In this document: positions 1-57,002 of the stretch, in pieces
Layout: each line of letters begins with the position of its first letter
Numbering within the stretch: the stretch's first letter is position 1
Assembly (NCBI GenBank): GCA_016125975.1
Contig: JAEFCZ010000037.1
Location: 1-57,002, forward strand
Direction: 5' to 3'
DNA length: 57,002 bases
Source: Candidatus Nitrosopumilus sp.
GTDB lineage: Archaea > Thermoproteota > Nitrososphaeria > Nitrososphaerales > Nitrosopumilaceae
The notes under the pieces: model-generated
The model's input: only the letters and a program-made list of their open reading frames with translations
Database searches by the model: none
Told to the model about the DNA's origin: nothing
Program-made: the position numbers and the translations under genes

Positions 1-1
1 T

Positions 2-274
2 GCAAAACTTACACCATTTGTAAAAAGATTCAATGCTACTGAAACTAAAATTGGAAAACTTCCTTCTAAAGGAAGGTTAATTGTTCAAAAAGATAAAAAA
101 ATGATAATGTCAGATTCTGCAGCATCTTTCCAACATTCAAGTTCGGATTCAGATTTTTCACTTTGTACAAATTCAACTGAGATGGTAGATAATATTTTTA
201 CACTGTGTAAATTTTTGTGGGAAACATCTAATCCACTAAAAACAATAGATGTGAAGAATTTTGTTAGAAACTAA
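2..274 (+). CDS. C-terminal part of an unidentified protein, cut by the window edge
   Basis: An open frame enters from the left edge and ends at TAA 272-274, giving about 90 residues of C-terminus. The visible part has a Ser/Asp-rich stretch and then a helical, aromatic end (KFLWETSNPL). It may be the sensor half of a transcriptional regulator, but no diagnostic motif is visible and I do not assign a family. The next gene is convergent and its stop codon overlaps this one, a compact arrangement that supports the frame being real. Confidence 0.6.
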   Translation, partial: AKLTPFVKRFNATETKIGKLPSKGRLIVQKDKKMIMSDSAASFQHSSSDSDFSLCTNSTEMVDNIFTLCKFLWETSNPLKTIDVKNFVRN

Positions 275-672
275 ACTAGAGATTCATCATTTACTTCTAT
301 AGGTTTTCGCCCCATAAATCCAGAGTCTTTTTCATGCCAAAATTTTATTTCAGTTTCCCCATATTTCCAACATAACCATACTTCGTCATCAAATCTTTTG
401 GAAGGAAAGTCAAGCAATCCTTGCTCAACGCTTTTAACCACAACACCTGTATTTTCAAGGATTTCAACTGCCTCATAGAATTTAGTAATTGCAGAGTTTA
501 GTTGTTGTTTTAGAGTGATATATTCTTCAAAGGAATTAGTTGTAGATATGCTCACTTGTAATTGCCGCTCGAGTTTTTTTACTTCGTTTTGTTTTGCCAA
601 TGCACATTCAAATTTTTTAATCACATCAGGAAGCGCATCATTTGCTTCATTTGTAGTAAAAAACGTGAACAT
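271..672 (-). CDS. DUF2203 family protein
   Basis: A 133-residue soluble protein starting MFTFFTTNEAND. The ATG at 672 is preferred over the in-frame ATG at 747 because the family begins with this 'F-T-x-x-E-A-N' segment and the extra 25 residues look non-coding. A central coiled-coil helix (about residues 15-75) is followed by the family signature: a Cys-Trp-Lys segment, 'EIKFWH' and 'GFMGRKPI' near the C-terminus. The family is widespread in bacteria and archaea and has no established function. The gene is divergent from the one starting at 746. Confidence 0.75.
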   Translation of the reverse strand: MFTFFTTNEANDALPDVIKKFECALAKQNEVKKLERQLQVSISTTNSFEEYITLKQQLNSAITKFYEAVEILENTGVVVKSVEQGLLDFPSKRFDDEVWLCWKYGETEIKFWHEKDSGFMGRKPIEVNDESLV

Positions 673-745
673 GCACAATCTCAATATTTCTGGATTAAAA
701 ATCTTAGGTGCAAATTTATTAGTAAAACTCTTTTGAGAAAATAGC

Positions 746-1024
746 ATGAGTGAGGACCAATTAGAAGCATTAATAGTTCAAACAATTAATGGCGCAGTTG
801 CAACAATTCCTGCATATCTTGAAGAAATTAAGGAAAACAAAGAAGTTCTAAAAGTGGAGGACCCAAAAGAATTCGTTTATGGAATTGTCATGGGCATGGC
901 ATTAGGAATGAGTGGTGCAATACTAAGTGCACAAAAAGAGATGCCAACACCAGAAGATCAAATCAAAGTTAGAGACATTGTCTACAAACACATACCTGAG
1001 ATAAGAGAACGAATTTTCAGTTGA
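746..1024 (+). CDS. Conserved small protein of unknown function
   Basis: A 92-residue acidic protein with an amphipathic N-terminus and a Gly/Met/Ala-rich central segment (GMALGMSG, about residues 52-59). That segment could be a short hydrophobic helix but is weak for a membrane span. The stop overlaps the TTG start of the next gene by 3 nt, so the two are probably translationally coupled. I do not recognise a characterised family. Confidence 0.7.
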   Translation: MSEDQLEALIVQTINGAVATIPAYLEEIKENKEVLKVEDPKEFVYGIVMGMALGMSGAILSAQKEMPTPEDQIKVRDIVYKHIPEIRERIFS

Positions 1025-1425
1025 TTGAGTTTAGTGAAAGAGAAGTAAAATTTCTCAATTCATTAGAAGAGGCAAGAATAGCAACATCTCATGATGATAT
1101 TCCACATGTTAAGCCAGTTTCTTTTGTATTAGATGAAAATACAATCATCATTGCAACAGATTATGAAACAAGAACATATCTGAATCTAAAAACAAATCAA
1201 AATGCAAGTGTTGTAATTGATATTTACAAATCAGGAGAACATAAAGCAGTATTAATTCAAGGCACAACGAAAATTATAGAAAAAGGAGAAGAGTTTAAAA
1301 AATTATACAATATATTTTTTGAGAAATTTGAATGGGTTAGACGAGATCCTTGGAAAGAAAATAAAGCGCCATTCCTAAAAATTATTCCAAAAAACAAGAC
1401 TAGTTGGGGTTTAGATATTAGATAG
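1021..1425 (+). CDS. Pyridoxamine 5'-phosphate oxidase-related, FMN/F420-binding split-barrel protein
   Basis: A 134-residue protein with the split beta-barrel pattern of PNPOx-like flavin or F420 binding proteins: an N-terminal helix (REVKFLNSLEEARIAT), 'IPHVKPVSFVLDE', an 'IIIATDYETRTYLNLKTN' strand-helix, and 'VLIQGTTKII'. The likely role is a small oxidoreductase or cofactor-binding protein; the substrate is not deducible. It starts with TTG at 1021, overlapping the stop of the preceding gene (TTGA), so the pair looks co-translated. Confidence 0.7.
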   Translation: MIEFSEREVKFLNSLEEARIATSHDDIPHVKPVSFVLDENTIIIATDYETRTYLNLKTNQNASVVIDIYKSGEHKAVLIQGTTKIIEKGEEFKKLYNIFFEKFEWVRRDPWKENKAPFLKIIPKNKTSWGLDIR

Positions 1426-1448
1426 TAAATATTTCTTCAAAAGATTGA

Positions 1449-1646
1449 TTATTTTTTCTTACGACTTTTTAGTTTTTTAGCTCTAGGTTTTGTTCTAAGT
1501 AAACGACCACAGCAAGGACCCCACAATCCTTCCCAATTAATGAATAACTCATATTCAGGACACCTTTTTTGGCCCAACTCATATCGTCCACCATCAAGAC
1601 TAGTACTTGTTGCCTTGTATTTTTTACAAGAGCCATTGCAATGCAC
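1449..1646 (-). CDS. Small Cys-rich, basic-tailed protein (paralogue of the gene at 45271)
   Basis: A 65-residue protein with Cys at CNGSC, KRC, PCC, then 'LRTKPR' and a Lys/Arg-rich tail. The layout (CxGxC, RYExGQKRC, CxC/CC, LRTKPRxKK) matches the protein at 45271-45453 in this window, so the two form a family. The Cys pairs suggest a zinc-binding fold and the basic tail suggests nucleic-acid contact; both are inferences. In the 45271 member Cys pair C-x-x-C follows KRC, whereas here it is C-P-E-Y, so the metal site may differ. Confidence 0.7.
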   Translation of the reverse strand: MHCNGSCKKYKATSTSLDGGRYELGQKRCPEYELFINWEGLWGPCCGRLLRTKPRAKKLKSRKKK

Positions 1647-2011
1647 GATTTCTATTAATTATGAGTTCTAAAAAATATTTCAATGATTTTCAGAATACAT
1701 AGACAAATACCAATAAAACCAATAGAGAGTGTTGTATGTCCAAATTTGAACAGATTCTAGCTTAAATAGTAATTTTGTGACTAGATAGTAGTAAAAAATA
1801 GTTCAAGACCCCTAGACCCAACTAGTTCTTGAAATATTTTTTCTTATTAATTTTCAACACAGGTATCGATTAGAAATTAATTTAGAATCTTATTAATCAA
1901 ATGAAGTATTTGAAAAACTTGTGTATTCTAAGTAGCAGAATTCATACTTGAGGGAGTACTTTGTTTAGTCTTTTTACTGGTAGATTTCTTTGGAGGATCA
2001 TCTGTAGCAGT
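1647..2011. other. Intergenic region with a stem-loop and an in-frame coding-like tail
   Basis: This 365-base stretch holds the upstream region of the Cys-rich gene at 1449-1646 (minus strand). An inverted repeat TTCAAGA (1802-1808) / TCTTGAA (1827-1833) spans an 18-nt loop. Positions 1928-2011 read, in frame with the gene at 2012-3073 and immediately after its TAA, as 27 codons of Thr/Ser/Lys-rich protein ending at TAG. No other convincing gene is visible. Confidence 0.5.
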
Positions 2012-3073
2012 TTATGAGGCAAAGAAGATTTTACCTCCACTCTGAGAATCTCCCACATAAACAGTGCTAGTTGATTCTATTACTGCAACATTACCAGCTG
2101 AAGGATTGCCACTATCATCAGCAGTGGCAGTTTCAGTTATGGTGTTGTTTGTACCATCAATTACAATAACGTTAATTTTCCAACCAGCAGTATTATCATC
2201 AGTAGAAACAAAGATTTGATTTGTTGTTTCATTAACACCTATACCCGCAGGGTAAACATCATCTGCAGAAACATCAATAGTTGTAGTGAAAGTATTTGTG
2301 TTCCCATTAAACACATGTACTTCATCATTATTAGAGTCAAATACGTAAACGTTACCTGTGGTTTCATTTACCACAATTACGTGAGGTCCAGCTTCGCCTG
2401 GAATATCTATTGTAGTTACTATAGCATTAGTTGCAGCATTAATTACAACTAAATCATCATCCTCGACTCCAAGTTCTTGACTAACATAAACGCGGTCAAG
2501 TGATTCATTAACAGCAACACCAACAGCTGCATTAACACTTATTGTAGATACAGAGTTATTGTCTGCAGTGTCTATCACGTAGACAGTGTTTGAGTTCCAA
2601 TCTGGAATGAAGACTTTATTATTTGATTCATCAACATCAGATACATTACCTCCTGCACCAGGAAGTTCAACTAGGGTTATAGAATTATTATCATCAAGAT
2701 CAATTATTGCAAGATCTTCAAGTTGGCCCCCTCCAAACGTCATCGGCAGTGTAGCAAAAAGAAGATTATTGGTTGTATCTATAGCCAAACCGAAAGGACG
2801 TTCAGGTAGAGCAATCTGTCCAATCTCAGTATTTGTAGTAGTATCAATAATTGATATGCTTTCTTCTGTGCCTTGTGGATCAGATACATAAAGACGGTTA
2901 GCACTTTCATCTACTGCAAAATGATTGGGTGCACCATCACCTTCACCAATAGTTATTGAGCCTTTCGAAACAAATGCTGCATCAGCATTAGGTAAAGTAA
3001 CAAAAGCAGAAAATAAGAGAGTAAAGACCACACTTGATGCAAAAATTACAGTGCGGCTTGGTTTAAAATTCAT
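2012..3073 (-). CDS. Secreted YVTN/YncE-type beta-propeller protein
   Basis: A 353-residue protein with a clear Sec signal peptide (basic MNFKPSR, then a hydrophobic core, cut near ADA-AF at about residue 33). It contains repeated blades with the pattern 'NRLYVSDP...ISIIDTTTN', 'NKVFIPDW..NTVYVIDTADN' and 'GNVYVFDSN', typical of YVTN propellers. Such proteins are exported surface or extracellular proteins; the ligand is unknown. The C-terminus is abrupt (GKIFFAS), and the frame continues past the TAA as a 27-residue Ser/Thr/Lys tail, so the protein may be truncated by a nonsense change. It lies 10 nt downstream of another secreted-protein gene on the same strand. Confidence 0.8.
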   Translation of the reverse strand: MNFKPSRTVIFASSVVFTLLFSAFVTLPNADAAFVSKGSITIGEGDGAPNHFAVDESANRLYVSDPQGTEESISIIDTTTNTEIGQIALPERPFGLAIDTTNNLLFATLPMTFGGGQLEDLAIIDLDDNNSITLVELPGAGGNVSDVDESNNKVFIPDWNSNTVYVIDTADNNSVSTISVNAAVGVAVNESLDRVYVSQELGVEDDDLVVINAATNAIVTTIDIPGEAGPHVIVVNETTGNVYVFDSNNDEVHVFNGNTNTFTTTIDVSADDVYPAGIGVNETTNQIFVSTDDNTAGWKINVIVIDGTNNTITETATADDSGNPSAGNVAVIESTSTVYVGDSQSGGKIFFAS

Positions 3074-3083
3074 AGAACTTCTC

Positions 3084-3494
3084 CTATGTGATATCTACAA
3101 CTAGTAGTGTAGATGCTGAGTTGCCATCATCATCTGTTGCAGTCAACACAATACTTGTTCTTCCTGCATCCCAGTCATTGGTTGGCTGTACAGTGATTCT
3201 GTATGAGCCACTACCGGAATCAGTTACTGCGATGGTTTCTCCACCAGAAGTAGTTTCTGCTGTAAAGTCTGCAGTCATGTCTGTTTCATCAAGACCAACT
3301 ATACCATCACCATCTTGACTAACAAGTAGAAAGTCAAAGGTTATGGCATCATTATTAGTTGATGCAGCAGTGTCCACATCTGCATAGATGTCTTTAATCT
3401 CAAGTGAGGGTTGAATTGTGTAGTGAACTGTACTTGCTTGATCTACTGGAGCAAATGCAAAGACTCCAGCAACAAATACGGTTAATGCAAGCAT
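3084..3494 (-). CDS. Secreted protein with an Ig-like/cadherin-type domain
   Basis: About 136 residues with a hydrophobic N-terminus (LALTVFVAGVFAFA) followed by a beta-rich, Asp-rich domain ending 'TATDDDGNSASTLLVVDIT', typical of Ca-binding Ig-like adhesion domains. A TATA-like element (TTTATATA, 3541-3548) places the transcript start near 3519, so ATG 3494 would have a leader of about 25 nt. In-frame codons upstream of that ATG read IKSINKLAIPS, which looks like the basic n-region of the signal peptide but has ATA where ATG would be expected. Probably co-transcribed with the beta-propeller gene downstream. Confidence 0.65.
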   Translation of the reverse strand: MLALTVFVAGVFAFAPVDQASTVHYTIQPSLEIKDIYADVDTAASTNNDAITFDFLLVSQDGDGIVGLDETDMTADFTAETTSGGETIAVTDSGSGSYRITVQPTNDWDAGRTSIVLTATDDDGNSASTLLVVDIT

Positions 3495-3669
3495 TGATGG
3501 TATTGCTAGCTTGTTTATTGATTTTATGGAAATATTCCAGTATATAAAGAATAGTGAAAATATAGTACATTCAAAGATCGAAAAAATAGATTACCAATTT
3601 CACAAAACGACTAGAAAATCATAAGAAAAGTACCAAACAAATAAGATGTAGAATAATTAAAAAATTGCG

Positions 3670-3948
3670 ATGAGTGTTAAGATCAAATGTTCCCACATTC
3701 TTGTTTCAAAACAAAGTGAAGCACTTGAAATTATGGAGAAGATAAAAAGTGGAGAAAAATTTGGGAAATTAGCAAAAGAACTATCCATTGATTCAGGCAG
3801 TGCCAAAAGAGACGGAAACCTAGGTTACTTTACAAAAGGAATGATGGTAAAACCATTTGAAGATACAGCTTTCAAACTTCAAATCGGAGAAGTATCTGAA
3901 CCGATAAAATCAGAATTTGGATATCACATCATCAAAAGGTTGGGATAG
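3670..3948 (+). CDS. Parvulin-type peptidyl-prolyl cis-trans isomerase (NmPin-like)
   Basis: A 92-residue single-domain parvulin covering the whole fold: 'KIKCSHILVSKQ' (first His), 'FGKLAKELSIDSGSA', 'GNLGYFTKGMMVKPFEDTAF' and 'IKSEFGYHIIKR' (second His). It catalyses cis-trans isomerisation of peptidyl-prolyl bonds. Small parvulins of this kind are known from Nitrosopumilus maritimus (NmPin) and Cenarchaeum. There is no signal peptide. The gene ends in TAG directly abutting the stop of a convergent small gene. Confidence 0.9.
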   Translation: MSVKIKCSHILVSKQSEALEIMEKIKSGEKFGKLAKELSIDSGSAKRDGNLGYFTKGMMVKPFEDTAFKLQIGEVSEPIKSEFGYHIIKRLG

Positions 3949-3958
3949 TTATTTTTTT
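3949..3958 (+). terminator. T-run terminator inside the convergent gene's last codons
   Basis: Immediately after the parvulin TAG comes TTATTTTTTTG. The seven-T run is a plausible archaeal oligo-U terminator for the plus strand, and on the minus strand it encodes the terminal Lys-Lys-stop of the opposing gene. The same 14-mer occurs at 45451 and 49121. Confidence 0.4.
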
Positions 3959-4095
3959 GATTTTGAATTTAATGCTTTTTCAAAGTCGTCAGTAATTTTT
4001 TGACTTATTTTCTTAAAATCAGCACGAATTTCTTTGTGTAAGAGTTTTTCTTTTTGTATTAATTCTTCCATTTCTTTGGACTTGTTAGATTTCAA
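3949..4095 (-). CDS. 48-residue coiled-coil microprotein
   Basis: From TTG 4095 to TAA 3949-3951 the minus strand encodes a highly charged helical peptide containing 'KEMEELIQKEKLLHKEI' and 'FEKALNSKSKK'. The Glu/Lys/Leu spacing and the lack of rare codons look protein-coding. There is no ATG at the 5' end; TTG 4095 or the internal ATG at 4071 are the start options. Its stop abuts the parvulin stop without a gap. The function is unknown and the gene is too short for certainty. Confidence 0.5.
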   Translation of the reverse strand: MKSNKSKEMEELIQKEKLLHKEIRADFKKISQKITDDFEKALNSKSKK

Positions 4096-4193
4096 TACAA
4101 CAAGCTCTCAAACAATAGTTTAGAGTAACAGTATCAATTTTGACATCTAAAAACCAAAATAAAATAAACATGAATTCATACCTAAAGATAAGA

Positions 4194-4469
4194 ATGACAG
4201 TAATGACACAAAAAGAAATTAATGAAATTTTAGAGTATTTAGAAAAATCAGTCAACAATCTAGCAAAAGATGCATTTGAAAATTTGGAGTTAGAAGGAGG
4301 ATTTGAAGGAGTGATGAATTTTCTAGATAATCAATTTGACATTAGATTAGAAAATCTGCTGGTAGCAAAAGGCAGCAGTACACATCATTTAGAATCAGGA
4401 ATTAAAAATAAAATCATTCAAAGAAAACAAAATATTTTTCAAGAAATTACAAAACAATTTCAAAATTAG
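4194..4469 (+). CDS. Conserved helical protein of unknown function
   Basis: A 91-residue acidic, all-helical protein (EINEILEYLEKSVNNLAKDA, then a Gly-rich turn LEGGFEG). The start is unclear: ATG 4194 or ATG 4203 fits the start of the helix, while the frame stays open to TTG 4140. The 3' end overlaps the stop of the convergent helicase gene by 4 nt. No family recognised. Confidence 0.6.
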   Translation: MTVMTQKEINEILEYLEKSVNNLAKDAFENLELEGGFEGVMNFLDNQFDIRLENLLVAKGSSTHHLESGIKNKIIQRKQNIFQEITKQFQN

Positions 4470-5974
4470 ATAAATGCATCTAGTCCAGTTTTTTTAGAAG
4501 CAATTTCTTGATTTTTCTCTAACACCTTGGTCATTTTATCTCCCATAGATTTTGATGCAGTCATTTTTCGTTTTCCAATCCAATAATATGTTTCATCAAT
4601 AGTATTTTTTGCAATCAATACAACTAATTTTCCAGTATCTTTTCTACCAGTTCTACCTCTTCTTTGAATGAATCTAACAGAGCTTGGAACATTATCATAA
4701 AAAATAACTTGATTTACTTCAGCAATATCCAACCCCTCTTCTCCAACACGAGTTGCAATTAAAACATCAAATATTCCATCTCGAAATTTCTGTACAGTTT
4801 CAATTTGCTTTTTTTGTTTTAATCCTGTTTCTCCTGCTTTTCCAATTAAAATTCCTGCAGAGACTCCTAATTCGGTTAGTTTGTTGTAGATCAAATCAAC
4901 TGAATCACGATAACTAGTAAAGATTAATGCTTTACCAGGTACTGATTCAAGGATATCTTTGAGTTTTGGAATTTTTGAATGTTCGATTCCACGGGATTGA
5001 GCTTCTTTTGCAAGATGTACTGCACGAGTAAAATTGGGATCAACTTCAAAGAGTTCTTTTACTCCTACACCTTTTTTTGCCTGAGCACGCTCACAAAATT
5101 TCAAGAAAGGTGTAATCCCATGTGCCTCAAGTATGTTTAATGCATAGTGAATTCGAATTGCAGTGAATAATGGTTTTGCAGAACGTCTGTTTTGGTTCAA
5201 TACAAACTGCCTAATTCTTAATAATGCAGAAAGAGATTGTTGTTCAGCAAGTTTGATTCCATTATTTCGTAGTGTGTCGTATCTTTGATCAAGTGCCAAT
5301 TTTAATAATTTTTGAATAGATTTTAGTTCGGGTGGGAGTTCAACAGTTATCCATTCAGTGTTTGTTTCTTGGGTGTATAGTTTGACATCAGGACTATTTT
5401 CTGTTCTTTCAGCAACACTTGCAATTTTTAGTTTGGTGAGAATTTCAGTTGCCTTGTCTTTTTCACTTGGCAAAGTAGCAGTCATTCCAACAATTCTTGC
5501 ATCAGAATTTACAAAACGTTCTGCAATTCCAGAGTATGCATAATCTCCAACCGTTCTATGAACTTCATCAAAAATTACAAGGTTAAATTGGCTAGATGAA
5601 ACAATGCCTCTATCCAAATCATTTTTTGCAATTTCAGGAGTTGCACATATTACACTATTATTCCATAACTTGGTTCTTTTTTGAATGGTGTCTTCTCCAG
5701 TAATTAATGAGATGTCATCTAAAAGCAAATTTTCTTTTAGAAATTCATAATGTTGGTTAACAAGAACTCGTGTTGGTGCTAAAAACAATGCACCACCAGT
5801 ACTTTTGGAAAGATATTCTGCAATAACTTGTAATGCAATTGCTGTTTTTCCAAGACCAGTCGGTAAAACAACAATACAATTTTCAGTTATAGCTTGATTT
5901 GCAAGATTTACTTGATAGTCTCGTTTTTCAATAGAGTCTTTTTTGACATATTTTTTTTCAATAAATTCAGTCAA
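4466..5974 (-). CDS. hef: Hef/FANCM-type superfamily 2 DNA helicase (no nuclease domain)
   Basis: A 502-residue SF2 helicase. Walker A 'PTGLGKT' is at residues 38-44, the Walker B box is 'DEVH' at 135-138 and motif III is 'TATLPS'. A helical insertion follows, and the C-terminal half carries 'QRRGRTGRK' (motif VI). This is the helicase half of Hef/FANCM/Mph1 proteins, which remodel branched DNA at stalled forks. Euryarchaeal Hef carries a C-terminal XPF nuclease. Here the protein ends soon after motif VI, so the nuclease would be a separate polypeptide (inference). Convergent, with a 4-nt overlap, with the preceding small gene. Confidence 0.85.
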   Translation of the reverse strand: MTEFIEKKYVKKDSIEKRDYQVNLANQAITENCIVVLPTGLGKTAIALQVIAEYLSKSTGGALFLAPTRVLVNQHYEFLKENLLLDDISLITGEDTIQKRTKLWNNSVICATPEIAKNDLDRGIVSSSQFNLVIFDEVHRTVGDYAYSGIAERFVNSDARIVGMTATLPSEKDKATEILTKLKIASVAERTENSPDVKLYTQETNTEWITVELPPELKSIQKLLKLALDQRYDTLRNNGIKLAEQQSLSALLRIRQFVLNQNRRSAKPLFTAIRIHYALNILEAHGITPFLKFCERAQAKKGVGVKELFEVDPNFTRAVHLAKEAQSRGIEHSKIPKLKDILESVPGKALIFTSYRDSVDLIYNKLTELGVSAGILIGKAGETGLKQKKQIETVQKFRDGIFDVLIATRVGEEGLDIAEVNQVIFYDNVPSSVRFIQRRGRTGRKDTGKLVVLIAKNTIDETYYWIGKRKMTASKSMGDKMTKVLEKNQEIASKKTGLDAFI

Positions 5975-6068
5975 TGTATAAAGAAAATTTGTAATTTATT
6001 GATTTTATGCTTTCGTGTAGTTAACCATTGACAAATACATCCTTACAATTTCAGATTAAGAGGAATTT

Positions 6069-6149
6069 ATGCCTGAGACAGGCACTTTTGCATCATATTT
6101 AATGAAAACAAGTCTATTTTTATCCGATTATTATTTGTCAAAAGTATGA
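6069..6149 (+). CDS. 26-residue microprotein coupled to the next gene by ATGA
   Basis: A short frame starting MPETGTFASYLMKTS at ATG 6069, preceded by an AGAGG Shine-Dalgarno-like box at 6059-6063 (5-nt spacing). It ends in TGA 6147-6149, which overlaps the ATG of the next gene (ATGA), a hallmark of translational coupling. The peptide is moderately hydrophobic with a Tyr/Leu-rich C-terminal half. It may be a real small protein or a leader peptide controlling the downstream gene; the sequence alone does not decide. Confidence 0.5.
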   Translation: MPETGTFASYLMKTSLFLSDYYLSKV

Positions 6150-6391
6150 GTGAAAAAGATGACAATGAAGAATATTTCCAATCACTACTAGAGTCTTTGA
6201 ATCAAGATCCTAATTGGAGAGTAGTTGAAGAATATTTAGAGAAATATGAATCAATCAAAAAAGATCTCACACAAGAACAACAGACAATAATATCTGAAAT
6301 GGGAAAAGCAATGTTGGCATTAGCAGACTCGCAACCAAAAATAATAATTGACAAATTCTTAGAATTAGCCCAAAATCTCAATAAAAAATAA
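6146..6391 (+). CDS. Small acidic helical protein of unknown function
   Basis: An 81-residue, strongly acidic, alpha-helical protein (EEYFQSLLESL, then KDLTQEQQTIISEMGKAM). The ATG overlaps the stop of a 26-codon upstream frame, so it is probably the second gene of a two-gene unit. No known domain recognised. Confidence 0.65.
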   Translation: MSEKDDNEEYFQSLLESLNQDPNWRVVEEYLEKYESIKKDLTQEQQTIISEMGKAMLALADSQPKIIIDKFLELAQNLNKK

Positions 6392-6405
6392 AAAAAGAAA
6401 GAAAA

Positions 6406-6594
6406 CTAGTCTAGTTTTTTCTTTGCTTTGTTAATCATAACAGTCTCCTCACGAAGATGTTTTTTCAATAAGCGCTCATGTGCTTTTTTATGAACACTGT
6501 AAGCTTTGTTCAAAGATTTTTTGGTCTTTGCTCTTTTTACAGCATTATTGAATTTTTTATGAATAGCACTTACTTCGGTTGTATAACTTGCCAT
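6406..6594 (-). CDS. Small basic helical protein of unknown function
   Basis: A 62-residue protein starting MASYTTEVSAIHKKF. The ATG at 6594 is chosen because the 31 in-frame residues upstream (to 6687) overlap the divergent deaminase promoter and look non-coding. It is very Lys-rich with heptad-like spacing (KRAKTKKSLNKAYSVHKKAH), suggesting a nucleic-acid-binding or coiled-coil peptide. No family recognised. Confidence 0.6.
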   Translation of the reverse strand: MASYTTEVSAIHKKFNNAVKRAKTKKSLNKAYSVHKKAHERLLKKHLREETVMINKAKKKLD

Positions 6595-6685
6595 CAAAAC
6601 ATTAGCCCCAAAGATGCTAAAGAAGTTTGTGTATATGATTTCTAAACAAAGTTGATCGCAAAAATATCTGACAATAACGTGACCC

Positions 6686-6692
6686 ATATATT
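6686..6692 (+). promoter_or_regulatory. TATA box of the deaminase gene
   Basis: ATATATT centred at 6689 lies about 25 nt before a cluster of non-ATG start codons (TTG 6709, GTG 6712, TTG 6715). This spacing supports a leaderless transcript and decides the start of the deaminase. Confidence 0.5.
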
Positions 6693-6711
6693 GAACAGAC
6701 AGACAGAATTG

Positions 6712-7236
6712 GTGTTGAATACTTTCGAGAGGCCAAATTGGGATGAATACTTTATGCTACAAGCTGAACTTGCAAAATTGCGTTCAAATTGCGTAACAAG
6801 ACAAGTGGGAGCAGTAATTGTCAGAAATCACAGACAATTAGCAACAGGATATAATGGAACACCTCCCGGAATTAAAAATTGTTTTGATGGAGGATGTAAG
6901 AGATGTCAATTAAGAATGGAAGGAAAGATAGAGTCAGGTGCGTCACTGGACAGATGTCTTTGCAATCATGCAGAAGCTAATGCAATAATGCATTGTGCAA
7001 TTTTAGGCATAGAGGCAGGCGTAGAAGGAGCAATACTATACACAACATTTGTTCCATGTTTAGAATGCACCAAGATGGCAATCACAATTGGAATTAGAAA
7101 ATTTGTATGTCTTGACTCTTATCCAGAAACAGACTTTGACTTGTTAAAAGAAGCAGGTGTCGAGGTGGTCCAATTAGACAAAGCAAAAATTGCAAAGTGG
7201 GCTCAAAAACTAGTTAACAAATACAATTCTGGATGA
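6712..7236 (+). CDS. dCMP deaminase-like (ComEB-type) zinc deaminase
   Basis: About 174 residues of the cytidine/deoxycytidylate deaminase fold. The zinc site is 'CNHAEANAI' (His and catalytic Glu) plus 'PCLECTK'. Two further Cys-rich turns (CFDGGCKRC and RCLC) match the extra zinc site of dCMP deaminases. The likely reaction is dCMP to dUMP for thymidylate synthesis. No ATG is available; GTG 6712 (or TTG 6709/6715) is preferred because the TATA box at 6686 lies about 25 nt upstream and family members begin close to 'FERPNWDEYF'. DNA polymerase B starts 4 nt after the stop, so the pair is probably an operon linking dNTP supply and replication. Confidence 0.85.
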   Translation: MLNTFERPNWDEYFMLQAELAKLRSNCVTRQVGAVIVRNHRQLATGYNGTPPGIKNCFDGGCKRCQLRMEGKIESGASLDRCLCNHAEANAIMHCAILGIEAGVEGAILYTTFVPCLECTKMAITIGIRKFVCLDSYPETDFDLLKEAGVEVVQLDKAKIAKWAQKLVNKYNSG

Positions 7237-7240
7237 TAAA

Positions 7241-9799
7241 ATGCAAGTCAATATGGAAGAATCAAAAAGAATTGAATCAATGCCACCAGCACTACTAGTA
7301 TCAGCAACATATGATAATAACTCAAAATCAGCAGTTCTAAAATTCTACGAACCAGAGTCTCAAAAATTGTTTTTGTGGAAAGATGAGATTGGCCATAAAC
7401 CATATTGCTACTCAAGACTTGCTCCAGAGGAATTAGACTTTCTTCAAGAAAGAGACGATGTTTTAGAAATTAAAACAGTTCAGAGATATGATTTGATGAA
7501 AGACAAAGAAATAGACATGTCAAAGATCACTGTAGCAGATCCGCTAGCAATTGGAGGAACATCAGGAGACAAAAGCATAAGAAATGTAATTGAAACATGG
7601 GAATCAGATATCAAGTATTATGAGAATTATCTGTATGATAGAAAGCTAATAGTTGGAAAATATTACGAAGTAATTGGTGGGAAGATAAAGCCACATGATT
7701 TAGAAATTTCTGACGAGGTGAAGATTGCACTAAAGAGTTTGTTATGGGATAAGGTCGATAGTGAAAGCATGGTAGATGCTGAAGGATTCAAAAAATTTGT
7801 TTCTGAATGGGCAGATTTACTTAACCAACCAATTCCAAAGATCAAAAGACTAAGTGTAGATATAGAAGTTGAAGCCGAAATTGGCAGAATACCAGATCCA
7901 AAGATTGCAGAAAAAAAAGTTACAGCAATAGGTATGAAAGGAACAGATGGATTTGACCAGATTTTTGTGCTCAAAACAGAAGGAACAGAACAAGGTACAA
8001 ATGAATTAGATCAAAACATCAAAGTAACATTTTATGATTTAGATAAAGAAAAAGAGATGATTTATGATGCATTCAAGATAATCAAAGAATTTCCATTTGT
8101 TGTAACATACAACGGAGATGAATTTGATTTGCCATATCTATACAACAGAGCAGAGAGACTAGGGATTAAAAATTCAGAGAATCCATTTTATATGATGAGG
8201 GATTCTGCAACACTCAAAGAAGGGGTTCATCTTGATTTGTATAGAACATTTTCAAACAGATCATTTCAAATCTATGCCTTTAGTCAAAAATATACAAATT
8301 TCTCATTAAACGAAGTTTCAAAAGCGTTACTAGGAAAAGAAAAGATAGACTATGGATTAGAGTTTGATCAATTATCACTCTACCAGACTGCAAATTATTG
8401 TTACAATGATGCCCTGCTGACGTACGAGCTTACCAGTTTTAACAGTGAATTGTTGATGCAGTTACTAGTCATTATTTCAAGAATTGCAAGAATGCCAATT
8501 GACGATATTGCAAGAATGGGAGTATCTCAATGGATTCGTAGTCTTTTGTATTACGAACATAGAAAAAGAAATTGCCTAATTCCAAAAAGGCAGGAACTTG
8601 AAAGAAGATCAGAAGGAGTGATGTCAGATGCAGTAATCAAAGATAAAAAATACAGAGGAGGGCTAGTGGTCGAACCAAAAGAAGGAATTCATTTTGATGT
8701 AGTTGTGATGGATTTTGCAAGTCTATATCCAAGCATAATCAAAGTCAGAAACCTTTCGTATGAAACAGTAAGATGCCCACATGAAGAATGCAAAAAAAAT
8801 TCAATCCCAGGAACAAATCACTGGACATGCTCAAAGAGAAATGGCTTGACATCAATGATTATTGGCTCATTAAGAGATCTGAGGGTAAATTACTACAAGA
8901 GTTTATCAAAAAAAGAGACACTAACTGAAGAACAAAGGCAGCAATACACAGTAGTAAGTCAAGCACTTAAGGTAATTCTAAATGCAAGTTATGGGGTAAT
9001 GGGAGCTGAAATATTTCCATTATATTTTCTGCCTGCAGCTGAAGCCACTACTGCAATTGGAAGACATACAATTTTAGAGACAATCAAAAAATGTGAATCT
9101 GCAGGTATTGAAGTACTTTATGGAGATACAGATTCGTTATTTATAAAAAAGCCAACTAAAGAACAAATTCAAACAGTAATTGAACAAGCAAAAAAAGATC
9201 ACGGTGTTGATTTAGAGATTGATAAAACATACAGATATTGTGTGCTAAGTAACAGAAAGAAAAACTATCTGGGAGTTACTAAAGAAGGTAAAGTAGACGT
9301 TAAAGGACTGACAGGAAAAAAATCTCACACCCCTCCATTTATTAAAAAATTATTTTATGAATTACTTGACGTGTTATCTGAAGTTCAAACAGCGGAGGGT
9401 TTTGAAAAAGCAAAAAAACAGATCTCTGAAAAGATTGCAACATGTGGAAAAAAAGTTGAGTCAAAAGAAATTCCTCTTGAAGATTTAACATTTAATGTAA
9501 TGCTTAGTAAGGCTCCATCTGAATACACCAAGACAATCCCACAGCATATCCGTGCAGCAAAACAATTAGAGTCCATAAGAGAAATAAAAAAAGGAGATAG
9601 GATATCATACATCAAAATTCTAAACAAACCCGGAGTTAAGCCTGTAGAAATGGCAAAAAAAGAAGAGATTGATTCTAAAAAATACATGGAATTTATGGAA
9701 TCAACACTTGAGCAAATTACATCATCAATGGACTTGGATTTTGACACAATTTTGGGAAAACCAAAGCAAACAGGATTAGACGAGTTTTTCTGGAATTAG
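7241..9799 (+). CDS. polB: Family B DNA polymerase with proofreading exonuclease
   Basis: An 852-residue replicative-type polymerase. Exonuclease motifs: DIE at residues 207-209, 'VTYNGDEFDLPYL' and 'YCYNDALLTYEL'. Polymerase motifs: A 'DFASLYPSI', B 'KVILNASYGVMG', C 'YGDTDS' at 627-632. The last ten residues include 'QTGLDEFF', a PCNA-interacting (PIP) motif, so it should work on the sliding clamp. Starts are ATG 7241 or ATG 7253. Nothing looks broken. The gene follows the deaminase by 4 nt. Confidence 0.95.
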   Translation: MQVNMEESKRIESMPPALLVSATYDNNSKSAVLKFYEPESQKLFLWKDEIGHKPYCYSRLAPEELDFLQERDDVLEIKTVQRYDLMKDKEIDMSKITVADPLAIGGTSGDKSIRNVIETWESDIKYYENYLYDRKLIVGKYYEVIGGKIKPHDLEISDEVKIALKSLLWDKVDSESMVDAEGFKKFVSEWADLLNQPIPKIKRLSVDIEVEAEIGRIPDPKIAEKKVTAIGMKGTDGFDQIFVLKTEGTEQGTNELDQNIKVTFYDLDKEKEMIYDAFKIIKEFPFVVTYNGDEFDLPYLYNRAERLGIKNSENPFYMMRDSATLKEGVHLDLYRTFSNRSFQIYAFSQKYTNFSLNEVSKALLGKEKIDYGLEFDQLSLYQTANYCYNDALLTYELTSFNSELLMQLLVIISRIARMPIDDIARMGVSQWIRSLLYYEHRKRNCLIPKRQELERRSEGVMSDAVIKDKKYRGGLVVEPKEGIHFDVVVMDFASLYPSIIKVRNLSYETVRCPHEECKKNSIPGTNHWTCSKRNGLTSMIIGSLRDLRVNYYKSLSKKETLTEEQRQQYTVVSQALKVILNASYGVMGAEIFPLYFLPAAEATTAIGRHTILETIKKCESAGIEVLYGDTDSLFIKKPTKEQIQTVIEQAKKDHGVDLEIDKTYRYCVLSNRKKNYLGVTKEGKVDVKGLTGKKSHTPPFIKKLFYELLDVLSEVQTAEGFEKAKKQISEKIATCGKKVESKEIPLEDLTFNVMLSKAPSEYTKTIPQHIRAAKQLESIREIKKGDRISYIKILNKPGVKPVEMAKKEEIDSKKYMEFMESTLEQITSSMDLDFDTILGKPKQTGLDEFFWN

Positions 9800-9809
9800 T
9801 GAAAATAGA

Positions 9810-10091
9810 ATGGAAGTTGACAGTACATTACTTACCATTCTAGGAGTGGCTGCAGGGATTCTTATTCTAACAGGATGGGTAGAACAAATCTACAAGGGGT
9901 ATAAAACAAAAAGTCTCAAAGATGTTTCAAAATTTTTGATGATATTCATATCAGCTGGTGCAATTTTATGGCTGATTTATGGGATAATAGTAGAAGACGT
10001 GTTTATCATCGGAACAAATGTAGCTGCAATTGCCTTGATGATGATAGTATTAGGAATGAAGAAAATATACGATAGAAAATTAAGAGGTTAA
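9810..10091 (+). CDS. SemiSWEET-like PQ-loop membrane protein
   Basis: A 93-residue protein with three predicted membrane helices and a PQ-loop-like segment 'GWVEQIYKGYKTKSLKDVS', the diagnostic turn of SWEET/SemiSWEET transporters (the Pro-Gln pair is Glu-Gln here). SemiSWEETs act as dimers for facilitated transport of sugars or other small solutes; the substrate is not deducible. It starts 10 nt after polB and probably belongs to the same transcript. It is the last intact gene before the decayed insertion. Confidence 0.75.
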   Translation: MEVDSTLLTILGVAAGILILTGWVEQIYKGYKTKSLKDVSKFLMIFISAGAILWLIYGIIVEDVFIIGTNVAAIALMMIVLGMKKIYDRKLRG

Positions 10092-10181
10092 ATTAAAGCT
10101 ATGATAATGCTTTTACGAGCTAAACCCCATTTGATCGGCTTTTACATCAATCTTTGATTCCTTAGTTTTACTCTATTCCTA
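10092..10181. other. Junction between the core genes and the decayed insertion
   Basis: Ninety bases between the SemiSWEET stop and the first readable relic. No gene and no clear attachment repeat was seen. It would contain the left boundary of the insertion if one existed. Confidence 0.3.
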
Positions 10182-10858
10182 TTAGGTAATTAGATGATAT
10201 TTTATGATGTTTTTGAGCTTATCTTCAACTGATAATTCCTCCTCGATACAGATTGGCAGAAAATCAAGATAATCTTTATCTTTGATGTCCAGATTTATCT
10301 TTCTCAATTCAATACTTGAATCCTAATAGAACAATCATCTCTTGAAATTTCTTTTTTCGTTTCCGATGTTTGTCCTTACTGTATTTGCCCAGTCATAGAG
10401 GTTGGATGTCAGTACTGGAAAGGAGCGGTATTCATTATTCTGGGACAGTTTCCTGCTTAGCTTTGTCTGCCACATTTCCTTGATTCTAACTCGTCTTGGA
10501 TTAGAGCAATGCCATCAGACTATATATCAAACTCGTCATGTATTGCCTTGAGTTCAACCTGGTATGCCTTTAGCTGCACACGTGGATCCTTGCTGTTCCT
10601 TGCAATCTCTTTTACCTCAAGTTGGATTTGGTGTATGCGGTCTCTTTTGGATAAAGTCTTTTTCAAAAACACATGTAGATTATCCCCTTGAGTCTATTCT
10701 TTAACTGGTTGTCAAACCAACGCAGGTCATTTTTTAGTGTCATAGTTTATTCCAAGTTCTTCAGAAATTAGTTTTGGCTGGTCAATTCCCACTGTCTCAT
10801 GTTCATCAAGATAATTTGAGATTCTGCTTCTGCGCAGTATGACTTTATTCTTGCCCAT
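10182..10858 (-). pseudogene. Broken virus/plasmid-like gene(s) with an N-terminal helix-turn-helix
   Basis: From ATG 10858 the minus strand reads MGKNKVILRRSRISNYL...PKLISEELGINYDT, an HTH-like start, and hits TGA just after 'YDT'. Reading resumes in another frame as 'LKNDLRWFDNQLKNRLKG', then in a third as 'KRDRIHQIQLEVKEIARNS...VQLKAYQVELKAIHDEF', TAG, 'SDGIALIQDELES'. A further piece reads 'SQNNEYRSFPVLTSNLYDW' and the last ends 'VEDKLKNIIKYHLIT'. The first shift fits loss of one AC unit. The pieces may come from one or two genes. The style (small HTH protein next to an integrase) suggests a former provirus or plasmid cargo; the exact family is not recognised. Confidence 0.6.
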
Positions 10859-10945
10859 GCCTTGTGGTTACAAGTCAGGATTAAGGTATTGTTGCTCATC
10901 CTTACACCAATACTATTCCTTGGCGTAATAATCGTGGATGTCTTT

Positions 10946-11188
10946 TTACTCTGGAATTGTCACTTCTGATTCTGCTAGAGGTGCCCACTGCAAGATCGAA
11001 TCTGAGCAATTATTTGCATCATATTGCCACCGTAATTCTTCAGAATTTTTATTTTTTATCATATCATCATAGATTCCGGCACATAATTCTAATTTTTCAG
11101 TAGGAGTGAAATTCAAAAAGAAAATAACACTGATTGCGATACCTATTACAGTAATTGTTGCAATTGCAATATAAACTAGAATATTCAT
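10946..11188 (-). CDS. Small membrane-anchored protein
   Basis: An 80-residue protein with one N-terminal membrane helix (VYIAIATITVIGIAISVIFFL, residues 5-25) and a short acidic extracytoplasmic tail containing two Cys (about residues 36 and 60). The gene is intact although its surroundings are decayed, and it sits directly downstream of the broken protease gene. No family recognised. Confidence 0.6.
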   Translation of the reverse strand: MNILVYIAIATITVIGIAISVIFFLNFTPTEKLELCAGIYDDMIKNKNSEELRWQYDANNCSDSILQWAPLAESEVTIPE

Positions 11189-11215
11189 ATTTTAAAATAA
11201 AAAAGAAAGGGTGAT

Positions 11216-12015
11216 TTATCCTAATGGACCTACACCGGTTGTTGAATCATTGACGTTTTCCCAAGGTGTGAAATAGGAACCTGCAGAATCCCCTGCAGCA
11301 TGAATTCCCATAAACTCATCAGAATCCCAATTAGTCCATGCACCACCACTGTCACCACCAGCAGTAACATGAGCTACTGTAAGAACTGCATCATAAGTAA
11401 TTCCCGTATCAGGGTTATACCATGATGAATTTGGATCATCTACTGTTGTCCAACCTAAAGAGCTTGTTGCACCATGAACTAGAACATATGTTCCACTTGT
11501 TGGCCTGTTGTTATAACTTGTTATATATTCCCATGAGTTATAACCATCCCAAACAGCTTCTTCATTTGTTTCAGAACTGCTTTGATCTACCCAAGCACAG
11601 TCACAATCTGCATTGTCTGCAATAATAAATACATCTCCAACTTTGTTCCATCCAGGCCAATCTTCTGTTGGTTGGAAAACGTCATCAGCTGAACCTGAAC
11701 CATCATCTACACAATGAGCAGCAGTAAGGAATCCATCAACACCATTTCGCTCAATTGGTAATGCCATTGAGCAATAACGTGGTTTTTTGCTTCAATTTTG
11801 ATTCCGCCTACTAATGGATCACAATTACTTCCTACACCATTACAACTTTCAGCCACAGCAACATTAAATCTTATTTTGACAGGTATGTCGGAGAATCTTT
11901 CTTCAAATAAAGCAACATAATATGCTCTATCTTTACCTTCTTCAAAACGTGATTCATCTAAATTGATGATTAATACTTTTTCTAATCCACTCACAGAAGT
12001 AGAACTAACTGGCAA
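11216..12015 (-). pseudogene. Frameshifted secreted trypsin-like serine protease
   Basis: Two overlapping frames make one S1-family protease. The first (12015 downward) reads to 'VGGIKIEAKNHVIA' and then runs on out of frame. The second continues 'MALPIERNGVDGFLTAAHC' (catalytic His), 'DCDCAWVD' (probable catalytic Asp) and 'TAGGDSGGAW' (catalytic Ser). One missing base between GCT and ATG near 11768 explains the break. The 5' end is also damaged: a stop lies seven codons upstream of the TTG at 12015 and no signal peptide is in frame. A basic start MVKKKLQRFAS exists in another frame at 12040. The catalytic region itself is well preserved, so decay is recent or the shift is a sequencing error. 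Confidence 0.7.
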
Positions 12016-12142
12016 ATCTTTGTAGTTTCTTTTTTACCATGATTTATCAAATATTATAGTATGTGCTATTATTTTCATGGTATTTATTATTTGTTTCAAT
12101 TTGGATTGAATATATTTTACAGTTGAAATTTAAATTAGAAAA

Positions 12143-12190
12143 TGTTCATTTGAACAAACATCAAAATTGTGTGTTCATTTGAACAAACAT
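12143..12190. repeat. Two direct copies of a 19-bp palindrome-containing repeat
   Basis: TGTTCATTTGAACAAACAT occurs at 12143-12161 and 12172-12190, starts 29 bp apart. Each copy contains the inverted repeat TGTTCA-TT-TGAACA. A weaker relative (TTCATTTGGACAAATAA) lies near 12943. Tandem palindromes of this size look like operator sites, placed between the protease relic and the relic gene at 12200. Confidence 0.6.
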
Positions 12191-12199
12191 TTACAAAAA

Positions 12200-12403
12200 T
12201 TATAGTTCATTCGGTTTGATGTTACTGTAGAAAGCAACTCGGAGATTAGAATATTCATTCATTATTTCTGCCTGTTGTTTTTGTAATGTGATTTTATTGT
12301 TTTTATCAATGGTTATAAGATCCCCACGTAAATTTACTATTGCTTGCTCTTTTTCTTTTATTATTGACTTCGCAATTTTGCGATTCTTATACGGCCGGGA
12401 CAT
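12200..12403 (-). pseudogene. C-terminal piece of a decayed element gene
   Basis: A 67-codon frame from ATG 12403 (MSRPYKNRKIAKSIIKEKEQ) encoding a basic, helical peptide. Just upstream the reading continues in a different frame (KLDKIKQLESEITALKK), so this is probably the end of a longer coiled-coil protein broken by frameshifts rather than an independent gene. No family recognised. Confidence 0.4.
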
Positions 12404-13013
12404 GAAGCGCGAGCGGGTTTCTTTAATGCTGTAATTTCAGATTCTAGTTGTTTAATTTTATCTAATTTTGCTTGTTTTATTTAAGCATCCCTTGATACCC
12501 TATCGCGGATTTGTTTCTTTACTATCTCAATAGTTTGCTTACTGGATCCTTTTCTAAACCCCTGACCGCTTCGGGTTTTATTGATGCCGTCTATTTCTGC
12601 CGGGGTTAATCCCCGCTTGCTATAAATTGGTTTTCTAAGGCGTTAATCTGTGCTACGGGATCATTAAGCGAGGCGTCCTTTAGTTGTTGGTCGGCCTGTT
12701 GCTTGCTTCTATCATTTGAAGATATGAACCGCCCACCCTGTTTAACGGTGTCACGCTTGATTCGATTAGCGGAATAACCTTATTTTGTGCTCGCTTTCGT
12801 GCTTTTAGTAAACGCCCCAAGTTAGACCCCCTGGTCTAGTTTGTGTTGATTCTTTTCGACTAGGTGACAATCACACCCGCACTTGTCATTTTTGTTACGG
12901 CATAGCTGATGTTTTTTTCTATAATATAATGTTGAACTTTTTTTCATTTGGACAAATAAACTCATTGTTATAATTTTGATGTTAACGAAGATAAAACTTC
13001 ATTCGAGTTCAGA
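12404..13013 (-). pseudogene. G+C-richer relic of an unidentified element gene
   Basis: On the minus strand three coding-like pieces follow each other in different frames: 'DRSKQQADQQLKDASLNDP', 'LTPAEIDGINKTRSGQGF' with 'VKKQIRDRVSRD', then, after an in-frame TAA, 'KLDKIKQLESEITALKK'. The stretch is visibly richer in G+C than the rest of the window and has short hairpins: CGGGG-TTAAT-CCCCG at 12601-12615 and AGACC-CCCT-GGTCT at 12824-12837. The base composition suggests foreign origin. The region 12840-13013 holds no gene that I can see. Confidence 0.45.
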
Positions 13014-14128
13014 TTATTTTTTTAGATTTTTTAGTAGTTCGTCAACCTGTTCTTTTGTATAATATTCTGTTTCCTGTTTTCTTCTTTCATGGGCGTATTT
13101 CTTTTGCCAATTCTCATTTTCTTCCTTTATTTTGATTAGTTCCTCTTTTTCTTGTTCTACTTTCTTCTTTTCTTCTAAGACTCGTTCCTTATCATCGATT
13201 ACTAGATTTGATACGCCCTTTTGATATTCTTCAAATAGATTTTCTATTGTTGGTTGAAAATAAGCATTATCCAACTTCATATCATGGCCCATAAGGCGTT
13301 CAATTAAGGGGTTGTTTGCATTGTTGTTTAATTTTAGAATTGGGTTGAATCTTCGTCTAAAGGCATGACACAACATATTTGCTTCATCGTTTAGATTGAT
13401 TCCAGAATTTGTTTTTGCTCTATGAACTAAATTTGAAACTGTCTTTTCAGAGACAACTTTAGGTTTTGAAATAGCTAATGTGTACTTTGTTCTAAATACA
13501 GGGTGATCAGGATCTAAACTTTCTCCATCCTTCTTTCTTTTTTCAAAGTATCTTGTTAGTGCTTCTTTAGCTTCTTTATTGATGAAAGTAATGTATTCTT
13601 CATCAGTATCAGCATAAACCGTAACTGCTAGACAATCATTTGGCATTTCTTTTAGATGTCCTATCTTTAATTCTGTCAAAGCCTCTCGTCTAACACCTGA
13701 AGAACTTAGAAACAAAAGAATTGCCTTACTTCTAAGTTCTTTTGTAACACCTAACATGAGTTTGATTTCATCAGTTGTAAAAGGTCTTGATTTCTTTGGT
13801 TTCTGCTTTTTACCTAGTAATCTTCTAATTTTTTTCCAATTAACCCCCTCAATATCATTAGCATCACAGAATGACTGTAATGCAAAGAGAATCAAACGGA
13901 TATAGATTACACTTTTACCCTCATTCTTGAATAATAAACATAGTCCTCAATTTTCTCCTTTAGATCATTGATGTCAAAGAATAAGATAGAATCAATGGAT
14001 TTTAGATGATAATGCTCTGCAAATTTGGTTAAATGATACAGGTATTGCTCTCTAGTTTTAGAGCTTTGAACATATTGTTCAAAGATAAGGATTGATCGAG
14101 ACTTGTTTCCTGTACCTGATTTTTTCAC
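13014..14128 (-). pseudogene. Tyrosine recombinase (integrase) split by a one-base frameshift
   Basis: Frame 1 (14128-13907) gives the N-terminal SAM-like core-binding domain (SKTREQYLYHLTKFAEHY). Frame 2 (to 13014) gives the catalytic domain with 'GVRREALTELKIGHL' (Arg I), 'CHAFRRRF' (His-x-x-Arg), 'LMGHDMKLDNAYF' (His/Tyr nucleophile region) and a coiled-coil tail rich in Glu/Lys. Restoring one G or A in the run at about 13917 would join the halves as '..YSRMRGKSVIYIRL..'. All catalytic residues remain. It sits at the right edge of the insertion, pointing inward, as expected for the integrase of an archaeal provirus or integrative plasmid. Confidence 0.8.
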
Positions 14129-14213
14129 GCATATTATGGTAAAAAGGGTGTTTAAACGTCAAGTTGATTCATTTAATTAAAGATTAAATACAATACAAGA
14201 AGGCTCAAAGAAG

Positions 14214-14870
14214 ATGTTTGTAATCAATTGTAAAAATTATGAAGAAATTTCAGGGGACAAAATTATAAAATTTGTAAAAACTGCTGAAAAAATTTCAAAA
14301 AAATTTAAAATAAAAATTGCAATCTGTCCACCTCAACATCTAATTGGAGTGGTAGCTACCAGTTCAATTCCAATTTTTGCACAACATGTAGATAATTCCA
14401 AAGTGGGAAGCACAACAGGTTTTGTAATTCCAGAACTGTTAAAAAAATCAAAAGTGAATGGATCGTTAATCAATCACAGTGAACACAGAATTACATCAAA
14501 GGAAATTCAAAAATTAGTATTGAAATTAAAAGATCTCAAGATGACATCAATTGTTTGTGTTAAAGATGTGGCAGAGGCAAAAAAATATGCCAAACTAAAT
14601 CCAGATTATATTGCAATAGAGCCACCAGAACTCATAGGATCAGGCAAAGCTGTATCAACTGAAAGACCAGAATTGATAACAGAAGCAACAATTGCTGTAA
14701 AAAGTGCACAAAACAATACAAAACTTCTTTGTGGAGCAGGAATTGTTTCTGGAAAAGATGTTTTAAAGGCAGTGGAATTAGGTTCCAAAGGAATCCTAGT
14801 TGCAAGTGGTATAATCAAAGCAAAAAATTGGGATAAAATAATTTCTGAATTTGCCAAGGCATTAGTTTAA
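14214..14870 (+). CDS. tpiA: Triosephosphate isomerase
   Basis: A 218-residue archaeal-length TIM barrel. Substrate-binding Asn5-x-Lys7, catalytic His88 in 'NHSEHR', catalytic Glu136 in 'AIEPPELIGSG' and the phosphate loop 'CGAGIVSG' are all present. It interconverts dihydroxyacetone phosphate and glyceraldehyde 3-phosphate, here mainly for gluconeogenesis. Pyruvate phosphate dikinase follows 27 nt later on the same strand, so both probably belong to one gluconeogenic unit. Confidence 0.95.
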   Translation: MFVINCKNYEEISGDKIIKFVKTAEKISKKFKIKIAICPPQHLIGVVATSSIPIFAQHVDNSKVGSTTGFVIPELLKKSKVNGSLINHSEHRITSKEIQKLVLKLKDLKMTSIVCVKDVAEAKKYAKLNPDYIAIEPPELIGSGKAVSTERPELITEATIAVKSAQNNTKLLCGAGIVSGKDVLKAVELGSKGILVASGIIKAKNWDKIISEFAKALV

Positions 14871-14897
14871 AAAGCCAAAAAATTTACGCATTTTTGC

Positions 14898-17561
14898 ATG
14901 GCAAAAACAAAACCAGTTTATGCATTTGAGGAGGCAGATAGCGAAAACAGGATGCTTCTAGGCGGGAAAGGCGCAGGATTAAGCGAAATGACTCGACTAA
15001 AGCTTCCGGTACCACCAGGATTTACAATTACGACTGAGGTTTGTAACAAATACTATGATAATAACAGAAAACTTCCAAAAGATGTAATGCCATTAGTTAT
15101 GAAAAATATTGAAAAAATTGAAAAGAAGACAGGAAAACAATGGAACTCAACTAAAAACCCATTACTAGTATCAGTTCGCTCAGGGGCAGCCATATCAATG
15201 CCAGGAATGATGGACACAATTTTGAATTTAGGGTTAAATGAAAAAACCGTAGGAGGCCTAGCAAAGCAAACAAAGAATCCACGTTTTGCATGGGATTCCT
15301 ATAGGAGGTTTATTCAATTATTTGGTAAAGTAGTATTTGGAGTAAATGATGAAAAATTTGATCATGTGCTTGAATCTGCAAAAACTAAACAAAAAGTAAA
15401 AGATGATAGTCAGTTAAGTGTTGAATCACTAAAGAAAATTGTATCAGAGTATAAAAGAATCTGCGAGTCACACACAAAAAGAAAATTTCCAGATTCACCT
15501 AATGAGCAGTTAGGATTAGCAATTGAGGCCGTATTCAAAAGTTGGATGGGTGAGAGAGCAATTGTTTATCGTGAAAAAAACAACATAACAAAAGACATTG
15601 CAAATGGAACTGCAGTCAATGTTGTTACCATGGTATTTGGAAACATGGGAGATGACAGTGCAACTGGAGTAGTATTTACAAGAAATGGACATAATGGTAA
15701 AAAAGAGATTGAGGGAGAATATCTTATCAACGCACAGGGAGAAGATGTGGTTGCAGGAGTTAGAACTGGAAAAAATGTTTCTCTATTAAAAAAAGAAATG
15801 CCAAAATCTTACAAGGAATTAAGTAACGCATGCTCAAAATTAGAAAAACATTTCAGAGAACCACAAGATATTGAATTTACCATAGAGCAAGGAAAATTTT
15901 ACCTGTTGCAAACAAGAACTGCAAAGATGAGTGCAATTGCATTAATTAAAACATCAGTAGACATGGTAAAAGAAAAACTAATTGATAAAAACAAAGCACT
16001 GACAAGAATTCCTGCACAACAGCTAGAGGCATTACTTCATAGAACTATGGATGAATCAAAAGTTAAAAATCACAAGCAATTAGCTAAAGGAATTGCAGCG
16101 TCTCCAGGAGCTGCAAGTGGAATTGCAGTATTTGATGTAAAAAAGGCAATAGAGTTAGGAGAGGCAGGAAAAAAAATTATCTTAATTAGAAAAGAAACAA
16201 AACCCGAAGATGTGCCGGCATTCTTTTCATCAGAAGGAGTTTTGACTAGTTTAGGTGGAAAATCATCTCATGCTGCAATCGTATCAAGAGGAATGGGCAA
16301 ACCATGCATTGTAGGATGCTCAGAATTAAAAATCAATTATGACAACAACACATGTGCTGCAAACGGCATCACAGTAAAAGAAGGTGAAACTATTACTATT
16401 GACGGTAGTGCAGGTACAGTCCTAATTGGAGAAGTTCCAACTGTAGAGCCAAAAGTAACAAAGGACTTTGAGCAGATTTTAAGTTGGGCACAAAAAACAA
16501 AATCATTAGGCATTCGTGCCAATGCAGATACTCCAGAAGCTGCAAAACTTGCAAGACAATTTGGTGCTCAAGGTATTGGTCTTTGTAGAACGGAGAGGAT
16601 GTTTAATGCAAGTGACAGGATTGGCCTATTTGTCGATATGATCATGGCTGAAAATATTGAAGAACGAGGAAAAGTTCTCAAAAAATTAGGGCAATTACAA
16701 AAAAGCGACTTTATTCAAATTCTAAAGGCAATGGAAGGATACGAAGTAACAATCAGATTACTAGATCCACCATTACATGAATTCTTGCCAAATCCTGAAG
16801 AACTAGCTGAAAAAATCCACAAGTTAGAGAAGAAAAAGGCAACAAAAGAACTCAAGGAGGCCAAAATTATTTTAAAGCGAGCAAGGGAGTTGGCAGAAGT
16901 CAATCCAATGATGGGACACAGGGGAGTAAGAGTTGGAATTACGTATCCTGAAATTTATGAGATGCAGATTCGTGCAGTGTTTGAGGCATTAGTGGAATTG
17001 ACAAAGAAAAAAGTAAAAGCACATCCACAAATTATGATTCCACAAATTAGCAGTATTGCAGAATTAAACCACATAAAGAAGATTTATGATAAAATAAAAA
17101 AAGAAGTTGAGACAAAAAACAAAATGAAATTAACAATTAACTTTGGTACAATGATTGAGGTAGTAAGAGCTGCATTAACAGCCAATGAACTTGCAACAAC
17201 TGCAGAATTCTTTAGTTTTGGTACTAATGACTTGACACAAGGAACGTTTAGTTTCAGTAGAGAAGATGTAGAAGGAAAGTTCCTTCCAGAATACATGGAA
17301 AAAGAACTGTTAGAAAGAAGTCCATTTCAATCAATTGATGTTAACGGTGTAGGTAGTTTAATCAAAATTGGAATTGCCAATGGTCGAAGAATAAGAAAGA
17401 ATATGGAAGTTGGGATTTGTGGAGAACACGGAGGAGACCCAAGTTCTATCAAATTCTGCCATAAAGCAGGATTAAGCTATGTTAGTGCATCACCTCATAG
17501 AATTCCTATTGCAATTGTTGCAGCAGCACAAGCATCAATTGAGTATTCAAAGAAAAAATAA
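14898..17561 (+). CDS. ppdK: Pyruvate, phosphate dikinase
   Basis: An 887-residue, full-length PPDK. The N-terminal ATP-grasp nucleotide domain starts 'GGKGAGLSEM' and contains 'SVRSGAAISMPGMMDT'. The swivelling phospho-His domain has 'GGKSSHAAIVSRGMGKPC' with the catalytic His at about residue 458. The C-terminal PEP/pyruvate TIM barrel contains 'GLCRTERMF', 'FGTNDLTQ' and 'GICGEHGGDP'. It reversibly converts pyruvate, ATP and phosphate to PEP, AMP and diphosphate, feeding gluconeogenesis from acetyl-CoA. An XRE-CBS regulator gene follows. Confidence 0.95.
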   Translation: MAKTKPVYAFEEADSENRMLLGGKGAGLSEMTRLKLPVPPGFTITTEVCNKYYDNNRKLPKDVMPLVMKNIEKIEKKTGKQWNSTKNPLLVSVRSGAAISMPGMMDTILNLGLNEKTVGGLAKQTKNPRFAWDSYRRFIQLFGKVVFGVNDEKFDHVLESAKTKQKVKDDSQLSVESLKKIVSEYKRICESHTKRKFPDSPNEQLGLAIEAVFKSWMGERAIVYREKNNITKDIANGTAVNVVTMVFGNMGDDSATGVVFTRNGHNGKKEIEGEYLINAQGEDVVAGVRTGKNVSLLKKEMPKSYKELSNACSKLEKHFREPQDIEFTIEQGKFYLLQTRTAKMSAIALIKTSVDMVKEKLIDKNKALTRIPAQQLEALLHRTMDESKVKNHKQLAKGIAASPGAASGIAVFDVKKAIELGEAGKKIILIRKETKPEDVPAFFSSEGVLTSLGGKSSHAAIVSRGMGKPCIVGCSELKINYDNNTCAANGITVKEGETITIDGSAGTVLIGEVPTVEPKVTKDFEQILSWAQKTKSLGIRANADTPEAAKLARQFGAQGIGLCRTERMFNASDRIGLFVDMIMAENIEERGKVLKKLGQLQKSDFIQILKAMEGYEVTIRLLDPPLHEFLPNPEELAEKIHKLEKKKATKELKEAKIILKRARELAEVNPMMGHRGVRVGITYPEIYEMQIRAVFEALVELTKKKVKAHPQIMIPQISSIAELNHIKKIYDKIKKEVETKNKMKLTINFGTMIEVVRAALTANELATTAEFFSFGTNDLTQGTFSFSREDVEGKFLPEYMEKELLERSPFQSIDVNGVGSLIKIGIANGRRIRKNMEVGICGEHGGDPSSIKFCHKAGLSYVSASPHRIPIAIVAAAQASIEYSKKK

Positions 17562-17603
17562 TCCAGTATAATTTAATAGAGATTAAGCCTTACTAAATCC
17601 CAA

Positions 17604-18161
17604 ATGCTACCAAATATCGAATCAATAAAGCAGATGAGGCAAAAATTAGGCATCACCCAAAAAAAGCTTGCAGGAATGACTGGGGTGAGTACATCCATGA
17701 TTAATCAAATAGAATCAAGGCGAAGTCAGCCAAGTTATGAAACTGCAAAAAAAATTTTTGAGAATTTATCTAACCTAGAAGGAAGATCATCATCTCACAA
17801 AGCAGGAGATTTTTGCAGCCAAGATATTGTAAAGATGAAGCCATCAAATACACTTCATGATGCAATAAAGAAGATGCATCAATTATCAATCAGTCAAATT
17901 CCAGTATTTGATGAAAAAGAGATAGTAGGAGTAGTCTCAGAGGATGGAATTGTAAAGCATCTGGCAGATATTGGAGAAGCTGAATTAAAGAATGCAAAAC
18001 TTGCAGATACTATGGATCCTGTTCCACCAATTGTAGATTTTGAGACACCTGCAAATGTACTAGTTCCATTAATCAGATACTCTAAGTGTATACTAGTTAC
18101 AAAAAAATCAAAGATTGTAGGAATCATTACAGCCTCAGATACACTAAAGATGATGGAATAG
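17604..18161 (+). CDS. XRE-family HTH regulator with a CBS-domain pair
   Basis: A 185-residue protein. An XRE helix-turn-helix covers about residues 6-60 (QKLGITQKKLAGMTGVSTSMINQIE). Two CBS motifs follow (DAIKKMHQLSISQIPVFDE...VGVVSEDGI and PLIRYSKCILVTKK...VGIITASD), which usually bind adenine nucleotides. It is probably a soluble regulator sensing energy state. It lies 42 nt after ppdK on the same strand, so control of this gluconeogenic locus is a reasonable guess. Its TAG abuts the stop of the convergent histidine-kinase relic. Confidence 0.85.
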   Translation: MLPNIESIKQMRQKLGITQKKLAGMTGVSTSMINQIESRRSQPSYETAKKIFENLSNLEGRSSSHKAGDFCSQDIVKMKPSNTLHDAIKKMHQLSISQIPVFDEKEIVGVVSEDGIVKHLADIGEAELKNAKLADTMDPVPPIVDFETPANVLVPLIRYSKCILVTKKSKIVGIITASDTLKMME

Positions 18162-19117
18162 TTATCCTTTTGATTTTTTAACTATGGATTTTTTAGGAAA
18201 TGAAATAGTAAATGTGGTAGGATTTTGAGACACAGAAATAGAACCCCCATGTTGTTCTAACACAGACTTACAGAATGACAATCCTAAACCCGTACCAGAA
18301 GGTTTTGTTGTAAATAATGAATCAAATATTTTTGCCATGTTTTCTGAAGGAATTCCAGGACCATTGTCACTAATTTGAATTTGATTATCATGATTTGATT
18401 TGTTAGAAGATATTGTTATTTTTCCGTCTTGTTCTACTGCTTCAAGAGCGTTGTTAATGATATTCATTAAAACAATCTGAATTTTGTCAGGATCACACTG
18501 AATGATATCATCAGAGCATTCTACAGATATGTGTACAGATGAAGGAACACAGGAGAAGTGTATGCAAAGACCCATCTTTCAGTGTCAGGGGAGACATAGG
18601 GGTATTGAACATGAACCTCATTTTTTTGTTTCATAAAGGAGGGTTCAAAGAATGAGGCTGTTGCTTCTTCAGGTGAAAGATTTTCATCTACTTCGATTTG
18701 ACTCAATACCAATCTTGCGTGCTCTTGTCCGGTTGCATCAATGATACAAGTTTCATCAACATCAAATTTATTTTGAAAATGATATGTCCATTGTTCTAAT
18801 TCTTGTTTAATTTCTCGTTGTTTCTCAGTGAATTGCAAGACACCATTTTCATCATATACATTTCCAGCCTTTGTCTCAGGTAATTCAAAATACTCTACGA
18901 ATTTTGGATTTTTCAAAGTAAAGACAAGATCTTCAGAGGCTCTTTGATGCAGAGTTTCTATTTCATGCATAATTTCAGCATTGTGAGTATTCATTTTTGC
19001 AATTTCAGCATCAATAATGCTTGATTCAGTATAATAGATTGCAAAATATGAAGAAATTCCCACACTAAAAACAATAACAATTGAAAAGAAGAATATCAGT
19101 TGAGTACGAATTTTCAT
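18162..19117 (-). pseudogene. Membrane sensor histidine kinase with an internal deletion
   Basis: The N-terminal frame (19117-18521) has a membrane helix (LIFFFSIVIVFSVGISSYFAI) and the first half of a Cache-like sensor, ending '..ERWVFAYTSPVF' before running out of frame. The C-terminal frame (to 18162) starts coding-like sequence at 'VPSSVHISVECSDD' and has a complete ATPase core: N box 'MNIINNALEAV', G1 'DNGPGIP', G2 'GTGLGL'. The rest of the sensor, the second membrane helix, HAMP and the phospho-accepting His are absent. An out-of-frame deletion of several hundred bases near 18550 explains this. The 137-residue ATPase fragment might still be made from an internal start, but it cannot be a normal kinase. 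Confidence 0.75.
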
Positions 19118-19159
19118 ACAATCATATCTTAGGGTAGTAGAATTTATGGTTATGTCAAA

Positions 19160-19555
19160 CTACTTGGGATGAGCACAGAGTTCAGCCAAAACACCGTGAA
19201 GTGATTTTGGATGAATGAAAGTAACTTTTGTGCCTGCAGAACCAGATCTTATTTGTCCTAGAAATTGAATACCACAGCCTTCCATTCTTTCTACCTCACC
19301 TTCAATATTGTCAGTTTCTAATGCCATATGGTGCAATCCTTGACCTTTTTTCTCCAAGAATTTTTTGATGGGGCTGTCATCATTTGTTGGTTGCATTAAT
19401 TCTACACGGCCATTTTCTAAATGGATAATTGCAACTTTGACACCTTCAGATTCTACTGTTTCAAATTCTACAGAGTCAACCCCCAATGCTTGTTGGTAAA
19501 CTTTGGCGGATTCTTCAACATCATTTACTGCAATTGCAATATGATCAATCTTCAT
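19160..19555 (-). CDS. mce: Methylmalonyl-CoA epimerase
   Basis: A 131-residue glyoxalase-fold (VOC) protein: 'KIDHIAIAVNDVEES' (metal His), 'RVELMQP', 'GQGLHHMALE' (metal His) and 'PKSLHGVLAELC' (metal Glu). It interconverts (R)- and (S)-methylmalonyl-CoA, needed when propionyl-CoA carboxylation product is passed to the mutase in the 3-hydroxypropionate/4-hydroxybutyrate cycle. The ATG starts directly at the end of the mutase large-subunit gene, forming an operon meaB-mcmA1-mce. Confidence 0.9.
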   Translation of the reverse strand: MKIDHIAIAVNDVEESAKVYQQALGVDSVEFETVESEGVKVAIIHLENGRVELMQPTNDDSPIKKFLEKKGQGLHHMALETDNIEGEVERMEGCGIQFLGQIRSGSAGTKVTFIHPKSLHGVLAELCAHPK

Positions 19556-21154
19556 CTAAAAGACCTCCTTTGGACGATACTCACCAAAGACTTCACGGAA
19601 AGCATTACTAATTTCACCAGTGGTAGCATAAGCTTTTGCAGCAGTAATTATGTAAGGCATAAGATTCTCATCAGTATCAGCTGCACTTTGCATTGCAGAT
19701 AATGCTTTTTCCCATTTCTTTTTGTCTCTTGATGAACGTAATTGTTTTAGTGCTTTTTTCTGTTGAATCTCAACTTTACCACCAATTCGAAGTAATTCTG
19801 GTTGTTCTTCTTCTTCAGCATATTTGTTAACACCAACTAGAATTCTTTCACCATCATCAGTTTCCTTCTTTAGACGATAAGCATTTGCTCTAATTTCAGA
19901 TTGGAAGAATCCTTTCTCAATTGCTTTTACAGAGCCACCCATTTTCTGAATCTTCTTGAGATATTTCCAAACACCATCTTCGATTTGATCAGATAGTTCT
20001 TCAAGATAGTAAGAGCCACCAAGGGGGTCTGCAGTCTTTGTAATTCCACTCTCATGGGCAACAATTTGCTGAGTTCTCAAGGCTATTTTTGCAGATTCCT
20101 GTGTTGGAAGGGCCAATGCTTCATCTCTAGAGTTTGTATGAAGAGATTGAGTACCACCAGCTACTGCAGCCATTGTTTGAATTGCTACACGGATAATGTT
20201 GTTATCAGATTGTTGCGCAGTTAATGATTCACCACTTGTCTGAGTATGGAATTTAAGTTGCAATGATTTTGGGTTTTTTGCATTAAACATTTCTTTGAGA
20301 ATTTGTGCATAAACTTTTCTTGCAACTCTAAACTTTGCAACTTCTTCAAAGAATTCTATTGTACAACAAAAGAAGAATGACAAACGTGGTGCAAAGTCAT
20401 CAATTTTCAATCCTTTATCCAAACATGTTTGAATGTAAGCAATTGCATTTGCCAAAGTAAATGCAACTTCTTGTGTTGCAGTACATCCTGCTTCTCTCAT
20501 ATGGTAACCAGAAATTGATACAGGGTACCACGAAGGGACTTTTTCTGCACAATATCCAATCATGTCACCAATTAATCTCATAGATGGTTGCGGTGGATAG
20601 ATGTAGGTATTTCTTGCAATGTATTCTTTGAGAATATCATTTTGAGTTGTTCCACGTAGTTCATGGCTTTTGAATCCTTGAGATTCTCCAACTGCAATAT
20701 AGTATGCAAGTAATGTTGATGCTGTAGAATTAATTGTCATTGAAGAGCTGACCTTTCCAAGAGGAATTCCATCAAATGCAGTCATCATGTCTTTGATTGA
20801 TGTAATTGAGACACCTACTTTTCCAACTTCTCCTTCTGCTTGAAGAGAATCTGAATCATAACCAATTTGTGTCGGAAGATCAAAAGCCATTGAAAGTCCA
20901 GTTTGTCCTTTTTCAAGCATAAACTTGAATCGCTCATTAGTGAGTTTAGCATCACCGAATCCAGAATACTGTCGCATAGTCCAGAATCTATCACGGAACA
21001 TTCCAGGATGAATACCTCGGGTAAATGGATATTTACCAGCATCTTCAGTCGGTCTTTTCTTTGATGATTTTTGATAGATTCGTTTTACCGGGAAACTAGA
21101 GTCAGTAAAGACTTTTTTTTCAGGTTTTTTTGTTTTTGATTTTTTTGCTACCAT
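19556..21154 (-). CDS. mcmA1: Methylmalonyl-CoA mutase, catalytic (large) subunit
   Basis: A 532-residue TIM-barrel subunit without the cobalamin-binding domain. Recognisable blocks are 'YPFTRGIHPGMFRDRFWTM', 'RQYSGFGDAKLTNERF', 'QTGLSMAFDLPTQIGYD' and 'TNSRDEALALPTQ'. It carries the substrate-binding and radical part of methylmalonyl-CoA to succinyl-CoA rearrangement and needs the small B12 subunit, which is encoded separately at 25126 on the other strand. It begins 7 nt after meaB and abuts mce. Confidence 0.95.
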   Translation of the reverse strand: MVAKKSKTKKPEKKVFTDSSFPVKRIYQKSSKKRPTEDAGKYPFTRGIHPGMFRDRFWTMRQYSGFGDAKLTNERFKFMLEKGQTGLSMAFDLPTQIGYDSDSLQAEGEVGKVGVSITSIKDMMTAFDGIPLGKVSSSMTINSTASTLLAYYIAVGESQGFKSHELRGTTQNDILKEYIARNTYIYPPQPSMRLIGDMIGYCAEKVPSWYPVSISGYHMREAGCTATQEVAFTLANAIAYIQTCLDKGLKIDDFAPRLSFFFCCTIEFFEEVAKFRVARKVYAQILKEMFNAKNPKSLQLKFHTQTSGESLTAQQSDNNIIRVAIQTMAAVAGGTQSLHTNSRDEALALPTQESAKIALRTQQIVAHESGITKTADPLGGSYYLEELSDQIEDGVWKYLKKIQKMGGSVKAIEKGFFQSEIRANAYRLKKETDDGERILVGVNKYAEEEEQPELLRIGGKVEIQQKKALKQLRSSRDKKKWEKALSAMQSAADTDENLMPYIITAAKAYATTGEISNAFREVFGEYRPKEVF

Positions 21155-21160
21155 TATTCA

Positions 21161-22078
21161 TCACTTTAACATTGATTTTGTAATTTTATCTCCTGCATCA
21201 AATGGGTCAATGTCTTTAGTTTGTAATTTTTTCAAGTATTTTGAAAATGTTTTATCAGAATCCAATATGTCATCAATCTTTTCACGTATGTTATTTAAAA
21301 CAATATCTTTTAGTTCTGCCTCCAATCGTTCTTGATCCTTTTGTTTCTTTGATTTCTTTTTTAATACCATCATTTTTTTGAGAGTTTTTGCAAATTCAGT
21401 AATTCCAGTGTTCTTTTTTACAGATGTTTTGAGAATGGTAGGATTTCTCTCAGAACCCCCAATAAAGTCCCGTACTGCATCAAAGAGTTGATTTGTTCCA
21501 CTAAGGTCGCTCTTGTTTACAAGATAGATATCTCCAATTTCAGTCAGACCAGCTTTGATTGTTTGTATGCTATCTCCAGTATTTGGATTAAAGACTACAA
21601 CAGTAATGTCTGCGATATTTGATATTTCAACTTCAGTTTGTCCAGCTCCAACACTTTCAATAATAATTGGATTAAATCCAGCATATTCTAAAACACGAAT
21701 ACTATTTCGAAGAGAACGAGATACAGCTCCTGTTGCACCACGAGATGCAATGCTTCGAATATAAGTTCCTGAATCAGTGGATTCAGTCATTCTAACTCTA
21801 TCACCCAAAATTGCACCACCAGTAACATGACTAGTTGGGTCTACTGCTAAAACAGCAGGTTTTGTGCCTAGTTTCTTCATTGCCACTGCGGTCTTGTTAA
21901 TCAAAGAACTTTTTCCAGCACCAGATGGTCCAGTAATTCCAATAATTATGGATGTTCCAGTATTTTTGAAAATTTTCTTTAAGAGTTTTTTTGATTCTTT
22001 TTGATCATTTTCTACAACGGTGATGGCTTTAGCAATTGCGCCACGTTTTCCTTTCTTCAAGTCAACAAGTAAATCCAA
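21161..22078 (-). CDS. meaB: MeaB/ArgK-type G-protein chaperone of methylmalonyl-CoA mutase
   Basis: A 305-residue SIMIBI-class GTPase. P-loop 'GPSGAGKSSL' at residues 50-59, 'VLAVDPTSHVTGGAILGDRVRM', 'IIIESVGAGQTEVE' and 'LVNKSDLSG' are all typical of MeaB. It loads and protects adenosylcobalamin in methylmalonyl-CoA mutase. It is first in the meaB-mcmA1-mce operon. Confidence 0.92.
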   Translation of the reverse strand: MDLLVDLKKGKRGAIAKAITVVENDQKESKKLLKKIFKNTGTSIIIGITGPSGAGKSSLINKTAVAMKKLGTKPAVLAVDPTSHVTGGAILGDRVRMTESTDSGTYIRSIASRGATGAVSRSLRNSIRVLEYAGFNPIIIESVGAGQTEVEISNIADITVVVFNPNTGDSIQTIKAGLTEIGDIYLVNKSDLSGTNQLFDAVRDFIGGSERNPTILKTSVKKNTGITEFAKTLKKMMVLKKKSKKQKDQERLEAELKDIVLNNIREKIDDILDSDKTFSKYLKKLQTKDIDPFDAGDKITKSMLK

Positions 22079-22121
22079 TACAAAATAATCTTCAGAGGTG
22101 CAATAAAATCTTGTATCTGAT

Positions 22122-22529
22122 CTAAGGTCTTGAATATATCACAGGAGGAACAGGTTCCCTTAGAAGATGGATTTCAGTTTTTAGTTGAATGTGTCCTAGT
22201 TCGGAATGATCTATTTCTAACACAACAGGATGAATTTCCCAACCATATTTTGGTTCATTTGGAAATGGAACAATTTCAATGAATTCAGATTCAGAGAATG
22301 TTTTTTGAAATGTCTCTTCCATTCCAAGAATCTCCATTACAACAGAATCAGTTTTTCCCGACTTGTCCAAAAAGGCAATTTCTACATGACCCGTATCATA
22401 ATACACAGCATTTACTTGGAATGTTTGACGTAGTTCATCCTTATCATCAGTTCCACCCCCAGTCAATAATACTAGTGCAAGAATAGTAAACACTCCAAGA
22501 AATATTGGGGGGAGAATTTTTCTTGCCAT
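22122..22529 (-). CDS. Membrane-anchored extracytoplasmic protein of unknown function
   Basis: A 135-residue protein with a basic N-terminus and one membrane helix (PPIFLGVFTILALVLL, residues 7-22), then a beta-rich exterior domain. It starts directly after the M1 aminopeptidase stop and is probably co-transcribed with it. No known domain recognised. Confidence 0.65.
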   Translation of the reverse strand: MARKILPPIFLGVFTILALVLLTGGGTDDKDELRQTFQVNAVYYDTGHVEIAFLDKSGKTDSVVMEILGMEETFQKTFSESEFIEIVPFPNEPKYGWEIHPVVLEIDHSELGHIQLKTEIHLLREPVPPVIYSRP

Positions 22530-22530
22530 A

Positions 22531-25023
22531 TTATTTGAATTCTTTTCTCATTTGACGTAAGAATTTTGAATGAATTCTGATTTTTTCAATTGTTTGGGCC
22601 TGTGTTCTTTCGGTTCCAGGAGTAGGATTCTTTTTGAAAAATGATTTGATGTCTTGTTCCATAGAATCATCTGCAAATAACACAATACTTGCAACAATTC
22701 TGTTAAACAATGGGTTACCATAACCAACTTTTTTGCTTAGTTTGCCCCAATTTTTCTTTAACCAAGGCCATAAAATCTTCTTCCCATATGGATTGGATGC
22801 AATTTTCATTATAGGTAATTGCATATTTTGAGAGCGTACTTCAGAAGTTTGAGAAAATTGTAATGTTTTTAACAATAGTTTTTCATCACGGAAGTTACAT
22901 AGTGCCGTTAGGAATCGAAGTTTCTCTTCGGTAGTTTTTGCTTTTTTGTATAACGTAATTAATTGTGCATGAGTTTTTGCATTTCCAGTCCATGCTGCCA
23001 AAGAAAATACTGGTTCTCTAATGTCAGGATGGAGTTTAGAAGGGTTTTTCAAAAATTCTTTGAATTTTAATTGTGCATGTTCTAATACATTATCATCTCC
23101 AAGTTTTCCCAGAACAAAGATTGCAAAGCCTCTTTGAAATGCATCAGTATGTTCATCTGTTTTTTGAGGTTCCCATCCAAGATTTGATAAAATTTTCCTA
23201 AAGTAGTTTATTGCATACCCTCTTATTTCTTCAGAAAAGTCTTCAAAAAATGTCATAAATGCTAAAAAGTTAAGATTGTTAGCAACATTTGTCTGAGGCA
23301 GGTAAGAATCTTCTTCAAAGTATGCATCTGAAAAATCCAAATAGTTTTGAACATCTTCTTTTCCTGCAACACATAACGCAAACAAATCATTTTGAATTGC
23401 CCACCTATCCACATGAGGAATTTGTTTTTTGTCAACTAGCATCTTAAGATCAAGCAAAATACCATCATCATATTTTACTCGATAAAATCCAGTTCGTCCA
23501 ATGTTTGCGACAAATCCAGGACCTTTAGGAGTCTTAACTGAGAGTGATTTTTTAGTTAAAAGTTTTGTCTGAGTTTCTTTTCCCAAACCATAAGTAATTG
23601 GAATGTGCCACAATCCTCTTTGAGATTTTTTTGTGGGTTCCATCAAAAAGCGGTCTTGTTTAATGATAAGATTAGTGTTTTTTTGAGAAATATCAATTTG
23701 AGGGAATCCAGGCTGTTTTAGCCACGTATTTACCATTTTACTTACAGGCATTCCAGAGGCCTTTCCAATTGCATCCCACAAATCTTGGCCAGCAGCATTT
23801 CCATACTTGAATGAAGATAGATATTTTTTCAGACCGGCTCTAAAGTTAGTTTCTCCAACATAATTTTCTAGCATTCTCAAAACACATCCACCTTTATCAT
23901 AAGATATTGCATCAAAGATTTCCCTAATTTCAGCAGGAGAATTTACTTTAACATCAATTGGATGGGTTGTCTTTAATGCGTCTAGTCCCATTGCATTATT
24001 CATGGCATCTTCAATGAATTGATCCCACAGATTCCATTCAGGATAAAATTTGTCAACAAACTTTGTTGCCATAAAAGTTGCAAAACTTTCGTTTAACCAC
24101 AAATCATTCCACCACTTCATTGTAACAAGATTACCAAACCATTGATGTGCAATTTCATGAGAAATTACTTCGGCAATGAATTGTTTTGTTTTAGTTGAAG
24201 ATGTTTTAGGATCATAAAGCAAAATTGTTTCTCTAAAGGTTATTGCACCCCAATTCTCCATGGCACCTGCCGCAAAGTCAGGAATTGCAATTAGATCAAG
24301 TTTTGGTAAGGGGTATTTTATTCCAAAATATTTTTCATAAGACGTTAACAGCTTCTTTCCTAATTCTAGCGAATATTTTCCTTTTGACTTGTTTCCTTTA
24401 GTTGTTACAACTCTAATTTGCACTCTACCAGATTTTCCAGTAAGGTATTCAAATTCACCAACACCAAGATAAATCAAGTAAGTTGAGACAACAGGTGTTT
24501 TTCTAAATTTGTATAATGTTTTTGTTTTAATTTTTTTCTTTGATGAAATTGGCATGTTTGATATGGCAGTAAATTTGTTATCAGCAAGAATTGAAATCTC
24601 AAATGTTGCCTTTGCTTCAGGCTCATCCCAACATGGAAATGCACGTCTAGCATCAGCTGCCTCAAATTGTGTGGTTGCAAGATACTTTGTTTTTCCACCT
24701 TGTTTGTATTGGCTGCGATAAAATCCCAATAGTCTGTCATTGAGAATTCCTTGAAATTCAAGATGAATAGTTGCCTTACCTTTGATCTTTTCTCCCAATC
24801 GAATTGATAATCTCTCTTTTTTCTCATCGGTTTTTGAAGTAGATTTTATGATTTTAGAGTCAGATTTCACAGTACATGATTTTATTTTGATTTCCGCACA
24901 ATCCATAGAAATTAGATTTGTTGCCTTTTTGCAAGAAACAGTAATGGTTTCAGTTCCCAAGAATGTGAATTTTTTAAGATCTGGTTCAAATGTTAATTCA
25001 TAATTTATGGGATTAACGTCCAC
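22531..25023 (-). CDS. M1-family zinc aminopeptidase
   Basis: An 830-residue gluzincin aminopeptidase like tricorn-interacting factors F2/F3. The exopeptidase motif is 'GAMENWGAITF'. The zinc site is 'HEIAHQWFGNL' followed 18 residues later by 'NESFA' (third ligand Glu). The N-terminal beta-saddle and C-terminal helical HEAT-like domain are complete. It removes N-terminal residues from peptides released by the proteasome. There is no signal peptide. Confidence 0.95.
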   Translation of the reverse strand: MDVNPINYELTFEPDLKKFTFLGTETITVSCKKATNLISMDCAEIKIKSCTVKSDSKIIKSTSKTDEKKERLSIRLGEKIKGKATIHLEFQGILNDRLLGFYRSQYKQGGKTKYLATTQFEAADARRAFPCWDEPEAKATFEISILADNKFTAISNMPISSKKKIKTKTLYKFRKTPVVSTYLIYLGVGEFEYLTGKSGRVQIRVVTTKGNKSKGKYSLELGKKLLTSYEKYFGIKYPLPKLDLIAIPDFAAGAMENWGAITFRETILLYDPKTSSTKTKQFIAEVISHEIAHQWFGNLVTMKWWNDLWLNESFATFMATKFVDKFYPEWNLWDQFIEDAMNNAMGLDALKTTHPIDVKVNSPAEIREIFDAISYDKGGCVLRMLENYVGETNFRAGLKKYLSSFKYGNAAGQDLWDAIGKASGMPVSKMVNTWLKQPGFPQIDISQKNTNLIIKQDRFLMEPTKKSQRGLWHIPITYGLGKETQTKLLTKKSLSVKTPKGPGFVANIGRTGFYRVKYDDGILLDLKMLVDKKQIPHVDRWAIQNDLFALCVAGKEDVQNYLDFSDAYFEEDSYLPQTNVANNLNFLAFMTFFEDFSEEIRGYAINYFRKILSNLGWEPQKTDEHTDAFQRGFAIFVLGKLGDDNVLEHAQLKFKEFLKNPSKLHPDIREPVFSLAAWTGNAKTHAQLITLYKKAKTTEEKLRFLTALCNFRDEKLLLKTLQFSQTSEVRSQNMQLPIMKIASNPYGKKILWPWLKKNWGKLSKKVGYGNPLFNRIVASIVLFADDSMEQDIKSFFKKNPTPGTERTQAQTIEKIRIHSKFLRQMRKEFK

Positions 25024-25125
25024 AATTCAGGTCATTTTGATACTCTTTAAGTAGATTTTCTATTAAAATACAAAATCAGAAAATCAAATAAAGCATTTAA
25101 AATATACAAAATAACGAATAACATC

Positions 25126-25548
25126 ATGAAGCAAAAAACACAAACAAGAAACATCAAGATTTTGGTAGCAAAATTAGGTCTTGATGGACATGATAGAGGA
25201 GCACTTGTTTTGTGTCGTGCATTTAGAGATGCAGGAATGGAGGTAATCTATTCAGGGCTTTTTGCAACACCAGAGCGAGTTGCACAAATTGCAGAAGACG
25301 AAGACGTTGATGCAATTGCAATGAGTTTGCTTAATGGTGCTCATGGAACATTATTCCCAAGAGTAGTCAAAGCCCTCAAAAAGAAAAAGATCAACGATGT
25401 TCTAGTGGTTGGCGGAGGAGTAATTCCAGAAATTGACCACAAAGATTTGATCAAAGGAGGAGTAGACCATGTATTTGGACCAGGAACACCATTACCTACA
25501 ATTATTGATCATATCAATACTGGTGTAGGTAAATTAAGAAAAATATAA
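25126..25548 (+). CDS. mcmA2: Methylmalonyl-CoA mutase, cobalamin-binding (small) subunit
   Basis: A 140-residue B12-binding Rossmann-like domain with the base-off/His-on signature 'GLDGHDRGALVLCRAF' (DxHxxG), 'GGGVIPE' and 'GVDHVFGPGTPLPTI'. It pairs with the large subunit at 19556-21154. The gene stands alone on the opposite strand, separated from the rest of the mutase operon by the aminopeptidase and a membrane protein gene. Confidence 0.93.
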   Translation: MKQKTQTRNIKILVAKLGLDGHDRGALVLCRAFRDAGMEVIYSGLFATPERVAQIAEDEDVDAIAMSLLNGAHGTLFPRVVKALKKKKINDVLVVGGGVIPEIDHKDLIKGGVDHVFGPGTPLPTIIDHINTGVGKLRKI

Positions 25549-25558
25549 GAAAAAAGAA

Positions 25559-26557
25559 TTATTCTGTGGAATCAGGCCACATCATTTTACGCATTTCTTT
25601 ACCAACTTTTTCAATTTGGTGTTCGTCATATTGTTTCATGTATTTGTCAAATGCATCTTTGCCGTTTTTCTGATATTCAGAAATCCACTCGTTGTTGAAT
25701 GTACCATCTTGAATCATGGTTAGAACTTTTTTCATGTTCTCTTTGTTTGCAGTATCCATTACCATTGGTCCACGTGTCAAACCACCATATCTTGCAGTTT
25801 CACTTACACGTCTCCACATTCCATTGATACCATATCTTTGAATCATATCTACAATGAGTTTGAGCTCATGTAAGACTTCAAAGTATGCAATTTCTGGTTG
25901 ATATCCTGCTTCAACTAGAGTTTCAAATGCATTTGTCACCATAGAAGCTGCACCACCACAAAGGTCTGCTTGCTCACCAAACCAATCAGTTTCCACTTCT
26001 TCTTTAAAAGCAGTTTTGATTAATCCAGCTCTTGCACTTCCGATTGCTTTTGCAATTCCCAATGTTCTATCCCAAGCTTTTCCTGTAAAGTCTTGCTCAA
26101 CTGCAACAATAGCTGGAGTTCCAAAATTATCAAGATATGTCTCTCTTACTTTGGAGCCAGGTCCTTTTGGTGCAATCATGATTAAATCAACATTGTTTGG
26201 AGCTTCAATCCATTTCCAATAGATTGCAGCTGCATGAGAAAATGACAATGCTTTTCCTTCAGAAAGATTTGGTCCGATTTCATCTTTGTAAACTTGACCT
26301 TGAATCATATCTGGAATCAATATGTGAATAATGTCTGCTTGTTTTGTTGCATCTGCTACAGACATTACTTTGTGACCATCAGCTTCGGCTTTTTTCCAGC
26401 TGTTACCGCCTTCCTTAAGACCAATTATTACATTAAGACCAGAGTCTTTCATGTTGTTTGCTTGTGCATCACCTTGGATTCCATAACCAATCACAGCAAT
26501 GGTTTGATCTTTTATTGGATCAAGATTGATATCGGTATCTTTCCATGTTTGTGCCAT
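25559..26557 (-). CDS. ilvC: Ketol-acid reductoisomerase
   Basis: A 332-residue class I KARI. The NADPH-binding loop is 'GYGIQGDAQANNMKDSG'. 'MIAPKGPGSKVRE' and the metal-binding helices 'DWFGEQADLCGG' and 'YFEVLHELKLI' are present. It converts acetolactate to dihydroxyisovalerate in valine/leucine/isoleucine synthesis. It is the last gene of a minus-strand run that starts at 28201. Confidence 0.95.
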   Translation of the reverse strand: MAQTWKDTDINLDPIKDQTIAVIGYGIQGDAQANNMKDSGLNVIIGLKEGGNSWKKAEADGHKVMSVADATKQADIIHILIPDMIQGQVYKDEIGPNLSEGKALSFSHAAAIYWKWIEAPNNVDLIMIAPKGPGSKVRETYLDNFGTPAIVAVEQDFTGKAWDRTLGIAKAIGSARAGLIKTAFKEEVETDWFGEQADLCGGAASMVTNAFETLVEAGYQPEIAYFEVLHELKLIVDMIQRYGINGMWRRVSETARYGGLTRGPMVMDTANKENMKKVLTMIQDGTFNNEWISEYQKNGKDAFDKYMKQYDEHQIEKVGKEMRKMMWPDSTE

Positions 26558-26596
26558 GGTTTTGGCAGATTCTATTGCAAATATTAACTATGAAAC

Positions 26597-26716
26597 CTAG
26601 ATTTCGATGATTTTTTCACATGAACGGCATTTTACAGTTACCTTATCTCCAGGCAATCTGATGAATCTCTTGGAGCCACATTCAGGGCAAATTGGACAAG
26701 CGCGTACAGGTTCCAT
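26597..26716 (-). CDS. 39-residue zinc-ribbon microprotein
   Basis: Begins MEPVRACPICPECGSKRF and ends 'VKCRSCEKIIEI'. The CPEC...CRSC spacing is a two-knuckle zinc ribbon. The ATG overlaps the TAA of the NMNAT gene, so it is probably translationally coupled to it. Similar stand-alone ribbons in archaea are linked to transcription, translation or RNA work; the role here is unknown. Confidence 0.7.
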   Translation of the reverse strand: MEPVRACPICPECGSKRFIRLPGDKVTVKCRSCEKIIEI

Positions 26717-27246
26717 TAGTGTTCTGTAGGATTGGTATCAGATTTAGAAATTACGGATAGTCGATTTTTTGCATCAATCTTTGTTAGGAATTCATAAACT
26801 GCATTTGGAACAGAATCTTTCCAGTGTTCATCAGAAATAATCATGGAGCGGATTCTAGTTGCATTGTATTGATTTCTATCTAGAAATTCAGGTTTTACAA
26901 CCGTTATTCCAAAGTCAGCTAAAAGCATAGAGACATAATCATTTCCACTATACACTTTATCAAATTGAGGTAATGCTGATTGCAAATATGAACCCCATGT
27001 TGCAATGTTGAATTGATTTTCAATAGATATGACAAAACATTTTTTCAAATCCAAATTTGCTTCTTTTAGAGAATTGTGAATCATCTCAATTCTTTCACCA
27101 GCAGTAAAAGGATCTTTTTCTAAATAATTGAACTGAGCACTAGTTATAGCAATAATTACTTCATCACATTGGTCCAGAATTTGTTTAACTAATTCTAAAT
27201 GACCCAAATGAAAAGGCTGAAACCTTCCCAACATCAATCCTCGCAT
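26716..27246 (-). CDS. nadM: Nicotinamide-nucleotide adenylyltransferase (archaeal NMNAT)
   Basis: A 176-residue nucleotidyltransferase. 'GRFQPFHLGHLELVKQIL' holds the (H/T)xGH active site and 'NATRIRSMI' the ISxxxxR-like ATP site. It makes NAD from NMN and ATP. Its stop overlaps the start of the zinc-ribbon gene, and the SelB-like gene precedes it by 34 nt. NAD synthetase is elsewhere in the window (32357). Confidence 0.92.
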   Translation of the reverse strand: MRGLMLGRFQPFHLGHLELVKQILDQCDEVIIAITSAQFNYLEKDPFTAGERIEMIHNSLKEANLDLKKCFVISIENQFNIATWGSYLQSALPQFDKVYSGNDYVSMLLADFGITVVKPEFLDRNQYNATRIRSMIISDEHWKDSVPNAVYEFLTKIDAKNRLSVISKSDTNPTEH

Positions 27247-27280
27247 AATGAATTAACAGTTTTGATTTTATTAAATTAGA

Positions 27281-28201
27281 CTATTTGATTTGGCCGCTAC
27301 CCAGTATTCTGATTGTAGGAGATTCAGGTTTCAAAATTATTGCAATTTGCCCAGATTTGCATACAACTGGTTTTTCAAATGTGAGTTTAAGTGGAGATAT
27401 CGAAGTAAATTTTGCTGCCTTGATTTGTAGTCCTATGTTAACCAAACAGCCTTGGTTTTCTGCAATCTCACTTTTGTAAAAAGGACTTTTCTGAAAATCA
27501 ATTTCAATTTCGGTTTTAATATCTACAACGCCTTCTTTAGAGATAATATCTCCGCGTCCAACTTCATCAGGCTTTGCACCTTTTACTGCCAAACCTACTC
27601 TTGCAGGACATAGGGATTCCTCAACAGGATCATCATGCATTTGAATTGATTTTATGAGTATATCAATTCCAGCAGGATAGAGTTTTAGATTATCATATTG
27701 TTTTACTTTGCCATTTGTGACTTTACCCAAAATTACAGTTCCAACACCCTTTACATCAAAACAATGGTCTATGACCATTTCAGAAACACCATCAGTGGAA
27801 ATAGGTTCAAGTTTATCCATCTCTTCTTTAATTTTATCCTGATCAACTTTGACATATTTTTCAACAACAGTGCCTTTGATCATTGCATCTAGTTTCGATT
27901 CATCAACTTCAAACGTGTGAGATAAGATTCCTTTATCTTTTTTTAAGGAATCAAGTGCAATGATTTGCTCCCCTGTGAATTTATCTAATTTATCAACATG
28001 AAATATTACGTATTCTGCAAGATTAATTGCCTGAAACAAAGGTTGTATTTTATCAGGGAATCCACTTGGTGCAACCCATGTTTTGATTATGTCAGATTCT
28101 TTTCTATCATAAAGGGTTAGATCAGTTTCGGTTCCTTTTTTTCCAAATTCAGATGCAATGTCTTGTTTGCCCAAAACTACAAAATTAATTGATTTTACCA
28201 C
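27281..28201 (-). CDS. SelB-like elongation factor homologue with a degenerate GTPase domain
   Basis: A 306-residue protein with EF-Tu-like domains: domain II is seen in 'GVGTVILGKVTNGKVKQYDNLKLYP' and a domain III-like barrel in the last third. The N-terminal GTPase region has lost the P-loop (GKQDIASEFGKKGTETD) and other G motifs. This matches the archaeal SelB-like family (aSelBL), found in archaea without selenocysteine and described as lacking GTPase motifs. Its role is unknown; a tRNA- or translation-linked function is plausible, with metG nearby. Confidence 0.75.
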   Translation of the reverse strand: MVKSINFVVLGKQDIASEFGKKGTETDLTLYDRKESDIIKTWVAPSGFPDKIQPLFQAINLAEYVIFHVDKLDKFTGEQIIALDSLKKDKGILSHTFEVDESKLDAMIKGTVVEKYVKVDQDKIKEEMDKLEPISTDGVSEMVIDHCFDVKGVGTVILGKVTNGKVKQYDNLKLYPAGIDILIKSIQMHDDPVEESLCPARVGLAVKGAKPDEVGRGDIISKEGVVDIKTEIEIDFQKSPFYKSEIAENQGCLVNIGLQIKAAKFTSISPLKLTFEKPVVCKSGQIAIILKPESPTIRILGSGQIK

Positions 28202-28245
28202 AATGAAATTTTAGAATTAGGCACTAAAAACTATACGAAATGTTC

Positions 28246-28998
28246 CTATGGAAATGTATTCAGAACAACAGCATAACTTGCAAATCTATGGTTTTTTGGT
28301 TTGACTAGTTTCTGGTGATATTTTTTGATAGGTTTTCCAATTGCTCCATTAAGACCCAAAGGTCCCAAAACATACTTTTTGTCATCAGCCCAACTTAGAA
28401 CATCATCAGAAGGCGCATAGTGATTTAGGATTTTTTTATTGACAACAGTTTGAAGGGGTTTGGCAAATTTTTTTGAAGATGGAACATCTTCAGTTATTGA
28501 TGCTCCAAAGAAATAAACCCCCTCTAGAATTCCAGAATTTTTTTTCTTTTTTGCAAGATATTCTATTGTACTAAGAATTACTTGAGAACCTAAAGAATGC
28601 CCCATTAAGCGTATCTTTGTTTTTGGGCTAGATTCTTTAAAATCTTCAATGAATTTCCCTAGATTTCGCCCATTCTTTTTTGCAATACTTTGTCCCACAG
28701 CCAAAGCATGTTTTGCATGTTTGATTAAATGGGCACCAGTAGTGTTAGAGTCATAGCTAAATCCAATTACTGGGTGAGAGTATCCTAATTTGCGTAATCT
28801 GTTACGTGCCAAAACTGCTTTTGCAATAGCACCAACATTATCATTTCTCAAGCCATGAATCATAATGGTTAATTCTTTAGAGTCAATTAATTTTTGAAAA
28901 TCTTTTTTTGGATAAAGATAATAGTTATTTTTCTTTAGAGTTTTACCAGTTTTCAGATCATAGTATCCTCGAGTTGAAATTCTGGGAATAGGTTTCAT
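28246..28998 (-). CDS. Alpha/beta-hydrolase fold protein (lipase/esterase-like)
   Basis: About 250 residues. The nucleophile elbow is 'LMGHSLGSQ'. The oxyanion region is 'LTIMIHGLRNDN', 'HYAPSDDVLSW' probably carries the acid, and a late His-rich segment (PKNHRFASYA) gives the catalytic His. The ATG at 28998, just after the metG stop, is preferred over 29082, which lies inside metG. No signal peptide, so an intracellular hydrolase; substrate unknown. Probably the distal gene of the metG transcript. Confidence 0.75.
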   Translation of the reverse strand: MKPIPRISTRGYYDLKTGKTLKKNNYYLYPKKDFQKLIDSKELTIMIHGLRNDNVGAIAKAVLARNRLRKLGYSHPVIGFSYDSNTTGAHLIKHAKHALAVGQSIAKKNGRNLGKFIEDFKESSPKTKIRLMGHSLGSQVILSTIEYLAKKKKNSGILEGVYFFGASITEDVPSSKKFAKPLQTVVNKKILNHYAPSDDVLSWADDKKYVLGPLGLNGAIGKPIKKYHQKLVKPKNHRFASYAVVLNTFP

Positions 28999-28999
28999 T

Positions 29000-30655
29000 T
29001 TATTCTGAAGGTCCCAATTGTTTTTTGTATTTTTCAATGTCTGCAGGTTCAACTCTGGCAAATAATGGAGATGCATCACCAAGGGTATGACCTGAAGATA
29101 CTCCTAAAACAGACATGTCATTCCAGTTTTGTTCATTAATTTTACCATCTAGTGCAAGTTGAGTCCAAATGTTCTGGGCAGATTTTGGAATAAATGAAAA
29201 TGATGCGATTGCCAAGCTTCTAACTGCATTAACTGCAAGATAGACACAACTTACAGTGCCTGGTCCTTTCTTCCAAGGTTCTTTGTGCTGAAAATATTGG
29301 TTAAAGTAAGAGGAAAACTCCATAATTTTCTTTAATGCCCTATCAAGATGGTTTTGTTCCATTAGAGCGCCAACTTCAGATGCAAGAGATTTGATTTTTT
29401 GTTCTGCTTCAGAATCTTTTTCATCAAAATCTTCAGGGTCAGGGATTTTTCCATCAAATGCTTTTTTTGTAAAGCCTAATGCACGATTAACAAAGTTTCC
29501 AAGGTTACCAATTAGTTCTGAATTAATTCTAGTTGTAAAATCATCCCAATCAAAGTTCAAGTCATCTTGAGAGTATGGGTTGATGGACACAAGATAGAAT
29601 CTTAGATAATCTGCAGGATAGTATTCTAAGAACTCTTTGAGGCCGATATACCAATTTCTGCTCTTTGAGATTTTTTTTGCTTGAAGTGTTAGATGCCCTC
29701 TTGTTGGGATGTAATCAGGTAGTTTGTATTCACTTTCAATACCTAATCTCATTGCAGGCAAGAACAGGTAATGATGATACACAATGTCCTTTCCAATGAA
29801 ATGATAAATGTCAGCAGAGTTCCAAAATTCTTTTCCATCAATGCCTTTGTCGTTTAAGAATTTTAGAGCAGTTGAGATGTATGCTAAATGGTTATCAAAC
29901 CAGCCATAGAATACCTTATCTTTTGCACCATCAAGTGGGACAGGAACACCCCAAGTAATGTCTCTAGTAATATCCCAATCAATTAAACCAGATTTTATCC
30001 AGTTTTGCACATATTTTTTTACATCTTTTTGCAGATGTTCATTTTCATCTAGCCATTTTGAGAGAGGTTCCCCAAAATTTTTGAGTTTAAAGAAATAATG
30101 AGTTGTTTTTTCTTTTGTTGGAGGTTGACCGCATAAGGAACATTTTGGATCAGTAATTTCTTCAGGAACTCTACCGCAACTCTCACAAAGATCAGAATAT
30201 TGGTCTTCAGCTTTACAGTATGGACAAATACCTTTGACATATCTGTCAGGTAGAAATTTTTTGTCATTGTTACAATAGAACTGAATTATCTCTTGTTCGT
30301 ATATGTGACCTGCGTCATTGAGTTTTTTGAAAACATCTTGAACAAATTCAATATTTTCTGAAGAACTAGTCTTGTAAAAGTAATCAAAATCAATGTCAAA
30401 TGAGCTAAAATCATCATAATCACGCTTATTCCAATGAGCAACATATTCTGCAGGAGTCTTTCCTTCTTTTTCAGATTGAATCAAAATAGGAGTTCCAAAA
30501 TCATCAGAAGCACATACGTAATAGGCCTCAACTCCATTTTGTTTTAGAAATCGAGTTGTTACATCTGCAGGTAGATAAGTAGATGCAACATGACCTAAGT
30601 GGATCTCACCATTTGCATAAGGTAATGCACTAGTAATGATAGCTTTTTTGTTCAT
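29000..30655 (-). CDS. metG: Methionyl-tRNA synthetase
   Basis: A 551-residue class I synthetase with HIGH-like 'GEIHLGHVAS', KMSKS-like 'KISKSRNW' and two zinc knuckles ('CPYCKAEDQYSDLCESCG' and 'CSLCG'). The helical anticodon-binding domain follows. The C-terminal tRNA-binding (EMAP-like) domain of some MetRS is absent, as in many archaea. No irregularities. Confidence 0.95.
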   Translation of the reverse strand: MNKKAIITSALPYANGEIHLGHVASTYLPADVTTRFLKQNGVEAYYVCASDDFGTPILIQSEKEGKTPAEYVAHWNKRDYDDFSSFDIDFDYFYKTSSSENIEFVQDVFKKLNDAGHIYEQEIIQFYCNNDKKFLPDRYVKGICPYCKAEDQYSDLCESCGRVPEEITDPKCSLCGQPPTKEKTTHYFFKLKNFGEPLSKWLDENEHLQKDVKKYVQNWIKSGLIDWDITRDITWGVPVPLDGAKDKVFYGWFDNHLAYISTALKFLNDKGIDGKEFWNSADIYHFIGKDIVYHHYLFLPAMRLGIESEYKLPDYIPTRGHLTLQAKKISKSRNWYIGLKEFLEYYPADYLRFYLVSINPYSQDDLNFDWDDFTTRINSELIGNLGNFVNRALGFTKKAFDGKIPDPEDFDEKDSEAEQKIKSLASEVGALMEQNHLDRALKKIMEFSSYFNQYFQHKEPWKKGPGTVSCVYLAVNAVRSLAIASFSFIPKSAQNIWTQLALDGKINEQNWNDMSVLGVSSGHTLGDASPLFARVEPADIEKYKKQLGPSE

Positions 30656-30692
30656 CAGATATTGTCAAAAGCAGTATTAGGGTTAAGAAGTT

Positions 30693-31934
30693 TTACCAGC
30701 TGTTTGCATATTTTACTTGGGCAGGAGTAAGTTTGTCAATTTTTACATCCATTGCCTTTAGTGCATCAACTGCTACTTGAGTATCAATCTCTTGAGGAAC
30801 ATTGATAATTTTGTTTTCCATCTTTTTGTGATTTTTGAGAATATACATTACAGATAGAATTTGGTTTGAAAATGATTGTGCCATTACTTCTGGAGGATGT
30901 CCTTCTGCTGCAACCAAGTTTGCAAGACGTCCCTGTCCAATTAGATATACCTTCTTTCCGTTTTTGAGCACACATTCATCAAGGGCAGGTCTTACTTCTT
31001 TAACAGATTTTGATTTCTTTAGTAAAAATTCACTGTCAATTTCAACATCAAAGTGACCAACATTTCCCATGATTGCGCCATCTTTCATCTTTAGAATGTG
31101 TTCTTTTCTAATTACACTAGTCATTCCAGTACATGTGATAAAGATGTCACCCAACTTTGCAGCTTGTGACATTGGCATTACTTCAAAGCCATCCATATGA
31201 GCTTCAAGAGCTTTTACAGGATCAATTTCAGTTACAATTACTTTGGAACCCATTCCATGACATCGTGATGCAACACCACGTCCAACCCAACCATAACCTA
31301 CAACTACAACACGTTTTGATGCCATAAGCAAGTTCATGGCACGAAGATATCCATCAATTGTACTTTGACCAGTTCCATATCGATTATCAAACATGTGTTT
31401 TGTGTATGCTTCATTTACCAAGATTACAGGGTATCGTAATTTTCCTTGATTTTCAACTGCTCTGATTCTAGTTACACCAGCAGTAGTTTCTTCAGTTGCT
31501 CCAAGAATATTCATGTTCTTAAATCGTTTATCAAAATGAGCCTTGATGTTCATGTCTGCTCCATCATCAGTAAGAATTGTTGGTTTATGTTTTAGAACTT
31601 GATCAATACACCAATCATATTCTTTTACAGATTGACCATGCCATGAATATACATGAATTCCTTGAGATGCCAAAAATGCTGCAATGTTATCTTGGGTTGT
31701 TAGTGGGTTTCCACCACAGCATGCTACATTTGCACCAAGTTCTTTTGCACCCATTAGTAATACAGAAGTCTCTTTAGTAACATGAAGACAAAAGCCAAGG
31801 GTGATTCCTTTGAGAGGTTTTGATTTTTTTAGTCGATTAATTGTATTATCTAAAATTTGCATATGTGATCTTGCCCATTCATAAGATAGTTTTCCTTCTT
31901 TGATCAGTTTTGAGCTAGACTTTACTTTGCTCAC
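30693..31934 (-). CDS. ahcY: S-adenosyl-L-homocysteine hydrolase
   Basis: A 413-residue NAD-dependent enzyme, the usual archaeal length. 'GYGWVGRGVASRCHGMG' is the NAD-binding loop. 'EETTAGVTR', 'NEAYTKHMFDNRYGTGQS' and 'GNVGHFDVEID' are conserved substrate and NAD segments. It hydrolyses AdoHcy to adenosine and homocysteine, clearing the product of methyltransferases. Single gene with its own promoter region. Confidence 0.96.
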   Translation of the reverse strand: MSKVKSSSKLIKEGKLSYEWARSHMQILDNTINRLKKSKPLKGITLGFCLHVTKETSVLLMGAKELGANVACCGGNPLTTQDNIAAFLASQGIHVYSWHGQSVKEYDWCIDQVLKHKPTILTDDGADMNIKAHFDKRFKNMNILGATEETTAGVTRIRAVENQGKLRYPVILVNEAYTKHMFDNRYGTGQSTIDGYLRAMNLLMASKRVVVVGYGWVGRGVASRCHGMGSKVIVTEIDPVKALEAHMDGFEVMPMSQAAKLGDIFITCTGMTSVIRKEHILKMKDGAIMGNVGHFDVEIDSEFLLKKSKSVKEVRPALDECVLKNGKKVYLIGQGRLANLVAAEGHPPEVMAQSFSNQILSVMYILKNHKKMENKIINVPQEIDTQVAVDALKAMDVKIDKLTPAQVKYANSW

Positions 31935-32007
31935 AAAGAACCCCTCGTTCTCAGATATAAAATCCTATCATGCGAATGTAAATAAATGACAAAATTAACA
32001 AAAAACC

Positions 32008-32310
32008 ATGGCTTGGAAGAAAATTGCAGAGAAAGGAGACATTGATGCAGGAAAAGGTAAAGCCTTTGAAGTTGATGGAAAAAAAATTGCAGTTTTTAAT
32101 CAAGACGGATTTCATGCAATAGATGATCTATGTGTACATCAAGATGGTTCAATTGCACCAGGCAAACTTGATGGAGACATAGTAGAATGTCCACTACATT
32201 TTTGGCATTATAACATCAAAACAGGAGAGTTGACGGATTATCTCAAAGAGGTGAAATTGGAAACATATCCTGCTGAAGCAAGAGATGACGGCATTTACGT
32301 AGATGTTTAG
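32008..32310 (+). CDS. Rieske-type [2Fe-2S] ferredoxin
   Basis: A 100-residue soluble Rieske domain with cluster ligands in 'CVHQDGS' and 'CPLHFWHYNIKTG' (Cys-x-His ... Cys-x-x-His). It resembles the small ferredoxins that feed electrons to oxygenases or nitrite-reductase-type enzymes; the partner is unknown. It has no membrane helix or Tat signal, so it is not a bc1 subunit. Confidence 0.9.
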   Translation: MAWKKIAEKGDIDAGKGKAFEVDGKKIAVFNQDGFHAIDDLCVHQDGSIAPGKLDGDIVECPLHFWHYNIKTGELTDYLKEVKLETYPAEARDDGIYVDV

Positions 32311-32356
32311 AAATTTTTAGGCACAATTTTTATTCTCAGTTTTTACAAATCATTTA

Positions 32357-33148
32357 TTGAATCAAGAAATTATTGATGAGATAAAAAATCAAGATTATTC
32401 TTCCATTACCAATACAATTGGAAATTTTCTAAAAGAACAAATGGAAAAAAATCATTCTGAAGGTCTCATATTAGGATTAAGTGGAGGGATAGATTCTGCA
32501 GTTTTAGCATATATTTGCAAAAGGGAATTTCCAGACAAAACAATAACAATTGTTATGCCAGATACTGCAATCACACCAAAAACAGAAACAGAAGATGCAC
32601 TAAAGATGGTATCACTAACAGGAATTCAATACAAGCTAATTGACATCAATCCAATAGTCAACGAGTACTCTATGTACTTGGAACCAAATGAAAGAGCAAA
32701 GGGGAATCTTCGGGCCAGAGTTAGAACAAACATTTTGTATTATTATGCCAATGCCAAAAATTACCTAGTGTTAGGATCAAGTGACAAAAGTGAATATCTG
32801 ATTGGGTATTTTACAAAATTTGGAGACGGTGCATCAGACATCACACCAATTGTATCATTGTATAAACTTCAAGTAAGAGAGATTGCAAAATACTTGGGCG
32901 TTCCAGAAAATGTGATTTTAAAAAAGAGTAGTCCTCATTTGTGGAAAGACCATGAAGCAGAAAATGAACTTGGAATATCCTATGAAGAAGTAGATTCTAT
33001 TCTCTATTGTCTATTTGAAAAAAAACTCTCAGTCGAAGAAACACAAAAACTAACAGAGATTGAGATATCCACAATAGAGAAAATTCAAGAATTAAACAAA
33101 AACAGTGAACATAAAAGATTGCCAGCACAAAAGCCAAATAGAGAATAG
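32357..33148 (+). CDS. nadE: NH3-dependent NAD synthetase
   Basis: A 263-residue N-type ATP pyrophosphatase with P-loop 'GLSGGIDSAV', 'GSSDKSEYLIGYFTKFGDGASD' and 'KKSSPHLW'. It amidates deamido-NAD with ammonia, which is natural for an ammonia oxidiser. No glutaminase domain is present. Starts at TTG 32357; ends 2 nt before cysS, so the two are co-transcribed. Confidence 0.93.
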   Translation: MNQEIIDEIKNQDYSSITNTIGNFLKEQMEKNHSEGLILGLSGGIDSAVLAYICKREFPDKTITIVMPDTAITPKTETEDALKMVSLTGIQYKLIDINPIVNEYSMYLEPNERAKGNLRARVRTNILYYYANAKNYLVLGSSDKSEYLIGYFTKFGDGASDITPIVSLYKLQVREIAKYLGVPENVILKKSSPHLWKDHEAENELGISYEEVDSILYCLFEKKLSVEETQKLTEIEISTIEKIQELNKNSEHKRLPAQKPNRE

Positions 33149-33150
33149 AG

Positions 33151-34539
33151 ATGAAACTACAAGATACACTATCAAATGCTGAGCAAGAATTAGACGTATC
33201 AAAAAAAGTGAAAATTTACCTATGTGGAGTTACAGTATATGATGAATCCCATATTGGGCATGCAAGGACAATTATAGTCTTTGATGTACTTAGAAAATAT
33301 CTAGAAGACAAAGGGATAGAGATAGAATTTATTCAGAATTTTACTGATGTTGATGATAAAATAATCAACAGAGCCCAGACAGAAAGCACCACTGCTGAAG
33401 CAATTAGTACAAAATACATTGAAAATTACTTTAAAGATTTTGATGGACTAAATGTCAAACACGCAACAAACTATCCAAAAGCAACAGAACATATCGATGA
33501 CATCATCAAGTTTATTGAGAAACTAATTGAAAAAGAAATTGCATACGTATCAAAAAACGGAGTGTATTTTGCAGTATCAAAATTTCCAGAATATGGAAAA
33601 TTGTCAAAAAAGAAGATTGATGAATTAGAATCAGGGGCAAGAATTGAAGTTGATGAAGCAAAAATTAATCCTCTAGACTTTGCAGTATGGAAGTTCTCCG
33701 ATGTCGAACCTGTTTGGGATAGTCCATGGGGGAAAGGAAGACCTGGTTGGCACATTGAATGTTCAGCAATGAGTACAAAGTATCTAGGAGAAAATTTTGA
33801 TATTCATGGTGGAGGAAGAGACCTGATATTTCCACATCATGAAAATGAGATTGCTCAATCTGAGTCATTTACAGGCAATCAATTTGCAAAGATCTGGATG
33901 CATGTAGGAATGGTTACCATTGATGGTGAAAAGATGTCAAAATCTATCGGGAACATAAAATCAATTAAGCATGTTTTAGAAAATTGGGGACCAAACATCA
34001 TCAGATTATTCTGTTTGTCAGGACATTATTCAAAACCAATTGACTATTCTGAAGAATTACTAAAAGAGAATCTAACTAAATGGAGACAAGCTGAAACTTG
34101 CTACTATGAGTTAATTCATGCAAATAATGAAAATAGTGAAAATATAGGCTCCACCATACAAAAACTAGCCTCAGAATTTGATAAAGCACTTGAAGGGGAC
34201 TTTAACACTCATCTTGCATTATCTGCATTTTTCCAACTAGTTAAAGAGGCAAACAGATTAGCTGCCGAAGAAAAGTTAGGAAAAGAAGATGCTGAAACTA
34301 TCAAATCTGAATTTCAAAGAATGTTGAAAGTTTTGGGACTAGATATTCCCGAGATGACTCAAGACATGAAACAAGAAATTGATACCATGATTGAAAACAG
34401 AGAGAAACTCAGACAAGAAAAACAATTCCAAGAAGCAGATCAAATTCGTGACAAACTCAATGAGATGAATATTGAATTAATTGATCACAAAGGAAAAACA
34501 ATCTGGATGAAAAAAGAAAACATCAAATCTGAAAAATAA
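33151..34539 (+). CDS. cysS: Cysteinyl-tRNA synthetase
   Basis: A 462-residue class I synthetase. HIGH motif 'HIGHART', KMSKS motif 'KMSKSIGNI', and zinc ligands in 'YLCGVTVYDE', 'WHIECSAMS' and 'HHENEIAQSE'. The C-terminal anticodon-recognition helices (QEADQIRDKLNEMNIELID) are complete. Overlaps nothing and follows nadE by 2 nt. Confidence 0.95.
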   Translation: MKLQDTLSNAEQELDVSKKVKIYLCGVTVYDESHIGHARTIIVFDVLRKYLEDKGIEIEFIQNFTDVDDKIINRAQTESTTAEAISTKYIENYFKDFDGLNVKHATNYPKATEHIDDIIKFIEKLIEKEIAYVSKNGVYFAVSKFPEYGKLSKKKIDELESGARIEVDEAKINPLDFAVWKFSDVEPVWDSPWGKGRPGWHIECSAMSTKYLGENFDIHGGGRDLIFPHHENEIAQSESFTGNQFAKIWMHVGMVTIDGEKMSKSIGNIKSIKHVLENWGPNIIRLFCLSGHYSKPIDYSEELLKENLTKWRQAETCYYELIHANNENSENIGSTIQKLASEFDKALEGDFNTHLALSAFFQLVKEANRLAAEEKLGKEDAETIKSEFQRMLKVLGLDIPEMTQDMKQEIDTMIENREKLRQEKQFQEADQIRDKLNEMNIELIDHKGKTIWMKKENIKSEK

Positions 34540-34551
34540 AAAGGAAAAGAA

Positions 34552-34866
34552 TTAAGGATTAACCATTGTTAATTTTGCCTCAATTCTATCATAGTATCCA
34601 TTTTGGTCCATGGCAGGAACATAAAATGTTGCAGAAACTACATCTCCAACACCTGCATCACAATCTGCTACAACAACAGAATGACCTAAAACAGATTCAC
34701 CAACACAGCCATAATCAGTAACAGCAATGACTGACACATCTTCAGTAACTAGTGTTGGAACTATATTCCAAGGAGTTAATGTGAAAACTAGTATTACTGA
34801 AGTTGCAGCAGCCAAAATCAACATGAATTTTAGCCGTGGTGTTTTTGTTTGTGTGGTTTGTTGCAT
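34552..34866 (-). CDS. Membrane-anchored extracytoplasmic protein
   Basis: A 104-residue protein: basic N-terminus, one membrane helix (LKFMLILAAATSVILVFTL, about residues 12-30), then a beta-rich domain with two Cys (about residues 54 and 70) that could form a disulfide. A GAGGAG Shine-Dalgarno box lies directly before the ATG. The promoter region carries a TTAGCACTAG motif (34922-34931, pointing to this gene). No family recognised. Confidence 0.65.
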   Translation of the reverse strand: MQQTTQTKTPRLKFMLILAAATSVILVFTLTPWNIVPTLVTEDVSVIAVTDYGCVGESVLGHSVVVADCDAGVGDVVSATFYVPAMDQNGYYDRIEAKLTMVNP

Positions 34867-34921
34867 TTCTCCTCAATAGAAGTTACATTTTACAAAATAT
34901 AACCAAAAGAAAATTTTTTAG

Positions 34922-34970
34922 CTAGTGCTAATTTGGCACTAGTTAAATTAGTTTCCACTAGTTAAATACA
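34922..34970. promoter_or_regulatory. Divergent promoter with three TTASCACTAG motifs
   Basis: CTAGTGCTAA at 34922-34931 (reverse orientation, for the gene at 34866) and two forward copies, TTGGCACTAG at 34933-34942 and TTTCCACTAG at 34952-34961, exactly 19 bp apart. The second forward copy abuts the TATA box TTAAATA (34962-34968), whose centre is 26 nt from the leaderless ATG at 34991. Confidence 0.7.
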
Positions 34971-34990
34971 ATTTTAAAAAAATGCTATAG

Positions 34991-35650
34991 ATGAAAAAAA
35001 GTATTTTTTTTATTTTTCTTTTGATAATTGTTTCAGTAGATTTAGCATTTGGCCACAAATTAATCAGCCATGATGATTCACATAGAGATTTAGAATCAGC
35101 ATTAGAGATACCAGATCATAAAATTTCATGGGCAATTTACGAAAATTTAGGCACAAATGAGGCAAAATTTTACACATTTGAGGCTAAAAAAGGAGATTCA
35201 TTTTATGCAAGCATTGTAATTCCAAAAATTCAAGAATTAGAAAACTATGAACCAACACTTCTACTAGTTGGAGAAAATAATTTCATCATAGAAAAAACAA
35301 TCTATGAAAAGGGATTCCCAGGGAATGAATTCTATGAACCATTTGGTCAGGTCACATATTGGGAACGACAAGAATTGAGAACAGAAATACCTAATGATGG
35401 AATTTATTTCATAGTAGTGATAGATGAAAAAAATCAAAGTGGAAAATACAGTTTAGCAGTTGGAACGATTGAAGATTTTTCTGGAGAAAACATGTTGACG
35501 TTGTTGCCCAAAGCATGGTTTGATACAAAATTATTTGTAAATGATTACATTTCAATAACAATTATTTTTGTAATTCTTATTGCATTGTTTAGTATTCCAG
35601 CATTTGTTATTTTCAAAAAAAGAAATAAAAAATTAAAAAGCTTGAGCTAA
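34991..35650 (+). CDS. Extracytoplasmic protein with a signal peptide and C-terminal membrane helix
   Basis: A 219-residue type I membrane protein. Signal peptide MKKSIFFIFLLIIVSVDLAFG; His/Asp-rich N-terminus (HKLISHDDSHRD); a beta-rich exterior domain (residues about 45-165); C-terminal helix (ISITIIFVILIALFSIPAFV) with a Lys-rich cytoplasmic end. The His cluster could bind metal (inference). Leaderless start, with two TTASCACTAG copies directly upstream of its TATA box. Confidence 0.7.
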   Translation: MKKSIFFIFLLIIVSVDLAFGHKLISHDDSHRDLESALEIPDHKISWAIYENLGTNEAKFYTFEAKKGDSFYASIVIPKIQELENYEPTLLLVGENNFIIEKTIYEKGFPGNEFYEPFGQVTYWERQELRTEIPNDGIYFIVVIDEKNQSGKYSLAVGTIEDFSGENMLTLLPKAWFDTKLFVNDYISITIIFVILIALFSIPAFVIFKKRNKKLKSLS

Positions 35651-35744
35651 TTTTAAAAAATTTACGCATAAAAAAATTAGTTCAGTTTAATTAGTTTCAT
35701 CTAATTTTCACGAGGTTTAATAGAATTAAAAAATAAATCTATCT

Positions 35745-36023
35745 ATGAATGCATGGAATAAATTTTGGAAATGGTATGAAAACAAAATACTCGGAAGCAT
35801 AATTGTAATTGCATTTATTCAATTTATTCAAGTTCCCCACATGGTATGGAATGCGGATATCATGTTAGAGGCAGGTCTTGTTTCAAGAGTTCATCCAGTA
35901 ATTGATTGGTTCTTGTACGGAGTAGACTTGATCGAAATAGTTTCAATTGTAAATGTTGGAATGATAATGTTTAGTCTACTTAAGAAAAGACAATCAAAAA
36001 AACTTGCTGCAAAAGCAGCATAA
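35745..36023 (+). CDS. Small two-helix membrane protein
   Basis: A 92-residue protein with two likely membrane helices (residues about 15-33 and 60-80), an aromatic N-terminus (MNAWNKFWKWYENK) and a basic C-terminus (KKRQSKKLAAKAA). Conserved in style with Nitrosopumilales small membrane proteins; function unknown. Convergent with the MscS gene, 2 nt apart. Confidence 0.65.
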   Translation: MNAWNKFWKWYENKILGSIIVIAFIQFIQVPHMVWNADIMLEAGLVSRVHPVIDWFLYGVDLIEIVSIVNVGMIMFSLLKKRQSKKLAAKAA

Positions 36024-36025
36024 TC

Positions 36026-36850
36026 CTAATCTTTTGCTTCCCAAATAACACGTTGGGGGAATGGAATTTCTATTCCAGCCTTGTCTAAAGCATGTTTTAC
36101 GGTAGTAAGTAAGATGGGTTGAGCTTGACTCCAATCATCTTTAGGATGCCATACCAAAACTTGGATATTTACGCTTGAATCACCCAATTCTTCTACTCTG
36201 AATTCAGGTTCAGGAACTAGTAAAACAAAGGGCATGGTAAGTTCGATCTCTTTTTTGATAGCAGAAATTGCATTTTCGATATCATCCTTGTAGGATATAC
36301 CAACCATAACATCAGCTCGTCTGACAGTTGAAACAGTCAGAGAACGAATATTGGATGTGAAAAATTTTTCATTTGGAATTCGGATAACAGTTCCATCAAA
36401 TTTCCTTACACGACTAGAAAAAGTTCCAATATCTAACAAAGTTCCTGAAATAGACATGTCAGGAATTTGGATTGTATCACCTTGTTTTGCAGGTTTTTCT
36501 AACATCAAGAAAACACCAGAAATTAAATTAGAAACTACTGATTGTGTTGCAAATCCAATAACTATTGCAAATATTCCCCCAGCAACAATTAATCCAGATA
36601 AATCAATTCCTTGACTTGATGTAAAGGCAAGAAGTGAGATTATTATAATTCCAAAATAGATTAATTTGCTGAGATTTTGTGCAGTGTCTTTTGGTAGTGT
36701 TGGCGCATAATATTTGTAAAACAACACCTTTACAACTTTTGCAATGATAATACCAACTGCCATAATTATTCCGCCAATTAATAATGAGAGAACAGTTAGG
36801 TTACCAACAATCTCCATTTCAGAAAGATTTTGTAAAAATTCTATTGGCAT
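36026..36850 (-). CDS. mscS: MscS-family mechanosensitive ion channel
   Basis: A 274-residue channel with three N-terminal membrane helices. The pore helix contains 'GLIVAGGIFAIVIGFATQSVVSNLISGVFL'-type Gly/Ala packing, here split as two short motifs GGIFAIVIGFATQ and SVVSNLISG. The beta domain follows ('KQGDTIQIPDMSISGTLLDI', 'VRIPNEKF'-like 'VIRIPNEKFFTS') and then the cytoplasmic vestibule. It releases solutes on hypo-osmotic shock. The start overlaps the stop of the DUF432 gene (TAATG). Confidence 0.9.
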   Translation of the reverse strand: MPIEFLQNLSEMEIVGNLTVLSLLIGGIIMAVGIIIAKVVKVLFYKYYAPTLPKDTAQNLSKLIYFGIIIISLLAFTSSQGIDLSGLIVAGGIFAIVIGFATQSVVSNLISGVFLMLEKPAKQGDTIQIPDMSISGTLLDIGTFSSRVRKFDGTVIRIPNEKFFTSNIRSLTVSTVRRADVMVGISYKDDIENAISAIKKEIELTMPFVLLVPEPEFRVEELGDSSVNIQVLVWHPKDDWSQAQPILLTTVKHALDKAGIEIPFPQRVIWEAKD

Positions 36851-37599
36851 TATTCTAATCTCATCTCCATACTTGTACTAACAGTTGTGTCTTCCCATGT
36901 AGGAGATTTTGTCCAATCAGTTGAAACAGGAGTTGTTTTTACATCAGCGATACTAACAACAGCTCGTTTTTTCATAGTAACTGTAATGCCATCAATTATT
37001 GCTTTAGAATTTTCATAGTATAATGAATTATCAGTTATAGGAAAAATTACTTTACTAACGGTTTGACCAGAATCCAAGGTATTTTCAATTACAATCTTTA
37101 TGACACCTTCAATATAAGGAATAGAGTCACTATAATCAGAAGCCAATGAAACATTGGCATATTTACAAAGAGTTCCAGTATCAGGAGGCCCATAAAAGCC
37201 AAATCTAGAATTTAACGGGTTACATGTAATCCAATCAAGTGAATCATGATGAGAATTGTGGACTAGAAAAATTCCAATTTCTATAGGACAATGAACAAAA
37301 ACGCTAGCAGCAGAATTCTCACTTAGATAGATTTCCTTATCAAATTTTAAAAAAACATAACCAGTTCTTCTAGCCGGATGGTTAAGAGGTCTTATTGGTG
37401 CCACTTCTATTTTGATGTCATTTGATTTTGCAGGAATCATCTTTTCAACAACATTTCCTTCAGAGTCTTTTCTAAAATAAGAAAATGCTTTTTCCCCAAT
37501 TCGCTCAATTTTGATCTCAGTGTTTGGAAATGAGATCTCAAGAGAATCATTTACATCATACAGACCATAGTTTGAGAATGAATTTTCAGTATCGCTCAT
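36850..37599 (-). CDS. DUF432-like archaeal protein, upstream of MscS
   Basis: A 249-residue cytoplasmic beta-rich protein (no signal or membrane helix). 'IRPLNHPARRTGYVFLKFD', 'FVHCPIEIGIFL' and 'CNPLNSRFGFYGPPDTGTLCKY' look like the archaeal DUF432 family; the assignment is from memory of the pattern and is tentative. It overlaps the mscS start, so it is probably an accessory or regulatory partner of the channel. Confidence 0.6.
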   Translation of the reverse strand: MSDTENSFSNYGLYDVNDSLEISFPNTEIKIERIGEKAFSYFRKDSEGNVVEKMIPAKSNDIKIEVAPIRPLNHPARRTGYVFLKFDKEIYLSENSAASVFVHCPIEIGIFLVHNSHHDSLDWITCNPLNSRFGFYGPPDTGTLCKYANVSLASDYSDSIPYIEGVIKIVIENTLDSGQTVSKVIFPITDNSLYYENSKAIIDGITVTMKKRAVVSIADVKTTPVSTDWTKSPTWEDTTVSTSMEMRLE

Positions 37600-37700
37600 T
37601 AGTTCATTTTTTTACTTGGAATCTAGAATTTATGCTCTCTTATTTGAAGAGATCAAGAAACCTGTTTCAAAATTTTAGAAAAAATAAGAAAATGTGGATA

Positions 37701-38600
37701 TTACTCTATGTTTAGAGGAATACTTGCGCTACCAAAGTCTTCACTGATTCTAAAGACATAGTCTTTTGAAGAATCATATTCAAACTCGGTTCCACCATAT
37801 CCAATATTTGGGCCAAAGAGAATGTTGAATTCTCTTGCATCACCTGGATTTAGCACAATTTGTCCACTGGTAAAGTCCATGCCAGAGTACTTGAAGGCCT
37901 TAGAGCCATCCCATACATCATATGCACATATTTGCGGACTAGTACAGTTTAGAGCAACAATTTCAGAACTGGTGTTCTCAGCAAGCATTCTAACAGACAA
38001 TAAAGGTTGTCCAGTAGCAGTAATCTCAAATTCATTTCCTTCAGAACCAACTCCAGTCCAATAATATGTGATTGGACCTAAGTCAAATTTTTGAGCATAT
38101 AATTTGTATTCATGTATTTGGATTGCTTGTTTGAGAGGTTTTTCACAATCAAGTCTTTTGTAGGCTTTGGTGATCTCAGAACATTGTTCTAATTCAGATT
38201 CTAATGCTGCTAATTTTGAATCAGTGTTTTTTGGTTCATCGGACATCATTGGTTGTTCTGAAGGTACAGAAACAGAAAGTAATCCAAATTGAATCAAATG
38301 TTGGATACCGTTAATAAATTCACCATCAGAGATTGTTCCATCTGCCCACCAACCTGCATTGTTCTTAACCCAAGCTGGTACGTTATCGGCAGTTTCAGAG
38401 GATACAGTAGTAGTAGGAACTGTAATAATTCCATCAGAAATTAAAAATGAAATTCCTGCAAGGAATTCAGATTCAGATATGACTCCATCTGCCCACCAAC
38501 CTGCATTGTTCTTAACCCAGCCTGGAACCTCTGCATATGCAGAAGATGCGGTTGTTGCAACCAGTAAAATTGCGGCCATTGCAGTTATTGCGGTTTTCAT
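37701..38600 (-). CDS. Secreted protein with two WVKNNAGWWADG repeats
   Basis: A 299-residue exported protein. The signal peptide ends near AYA-EVPG. Two copies of a repeat of about 35 residues follow (VPGWVKNNAGWWADGVISES and VPAWVKNNAGWWADGTISDG), each ending in a hydrophobic 'FLISDGII'-type helix. A charged linker and a beta-rich domain with several Cys make up the rest. The same repeat occurs in the protease at 49584. The promoter has TTASCACTAG-type motifs abutting its TATA box, which is 26 nt from the leaderless ATG. Confidence 0.75.
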   Translation of the reverse strand: MKTAITAMAAILLVATTASSAYAEVPGWVKNNAGWWADGVISESEFLAGISFLISDGIITVPTTTVSSETADNVPAWVKNNAGWWADGTISDGEFINGIQHLIQFGLLSVSVPSEQPMMSDEPKNTDSKLAALESELEQCSEITKAYKRLDCEKPLKQAIQIHEYKLYAQKFDLGPITYYWTGVGSEGNEFEITATGQPLLSVRMLAENTSSEIVALNCTSPQICAYDVWDGSKAFKYSGMDFTSGQIVLNPGDAREFNILFGPNIGYGGTEFEYDSSKDYVFRISEDFGSASIPLNIE

Positions 38601-38622
38601 TAATGCATTTTTGTGTTCATTC

Positions 38623-38694
38623 TATATAAGCCAGTGCTAAAGAATTGTTCTAGTGGTAAATTCTACGACAAATTGGAATAAAATCTAGTGGTAA
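38623..38694. promoter_or_regulatory. Promoter of the 38600 gene with three TTASCACTAG motifs
   Basis: All copies are read here on the plus strand as CCAGTGCTAA (38631-38640), CTAGTGGTAA (38650-38659; 19 bp further) and CTAGTGGTAA (38685-38694). The TATA box TATATA (38623-38628) abuts the first copy and its centre lies 26 nt from the minus-strand ATG at 38600. The plus-strand gene at 38746 has its own TATA (38716-38723) without an adjacent motif. Confidence 0.7.
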
Positions 38695-38745
38695 TTTGAT
38701 TTCTAATCATTCTTCTTTATATTCAAACTAAATCGATCTTAAAGA

Positions 38746-39273
38746 GTGAGTGAAAAACAAAAGATTCTAGACACATCAAGATTATCAGAACAAGATATCA
38801 AAAATTATGTTCTAGAAAGATTTGAAGATGTAAAACAAGGAAAAATAAAAAATCTTGTTTCATTTCAAGCCATGAACAAATACATGATTATGGCACACAA
38901 CCAAGATGAGTTAAAAATTTTAGGAAATATTGTTGCTAGTTACAAAAAAATTTCATTATTAGACATAATGTCGGAATATGAAAAACATCTGAAAATGGCA
39001 TTAGAAAAACCACCTACTATCAAATCACATTCTAACGTAATAATGCATATTTTTGGATATTTTTCAAAAAATTTTAGTCAACTAGAAAAAGAAGAGTTTT
39101 TCAAATTACTAAATGAATTCAAAGAAGAAGAAATAACAATTGGGAAAATTTTGTCTGAGATAAATCCAATCATTTATCGATTCAACAACACATATCTTGC
39201 AAGTCAAACATATTTTCTGTTATATTCAGATCCTCAACCAGGGAATTTGTTTCACACGTTGTCTCAAAAATAA
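38746..39273 (+). CDS. Soluble helical protein of unknown function
   Basis: A 175-residue, charged, alpha-helical protein starting at GTG 38746 (MSEKQKILDTSRLSEQDI). The TATA box TTTATATT at 38716-38723 is centred 26 nt upstream, supporting a leaderless GTG start. Contains repeated amphipathic helices, no Cys or catalytic motif. Convergent with nreA with a 1-nt gap. Not recognised. Confidence 0.65.
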   Translation: MSEKQKILDTSRLSEQDIKNYVLERFEDVKQGKIKNLVSFQAMNKYMIMAHNQDELKILGNIVASYKKISLLDIMSEYEKHLKMALEKPPTIKSHSNVIMHIFGYFSKNFSQLEKEEFFKLLNEFKEEEITIGKILSEINPIIYRFNNTYLASQTYFLLYSDPQPGNLFHTLSQK

Positions 39274-39274
39274 A

Positions 39275-40441
39275 TCAGAAAAAGTCTGACAGAGTTTTTT
39301 GTCGCATTAATTTTGAAATATTTCCATGTGCAAGCCACTCGGATTTACTAATGCTTAGTTTTTCTGATGCCAAATTCAAGGCATGATCAAAATTATTTGC
39401 AATTACTGGTGTTTGTTTCATTGCTTCTCTAATTCCTTCACGGACCTGCCATACTCCTACAGGTATTGCATATTCAGGTCGGATTTCTCTTAAAATTACT
39501 ACTCCAGATTGAATCTTTTTTGCACTGAGATACTCTAACACGCCTAATTTGGCAGCAAAATATGCACCAGCTATGGCAGGAGGATGGTCAATACCCCTGG
39601 CATCCTCAAAATCAGAGCCAAACCCCAGAATGCCATTAGAATACCACGCCTCAACCATTTCGTATATCCATCTATGAGGGAATAAAACCACAGAGAAATG
39701 ATTCCCCAGATGAGAATATGAGAAGACCTTACAGGAGTCTATTAGCCCATAATCTAATACTTCATCAGAAAGAGATTTTGAGATAATGTCATCAGTTGCA
39801 GTTATGCTCCATTTTGTGGGAACAAGTTTTCTTTTTTGTCCAAGCATTCCAATGCTAAAGCATTTTTGAATTTTTGAAACATCAATTCCAGAATTGTATA
39901 AGCTCAGGACGGCATCCTGAGCCTTCAAATCTTTGTCATAGTATGTTTTTTCAATAGAGTTTACAGAAGAGGTTCCGGAGAATTTGGCAGATTTTATTTC
40001 TCCAACAGGGCCAAACGGAGCACTTTCTCCATCAAGGGAAATGTTTGAAGATACAGATTTTTGAAAGATTAAATCAGAATCAGTTGGTTTTGAAGACATT
40101 GTTACTTCTTGGAGATTTTCAATATATCTCCCATCAGTTTTATTGATAGATAGTTTTTGTGTACCACGAACTAAATTCAATCTAAAGTTTACAATTTCTT
40201 CTAACGATTTTCCCTTCCATTTTTCAGGACTGTCAAGTAAACTTGTATCTCCATGAATTGGAGGAACCATGGGACCAACAAAGATCTTAGGATAATTGTA
40301 TGACCCAACAAATACAGATGGAGGACTAGTGCCACTTATTGAATCAGATGAAAACAAATTTCCATATTTTGATAATGTCTCATGCCATTTTGTTAAAATT
40401 GAACGGCGAATATCCTGAGAATCAGAAGACATGAAATTCAT
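39275..40441 (-). CDS. nreA: Nre-family DNA repair protein with C-terminal PIP box
   Basis: About 388 residues. The family core is visible as 'FVGSYNYPKIFVGPM', 'SKPTDSDL', 'APFGPVGEIKSAK', 'LFPHRWIYEMVEAWY' and 'LREIRPEYAIPVGVWQVRE'. The last eight residues, QKTLSDFF, form the PCNA-interacting motif known for archaeal NreA. The N-terminal Cys4 zinc finger of euryarchaeal NreA is not seen here. Starts are ATG 40441 or 40432; the open frame reaches 40510. Probable role: response to DNA damage at the sliding clamp. Confidence 0.85.
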   Translation of the reverse strand: MNFMSSDSQDIRRSILTKWHETLSKYGNLFSSDSISGTSPPSVFVGSYNYPKIFVGPMVPPIHGDTSLLDSPEKWKGKSLEEIVNFRLNLVRGTQKLSINKTDGRYIENLQEVTMSSKPTDSDLIFQKSVSSNISLDGESAPFGPVGEIKSAKFSGTSSVNSIEKTYYDKDLKAQDAVLSLYNSGIDVSKIQKCFSIGMLGQKRKLVPTKWSITATDDIISKSLSDEVLDYGLIDSCKVFSYSHLGNHFSVVLFPHRWIYEMVEAWYSNGILGFGSDFEDARGIDHPPAIAGAYFAAKLGVLEYLSAKKIQSGVVILREIRPEYAIPVGVWQVREGIREAMKQTPVIANNFDHALNLASEKLSISKSEWLAHGNISKLMRQKTLSDFF

Positions 40442-40525
40442 GCTTGATTTGCACCTAATAACTTGACTAATTATTGAAATTGACGGGAGGTAAACACTTG
40501 TTATTACCAAAGATACTGAGTGATC

Positions 40526-41452
40526 ATGGTAGTAAATAGAATAGTCTCATTCTTACCTAGTGCAACAGAATTACTATATGAATTCGGGGTTCAAAACAAG
40601 GTATATGGAGTCACACATGAATGCAAATACCCTAGTGAGGCAATTTCTAAACCACATGTAATTAGTTCAGTAATAGACTCTGAGAAACTATCAAGTAATG
40701 AAATCAACACGCAAACATGTCAACTACTCAATGAAGGTAAAGACATTTTCATTTTAAATGAAAAAAATCTAAAAGATGCCAATCCAGATCTTATAATTTC
40801 TCAAGAAACATGTGAGGTATGTGCGGCATATACTAATCAAGTAAACAAGGCACTCCAGATTCTTGAGAGAAAACCAATAATTCATTCAATGGATCCACAT
40901 AACATATCAGAAATCATAGATTCAGTTATCAAATTAGGAGAAATTTTAGAAGAGGAAAGCAAAGCAAAAGAGATTTCAGATTCATTAGAAAAAAGAATTC
41001 AAAAAATAAAAAACAAAGTTCATGCCAACATACCAAAAATTCTAGCAATTGAATGGATAGAGCCATTTTTTACGGCTGGTCATTGGGTTCCAGAAATGAT
41101 AGAAATTGCAGGAGGGAAAAACACGATAAACAAAACAGGAGAGCATTCAAGACGTATGGGTTTTGAAGAAATATCAAATTCTGATGCAGACATTATAATT
41201 CTCATGCCGTGTGGATTTGACACAAAACGTACAATTTCAGAATACAGGGACATTCTAGAAAGAGATGAGAAGTGGAACAGGCTCAAGGCAATACAAAATC
41301 AAGCTGTTTTTGCAGTGGATGCCAATTCTTTTTTCAGCAAACCCAGCATCAGAGCAGTTGAAGGTATAGAGATACTTGCAAAAATTATTCATCCAGAAGC
41401 ATTTGATGATGTTAATGTTTCAACAAATTCTTTTGCAAAAGTTTACCAATAA
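40526..41452 (+). CDS. BtuF-like cobalamin/metal-chelate binding domain protein, without signal peptide
   Basis: About 308 residues of the class III solute-binding fold (RIVSFLPSATELLYEFG...VYGVTHECKYP, 'PDLIISQETCEVC', 'WIEPFFTAGHWVPEMIEIAGG'). The family binds cobalamin or iron chelates for ABC import. There is no signal peptide or lipobox, so this member looks cytoplasmic, which is common for the archaeal/cyanobacterial subgroup. ATG 40526 is chosen; GTG 40520 is also possible. Divergent from nreA. Confidence 0.8.
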   Translation: MVVNRIVSFLPSATELLYEFGVQNKVYGVTHECKYPSEAISKPHVISSVIDSEKLSSNEINTQTCQLLNEGKDIFILNEKNLKDANPDLIISQETCEVCAAYTNQVNKALQILERKPIIHSMDPHNISEIIDSVIKLGEILEEESKAKEISDSLEKRIQKIKNKVHANIPKILAIEWIEPFFTAGHWVPEMIEIAGGKNTINKTGEHSRRMGFEEISNSDADIIILMPCGFDTKRTISEYRDILERDEKWNRLKAIQNQAVFAVDANSFFSKPSIRAVEGIEILAKIIHPEAFDDVNVSTNSFAKVYQ

Positions 41453-41458
41453 ATTTCA

Positions 41459-41777
41459 TCATATGGGTTTACCTTTGTACTGATAATCAATTACTTTGTG
41501 GAACAAGTTGTGAGATGCAATAACGGTTAATGCAACTATGAAGATTCCAACAAAATTCCTTATTGTCATCAATTCATTTGGAATAGTTGCTATGAATGAA
41601 CTTTCAAAGATGACATAGTAGTTATCAAACAACCAAAATGCCAAAGTAATCCAGGACAATACACCGGCTATCAAATAACCTAAACGCGTTTTGTTGTGAA
41701 TTAGTATTATTGCAAATCCAATAGCAACATACCAAAAGGCAGAACCAATTAACCATAAAGGCTCATAGACATCAGTT
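41459..41777 (-). pseudogene. C-terminal membrane domain split from the SDR gene by a frameshift
   Basis: An open frame from 41776 downward encodes three membrane helices (LWLIGSAFWYVAIGFAIILI, YLIAGVLSWITLAFWLF, VGIFIVALTVIAS) and ends 'DYQYKGKPI'. The first helix lies before any ATG, GTG or TTG: only TTG 41674 exists and it would cut the domain. Adding one G after the last ATG of the upstream gene (41763-41765) fuses 'DDELMSM' to 'EPLWLIGSAFW' in frame. I therefore read it as the displaced C-terminus of the 41749-42837 gene. Confidence 0.6.
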
Positions 41778-42837
41778 CATCATCTAACCAATAGTAACTT
41801 GAACCAATAACAGCTAATGCAAATAGAGAAACCTGAATTAATTTTTGATTAATTTTGAACCCTGTTTTTTCCTCTCTTTGTTCCATTTGAGGCGGATTGG
41901 ATTTCATTTCTTTTGTTGCAATATCAATTGCATCACGAACGGATTTTAGATGCATGGGAATGATTTTTGTTATAGAATCATCGGTCACAACAGTGTCATG
42001 AACCAAGCTACCAATCAAAGGTCTTGCAAGAGATGCCTTTACAGGAGTAATAAGATCAACCCAATACGAAGATATTCTAGTAGTTAGAAATGGGATTTGA
42101 ATGACAAACAGATTTTTGTTAAGATATGCAGAATATACACGCATTAATTCTTCATAAGTCATTTTATCAGGACCTCCAATCTCAAATATCTTACCCATGG
42201 TTTCAGGTTTCGATAGAGATTCAACAAGATAACTAACCACATCATCTACTGCAATTGGTTGAGCCAATGACTTTACCCATGAAGGACAGACCATGACACT
42301 CAATCTTTCAACAAGATAACGAAGCATAGCATAAGAACCACCTTTTGCACCAATAATTATAGAAGTTCTAAATTCAGTTACAGGAATATTTCCAGATGCA
42401 AGAATTTCTCCCACTTCTTTTCTACTACGCATATGAGGTGAAAGACCAAGACGATCATTAACTAAACCACCAAGATAGATAATTCGTTTTACACCAGACT
42501 CTGTTGCAGCTTTGAGAAAATTTTGAGCTTGAATTTTTTCTCTTGCGGCAAATTCTTGCCAATCTCCTTTGTCACCTTCCATAGAGTGGAGTAAATAAAA
42601 TGCAGTGTCAATACCAGACATTGCATTTTTTAATTCATCAAAGTTGAAAACATCTGCTTTAACATATTTTACTTTGTCATTATCAGGGAATTGTTTTCTA
42701 CTTAGACCTTTTACAGTATAACCCGAAGAAACAAGAGATAAAATTAATCTTGAACCAATAAACCCAGTTGCACCAGTAACCAAAATTGAAAATGGTTTAT
42801 AATCAGAAATATTAGATGAGGAAATTATTTGCTTCAT
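41749..42837 (-). CDS. NAD(P)-binding SDR/NmrA-like epimerase, probably frameshifted at the C-terminus
   Basis: A 362-residue Rossmann protein. 'VTGATGFIGSRLILSLVSSGY' is the dinucleotide loop, followed by 'VKGLSRKQF', 'FYLLHSMEG' and 'IYLGGLV'. It is an atypical (extended/NmrA-like) SDR related to DUF2867-type proteins that often carry a C-terminal membrane domain. A single membrane helix (LIQVSLFALAVIGSSYYWL) precedes the stop, and the remaining helices lie out of frame downstream. The promoter has a paired TTASCACTAG motif at its TATA box and a GGAG ribosome site (42847-42850). Divergent from the CarH-like gene. Confidence 0.75.
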   Translation of the reverse strand: MKQIISSSNISDYKPFSILVTGATGFIGSRLILSLVSSGYTVKGLSRKQFPDNDKVKYVKADVFNFDELKNAMSGIDTAFYLLHSMEGDKGDWQEFAAREKIQAQNFLKAATESGVKRIIYLGGLVNDRLGLSPHMRSRKEVGEILASGNIPVTEFRTSIIIGAKGGSYAMLRYLVERLSVMVCPSWVKSLAQPIAVDDVVSYLVESLSKPETMGKIFEIGGPDKMTYEELMRVYSAYLNKNLFVIQIPFLTTRISSYWVDLITPVKASLARPLIGSLVHDTVVTDDSITKIIPMHLKSVRDAIDIATKEMKSNPPQMEQREEKTGFKINQKLIQVSLFALAVIGSSYYWLDDELMSMSLYG

Positions 42838-42892
42838 TTTTTATCGCTCCTATTTTGAAATATTTTAAGCATGAAGGGGTTTTTATTTGAAA

Positions 42893-43031
42893 TTATATAA
42901 ACTAGTGATAATTAATTTTACTAGTGGAAAAATAGTAATTTTTGGGAGTGATTTAGGAATAAATATTTGTAAAATGGATAATAAAACTGAAATTTAGCAC
43001 TAGAAAAATGAATTAGCATTAGTTATATAAT
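42893..43031. promoter_or_regulatory. Divergent promoter with two 19-bp-spaced motif pairs
   Basis: Towards the SDR gene: CTAGTGATAA (42902-42911) and CTAGTGGAAA (42921-42930), 19 bp apart, beside the TATA TTATATAA (42893-42900). Towards the CarH-like gene: TTAGCACTAG (42994-43003) and TTAGCATTAG (43013-43022), again 19 bp apart, abutting TTATATAAT (43023-43031). The second TATA centre is about 25 nt before ATG 43050, which identifies that ATG as the start. Confidence 0.75.
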
Positions 43032-43049
43032 ATGCCACTAAACAAAATC

Positions 43050-43892
43050 ATGGTCTACATACGAGCAAAGAAGGTAAAATCAGATCAATATCTATACCTA
43101 GTCAAAAGTGTATGGGACTCAAAAAAGAGTACATCAAAACAAGAGATTGTCAAATATCTAGGAAAAGCATCTGAAGTAGTCAAAGATGATATTCCAATTG
43201 ACTATAGAAATGACCACAAGATATTATCAGTTTTAGCATCTTACAATCCAAAAGATATCAAGAAAAGAGAAGATGCAACAAAAAAATCAAAACAGCAATT
43301 GTACAAGAAACTAACTGAGGGAAGTATTCAAGATTGTGTAAAAATTTATGAAGAATATATCAAAATTTTTAATGCCTCTGATTTCTTTGATAAAATTCTA
43401 AAACCAACAATGTATAGAATTGGAGATGAGTGGGCCACAGGTAAAATCAGTATAGCCACAGAACATGTTGCAAGCAATGTTGCTCAAACACTTGTAAAAA
43501 TAATAATGGACCAAGTATCAGCAGGAGGAAATAAAAAGAAAATTCTCATATGTGTTCCATTAGGAGAAGAACATCATTTGGGATGCGACGTATTAGAGAC
43601 ATATCTATCAATCAAAGGATTCAAAATTTTCAATATGGGGACATCAATACCAACAGAATCAATTCTAAGTTTCATTGACAACAATAGACCAGATGTAGTA
43701 CTGGTGTCAATTACATTAGAAGATAACCTAGCAGCAGGACAAAGATTGGTTAAAAAAATAAGTGATCATGTAAACATTCCTGTACTAGTTGGAGGATATG
43801 CACTTCAAGCAAAGAAAATCCCCAAATTTGCAGGTCAGATAATTTCAGATTGTGGTCTTGAAGAAGTTCCTAAAATTTTAAGAAAGATTTGA
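43050..43892 (+). CDS. CarH-like cobalamin-sensing regulator with a transposase-like N-terminal domain
   Basis: About 280 residues. The N-terminal 45 residues (VYIRAKKVKSDQYLYLVKSV, then QEIVKYLG) resemble the small first domain of IS1634-type transposases, not a MerR helix-turn-helix. A linker leads to a four-helix cobalamin-capping domain ('DEWATGKISIATEHVAS', residues about 128-145) and a B12 Rossmann domain with 'LGEEHHLGCDVLE' (the ExHxxG-type His motif), 'KIFNMGTSIP' and 'VGGYAL'. Cap and fold match CarH/LitR and MtaC-type B12 proteins. It is probably a sensor of adenosylcobalamin or light; DNA binding by the N-terminus is inferred. ATG 43050 is preferred over 43032, which overlaps the TATA-box position. 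Confidence 0.75.
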   Translation: MVYIRAKKVKSDQYLYLVKSVWDSKKSTSKQEIVKYLGKASEVVKDDIPIDYRNDHKILSVLASYNPKDIKKREDATKKSKQQLYKKLTEGSIQDCVKIYEEYIKIFNASDFFDKILKPTMYRIGDEWATGKISIATEHVASNVAQTLVKIIMDQVSAGGNKKKILICVPLGEEHHLGCDVLETYLSIKGFKIFNMGTSIPTESILSFIDNNRPDVVLVSITLEDNLAAGQRLVKKISDHVNIPVLVGGYALQAKKIPKFAGQIISDCGLEEVPKILRKI

Positions 43893-43910
43893 TTTTATTT
43901 TAAAACCCCA

Positions 43911-43963
43911 TAGTGGTAAATTAAATAAATTCTTATAAAAATTAGTTATGAATTAGCACTAGA
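43911..43963. promoter_or_regulatory. Two further TTASCACTAG-type motifs
   Basis: ATAGTGGTAA (43911-43920, reverse) and TTAGCACTAG (43954-43963, forward) lie between the CarH-like gene and the small genes. They are not as tightly placed against a TATA box as the others; an AT-rich TATA candidate for ATG 44010 lies at about 43978-43990. Confidence 0.5.
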
Positions 43964-44009
43964 ATTCAATTTTTTTGTTATTAAAATAAAACAAAAACAA
44001 TAGAAAAGC

Positions 44010-44120
44010 ATGGAATATGAAGTAGAATTAACATATGCAGTAATTGTAGACACAAAAAAAGAATTGCTAAAAATGATATCTAAAAAAATGAATTCGAACA
44101 AACGTTTGCTCAAATTGTAA
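44010..44120 (+). CDS. 36-residue microprotein
   Basis: A short frame starting MEYEVELTYAVIVDTKKE and ending 'NSNKRLLKL', with an acidic beta-like N-terminus and a basic C-terminus. It lies behind a TTAGCACTAG motif and a TATA-like stretch. No homologue recognised; coding status is uncertain. Confidence 0.35.
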   Translation: MEYEVELTYAVIVDTKKELLKMISKKMNSNKRLLKL

Positions 44121-44155
44121 CAACTTCATAAAATTATTGTGATAAAATAAAAAAA

Positions 44156-44165
44156 TTGGCACTAG
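44156..44165 (+). promoter_or_regulatory. TTASCACTAG motif upstream of the zinc-ribbon/TFB unit
   Basis: TTGGCACTAG at 44156-44165. A TATA-like CTTAAATAA (44184-44192) lies about 25 nt before ATG 44213. The motif is about 20 bp upstream of this TATA, unlike the abutting copies elsewhere, so it may be a distal site. Confidence 0.5.
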
Positions 44166-44212
44166 AAAAAATATTTTCTTTCTCTTAAATAATTTCAAAG
44201 CAAAATTAATTT

Positions 44213-44365
44213 ATGAAACAAGAATTAATTAAAATAAATGTAAATGAATTAAAAATCAAAAATAAAGACGTAAAAATTTGTATTAACTGCGGAAATTCAA
44301 AAGTTGATTCACATGAGTATGGCATTTCATGTGAGGATTGCGGTATTCTTTTGTGGAGAGAATAA
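44213..44365 (+). CDS. 50-residue zinc-ribbon protein directly upstream of TFB
   Basis: A small protein with 'CINCGNSKVDSHEYGISCEDCG', written here in two parts: first knuckle CINCG and second knuckle CEDCG, 13 residues apart. This is a TFIIB/TFIIS-like ribbon spacing. It ends at TAA 44363-44365, 1 nt before the TFB ATG (44367), so the two are surely one transcript. Because the following TFB has an imperfect ribbon, a supporting role in transcription is a tempting inference. Confidence 0.65.
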   Translation: MKQELIKINVNELKIKNKDVKICINCGNSKVDSHEYGISCEDCGILLWRE

Positions 44366-44366
44366 A

Positions 44367-45287
44367 ATGATTACAGAACTTGTCCATCAAAAGAGTTGTA
44401 AAAAAAATAAGATTGTAACTGATCTCAATACAGGGGAAATTGCATGCAGAAATTGTGGCGCAGTGTTATCTGAAAGAGTAGTAGATAATGTTCCTGAAAG
44501 TCTAGGAATGTCAGGAGAAGAATACCAGGCCAACAGCAGAGTTGGAAGAAAGATTTCATTAAAAATGATAGATATGGGATTATCAACCATTATCGAGTCT
44601 AAGGACAAGGATGCAACTGGAAAGTGGCTATCCAATGAGAATAAGAGAATGTTTTATCGCCTCAGAATGTGGGATAGAAATAGTCGTTCTGCAAACACTG
44701 TCAAATCATTTCAAAAGGCATTCACTATGCTTGATGGAATCAGTGCAAAACTTGGGCTTCCAGAACCAGTTATAGAGCAAACAGCATATCTATTTCGAAA
44801 AATTGTTGCAAAAAAGATTCTCACAGGCAGATCAACTGCAGGAATTCTTTGTGCTGCAATTTACATCACATGTAGAATGACAAACACACCTAGAACCCTA
44901 CAAGATGTAGCAAAAGCAGGAAATGTAAACAAGAAAAATATTCAACGAACATACAGATTTCTTGCAAGAGAATTAGACATTACGCCAGAAATTTATCATC
45001 CCACAGAATTTGTGACACGAATTGCAAAGGCAGTAGAGATTTCTGAGAAAACAGAAAGACTGGCATTTAGAATTTTAGATCTTTCTGCAAGAAACAGGGT
45101 ATTAGAAAGTAAAAATCCAATGGCAATGGCAGCTGCTGCAACATATCTTGCATCAGTAAAAAATGACGAAAAGATTTCTCAGTTAAAAATCTCCAGAGTG
45201 TCTGACATTAGTGCTGTCACAATCAGAGATAGAACAAAGGAAATGTTGAAAAATATAGGAGGTGAAATTGATGGGAAGAACGTGTAG
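44367..45287 (+). CDS. tfb: Divergent transcription factor B (TFB)
   Basis: About 306 residues with two cyclin-like repeats ('TAGILCAAIYITCRMTNTPRTL' and 'NPMAMAAAATYLASV', each written from the start of the repeat helix) that bind TBP and BRE DNA. The N-terminal ribbon is odd: where standard TFB has CxxC it has HQKSC, then CRNCG. The B-reader 'EWRSF' of the other TFB (51083) is replaced by 'ESLGM'. It may therefore be a specialised TFB. ATG 44367 is chosen because the 21 upstream residues overlap the zinc-ribbon gene. The Cys-rich gene begins inside its 3' end. Confidence 0.85.
   Translation: MITELVHQKSCKKNKIVTDLNTGEIACRNCGAVLSERVVDNVPESLGMSGEEYQANSRVGRKISLKMIDMGLSTIIESKDKDATGKWLSNENKRMFYRLRMWDRNSRSANTVKSFQKAFTMLDGISAKLGLPEPVIEQTAYLFRKIVAKKILTGRSTAGILCAAIYITCRMTNTPRTLQDVAKAGNVNKKNIQRTYRFLARELDITPEIYHPTEFVTRIAKAVEISEKTERLAFRILDLSARNRVLESKNPMAMAAAATYLASVKNDEKISQLKISRVSDISAVTIRDRTKEMLKNIGGEIDGKNV
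45258..45265 (+). promoter_or_regulatory. Strong Shine-Dalgarno site inside the tfb 3' end
   Basis: GGAGGTGA lies 5 nt before ATG 45271. It fixes the start of the Cys-rich protein and shows coupled, leadered translation in a genome where many genes look leaderless. Confidence 0.7.
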
Positions 45288-45453
45288 AGGAATTTGTGAA
45301 ATGCATGAAGCATTACCAGCACCAAATAAAATCAGATATGAGATTGGACAAAAAAGATGTACATTTTGTGGAATATTCATGTCGACATGTGATGCAAGGT
45401 GTATGTGTTGCAAAGCAGTGCTTAGAACAAAACCAAGAAGTAAGAAAAAGTAG
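45271..45453 (+). CDS. Small Cys-rich, basic-tailed protein (paralogue of 1449-1646)
   Basis: A 60-residue protein with CRGIC, KRCTFC, CDARCMCC and the tail LRTKPRSKKK. The seven-to-nine Cys arrangement suggests one or two zinc sites. It overlaps the tfb end by 17 nt and has its own GGAGGTGA ribosome site. Co-transcription with tfb suggests a transcription- or nucleic-acid-linked role (inference). Its TAG abuts the stop of the convergent GTPase gene. Confidence 0.75.
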   Translation: MGRTCRGICEMHEALPAPNKIRYEIGQKRCTFCGIFMSTCDARCMCCKAVLRTKPRSKKK

Positions 45454-45463
45454 TTATTTTTTT
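45454..45463 (+). terminator. T-run terminator at a gapless convergent junction
   Basis: TTATTTTTTT follows the TAG of the Cys-rich gene. The T-run (45457-45463) can terminate the plus transcript and encodes the terminal Lys-Lys of the opposing GTPase on the minus strand. Confidence 0.4.
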
Positions 45464-46665
45464 GCAGCACTAACTAGAGATACAACATCTCTATCTCGTA
45501 GTTGGTAATCCACAGGCAATCTGAGATTATATCTCAAATCCTTACCATAAAGAAGTCCCTTTGTCAAGTCAGTGTGAATCTCTTTTGCAAGATCATTAAT
45601 GGTAGCACCATCTTTAAGCAAAATCAAGTCAGGTAGAATCCTTCCTTTCTTATCAGCAAGTTTTGTTTCATCAGCAACAGGATATATAGAATTCATTTTG
45701 AGCAGTTTGAATACTGCAACATTAATGGCAAATTGAACGCCAGTGCGCATGTATTCACCCATTATTCCTTTTTTGATAAAATCCAAAGCGTTAATTTGTT
45801 TTTCATTTAGTTCATCAGATTTGAGTATGTTAAATTGTTCTGAACCTGGAGAGTATTTTATCAGTCCTTTTTGCTCTGCACGTCTCAGACTAAACTCACT
45901 ATCACCACTAGCAGGAATTACAATAGAATCATTGTAGTGTTCTCGTAATCTAGCAAAATTCTTGTCTGCCCCACCTACATCAATTTTGTTTGCAACAATT
46001 AGTGTAGGTTTTGAAATCTTTCTCAAATGAGTTGCAAATTTTTTGCTGTCAACCATATCAAAGTCATCAAAGTTTTTCTCTTCAAGACCAGTTGCAACAA
46101 GAGATTCTTTTACATGAAATTTGTTTACACCGATTCCACGATAAAGATCAGTTACAGCATCAATAAATTCAGAACCAGAGTTGATTAGTTTGGATACTTT
46201 TTCACGGTTTCCTTCAAGAATTTTATGATACCACATGATTAATTCTTCTTCAATGTCAGCAAAATCAGATATAGGATCACCAGTTCCAACTTCAGTAATT
46301 TTTCCTGTAGAATCTATACCTCCGGATGCATCAACTACATGAAGTAATGCATCAGATTGTGCTGCAATAGAAAGAAATTGATTTCCCAATCCCTTTCCTT
46401 TCCAGGCATCTTTGATCAATCCTGGAAGATCAATGAGTTGAATTGGAATGTATCTCCAACCATCAACACATTTGGAATTATTTGGGTTATCCTGAATTTT
46501 AAATTCAGGATGCACACAAAGAGTGATTGCATTTGCAATTCCCGATATGGGAGATTTTGTAGTAAAGGGGTAAGATGAAATTTCTTCAGAAGACAAAGTT
46601 GCAGAGTTAAAGAAAGTAGTTTTACCAGTATTGGTTTTACCAATTAGTCCAAGTTTGATTGGCAT
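45454..46665 (-). CDS. YchF/Ygr210-type OBG-family GTPase with TGS domain
   Basis: A 403-residue translation-factor-class P-loop protein. G1 'GLIGKTNTGKTTFFNSATL', G3 'IDLPGL', G4 'ANKID'. A helical middle and a C-terminal TGS domain (DLILLKDGATINDLAKEIH) follow. Archaeal and eukaryotic Ygr210-like proteins of this family associate with ribosomes. Nothing unusual. First-transcribed neighbours upstream are the CoA-binding and helical proteins. Confidence 0.88.
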   Translation of the reverse strand: MPIKLGLIGKTNTGKTTFFNSATLSSEEISSYPFTTKSPISGIANAITLCVHPEFKIQDNPNNSKCVDGWRYIPIQLIDLPGLIKDAWKGKGLGNQFLSIAAQSDALLHVVDASGGIDSTGKITEVGTGDPISDFADIEEELIMWYHKILEGNREKVSKLINSGSEFIDAVTDLYRGIGVNKFHVKESLVATGLEEKNFDDFDMVDSKKFATHLRKISKPTLIVANKIDVGGADKNFARLREHYNDSIVIPASGDSEFSLRRAEQKGLIKYSPGSEQFNILKSDELNEKQINALDFIKKGIMGEYMRTGVQFAINVAVFKLLKMNSIYPVADETKLADKKGRILPDLILLKDGATINDLAKEIHTDLTKGLLYGKDLRYNLRLPVDYQLRDRDVVSLVSAAKK

Positions 46666-46699
46666 AAGATAATTTTCATCTGAGAATATTTATCTCTGT

Positions 46700-47065
46700 C
46701 TAGGAATCAACAGTGGTTTTGTTTTTGATTTTTTCAAGGGACTCAGTAAGTTCTTTGATTGCCCATTCTATATCAGCCAAATCTTCATCAGATAGAGAAT
46801 CTTTCCATTTTTCTAAAACACTAGTTGCAATCTCTGAGCAATTATACAACAAATTCCAGTATGGATGGTGTTCAGCAGTAGTGTAGGATAGTTCAATTAC
46901 ATCATTTAGACCGTTTTGTGCCCTTGCCAAAGAAGTAATTTTTTCACCAAATATTTTTACAATATCATTTTCAAGATCTTTTTCAATTTTTAGAGGAATG
47001 TTTTTTGTTTCATATTTCTTTGCTAGTTCAAGCAAATCATGATAGAAACTCTCAAAATTTTCCAT
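46700..47065 (-). CDS. Helical protein of unknown function
   Basis: A 121-residue acidic, helical protein starting MENFESFYHDLLELAKKYE. ATG 47065 lies directly after the stop of the CoA-binding gene and is preferred over the in-frame start at 47128 inside that gene. Contains a His-rich turn 'TAEHHPYW'. Possibly part of the operon CoA-binding protein - this gene - GTPase. Not recognised. Confidence 0.65.
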   Translation of the reverse strand: MENFESFYHDLLELAKKYETKNIPLKIEKDLENDIVKIFGEKITSLARAQNGLNDVIELSYTTAEHHPYWNLLYNCSEIATSVLEKWKDSLSDEDLADIEWAIKELTESLEKIKNKTTVDS

Positions 47066-47066
47066 A

Positions 47067-47477
47067 CTAACACAGTCTCTGATGTTCTGCCAACATACAT
47101 CTGTTAAAGACAACAATGATTCCTGCATCTCTAGCTAATTCTTCAGCTTCAGTATTGTGAATTCCTTCTTGAAGCCATATGACTTTGGGCTTTTTCTTAA
47201 TTGCTTCTTGAACAAATGGTAAAACTTCATCAGAGGGTCTAAAGACATCTACAATGTCAACATCTTCATCAATATCAGATACAGAATCATAGCATTTTTT
47301 TCCTAAAATTTCATCAGCAGAGGGGTTTACAGGAGTTATGTCAAATCCATTTTCAGACAGATATCTAGGTACATAATGAGCAGCCTTTGAAGGGTTTTTT
47401 GACATACCAATAACAACTACTTTTTTCATAGACAAAATGTCTTGAATCTGTTTGTCAGTATGATCGTCTTGCTCCAC
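47067..47477 (-). CDS. CoA-binding domain protein (YccU-like)
   Basis: A 136-residue Rossmann protein of the CoA_binding_2 type: 'KVVVIGMSKNPSKAAHYVPRYL', 'VNPSADEILGKKCY', 'DIVDVFRPSDEV' and 'WLQEGIHN', then 'FNRCMLAEH'. It resembles stand-alone N-terminal domains of succinyl-CoA synthetase-like proteins. Its role is unknown. Confidence 0.85.
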   Translation of the reverse strand: MEQDDHTDKQIQDILSMKKVVVIGMSKNPSKAAHYVPRYLSENGFDITPVNPSADEILGKKCYDSVSDIDEDVDIVDVFRPSDEVLPFVQEAIKKKPKVIWLQEGIHNTEAEELARDAGIIVVFNRCMLAEHQRLC

Positions 47478-47557
47478 AACAAATCTACAATTATCATGAA
47501 TATAATTTTTGAAAAATTATACAAAGAATTTTTTAGTAGGAAACAAAAACAATCCAT

Positions 47558-48079
47558 ATGGAAGAAGAGGCAAAAGATGTCATTGTTTTAGGAGCAATCA
47601 GACGAGGAGAGAGAAAATTTGATAAAATTCAAAAATCAACTCAAATCAAACCTGAAGAGCTTAATGAAATTTTAGAAAAGTTAGAAGAAAGAGGATTTAT
47701 AACAGTAGAAGAAAAGAAAGGATGGTTAGGTAAAAAAATCGAGTTAAAGGTCACAGAAAAAGGTTCAAACGAATTAGACCAAAGATTACATGAAATTAAA
47801 GAAAAATGGGGTCAAATGCAAGCATTGTATCAAAGTGGGGATAAGAAAAAGCTTCAAGGATTCATGGATGACAATAGATCATTTTTCCCAATGATGATGT
47901 TTTTTGGAGTAATGGATATCATGATGTTTAGTATGATGTTTAGTATGATTGGGGCCAGTATGGGAGATTACGTTCCAGCTGAAAGTATGCCAGAGGGTGC
48001 TGATGGAGCCATGGATGATGGCGGTATGGACGGCGGAGGCATGGATGATGGCGGTTTTGACATCGACATTGGTTTCTAG
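47558..48079 (+). CDS. Winged-helix protein with a membrane segment and Gly/Asp/Met-rich tail
   Basis: A 173-residue protein of unusual build. Residues 1-70 form a winged helix (DVIVLGAIRRGERKFDKIQK, then 'LEKLEERGFITVEE'). A helix follows (to about 105), then a Met/Phe-rich hydrophobic segment (FFPMMMFFGVMDIMMFSMMF, about 109-128), and a low-complexity tail of Asp, Gly and Met (DDGGMDGGGMDDGGFDIDIG). It could be a membrane-tethered transcription regulator. The Met richness hints at copper or redox sensitivity (speculative). It precedes birA by 36 nt. Confidence 0.75.
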   Translation: MEEEAKDVIVLGAIRRGERKFDKIQKSTQIKPEELNEILEKLEERGFITVEEKKGWLGKKIELKVTEKGSNELDQRLHEIKEKWGQMQALYQSGDKKKLQGFMDDNRSFFPMMMFFGVMDIMMFSMMFSMIGASMGDYVPAESMPEGADGAMDDGGMDGGGMDDGGFDIDIGF

Positions 48080-48115
48080 TGTAAATTTTATACTTGAAGC
48101 AAAAACAAACTACAA

Positions 48116-49123
48116 TTGATTTATAATTCGTTTGACAGTCCAGGACTAGTCAAAGTTCTTACATTTTTGCAAACTCACAATACAGAATATCTTTCTGGAC
48201 AAGATTTGAGTGATGTATTAAGAATTAGTAGAGTTGCAGTATGGAAACATATCAAAAAAATTCAGGAATTAGGATACACGGTAGAATCAAAACAAAAACT
48301 AGGATACAAATTAACAAAAAACTCTGATGCATTACTTCCTTGGGAAATCACTTTAGGCTTGAAAACAAAAACAATCGGGCAGCAGGCATTTTACTTTGAT
48401 TCAACAGATTCTACACAAAATCAGGCATTAAAGATGGCAATAGAGCCAGAAAATAATGGTGCAATAATAGTAGCAGAAAAACAAACTGGAGGCAGAGGAA
48501 GATCTGGAAGAAAATGGGTTTCTCCAAAAGGAGGAATATGGTTTTCCATTATTTTACATCCAAGATTTGACATATCAATAACAACATTGTTTCCAATTGC
48601 ATCAGCATTAGCACTATCAATTGCACTAGAGAAGACATTCAAAATTTCTCCGGAGCTAAAATGGCCAAACGACATTACAATCAAAGGCAAAAAACTAGCA
48701 GGGATGTTAGTTGACGTATCATTAGAATCAAACAAAATTGAAAATCTGGTGTTAGGGGTAGGAATTAACTTTGATGTAGATGTAAAACAAATTGAAAAAA
48801 ATCTCAAAGGAACACCAAACTTTTACGGAGTTGCATCACTTAATGAGAGAAAAATAAAAATCAGACCAGTTGAATTGGTCCAATCATTTTTAGTAGAATT
48901 AGAAAAAATTTACAAATTGTTAGATACAAAACAAACGAAAAAAATCATTTCAGAATGGACAAAAAGATCATCAACAATTGGAAAAAATGTAAAACTAAAT
49001 ACAATTGACGGCGAAGTTAAAGGAAAAGCAATCAAAATTGATGAAGATGGAGCACTTGTTGTAACTAACAACAAGAATACAAGCAGAGTGATCGCAGGTG
49101 ATATTATCCACCTAACAAAATAG
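48116..49123 (+). CDS. birA: Biotin-protein ligase with N-terminal HTH (BirA)
   Basis: A 335-residue bifunctional protein. The HTH is 'SGQDLSDVLRISRVAVWKHI'. The catalytic biotin/ATP loop is 'GGRGRSGRKW', with 'GGIWFSIIL', 'KWPNDI' and 'GKKLAGMLV' and a C-terminal SH3-like domain. It attaches biotin to the carboxyl-carrier protein of acetyl/propionyl-CoA carboxylase, essential for the carbon-fixation cycle, and may repress biotin genes. Starts with TTG 48116. Confidence 0.93.
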   Translation: MIYNSFDSPGLVKVLTFLQTHNTEYLSGQDLSDVLRISRVAVWKHIKKIQELGYTVESKQKLGYKLTKNSDALLPWEITLGLKTKTIGQQAFYFDSTDSTQNQALKMAIEPENNGAIIVAEKQTGGRGRSGRKWVSPKGGIWFSIILHPRFDISITTLFPIASALALSIALEKTFKISPELKWPNDITIKGKKLAGMLVDVSLESNKIENLVLGVGINFDVDVKQIEKNLKGTPNFYGVASLNERKIKIRPVELVQSFLVELEKIYKLLDTKQTKKIISEWTKRSSTIGKNVKLNTIDGEVKGKAIKIDEDGALVVTNNKNTSRVIAGDIIHLTK

Positions 49124-49133
49124 TTATTTTTTT
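49124..49133 (+). terminator. T-run terminator at a gapless convergent junction
   Basis: TTATTTTTTT directly follows the birA TAG (49121-49123). The T-run at 49127-49133 serves as Lys codons of the opposing gene and as a probable plus-strand terminator. Confidence 0.4.
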
Positions 49134-49471
49134 GAGGCCTTTGCTTTTCTTTTAGTTGTAGTTCGTTTTGGTTTTGAAAGTAATGATGATTGTTCCTTTA
49201 CAATTTCTTTAAGATCATTTTGGATCTCAAATACAGTAGAAAGTAATTTCTCCAGGGCTTCAGAGTATTGTTCATATGTAGAAAGCAGTTCGTTTTGTTT
49301 AAGATTTGCTTTCTGAAGATATTCATTAGATCTTATGAGATTAGCAGTTTCAACTAATTCATGAATATCAGATACAGGTTCACCTAATTGTTCTAAATCT
49401 GCTTCTGCCTGTTGTATTTTCTTGCGTAAATCATAGATGGTGTTACCTAATCCAATTTTTTCCAACATCAA
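49124..49471 (-). CDS. Coiled-coil protein of unknown function
   Basis: A 115-residue, helical, Gln/Glu/Leu-rich protein (QQAEADLEQLGEP, 'LRKKI' and 'EALEKLLSTVFEIQNDL' heptads) with a very basic tail ending KRKAKASKK. The tail suggests nucleic-acid binding. No signal or membrane helix. Not recognised. Confidence 0.6.
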   Translation of the reverse strand: MMLEKIGLGNTIYDLRKKIQQAEADLEQLGEPVSDIHELVETANLIRSNEYLQKANLKQNELLSTYEQYSEALEKLLSTVFEIQNDLKEIVKEQSSLLSKPKRTTTKRKAKASKK

Positions 49472-49583
49472 AACAGATACTCTGAATAAATTAAAGACTT
49501 TCTAAAACCAGAAAGAAGTCAAACTATCAACGTGCGTATGAATTAGTAGAAAATAGAAATAACCCGCAAATTTGTTATTAAAT

Positions 49584-51023
49584 ATGCTAAATAATTTTAA
49601 AAAAATTTCTTGTCTTTTAATAATTACAGTACTTGTCACACAAAGTATTACAGGAGTTTCGTTTGCTCAAATAAATCAAGAACCAGAAGTAATGTTCAAC
49701 CAAGCAAGGGAATTATTTCATAATGGAGAGTACAAACAAGCAATAACGATTTATGACGAAATATTAGAAGTTGCGCCAAACAACATTCCCACATTAAAAA
49801 TGAAAGGCATAGCCCAGAGCAATCTAGGTGATCATAAAAAATCATTAGAGCAATTTTTCACAGTTTTACAATATCAACCAAATGATGTTATATCATTAGC
49901 AGGGATGGGTGTAGGATTTGGATATTTAGGGGAATATCAAGAAGCAACAGTATATTTTGAAAAAGCCATCAAAGAGAGACCAAATAGCATAGTCATACAA
50001 AATTACATAGAATTTATCAACAAAGTAGTTACAAAATACCCATACACACCTACAGAGAAACCTGAAGGATTAGAAAAACAATCAATATCATCTATTCCAG
50101 ACTGGATAAAACCAATAGCTAAATGGTGGTCAACAAATGACATAGAGGATTCAGAGTTTGTTGCAGCATTGATGTTTATGATTAATAATAAAATTATCCA
50201 AATTCCTCCAGTTGAGACTCAGGGAATTTCTGAAGAAAAAATTCCAGAATGGATTAAGAGCAATGCAGGTTGGTGGGCAGATAATGCAATTGATGATGAA
50301 GCATTTGTGCTAGGAATACAATACATGATGGAAAGGGGATTAATTATAATCAAAGTTGAGGAAACAATACAAAAAACACAAGAAGAGTTAGATCATGAAT
50401 TTTATTTATTTGAAAGATATCTTAGAGACATTTCAAATAATGTATCAAAAGAAAAAAGATACATTGAATTTCCAAATCCTAGTCAAGATGTAATTAAAAA
50501 ATTTTTTAGAGATTATGTAAAATGGAACTTTGAAGAAGAGGCAAAAAGAGCATCTAATAATTTTCCAGACCCCACATATGAAATCATTGATGATACATAT
50601 GTGATATATTACAAAGTTTACATTAATGAACAACCATCAGGGTTACCACTAGACCACATTAGCACACTAAGTAATTCGTTTGCATTTTGGGAAGAAAAAG
50701 AATTATCAACCAACAACCAAAAAGCAAAAATGAAATTTGAAATTACGAATTTGAAACATGAAGCAAATGTTTGGGTTACATGGATAGTTCGAAGTCTTGG
50801 AGAAGGAGTTTTAGGACATGCACATTTAGGCAAAGGAATTGTAGAAGTTTCATTAGGAGATTACCGTTGTGATGGGAATTTTCAATTGTATGACGTAGAT
50901 AGTGTTGAAACGATCATGACACATGAGTTAGGCCATTCTATAGGTTTGGAACATGTAGATGACAGAACAAGTATTATGTATCCATCATTTACACCCTCAT
51001 ACGCATATTGTTTGTTGAGTTAA
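49584..51023 (+). CDS. Secreted TPR - WWAD-repeat - matrixin-type metalloprotease
   Basis: About 479 residues. Signal peptide MLNNFKKISCLLIITVLV to FAQ. TPR repeats at about residues 35-140 (ARELFHNGEYKQAITIYDEI). Two copies of the Nitrosopumilales repeat follow ('IPDWIKPIAKWWSTNDIEDS' and 'IPEWIKSNAGWWADNAIDDE'). The C-terminus is a matrixin/M10-like peptidase with the zinc motif 'HELGHSIGLEHVDD' near residue 447 and the Met-turn 'SIMYPS'. ATG 49584 is chosen over TTG 49572. Probably a cell-surface or secreted protease. Confidence 0.85.
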   Translation: MLNNFKKISCLLIITVLVTQSITGVSFAQINQEPEVMFNQARELFHNGEYKQAITIYDEILEVAPNNIPTLKMKGIAQSNLGDHKKSLEQFFTVLQYQPNDVISLAGMGVGFGYLGEYQEATVYFEKAIKERPNSIVIQNYIEFINKVVTKYPYTPTEKPEGLEKQSISSIPDWIKPIAKWWSTNDIEDSEFVAALMFMINNKIIQIPPVETQGISEEKIPEWIKSNAGWWADNAIDDEAFVLGIQYMMERGLIIIKVEETIQKTQEELDHEFYLFERYLRDISNNVSKEKRYIEFPNPSQDVIKKFFRDYVKWNFEEEAKRASNNFPDPTYEIIDDTYVIYYKVYINEQPSGLPLDHISTLSNSFAFWEEKELSTNNQKAKMKFEITNLKHEANVWVTWIVRSLGEGVLGHAHLGKGIVEVSLGDYRCDGNFQLYDVDSVETIMTHELGHSIGLEHVDDRTSIMYPSFTPSYAYCLLS

Positions 51024-51082
51024 TTTTAAAAAATCAAAATTAGCTTAACCTACACACAAATAACCGGTAGAAATTATGTAAA

Positions 51083-52030
51083 ATGGATAATAAGGCAATA
51101 GTGAAAATTACAAACATTATGCTTAGAAATCAAATGGTTACGGGTTCAAAATGTCCAGCCTGTGGCGATAAAAAGATGATTACAGATGAAAATACAGGAG
51201 AATTATTTTGTGGAAAATGTGGATTTGTGGTATCAGACAAAATTGCAGACACAGGTGCTGAGTGGCGTTCTTTCTCAAATGATGAGGGGAACAAAGCAAG
51301 AACAGGTGCAGGAACATCACTTACAATGCATGACATGGGGTTATCAACAGTAATTGGTGCAGCCAACAAAGATTCCACAGGAAAACCACTATCGGCAAGT
51401 GTCAAAAGTTCAATTGAAAGACTACGAACATGGGACAGTAGAAGTCAAGCACATTCTTCAGCAGACAGAAACCTCAGACAAGCACTCAATGAAATGGATA
51501 AACTAAAAGACAAACTAGCATTAACTGATGCAGTTATTGAAAAAGCAGCTTACATTTACAGAAAAGCAATGGAGAAGAAACTTGTCAGAGGTCGTTCAAT
51601 ACAAGGATTAGTTGCAGCATGTCTCTATGCATCTTGTAGAAATACAGAAACTCCAAGAACACTAGATGATGTAGCAAAAGGAATCAACATCAGAAGAAAG
51701 GATGTTGCCAGGTGTTATAGATTAATTTTCAGAGAATTAGAACTAAAAATGCCAGTAGTTGATCCTGTAAAAGGAGTTTCAAGAATTGCCAGCATTGCAG
51801 AACTTAGTGAGAAAAGTAAACGTAAAGCAATTGCAATACTTAATGAGGCAAAGAGGATGGGAGTAGTTGCAGGAAAAGATCCAATGGGAATAGCTGCTGC
51901 AGCACTTTATCTAGCATGTATCAGTACAGGAGAAGTAAAATCTCAAAAAGACATATCCATAGCATCCGGAGTAACTGAAGTAACTATTAGAAACAGATGT
52001 GCAGGATTAAGAAAGATGATTAATGATTAG
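51083..52030 (+). CDS. tfb: Transcription factor B (TFB)
   Basis: A 315-residue general factor. Intact zinc ribbon 'CPACGDKKMITD...CGKCG', B-reader 'AEWRSFSNDE' and two cyclin repeats ('RSIQGLVAACLYASCRN' and 'DPMGIAAAALYLACIS') with a C-terminal recognition helix 'ASGVTEVTIRNRC'. It recruits RNA polymerase to TBP-bound promoters. It is the standard member, in contrast to the divergent TFB at 44367. Confidence 0.95.
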   Translation: MDNKAIVKITNIMLRNQMVTGSKCPACGDKKMITDENTGELFCGKCGFVVSDKIADTGAEWRSFSNDEGNKARTGAGTSLTMHDMGLSTVIGAANKDSTGKPLSASVKSSIERLRTWDSRSQAHSSADRNLRQALNEMDKLKDKLALTDAVIEKAAYIYRKAMEKKLVRGRSIQGLVAACLYASCRNTETPRTLDDVAKGINIRRKDVARCYRLIFRELELKMPVVDPVKGVSRIASIAELSEKSKRKAIAILNEAKRMGVVAGKDPMGIAAAALYLACISTGEVKSQKDISIASGVTEVTIRNRCAGLRKMIND

Positions 52031-52033
52031 AAA

Positions 52034-52264
52034 TCATTTCTGAGAACGTCCAAACTCTAATTTATCCCAAGGAAATACAACATATGCATTATTGTTTGTC
52101 TTCTTACCATACACTAATTGTTTAGGGTATTTTTGACCACATCTTGCAAATAATGTAACAAAAACTAGTTTTGATGGAACATCAACTTGCTTGATAATTT
52201 CATTAAATGTATCTCCAGTATCAGAAATATCATCAACAAACAAAGAATCAGAGGATATTTTCTT
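52034..52264 (-). pseudogene. 5'-truncated phosphoribosyltransferase
   Basis: Only the C-terminal part of a PRTase remains: 'DSLFVDDISDTGDTF' (the PRPP-binding loop) and 'VFVTLFARCGQKYP' to '..DKLEFGRSQ'. The frame is closed 5' by a stop at 52265-52267 just before 'KKISSDSLFVDD'. About the first half of a hypoxanthine/xanthine-type PRTase is missing and no related sequence lies upstream. The break marks the left edge of the small-gene island. Confidence 0.7.
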
Positions 52265-52710
52265 CTACCACAAAAATATACAAATCAGTATTTGCTCTAA
52301 GAGAAACATACCATTAAGTTAGGTATCTAAAAAATAGTTACCTTGATCAGATCATGTTCAAAGACATGCGTAAAAATGCGAATTTTTGAACACTATTTTC
52401 AACTGATTTGAAACTCGACAAAGTTAGTACAAATAATCATATTTTGGAAACTTGATGAAATAGTTCTTTTAGTCTTCACTCGAGTGAAATAGGCGTAAAT
52501 AATCACCCTTTTCAACCTTTTTTTCTCCGAATTCAGAAAAACCACAAAATTAATGCTAAACACTATGTAAGAATTATCGAAATAAAATAATCATTTTTAG
52601 GTATCTAAAAGATAACTCACTGTTTTACAAGATAACAAGTATAGGGTAAATATGCGAATACGGCCAAAGAAATAATCACTTAAATCATAAAAAAATTGCA
52701 TTGATGGAAC
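52265..52710. other. Intergenic region with a duplicated palindromic module
   Basis: About 450 bases without a gene. The module TTAGGTATCTAAAA ... GTAAAWATGCGAAT occurs twice: first parts at 52319-52332 and 52597-52610, second parts at 52370-52383 and 52646-52659. The first part is palindromic (TTAG-GTAT-CTAA). See the finding for interpretation. Confidence 0.45.
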
Positions 52711-52845
52711 ATGACAAAAAGAAAGAAACCAGATTATGAATGCTCAAAATGTGGGGCTGGTGTAATGGAAGAAGAAGTATTTAGAACTAAAAAATATCCC
52801 TATCTGTGTATCAAATGTTTTCATGAAACGATACGTGATAAATGA
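52711..52845 (+). CDS. 44-residue zinc-ribbon microprotein
   Basis: Begins MTKRKKPDYECSKCGAG and has a second knuckle 'CIKCFHE', with 22-residue spacing between knuckles. The basic N-terminus suggests nucleic-acid binding. It lies between the duplicated promoter module and a ribbon-helix-helix gene, all on the plus strand. No specific family recognised. Confidence 0.6.
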   Translation: MTKRKKPDYECSKCGAGVMEEEVFRTKKYPYLCIKCFHETIRDK

Positions 52846-53040
52846 CATTTTGAACAAGTTTGTTTACAAATAACAAACATTGACTTTTGCTTTAACTCCT
52901 CAAATTTCAGATTGCCATCATCAAAACAGAAAACTAACCAAAATGAGACATGATAATACAATTGATACTATAAAATATGTAATTATGTTGTAATAATTAT
53001 CTCAAAATACTAATATACTTTCATACTGTATGATATGTTG

Positions 53041-53190
53041 ATGTCAAAACGAGTAACTGTGATGATTGATGATGAGAATGACCGCAAACTTAGACTCAAA
53101 CAAGCAAAAGAGATACAAAAAACACAAAAATCTATAAGTTTTTCCAAGGTTCTAAATGATACATTACGAACTGGTTTTTCTCATAAATAG
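53041..53190 (+). CDS. Small ribbon-helix-helix (CopG/Arc-like) DNA-binding protein
   Basis: A 49-residue protein: beta strand 'KRVTVMIDDEND', helix 'RKLRLKQAKEIQKTQ', turn 'KSISFSKVLNDTLRTG' - the ribbon-helix-helix pattern with a C-terminal helix. A TATA-like TAATATACT (about 53010-53018) lies about 27 nt before ATG 53041 or ATG 53035, consistent with a leaderless start. Such proteins act as plasmid/virus repressors or antitoxins; no toxin gene is recognised next to it. Confidence 0.6.
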   Translation: MSKRVTVMIDDENDRKLRLKQAKEIQKTQKSISFSKVLNDTLRTGFSHK

Positions 53191-53241
53191 CGGTTGTATT
53201 GAAAATGTAAGATATTTGTAGTATCTTTTGCAAATATGTAA

Positions 53242-53499
53242 ATGAATATGACAGCTAATATCGTATCGCTAACAACAACTAGTATTATACGATACAAAAA
53301 GGTAAACAAAAAACCTCAATGCTATAGATGTGAAATAAAACTAAAAAAACATGACAAAGTCGTATCACATCCACGTCCTAGCAGATTGCCACGCCATTAT
53401 TGCTTAAATTGTGGAATGGTGGTAAACTTAGTATCAGAAAAAGAAGTTCAACATTCCACAACATATGATTTTCATGGGACTTGCATGACTTGTCCCTAA
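53242..53499 (+). CDS. Small zinc-finger protein
   Basis: An 85-residue basic protein with 'CYRCEIKLKKHDKVV', 'HYCLNCGMVVN' (a CxxC-CxxC zinc ribbon with a basic insert) and a Cys-rich end 'CMTCP'. The type is common in Nitrosopumilales islands. No promoter evidence beyond AT-rich sequence. Function unknown. Confidence 0.6.
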   Translation: MNMTANIVSLTTTSIIRYKKVNKKPQCYRCEIKLKKHDKVVSHPRPSRLPRHYCLNCGMVVNLVSEKEVQHSTTYDFHGTCMTCP

Positions 53500-53701
53500 T
53501 GATTTTCTAAACATTGAATTTTGGTTTAATCTTTTTTCCTGTATTTGATATTATTTTAATGTCTTTTGAATTCATAATTTCTGTGCTTTTGTTTTTCTAT
53601 TAAAATTACTTTCTTATGATTTTTGCATCTCTGGATTTTGTCTCAATACTTGAATGTAATACATTTAAATCATCATTGGGTAATTTTAAAACAAATAAAA
53701 A
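53500..53701. other. Intergenic region, nothing recognisable
   Basis: An AT-rich 200-base stretch with many stops on both strands and no repeat or hairpin seen. It probably holds the terminator of the zinc-finger gene and the promoter of the broken gene at 53702. Confidence 0.4.
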
Positions 53702-53995
53702 ATGACTACTGTTATAATAAAATATGAAAATAATGATTAAGTTATTGAAAATTGCACTGTAACACAACTGGGTGAAGATCATGTATTTTTAGAAACAGAA
53801 GATACAAACATTGCTAATGTTTTATCAAAAAATCAACAAGTAGGATCTCCTCCATTACTTCCAAAATTTGATATGAAATGGGATTGCCATCATTATATTA
53901 TCCGCATCTCAGACACTAATGTAATACATGAACAAGGTCTTAATAATAGAGTGAAATTAAAAATAACCTTATTAGAAATGATAAAAAATGAATGA
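53702..53995 (+). pseudogene. 97-codon gene interrupted by an in-frame TAA at codon 13
   Basis: ATG 53702 reads MTTVIIKYENND, then TAA (53738-53740), then continues in frame as 'VIENCTVTQLGEDHVFLETE' and on to 'NRVKLKITLLEMIKNE' and TGA 53993-53995. The frame is otherwise open and coding-like on both sides. It is either a nonsense mutation, an error, or a real stop with a restart. A short frame follows immediately at 53989 (MNDKEIDFEIL). No family recognised. Confidence 0.5.
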
Positions 53996-54204
53996 TAAAG
54001 AAATTGATTTTGAAATTCTTTAGGTTATTACAAATCATAGAAAACAGTAATTTCTAAAATCTTATGATTTTTCAGAAAAGCTTTCCCCTAATTTTAAAAC
54101 TAGACATAAACATGGATTTGATTTCAATTTGAAAAAATTATGAAAATAGTTATTTTTAGCAACATTATCGAATACTTTTATTTTAATTCCCATTCTGATA
54201 ATCA
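53996..54204. other. Intergenic region, no gene seen
   Basis: Two hundred AT-rich bases with only a trivial frame. A TATA-like 'TTTTATTTTAA' lies about 30 nt before ATG 54205 and probably serves the next gene. Confidence 0.35.
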
Positions 54205-54495
54205 ATGAAAGAAAGCCCAATTATCCACATAAGATTAGATGAAAATGAAATAATTACTCATGTTAAAGTTGGAGAATATGAATATGAAAAAATGACAATT
54301 ATAGAATTAATTTTAGATAATAAAGAAAAATTTTACATTTTAGATGAAAAGACTAGAGACATAAGAAACGTCTATGCAGTAAGAACAATTGAGGGAAAAT
54401 TTGTTTTATCCACAGATAAATGTGGAATAACTGAAAATTTGAGATTTTTACCTAGAGTTGATGAAAATAAGAAAATACATGATGAATGTTTCTGA
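54205..54495 (+). CDS. Soluble acidic protein of unknown function
   Basis: A 96-residue protein with a beta-rich, charged sequence (PIIHIRLDENEIITHVKVGE, then 'YAVRTIEGKFVLSTDKCG'). No signal or membrane helix, single Cys pair at 'KCG' and near the end. Resembles small orphan proteins of archaeal islands; not recognised. Confidence 0.55.
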   Translation: MKESPIIHIRLDENEIITHVKVGEYEYEKMTIIELILDNKEKFYILDEKTRDIRNVYAVRTIEGKFVLSTDKCGITENLRFLPRVDENKKIHDECF

Positions 54496-55020
54496 TCAAG
54501 AATTTAATTAAAAAGACATTGAATTGGTGATGAACCAGATAAATACCGATAGGAAAACTGCAATTAATGCACTGGTAAACTGTAATGGTGTTCTGGCAAA
54601 AGCTAGGTTATTTGTAAGATTTAGTATTGCAGAGATTTGTTTGTAAGATAGAAAAAAAGGATTTTTTACTAGTGATAGAATTTTTAAAATCCATTAAGAA
54701 TTGGATTGATTGTTAGAATGAAAAAATGCATATCTTGTTTCAGGTTGTTATTCGTCATTTAATCATTTGTACATTTTCATCATATTTCATATTTGAAAAC
54801 TTATATTGATATTTTAGATAATATTCTACATGGTGTGGCTAGACGCAGAAATATCCAATACTGCCGATCTTATCTTTGCATAGTTTTTGTAACTTTATTT
54901 GATGGTCATTTGATGCCATGCCAATCAACATATTTTAGTGTAATTAGATTATGATATAGATATCAAAAGGATAGGGTTTGCGATGAAATGTTTTTCTAAT
55001 CTACGTATCTTACCTTAACT
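54496..55020. other. Intergenic region with possible relics
   Basis: More than 500 bases without a confident gene. On the minus strand a 61-codon frame without an ATG ends at 54508-54510 and includes a membrane-like segment (ALIAVFLSVFIWFIT); it may be a relic. ACTAGTGATA at about 54669 resembles the TTASCACTAG motif (reverse) but stands alone. The rest is AT-rich without structure I can see. Confidence 0.35.
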
Positions 55021-55278
55021 ATGGGTTTATCAAATCAACAAATGCAACAATTGGTCATTAACATTCAGAATGTTTTAGATAATCCTGTACTCACAATAGA
55101 ATGGGAAAAAATAACTCAAGAATTTTCTAATCTATTAGATTATGATATTGAATATGGTGATGAAGAAATAGAATATGTTTTGAAAAAGTTAGAATTTGAT
55201 AGCAGTTGTTATAGTGATGACATCTATGTAATTGCAAGTAGTTTACTATTACAAATATTCGGGTCTTCTTCATTCTAG
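55021..55278 (+). CDS. Soluble acidic protein of unknown function
   Basis: An 85-residue acidic, helical protein (MGLSNQQMQQLVINIQNVL, 'YGDEEIEYVLKKLEF'). No recognisable domain. It ends 10 nt before ATG 55289 of the next gene and is probably co-transcribed with it. Confidence 0.55.
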   Translation: MGLSNQQMQQLVINIQNVLDNPVLTIEWEKITQEFSNLLDYDIEYGDEEIEYVLKKLEFDSSCYSDDIYVIASSLLLQIFGSSSF

Positions 55279-55288
55279 ATACATTGAT

Positions 55289-56050
55289 ATGAATTTTATG
55301 AATTCGAACACATACAATAATGGGTGGGTGACACTTGAAGTATCTACATTAAATCATTCAGAGAATGTACAATCTACTGCATTTAAACAAATTAATGATA
55401 AAAATGAGATTTTATCAAGCTTATCACATCTCTTTGCAGAACATGCAAATTCTAGATATCTGATTTCAAACATGGTTGAGAGTATGGGCGAACCAAAGAA
55501 GACAACTTTTGATATAATCCATATTGATGATGGCTCTACACTTGGTGCCCTGATTTTGTATGGAGATGACGAAATTTCTCAAATAACCTCATCTACTGTA
55601 TTTACTGGTATGCAACAGATAAACGATGCAGATGACATACATAACATAATAAGACAATCTTTGATACCTTGTTGTCACTCACTGCCTACTCATAGTAAAC
55701 TTTTGATGGATAATTTTGATGAGAATGATGCTTACGTAGAAGAAATAATTGACAATATCAAAATAGAGTTAGGCTATGCTAAAACTGATCCAATGTTTGA
55801 TGTAGGTATTTTTACACAACAAATTATGTTTATTGATGATAATCTATCAACACAAATAACTGATCTAGATAAAACACAAGATAATTTTGTATATGATTCT
55901 GCAATATCCCCAGTAAATGATAAAATTGTTGGTTTGCCAGAACCAAAGCCATCTAAAGATTATAGTTTTGTATTATTGGGGATCCTTGTTTTAGGAATTA
56001 TTACAGGATTGATTATTTGGAAAATAAAACAAAGAAAATCTACATGCTAG
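55289..56050 (+). CDS. Type-I-like protein with a C-terminal membrane anchor
   Basis: About 253 residues. The main domain is rich in Asn/Asp/Ser, has no N-terminal signal peptide visible, and ends in a membrane helix (FVLLGILVLGIITGLIIW) with a basic tail. This is the topology of a tail-anchored protein. ATG 55289 is preferred over the open frame from 55232, which overlaps the preceding gene. Two Cys in 'LIPCCHSLP'. Function unknown. Confidence 0.55.
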   Translation: MNFMNSNTYNNGWVTLEVSTLNHSENVQSTAFKQINDKNEILSSLSHLFAEHANSRYLISNMVESMGEPKKTTFDIIHIDDGSTLGALILYGDDEISQITSSTVFTGMQQINDADDIHNIIRQSLIPCCHSLPTHSKLLMDNFDENDAYVEEIIDNIKIELGYAKTDPMFDVGIFTQQIMFIDDNLSTQITDLDKTQDNFVYDSAISPVNDKIVGLPEPKPSKDYSFVLLGILVLGIITGLIIWKIKQRKSTC

Positions 56051-56266
56051 TCCTACATTATGTCGATTTTATTCATGTTGAGAACTAATCAATTGGAATC
56101 TTGTTGTTACTTTCAGTAGATAGAATTTTGGATATGATTAGAACGATGGTAAATGTTACAGGGGATCTTACTGCATCTTGTGCATTTGATGAAATAACAT
56201 AAGATAAGAATTTGACAACGTAACAAATTAGTTTGGTATATTAAACAGAATTAATTTCTTAATCTC

Positions 56267-56464
56267 ATGTTAGAAAAATTTCTAAAACAACTTCAAATTG
56301 TATTTTTTGGTCTCTCAATACTTGGAATAATTTTGATAGTTACAGGTATGACTATAAATGATGATATGTTCTGGTCTATTACTGATCCTATAACCATTGG
56401 TATCTTTGTTGGTACAACAGTTGTGTTTTATCTTGGTATAAGAAAAAGGCCTATAATCCTCTAA
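56267..56464 (+). CDS. Small two-helix membrane protein
   Basis: A 65-residue protein with two membrane helices (IVFFGLSILGIILIVTGMTI and PITIGIFVGTTVVFYLGI) and a basic C-terminus. A TATA-like TATATTAAA (about 56237-56245) lies about 25 nt before the ATG, consistent with a leaderless start. Function unknown. Confidence 0.55.
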   Translation: MLEKFLKQLQIVFFGLSILGIILIVTGMTINDDMFWSITDPITIGIFVGTTVVFYLGIRKRPIIL

Positions 56465-56481
56465 CTCTTCTTTTTTTTATT

Positions 56482-56853
56482 TTGAATTTTACAAAAATCA
56501 TAGTTGTAGCAATAATAATTAGTTCAGTTATGTCAATGTATTTAGGATCTATATTTTACCAACAATTAGAAAGAAATTGGGAATATGCCCAGATTTCAGA
56601 TGAGATATGGTTAGAAATGGTAGAAAATAATGAGATAGTTGTAGCATTTTATGAGAAACATCCAAATGCAACAATAATTCAAACGCTAAAACTTGATACA
56701 ATGGAGATTCGTTTTGAAGAAGGTAATGCAATTCTGTCTGCTGTAAAAACAGGTGATAATGATTTTGTGTTTTTGTACACTTGTTATAAAAATGACCAAG
56801 ATTTCTGGTCTAGTGAGATAAGAAATGACATCTATTTTCGAGATTGTGATTGA
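56482..56853 (+). CDS. Membrane-anchored extracytoplasmic protein
   Basis: A 123-residue protein: N-terminal helix (IIVVAIIISSVMSMYLGSIF) and a soluble acidic/aromatic domain (RNWEYAQISDEIWLEMVEN) with two Cys near the end. Starts at TTG 56482, 17 nt after the preceding gene. Unknown function. Confidence 0.5.
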   Translation: MNFTKIIVVAIIISSVMSMYLGSIFYQQLERNWEYAQISDEIWLEMVENNEIVVAFYEKHPNATIIQTLKLDTMEIRFEEGNAILSAVKTGDNDFVFLYTCYKNDQDFWSSEIRNDIYFRDCD

Positions 56854-56862
56854 TTTTTTATT

Positions 56863-56984
56863 ATGAATATTAAAAAACTCGGAAAATTATAGGTATAATT
56901 TTAATTGGTTCGGCAATACCTTTTAATCCATTTTTATTTTTTGACAAATTTTCTCTAGTTCTTCAATGTTTTCCATTTGTCTAA
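56863..56984 (+). pseudogene. Frameshifted small membrane protein
   Basis: ATG 56863 reads MNIKKLGK and stops, while the next frame continues 'IIGIILIGSAIPFNPFLFF' to TAA 56982-56984. Adding one A to the run at about 56884 fuses them into a peptide of about 40 residues with one membrane helix. It fits the small membrane genes just upstream. May be a homopolymer sequencing error. Confidence 0.4.
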
Positions 56985-57002
56985 TTATGCAAGCGAACTA
57001 TT

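Follow-up and report, generated by a model that had tools for sequence, protein, structure and literature searches.

Does an ammonia-oxidising archaeon possess a cobalamin-based light sensor that controls a set of promoters of its own, and which DNA element would such a protein read? This question is raised by a gene on contig JAEFCZ010000037.1 of Candidatus Nitrosopumilus sp., of which we analysed positions 1 to 57,002 (the whole 57,002-nucleotide stretch is called the window below). Archaea dominate ocean ammonia oxidation, and light inhibition is a classic, mechanistically open trait of the ammonia oxidisers among them. A first-pass annotation, made from the letters of the window without database searches, had proposed a CarH-like B12 sensor in which a transposase-like N-terminus replaces the MerR domain. 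This claim held on profile, motif, and structure evidence.

The Regulator Contains a CarH-Type Cobalamin Domain

The open reading frame of the CarH-like regulator was confirmed on the + strand, with possible starts at 43032 and 43050 and its end at 43892. Two observations favour ATG 43050: the TATA box TTATATAA at 43023-43030, and the alignment of orthologues, which begins at this methionine. The gene and its domains are as follows:

43050..43892, + strand: CarH-like regulator gene, 280 aa, leaderless, ATG 43050
43050..43223, + strand: N-terminal domain, residues 1-58, a predicted three-stranded beta sheet; homologue of the IS1634 transposase N-terminus and putative DNA-binding domain
43293..43505, + strand: four-helix cobalamin cap, residues 82-152 (Pfam B12-binding_2), with G125-xx-W128-x9-E138-H139; signature from PMC11796333
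43542..43802, + strand: Rossmann B12-binding domain, residues 165-251 (Pfam B12-binding), with E173-x-H175-xx-G178, S220-x-T222, and GG248-249

Residues 82-280 form a CarH-type cobalamin domain with every published light-response element (GxxW, Wx9EH, GxxH, and GxxxP). Pfam matches were obtained for B12-binding_2 (residues 82-152, E 5e-12) and B12-binding (residues 165-251, E 2e-11). The motif test for myxobacterial CarH asks for Wx9EH together with D/ExHx2G-x41-SxT/V-x22-27-GG (PMC9304148). The cap motif is intact in the regulator (W128-x9-E138-H139) and in 67 of 81 family proteins, and the B12 motif has exact spacing (E173-x-H175-xx-G178, x41, S220-x-T222, x25, GG248-249). Furthermore, the light signature GxxW, EH, GxxH, and GxxxP, which was validated spectroscopically on other proteins (PMC11796333), is complete (G125/W128, E138-H139, G172/H175, and G197/P201). 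Domain make-up and light signature are shown by these results; the light response itself is inferred.

The top NCBIfam model for the regulator was CarH with 62.6 bits, and the equivalog cut-off of 400 bits was not reached. An AlphaFold2 model calculated with 29 relatives (pLDDT 86.5, pTM 0.47) leaves the relative placement of the domains uncertain; by fold, its closest counterparts in the PDB were a photocobilin and structures of TtCarH. The reading as a plain corrinoid methyltransferase protein was rejected on the motifs and on the profile scores, as models of the MtaC/MtbC/MetH type reached at most 44 bits vs. 62.6 bits for CarH. No methyltransferase gene was found among the recurrent neighbours of regulator loci. 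The first-pass annotation had named two outcomes that would refute it, a profile search pointing to a plain methyltransferase corrinoid protein and the absence of the His ligand in orthologues. The former was excluded, and the axial His is present in 81 of 81 family proteins.

One residue of TtCarH is missing. In TtCarH, His132 follows the cap Trp and belongs to a bis-His light state; this position varies within the CarH/LitR family. Its equivalent is Ala in the window protein and in 44 of 67 relatives, and His in none of the 67. The light state must therefore differ from that of TtCarH and, if there is any, resemble that of CtMerR and the photocobilins. In TtCarH, most of the H132A protein is still tetrameric in the light (PMC10442372), and CtMerR (Arg), SasPcob (Gln), and AbDPcob (Tyr) are light-responsive with other residues at this position (PMC11796333). 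It remains possible that light-driven disassembly proceeds differently than in TtCarH, or fails, given the missing His132 equivalent.

The N-Terminal Domain Is Related to IS1634 Transposases

Residues 1-80 had no Pfam match and residues 1-55 no NCBIfam match. A MerR winged-helix domain is absent, since neither database matched the N-terminus and AlphaFold2 gives three beta strands; for residues 1-58, these are predicted to be antiparallel with a pLDDT of 91.8. An HMM built from the N-termini of 12 independently annotated IS1634 transposases gave each of the 81 family proteins a better score than any decoy (best E-value 5e-11; 0.056 for the top decoy) or shuffle. Profile–profile comparison of the regulator and IS1634 N-termini gave a probability of 95.3 (E 2e-8). 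The first-pass annotation had proposed the IS1634 likeness without any search and had suggested an HMM search and a structure prediction as checks. The proposal held on the HMM ranking and the profile–profile comparison: the domain belongs to no Pfam or NCBIfam family, but is homologous to IS1634 N-termini. The structure prediction gave a three-stranded beta N-terminus and whole-protein matches to TtCarH and a photocobilin.

The domain comprises the best-conserved part of the family, with 14 of 58 columns invariant across families. A DDE transposase catalytic domain is absent from the 280-aa protein, in which residues 82-251 are occupied by the cobalamin domains. Across 300 genomes of the phylum, the N-terminal domain was found almost only in open reading frames of the regulator's length; the exception is a set of short fragments in one genome of genus g74, a genus with IS1634-type elements. 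A plasmid search with the domain gave no match. As a fold search of the PDB with residues 1-58 returned no significant match, the idea of an arm-type or AP2-like three-stranded beta DNA-binding domain is unsupported. DNA binding by this domain is thus putative, resting on homology alone without a solved fold relative.

Paired CACTAG Boxes Form a Promoter Element

The motif TTASCACTAG occurs 20 times in the window at no more than one mismatch (4.2 expected), and four direct-repeat pairs were found where 0.1 were expected. A random motif cluster was rejected on these single-box and pair counts, which lie far above expectation. The boxes form a promoter element, TTAGCACTAG-N8/9-TTANCAYYAG, in which box 2 touches the TATA box and a leaderless ATG follows about 30 nt downstream. 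The pairs of the window are:

42994..43022, + strand: box pair TTAGCACTAG-N9-TTAGCATTAG of the regulator's own promoter, kept in 59 of 67 orthologue promoters
43023..43030, + strand: TATA box TTATATAA touching box 2, 20 nt before ATG 43050
42902..42930, - strand: box pair TTTCCACTAG-N9-TTATCACTAG and then TTTATATAA, in the promoter of the divergent SDR gene
38631..38659, - strand: box pair TTACCACTAG-N9-TTAGCACTGG and TATA box, 5' of a secreted-protein gene
34933..34961, + strand: box pair TTGGCACTAG-N9-TTTCCACTAG and TATA box

It had been claimed that two motif pairs lie upstream of the gene, which held: both pairs (42902-42930, - strand; 42994-43022, + strand) are intergenic. The claim that the gene sits at the centre of the TTASCACTAG cluster held only in part, as the gene lies inside the cluster and not at its strict centre.

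The place of the element within promoters is fixed. A box pair precedes 59 of 67 regulator orthologues at no more than one mismatch and 64 of 67 at no more than two. In the loci retrieved, an ATG lies 24-33 nt after box 2 in 174 of 195 distinct pairs (20% by chance), and the distance from box 1 to the TATA box is constant though the gap shifts between 18 and 19. Recurrent targets of box pairs are the regulator itself, secreted WVKNNAGWW proteins, the SDR, a CrtI-like FAD oxidoreductase, the HKLISHDD protein, a 61-aa and a 183-aa protein, and small zinc-ribbon proteins.

The source genome (108 contigs, 99.9% complete) carries a second copy of the regulator with 66% identity on contig C48 (L036, 961-1924). 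It is divergent from another secreted WVKNNAGWW-type gene, and a box pair lies in between. A second cluster on contig C7 (L035, 4304-9561) has three strong box pairs before unknown proteins; its proteins comprise 185 aa (MSQQYSSFIQEIW), 61 aa (MAEEQEWANLL), and a 58-aa zinc ribbon. Near it on the same contig is a TFB paralogue with 55% identity to the TFB of the window.

Box Pairs Co-Occur with the Regulator Gene

Using the strict pair definition on genomes of the same genus, we detected pairs in 20 of 26 genomes with the regulator gene vs. 0 of 11 without it; a pair more than 1 kb away from the regulator was present in 14 of the 26 and, again, in none of the 11. With a relaxed pattern, matches were found in 62 of 74 complete genomes with the gene vs. 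13 of 60 without it, among 250 genomes of the family (Fisher p 3e-13). Mean matches were 2.05 with and 0.30 without the gene, and the reversed-pattern control gave about 0.1 in both. Co-occurrence of boxes and gene is shown, with the reservation that the p-values treat related genomes as independent and are overstated, and that the regulator's own promoter supplies part of the signal. Some genomes are exceptions (G359 and G385) and carry good pairs with no regulator gene detected. In G359, one contig (C89; L186) has an SDR, a TFB, and good box pairs; the assembly might lack the regulator, or some second protein might read the boxes.

The Neighbourhood Resembles Light-Inducible Gene Clusters

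In genomes representing GTDB species, the locus order that recurs in dozens of species is secreted protein, DUF1722, (Nre, BtuF-like), SDR, regulator, FAD oxidoreductase, and TFB. Counted among regulator loci, the most frequent neighbours are SDR (48), DUF1722 (46), TFB (42), and FAD oxidoreductase (40). The neighbouring and putative target genes in the window are as follows:

34991..35650, + strand: secreted/membrane protein of the GHKLISHDD family, putative target, with box pair and TATA box upstream
37701..38600, - strand: secreted protein with two PxWVKNNAGWWADGxISxxEF repeats; a box pair precedes 50 family members in related loci
38746..39273, + strand: DUF1722 protein, conserved neighbour; a single box lies on the opposite strand at 38685-38694, and direct control is not shown
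41459..41674, - strand: membrane part from the C-terminus of the SDR protein, encoded in a frame of its own; the gene is split in the window genome
41749..42837, - strand: SDR/NmrA-like NAD(P)-binding protein; related genomes lose it together with the regulator
44367..45287, + strand: conserved neighbouring TFB (TFIIB-like) paralogue, ruled out as the obligatory box reader

The SDR gene, split here (41459-42837), encodes a single protein of 450-480 aa in relatives, and a close SDR is kept in just 2 of 22 genomes without the regulator. About 40 related loci have a CrtI-like FAD oxidoreductase between regulator and TFB; the window lacks it (43892-44367). An NreA-type DNA repair gene and a BtuF-like gene are located between DUF1722 and SDR (39275-41452), an arrangement conserved in about 14 loci. 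We found no photolyase (PF00875) in the source genome and no plasmid relatives of the FAD protein; none of the inspected plasmid relatives of the SDR adjoined LitR, and one lay in a carotenoid cluster. As DUF1722, SDR, and FAD oxidoreductase are the neighbour classes of light-inducible LitR clusters, light as the signal is supported, at the level of protein classes only.

The Architecture Is Widespread and Has a Cap-Less Sister Clade

Of the 250 genomes of the family that were searched, about 120 carry the regulator gene. Its domain arrangement is constant throughout Nitrosopumilaceae and extends to two other families of the order, and is therefore no one-off fusion; relatives in the second family (G332) and the third family (G053, L033) keep the whole cap motif. 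In G053, a NADH-dehydrogenase-like gene follows the regulator, with a box pair before each (L061, 4826-5790).

Some marine lineages (L031, L055-L060, and L167-L178) encode a paralogue clade of 14 proteins with 35-39% identity, which kept the beta domain and the B12 motif and lost the cap Trp, Glu, and His altogether. Box pairs were absent upstream of all 12 cap-less paralogues checked. Their promoters share another element, about TACTCAtCaAGGTGCGTAATcGGATTAAATAC. Three points go beyond the first-pass annotation: the boxes make up a promoter element that goes with the gene from genome to genome, the whole family shares the architecture, and a sister paralogue has lost the light-sensing cap.

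Proposed Mechanism and Alternative Explanations

The best reading, which we consider likely in the absence of binding or light data, is a one-component regulator that depends on AdoCbl, responds to light, controls a regulon of its own, and most likely represses it in the dark. The N-terminal ~55 residues, an IS1634-type beta-sheet domain in place of MerR, would read the direct repeat TTAGCACTAG-N8/9-TTANCAYYAG. In the dark, the AdoCbl-bound protein would form an oligomer occupying both boxes, which touch the TATA box and are predicted to overlie the BRE/TFB-binding position. In the light, the Co-C bond would break and the oligomer would fall apart. The regulon (the regulator's own gene, the SDR, the CrtI-like FAD oxidoreductase if present, and the secreted and small proteins) would then change expression, most likely upward. 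The parts of this reading differ in strength. While the architecture is established, it is inferred from sequence alone that the protein responds to light, binds DNA, and regulates in the proposed direction. That the protein binds the boxes is probable, and light as the signal somewhat less so; repression in the dark is only modestly favoured over activation.

The alternative that survives best is an activator, which would recruit TBP/TFB from its place next to the TATA box, with light switching the regulon off or on via a change in oligomer. Box 2 touches the TATA box in nearly all promoters and the distance from box 1 is constant, which suits contact with the basal machinery. However, known CarH/LitR regulators are mostly dark repressors, and an operator over the BRE would also block TFB. 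Sequence cannot decide between the two: CarH precedent and BRE coverage favour the dark repressor, strict TATA spacing suits the activator, and we regard the activator as the weaker option.

Secondly, the protein could sense the AdoCbl level, i.e., vitamin B12 status, and not light, so that AdoCbl binding alone sets DNA binding. This possibility is less likely but cannot be excluded. The missing His132 equivalent, the lack of a photolyase in the genome, and the BtuF-like neighbour gene of some species speak for it. The complete light signature, the DUF1722/SDR/FAD neighbours typical of light clusters, and the photolysis of bound AdoCbl expected from cofactor chemistry speak against it.

Thirdly, the reader of the boxes could be a different factor, such as an unknown regulator or the TFB paralogue next to the gene, which would make the CarH-like gene merely one of the targets. 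This is supported by the location of box 2 at the BRE position, by a specific TFB orthologue that is often in the locus, and by the boxes of the CarH-like gene itself. We nevertheless consider it unlikely, as the boxes become scarce in genomes without the CarH-like gene. TFB is not known to recognise two 10-bp boxes 18-19 bp apart. The neighbouring TFB was rejected as obligatory reader, since G036 and G213 have gene and boxes with a closest TFB of only 42-43% identity. Finally, the N-terminal domain could be left over from a transposon fusion and have no role in DNA binding, with the protein acting via protein contacts; the lack of a fold match of residues 1-58 to a known DNA-binding domain would fit, but this is very improbable for the best-conserved part of the protein, as a remnant would decay.

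The light-responsive regulator of its own regulon hence remains our preferred reading. A bolder version, which may or may not prove right, is a green-light photoreceptor-regulator made of a CarH-type B12 sensor and a DNA-binding domain domesticated from a transposase, with a dedicated promoter code (CACTAG pairs beside the TATA box), its own regulon, and a B12-blind sister in some lineages, so that the CarH/CarA pair would have been re-invented.

Significance

With a candidate sensor, a DNA code, and a target list, light control of nitrifiers becomes directly testable. If the reading is true, the B12 light-sensing module works with a non-MerR DNA-binding domain and an archaeal TBP/TFB promoter, which would be useful for optogenetics. 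The first-pass annotation had spoken of a new architecture for cobalamin- or light-dependent control in an ammonia oxidiser; the architecture is supported, and the control itself is inferred. The literature searched, which did not include subscription papers and the SignatureFinder supplement, contains no description of a B12 photoreceptor in ammonia-oxidising archaea; an earlier unannotated listing is possible. It also yielded nothing usable on Nitrosopumilus light transcriptomes.

Comparison with Known Systems

The neighbourhood is reminiscent of the light-inducible cluster of Pseudomonas class II LitR, in which the regulator likewise lies beside DUF1722/RudS, SDR, and FAD-dependent oxidoreductase genes. 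The Pseudomonas cluster also has a photolyase, and one-to-one orthology of its SDR and FAD genes with the archaeal ones is not shown. With IS1634-family transposases (NF033559), the regulator shares the N-terminal ~55 residues (xxYLYLVES...KxxKQxxxxxLG), but carries a cobalamin sensor where the DDE catalytic domain would be. Photocobilins and CtMerR (SignatureFinder set, PMC11796333) have GxxW, EH, GxxH, and GxxxP in common with it and are light-active without a TtCarH-like His132. Their outputs are HTH, DGC, BBD, and others, and the main text of that study names no IS1634-type beta domain.

The 14-member clade recalls CarA of Myxococcus, the B12-independent paralogue of CarH (PMC9304148), in having lost Wx9EH and kept the B12-binding motif. 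However, the losses differ: in myxococcal CarA, Trp and residues flanking it are gone and EH is retained, whereas the archaeal clade lost W, E, and H. The closest likeness in the sensor is to CarH/class I LitR proteins, e.g., Thermus thermophilus CarH, which have the same four-helix cap and Rossmann B12 domain with Wx9EH and ExHxxG-x41-SxT-x25-GG. CarH operators are direct repeats overlapping promoter elements (PMC9304148), and so are the boxes of the archaeal regulator, with the difference that two boxes 18-19 bp apart stand beside the TATA box instead of three to four tandem direct repeats. Unlike CarH/class I LitR, the regulator has no MerR winged helix and no His after the cap Trp, and is archaeal. 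By its DNA-binding domain, it stands outside the MerR-type CarH/LitR family; by the published signature, it is a CarH-type cobalamin photosensor.
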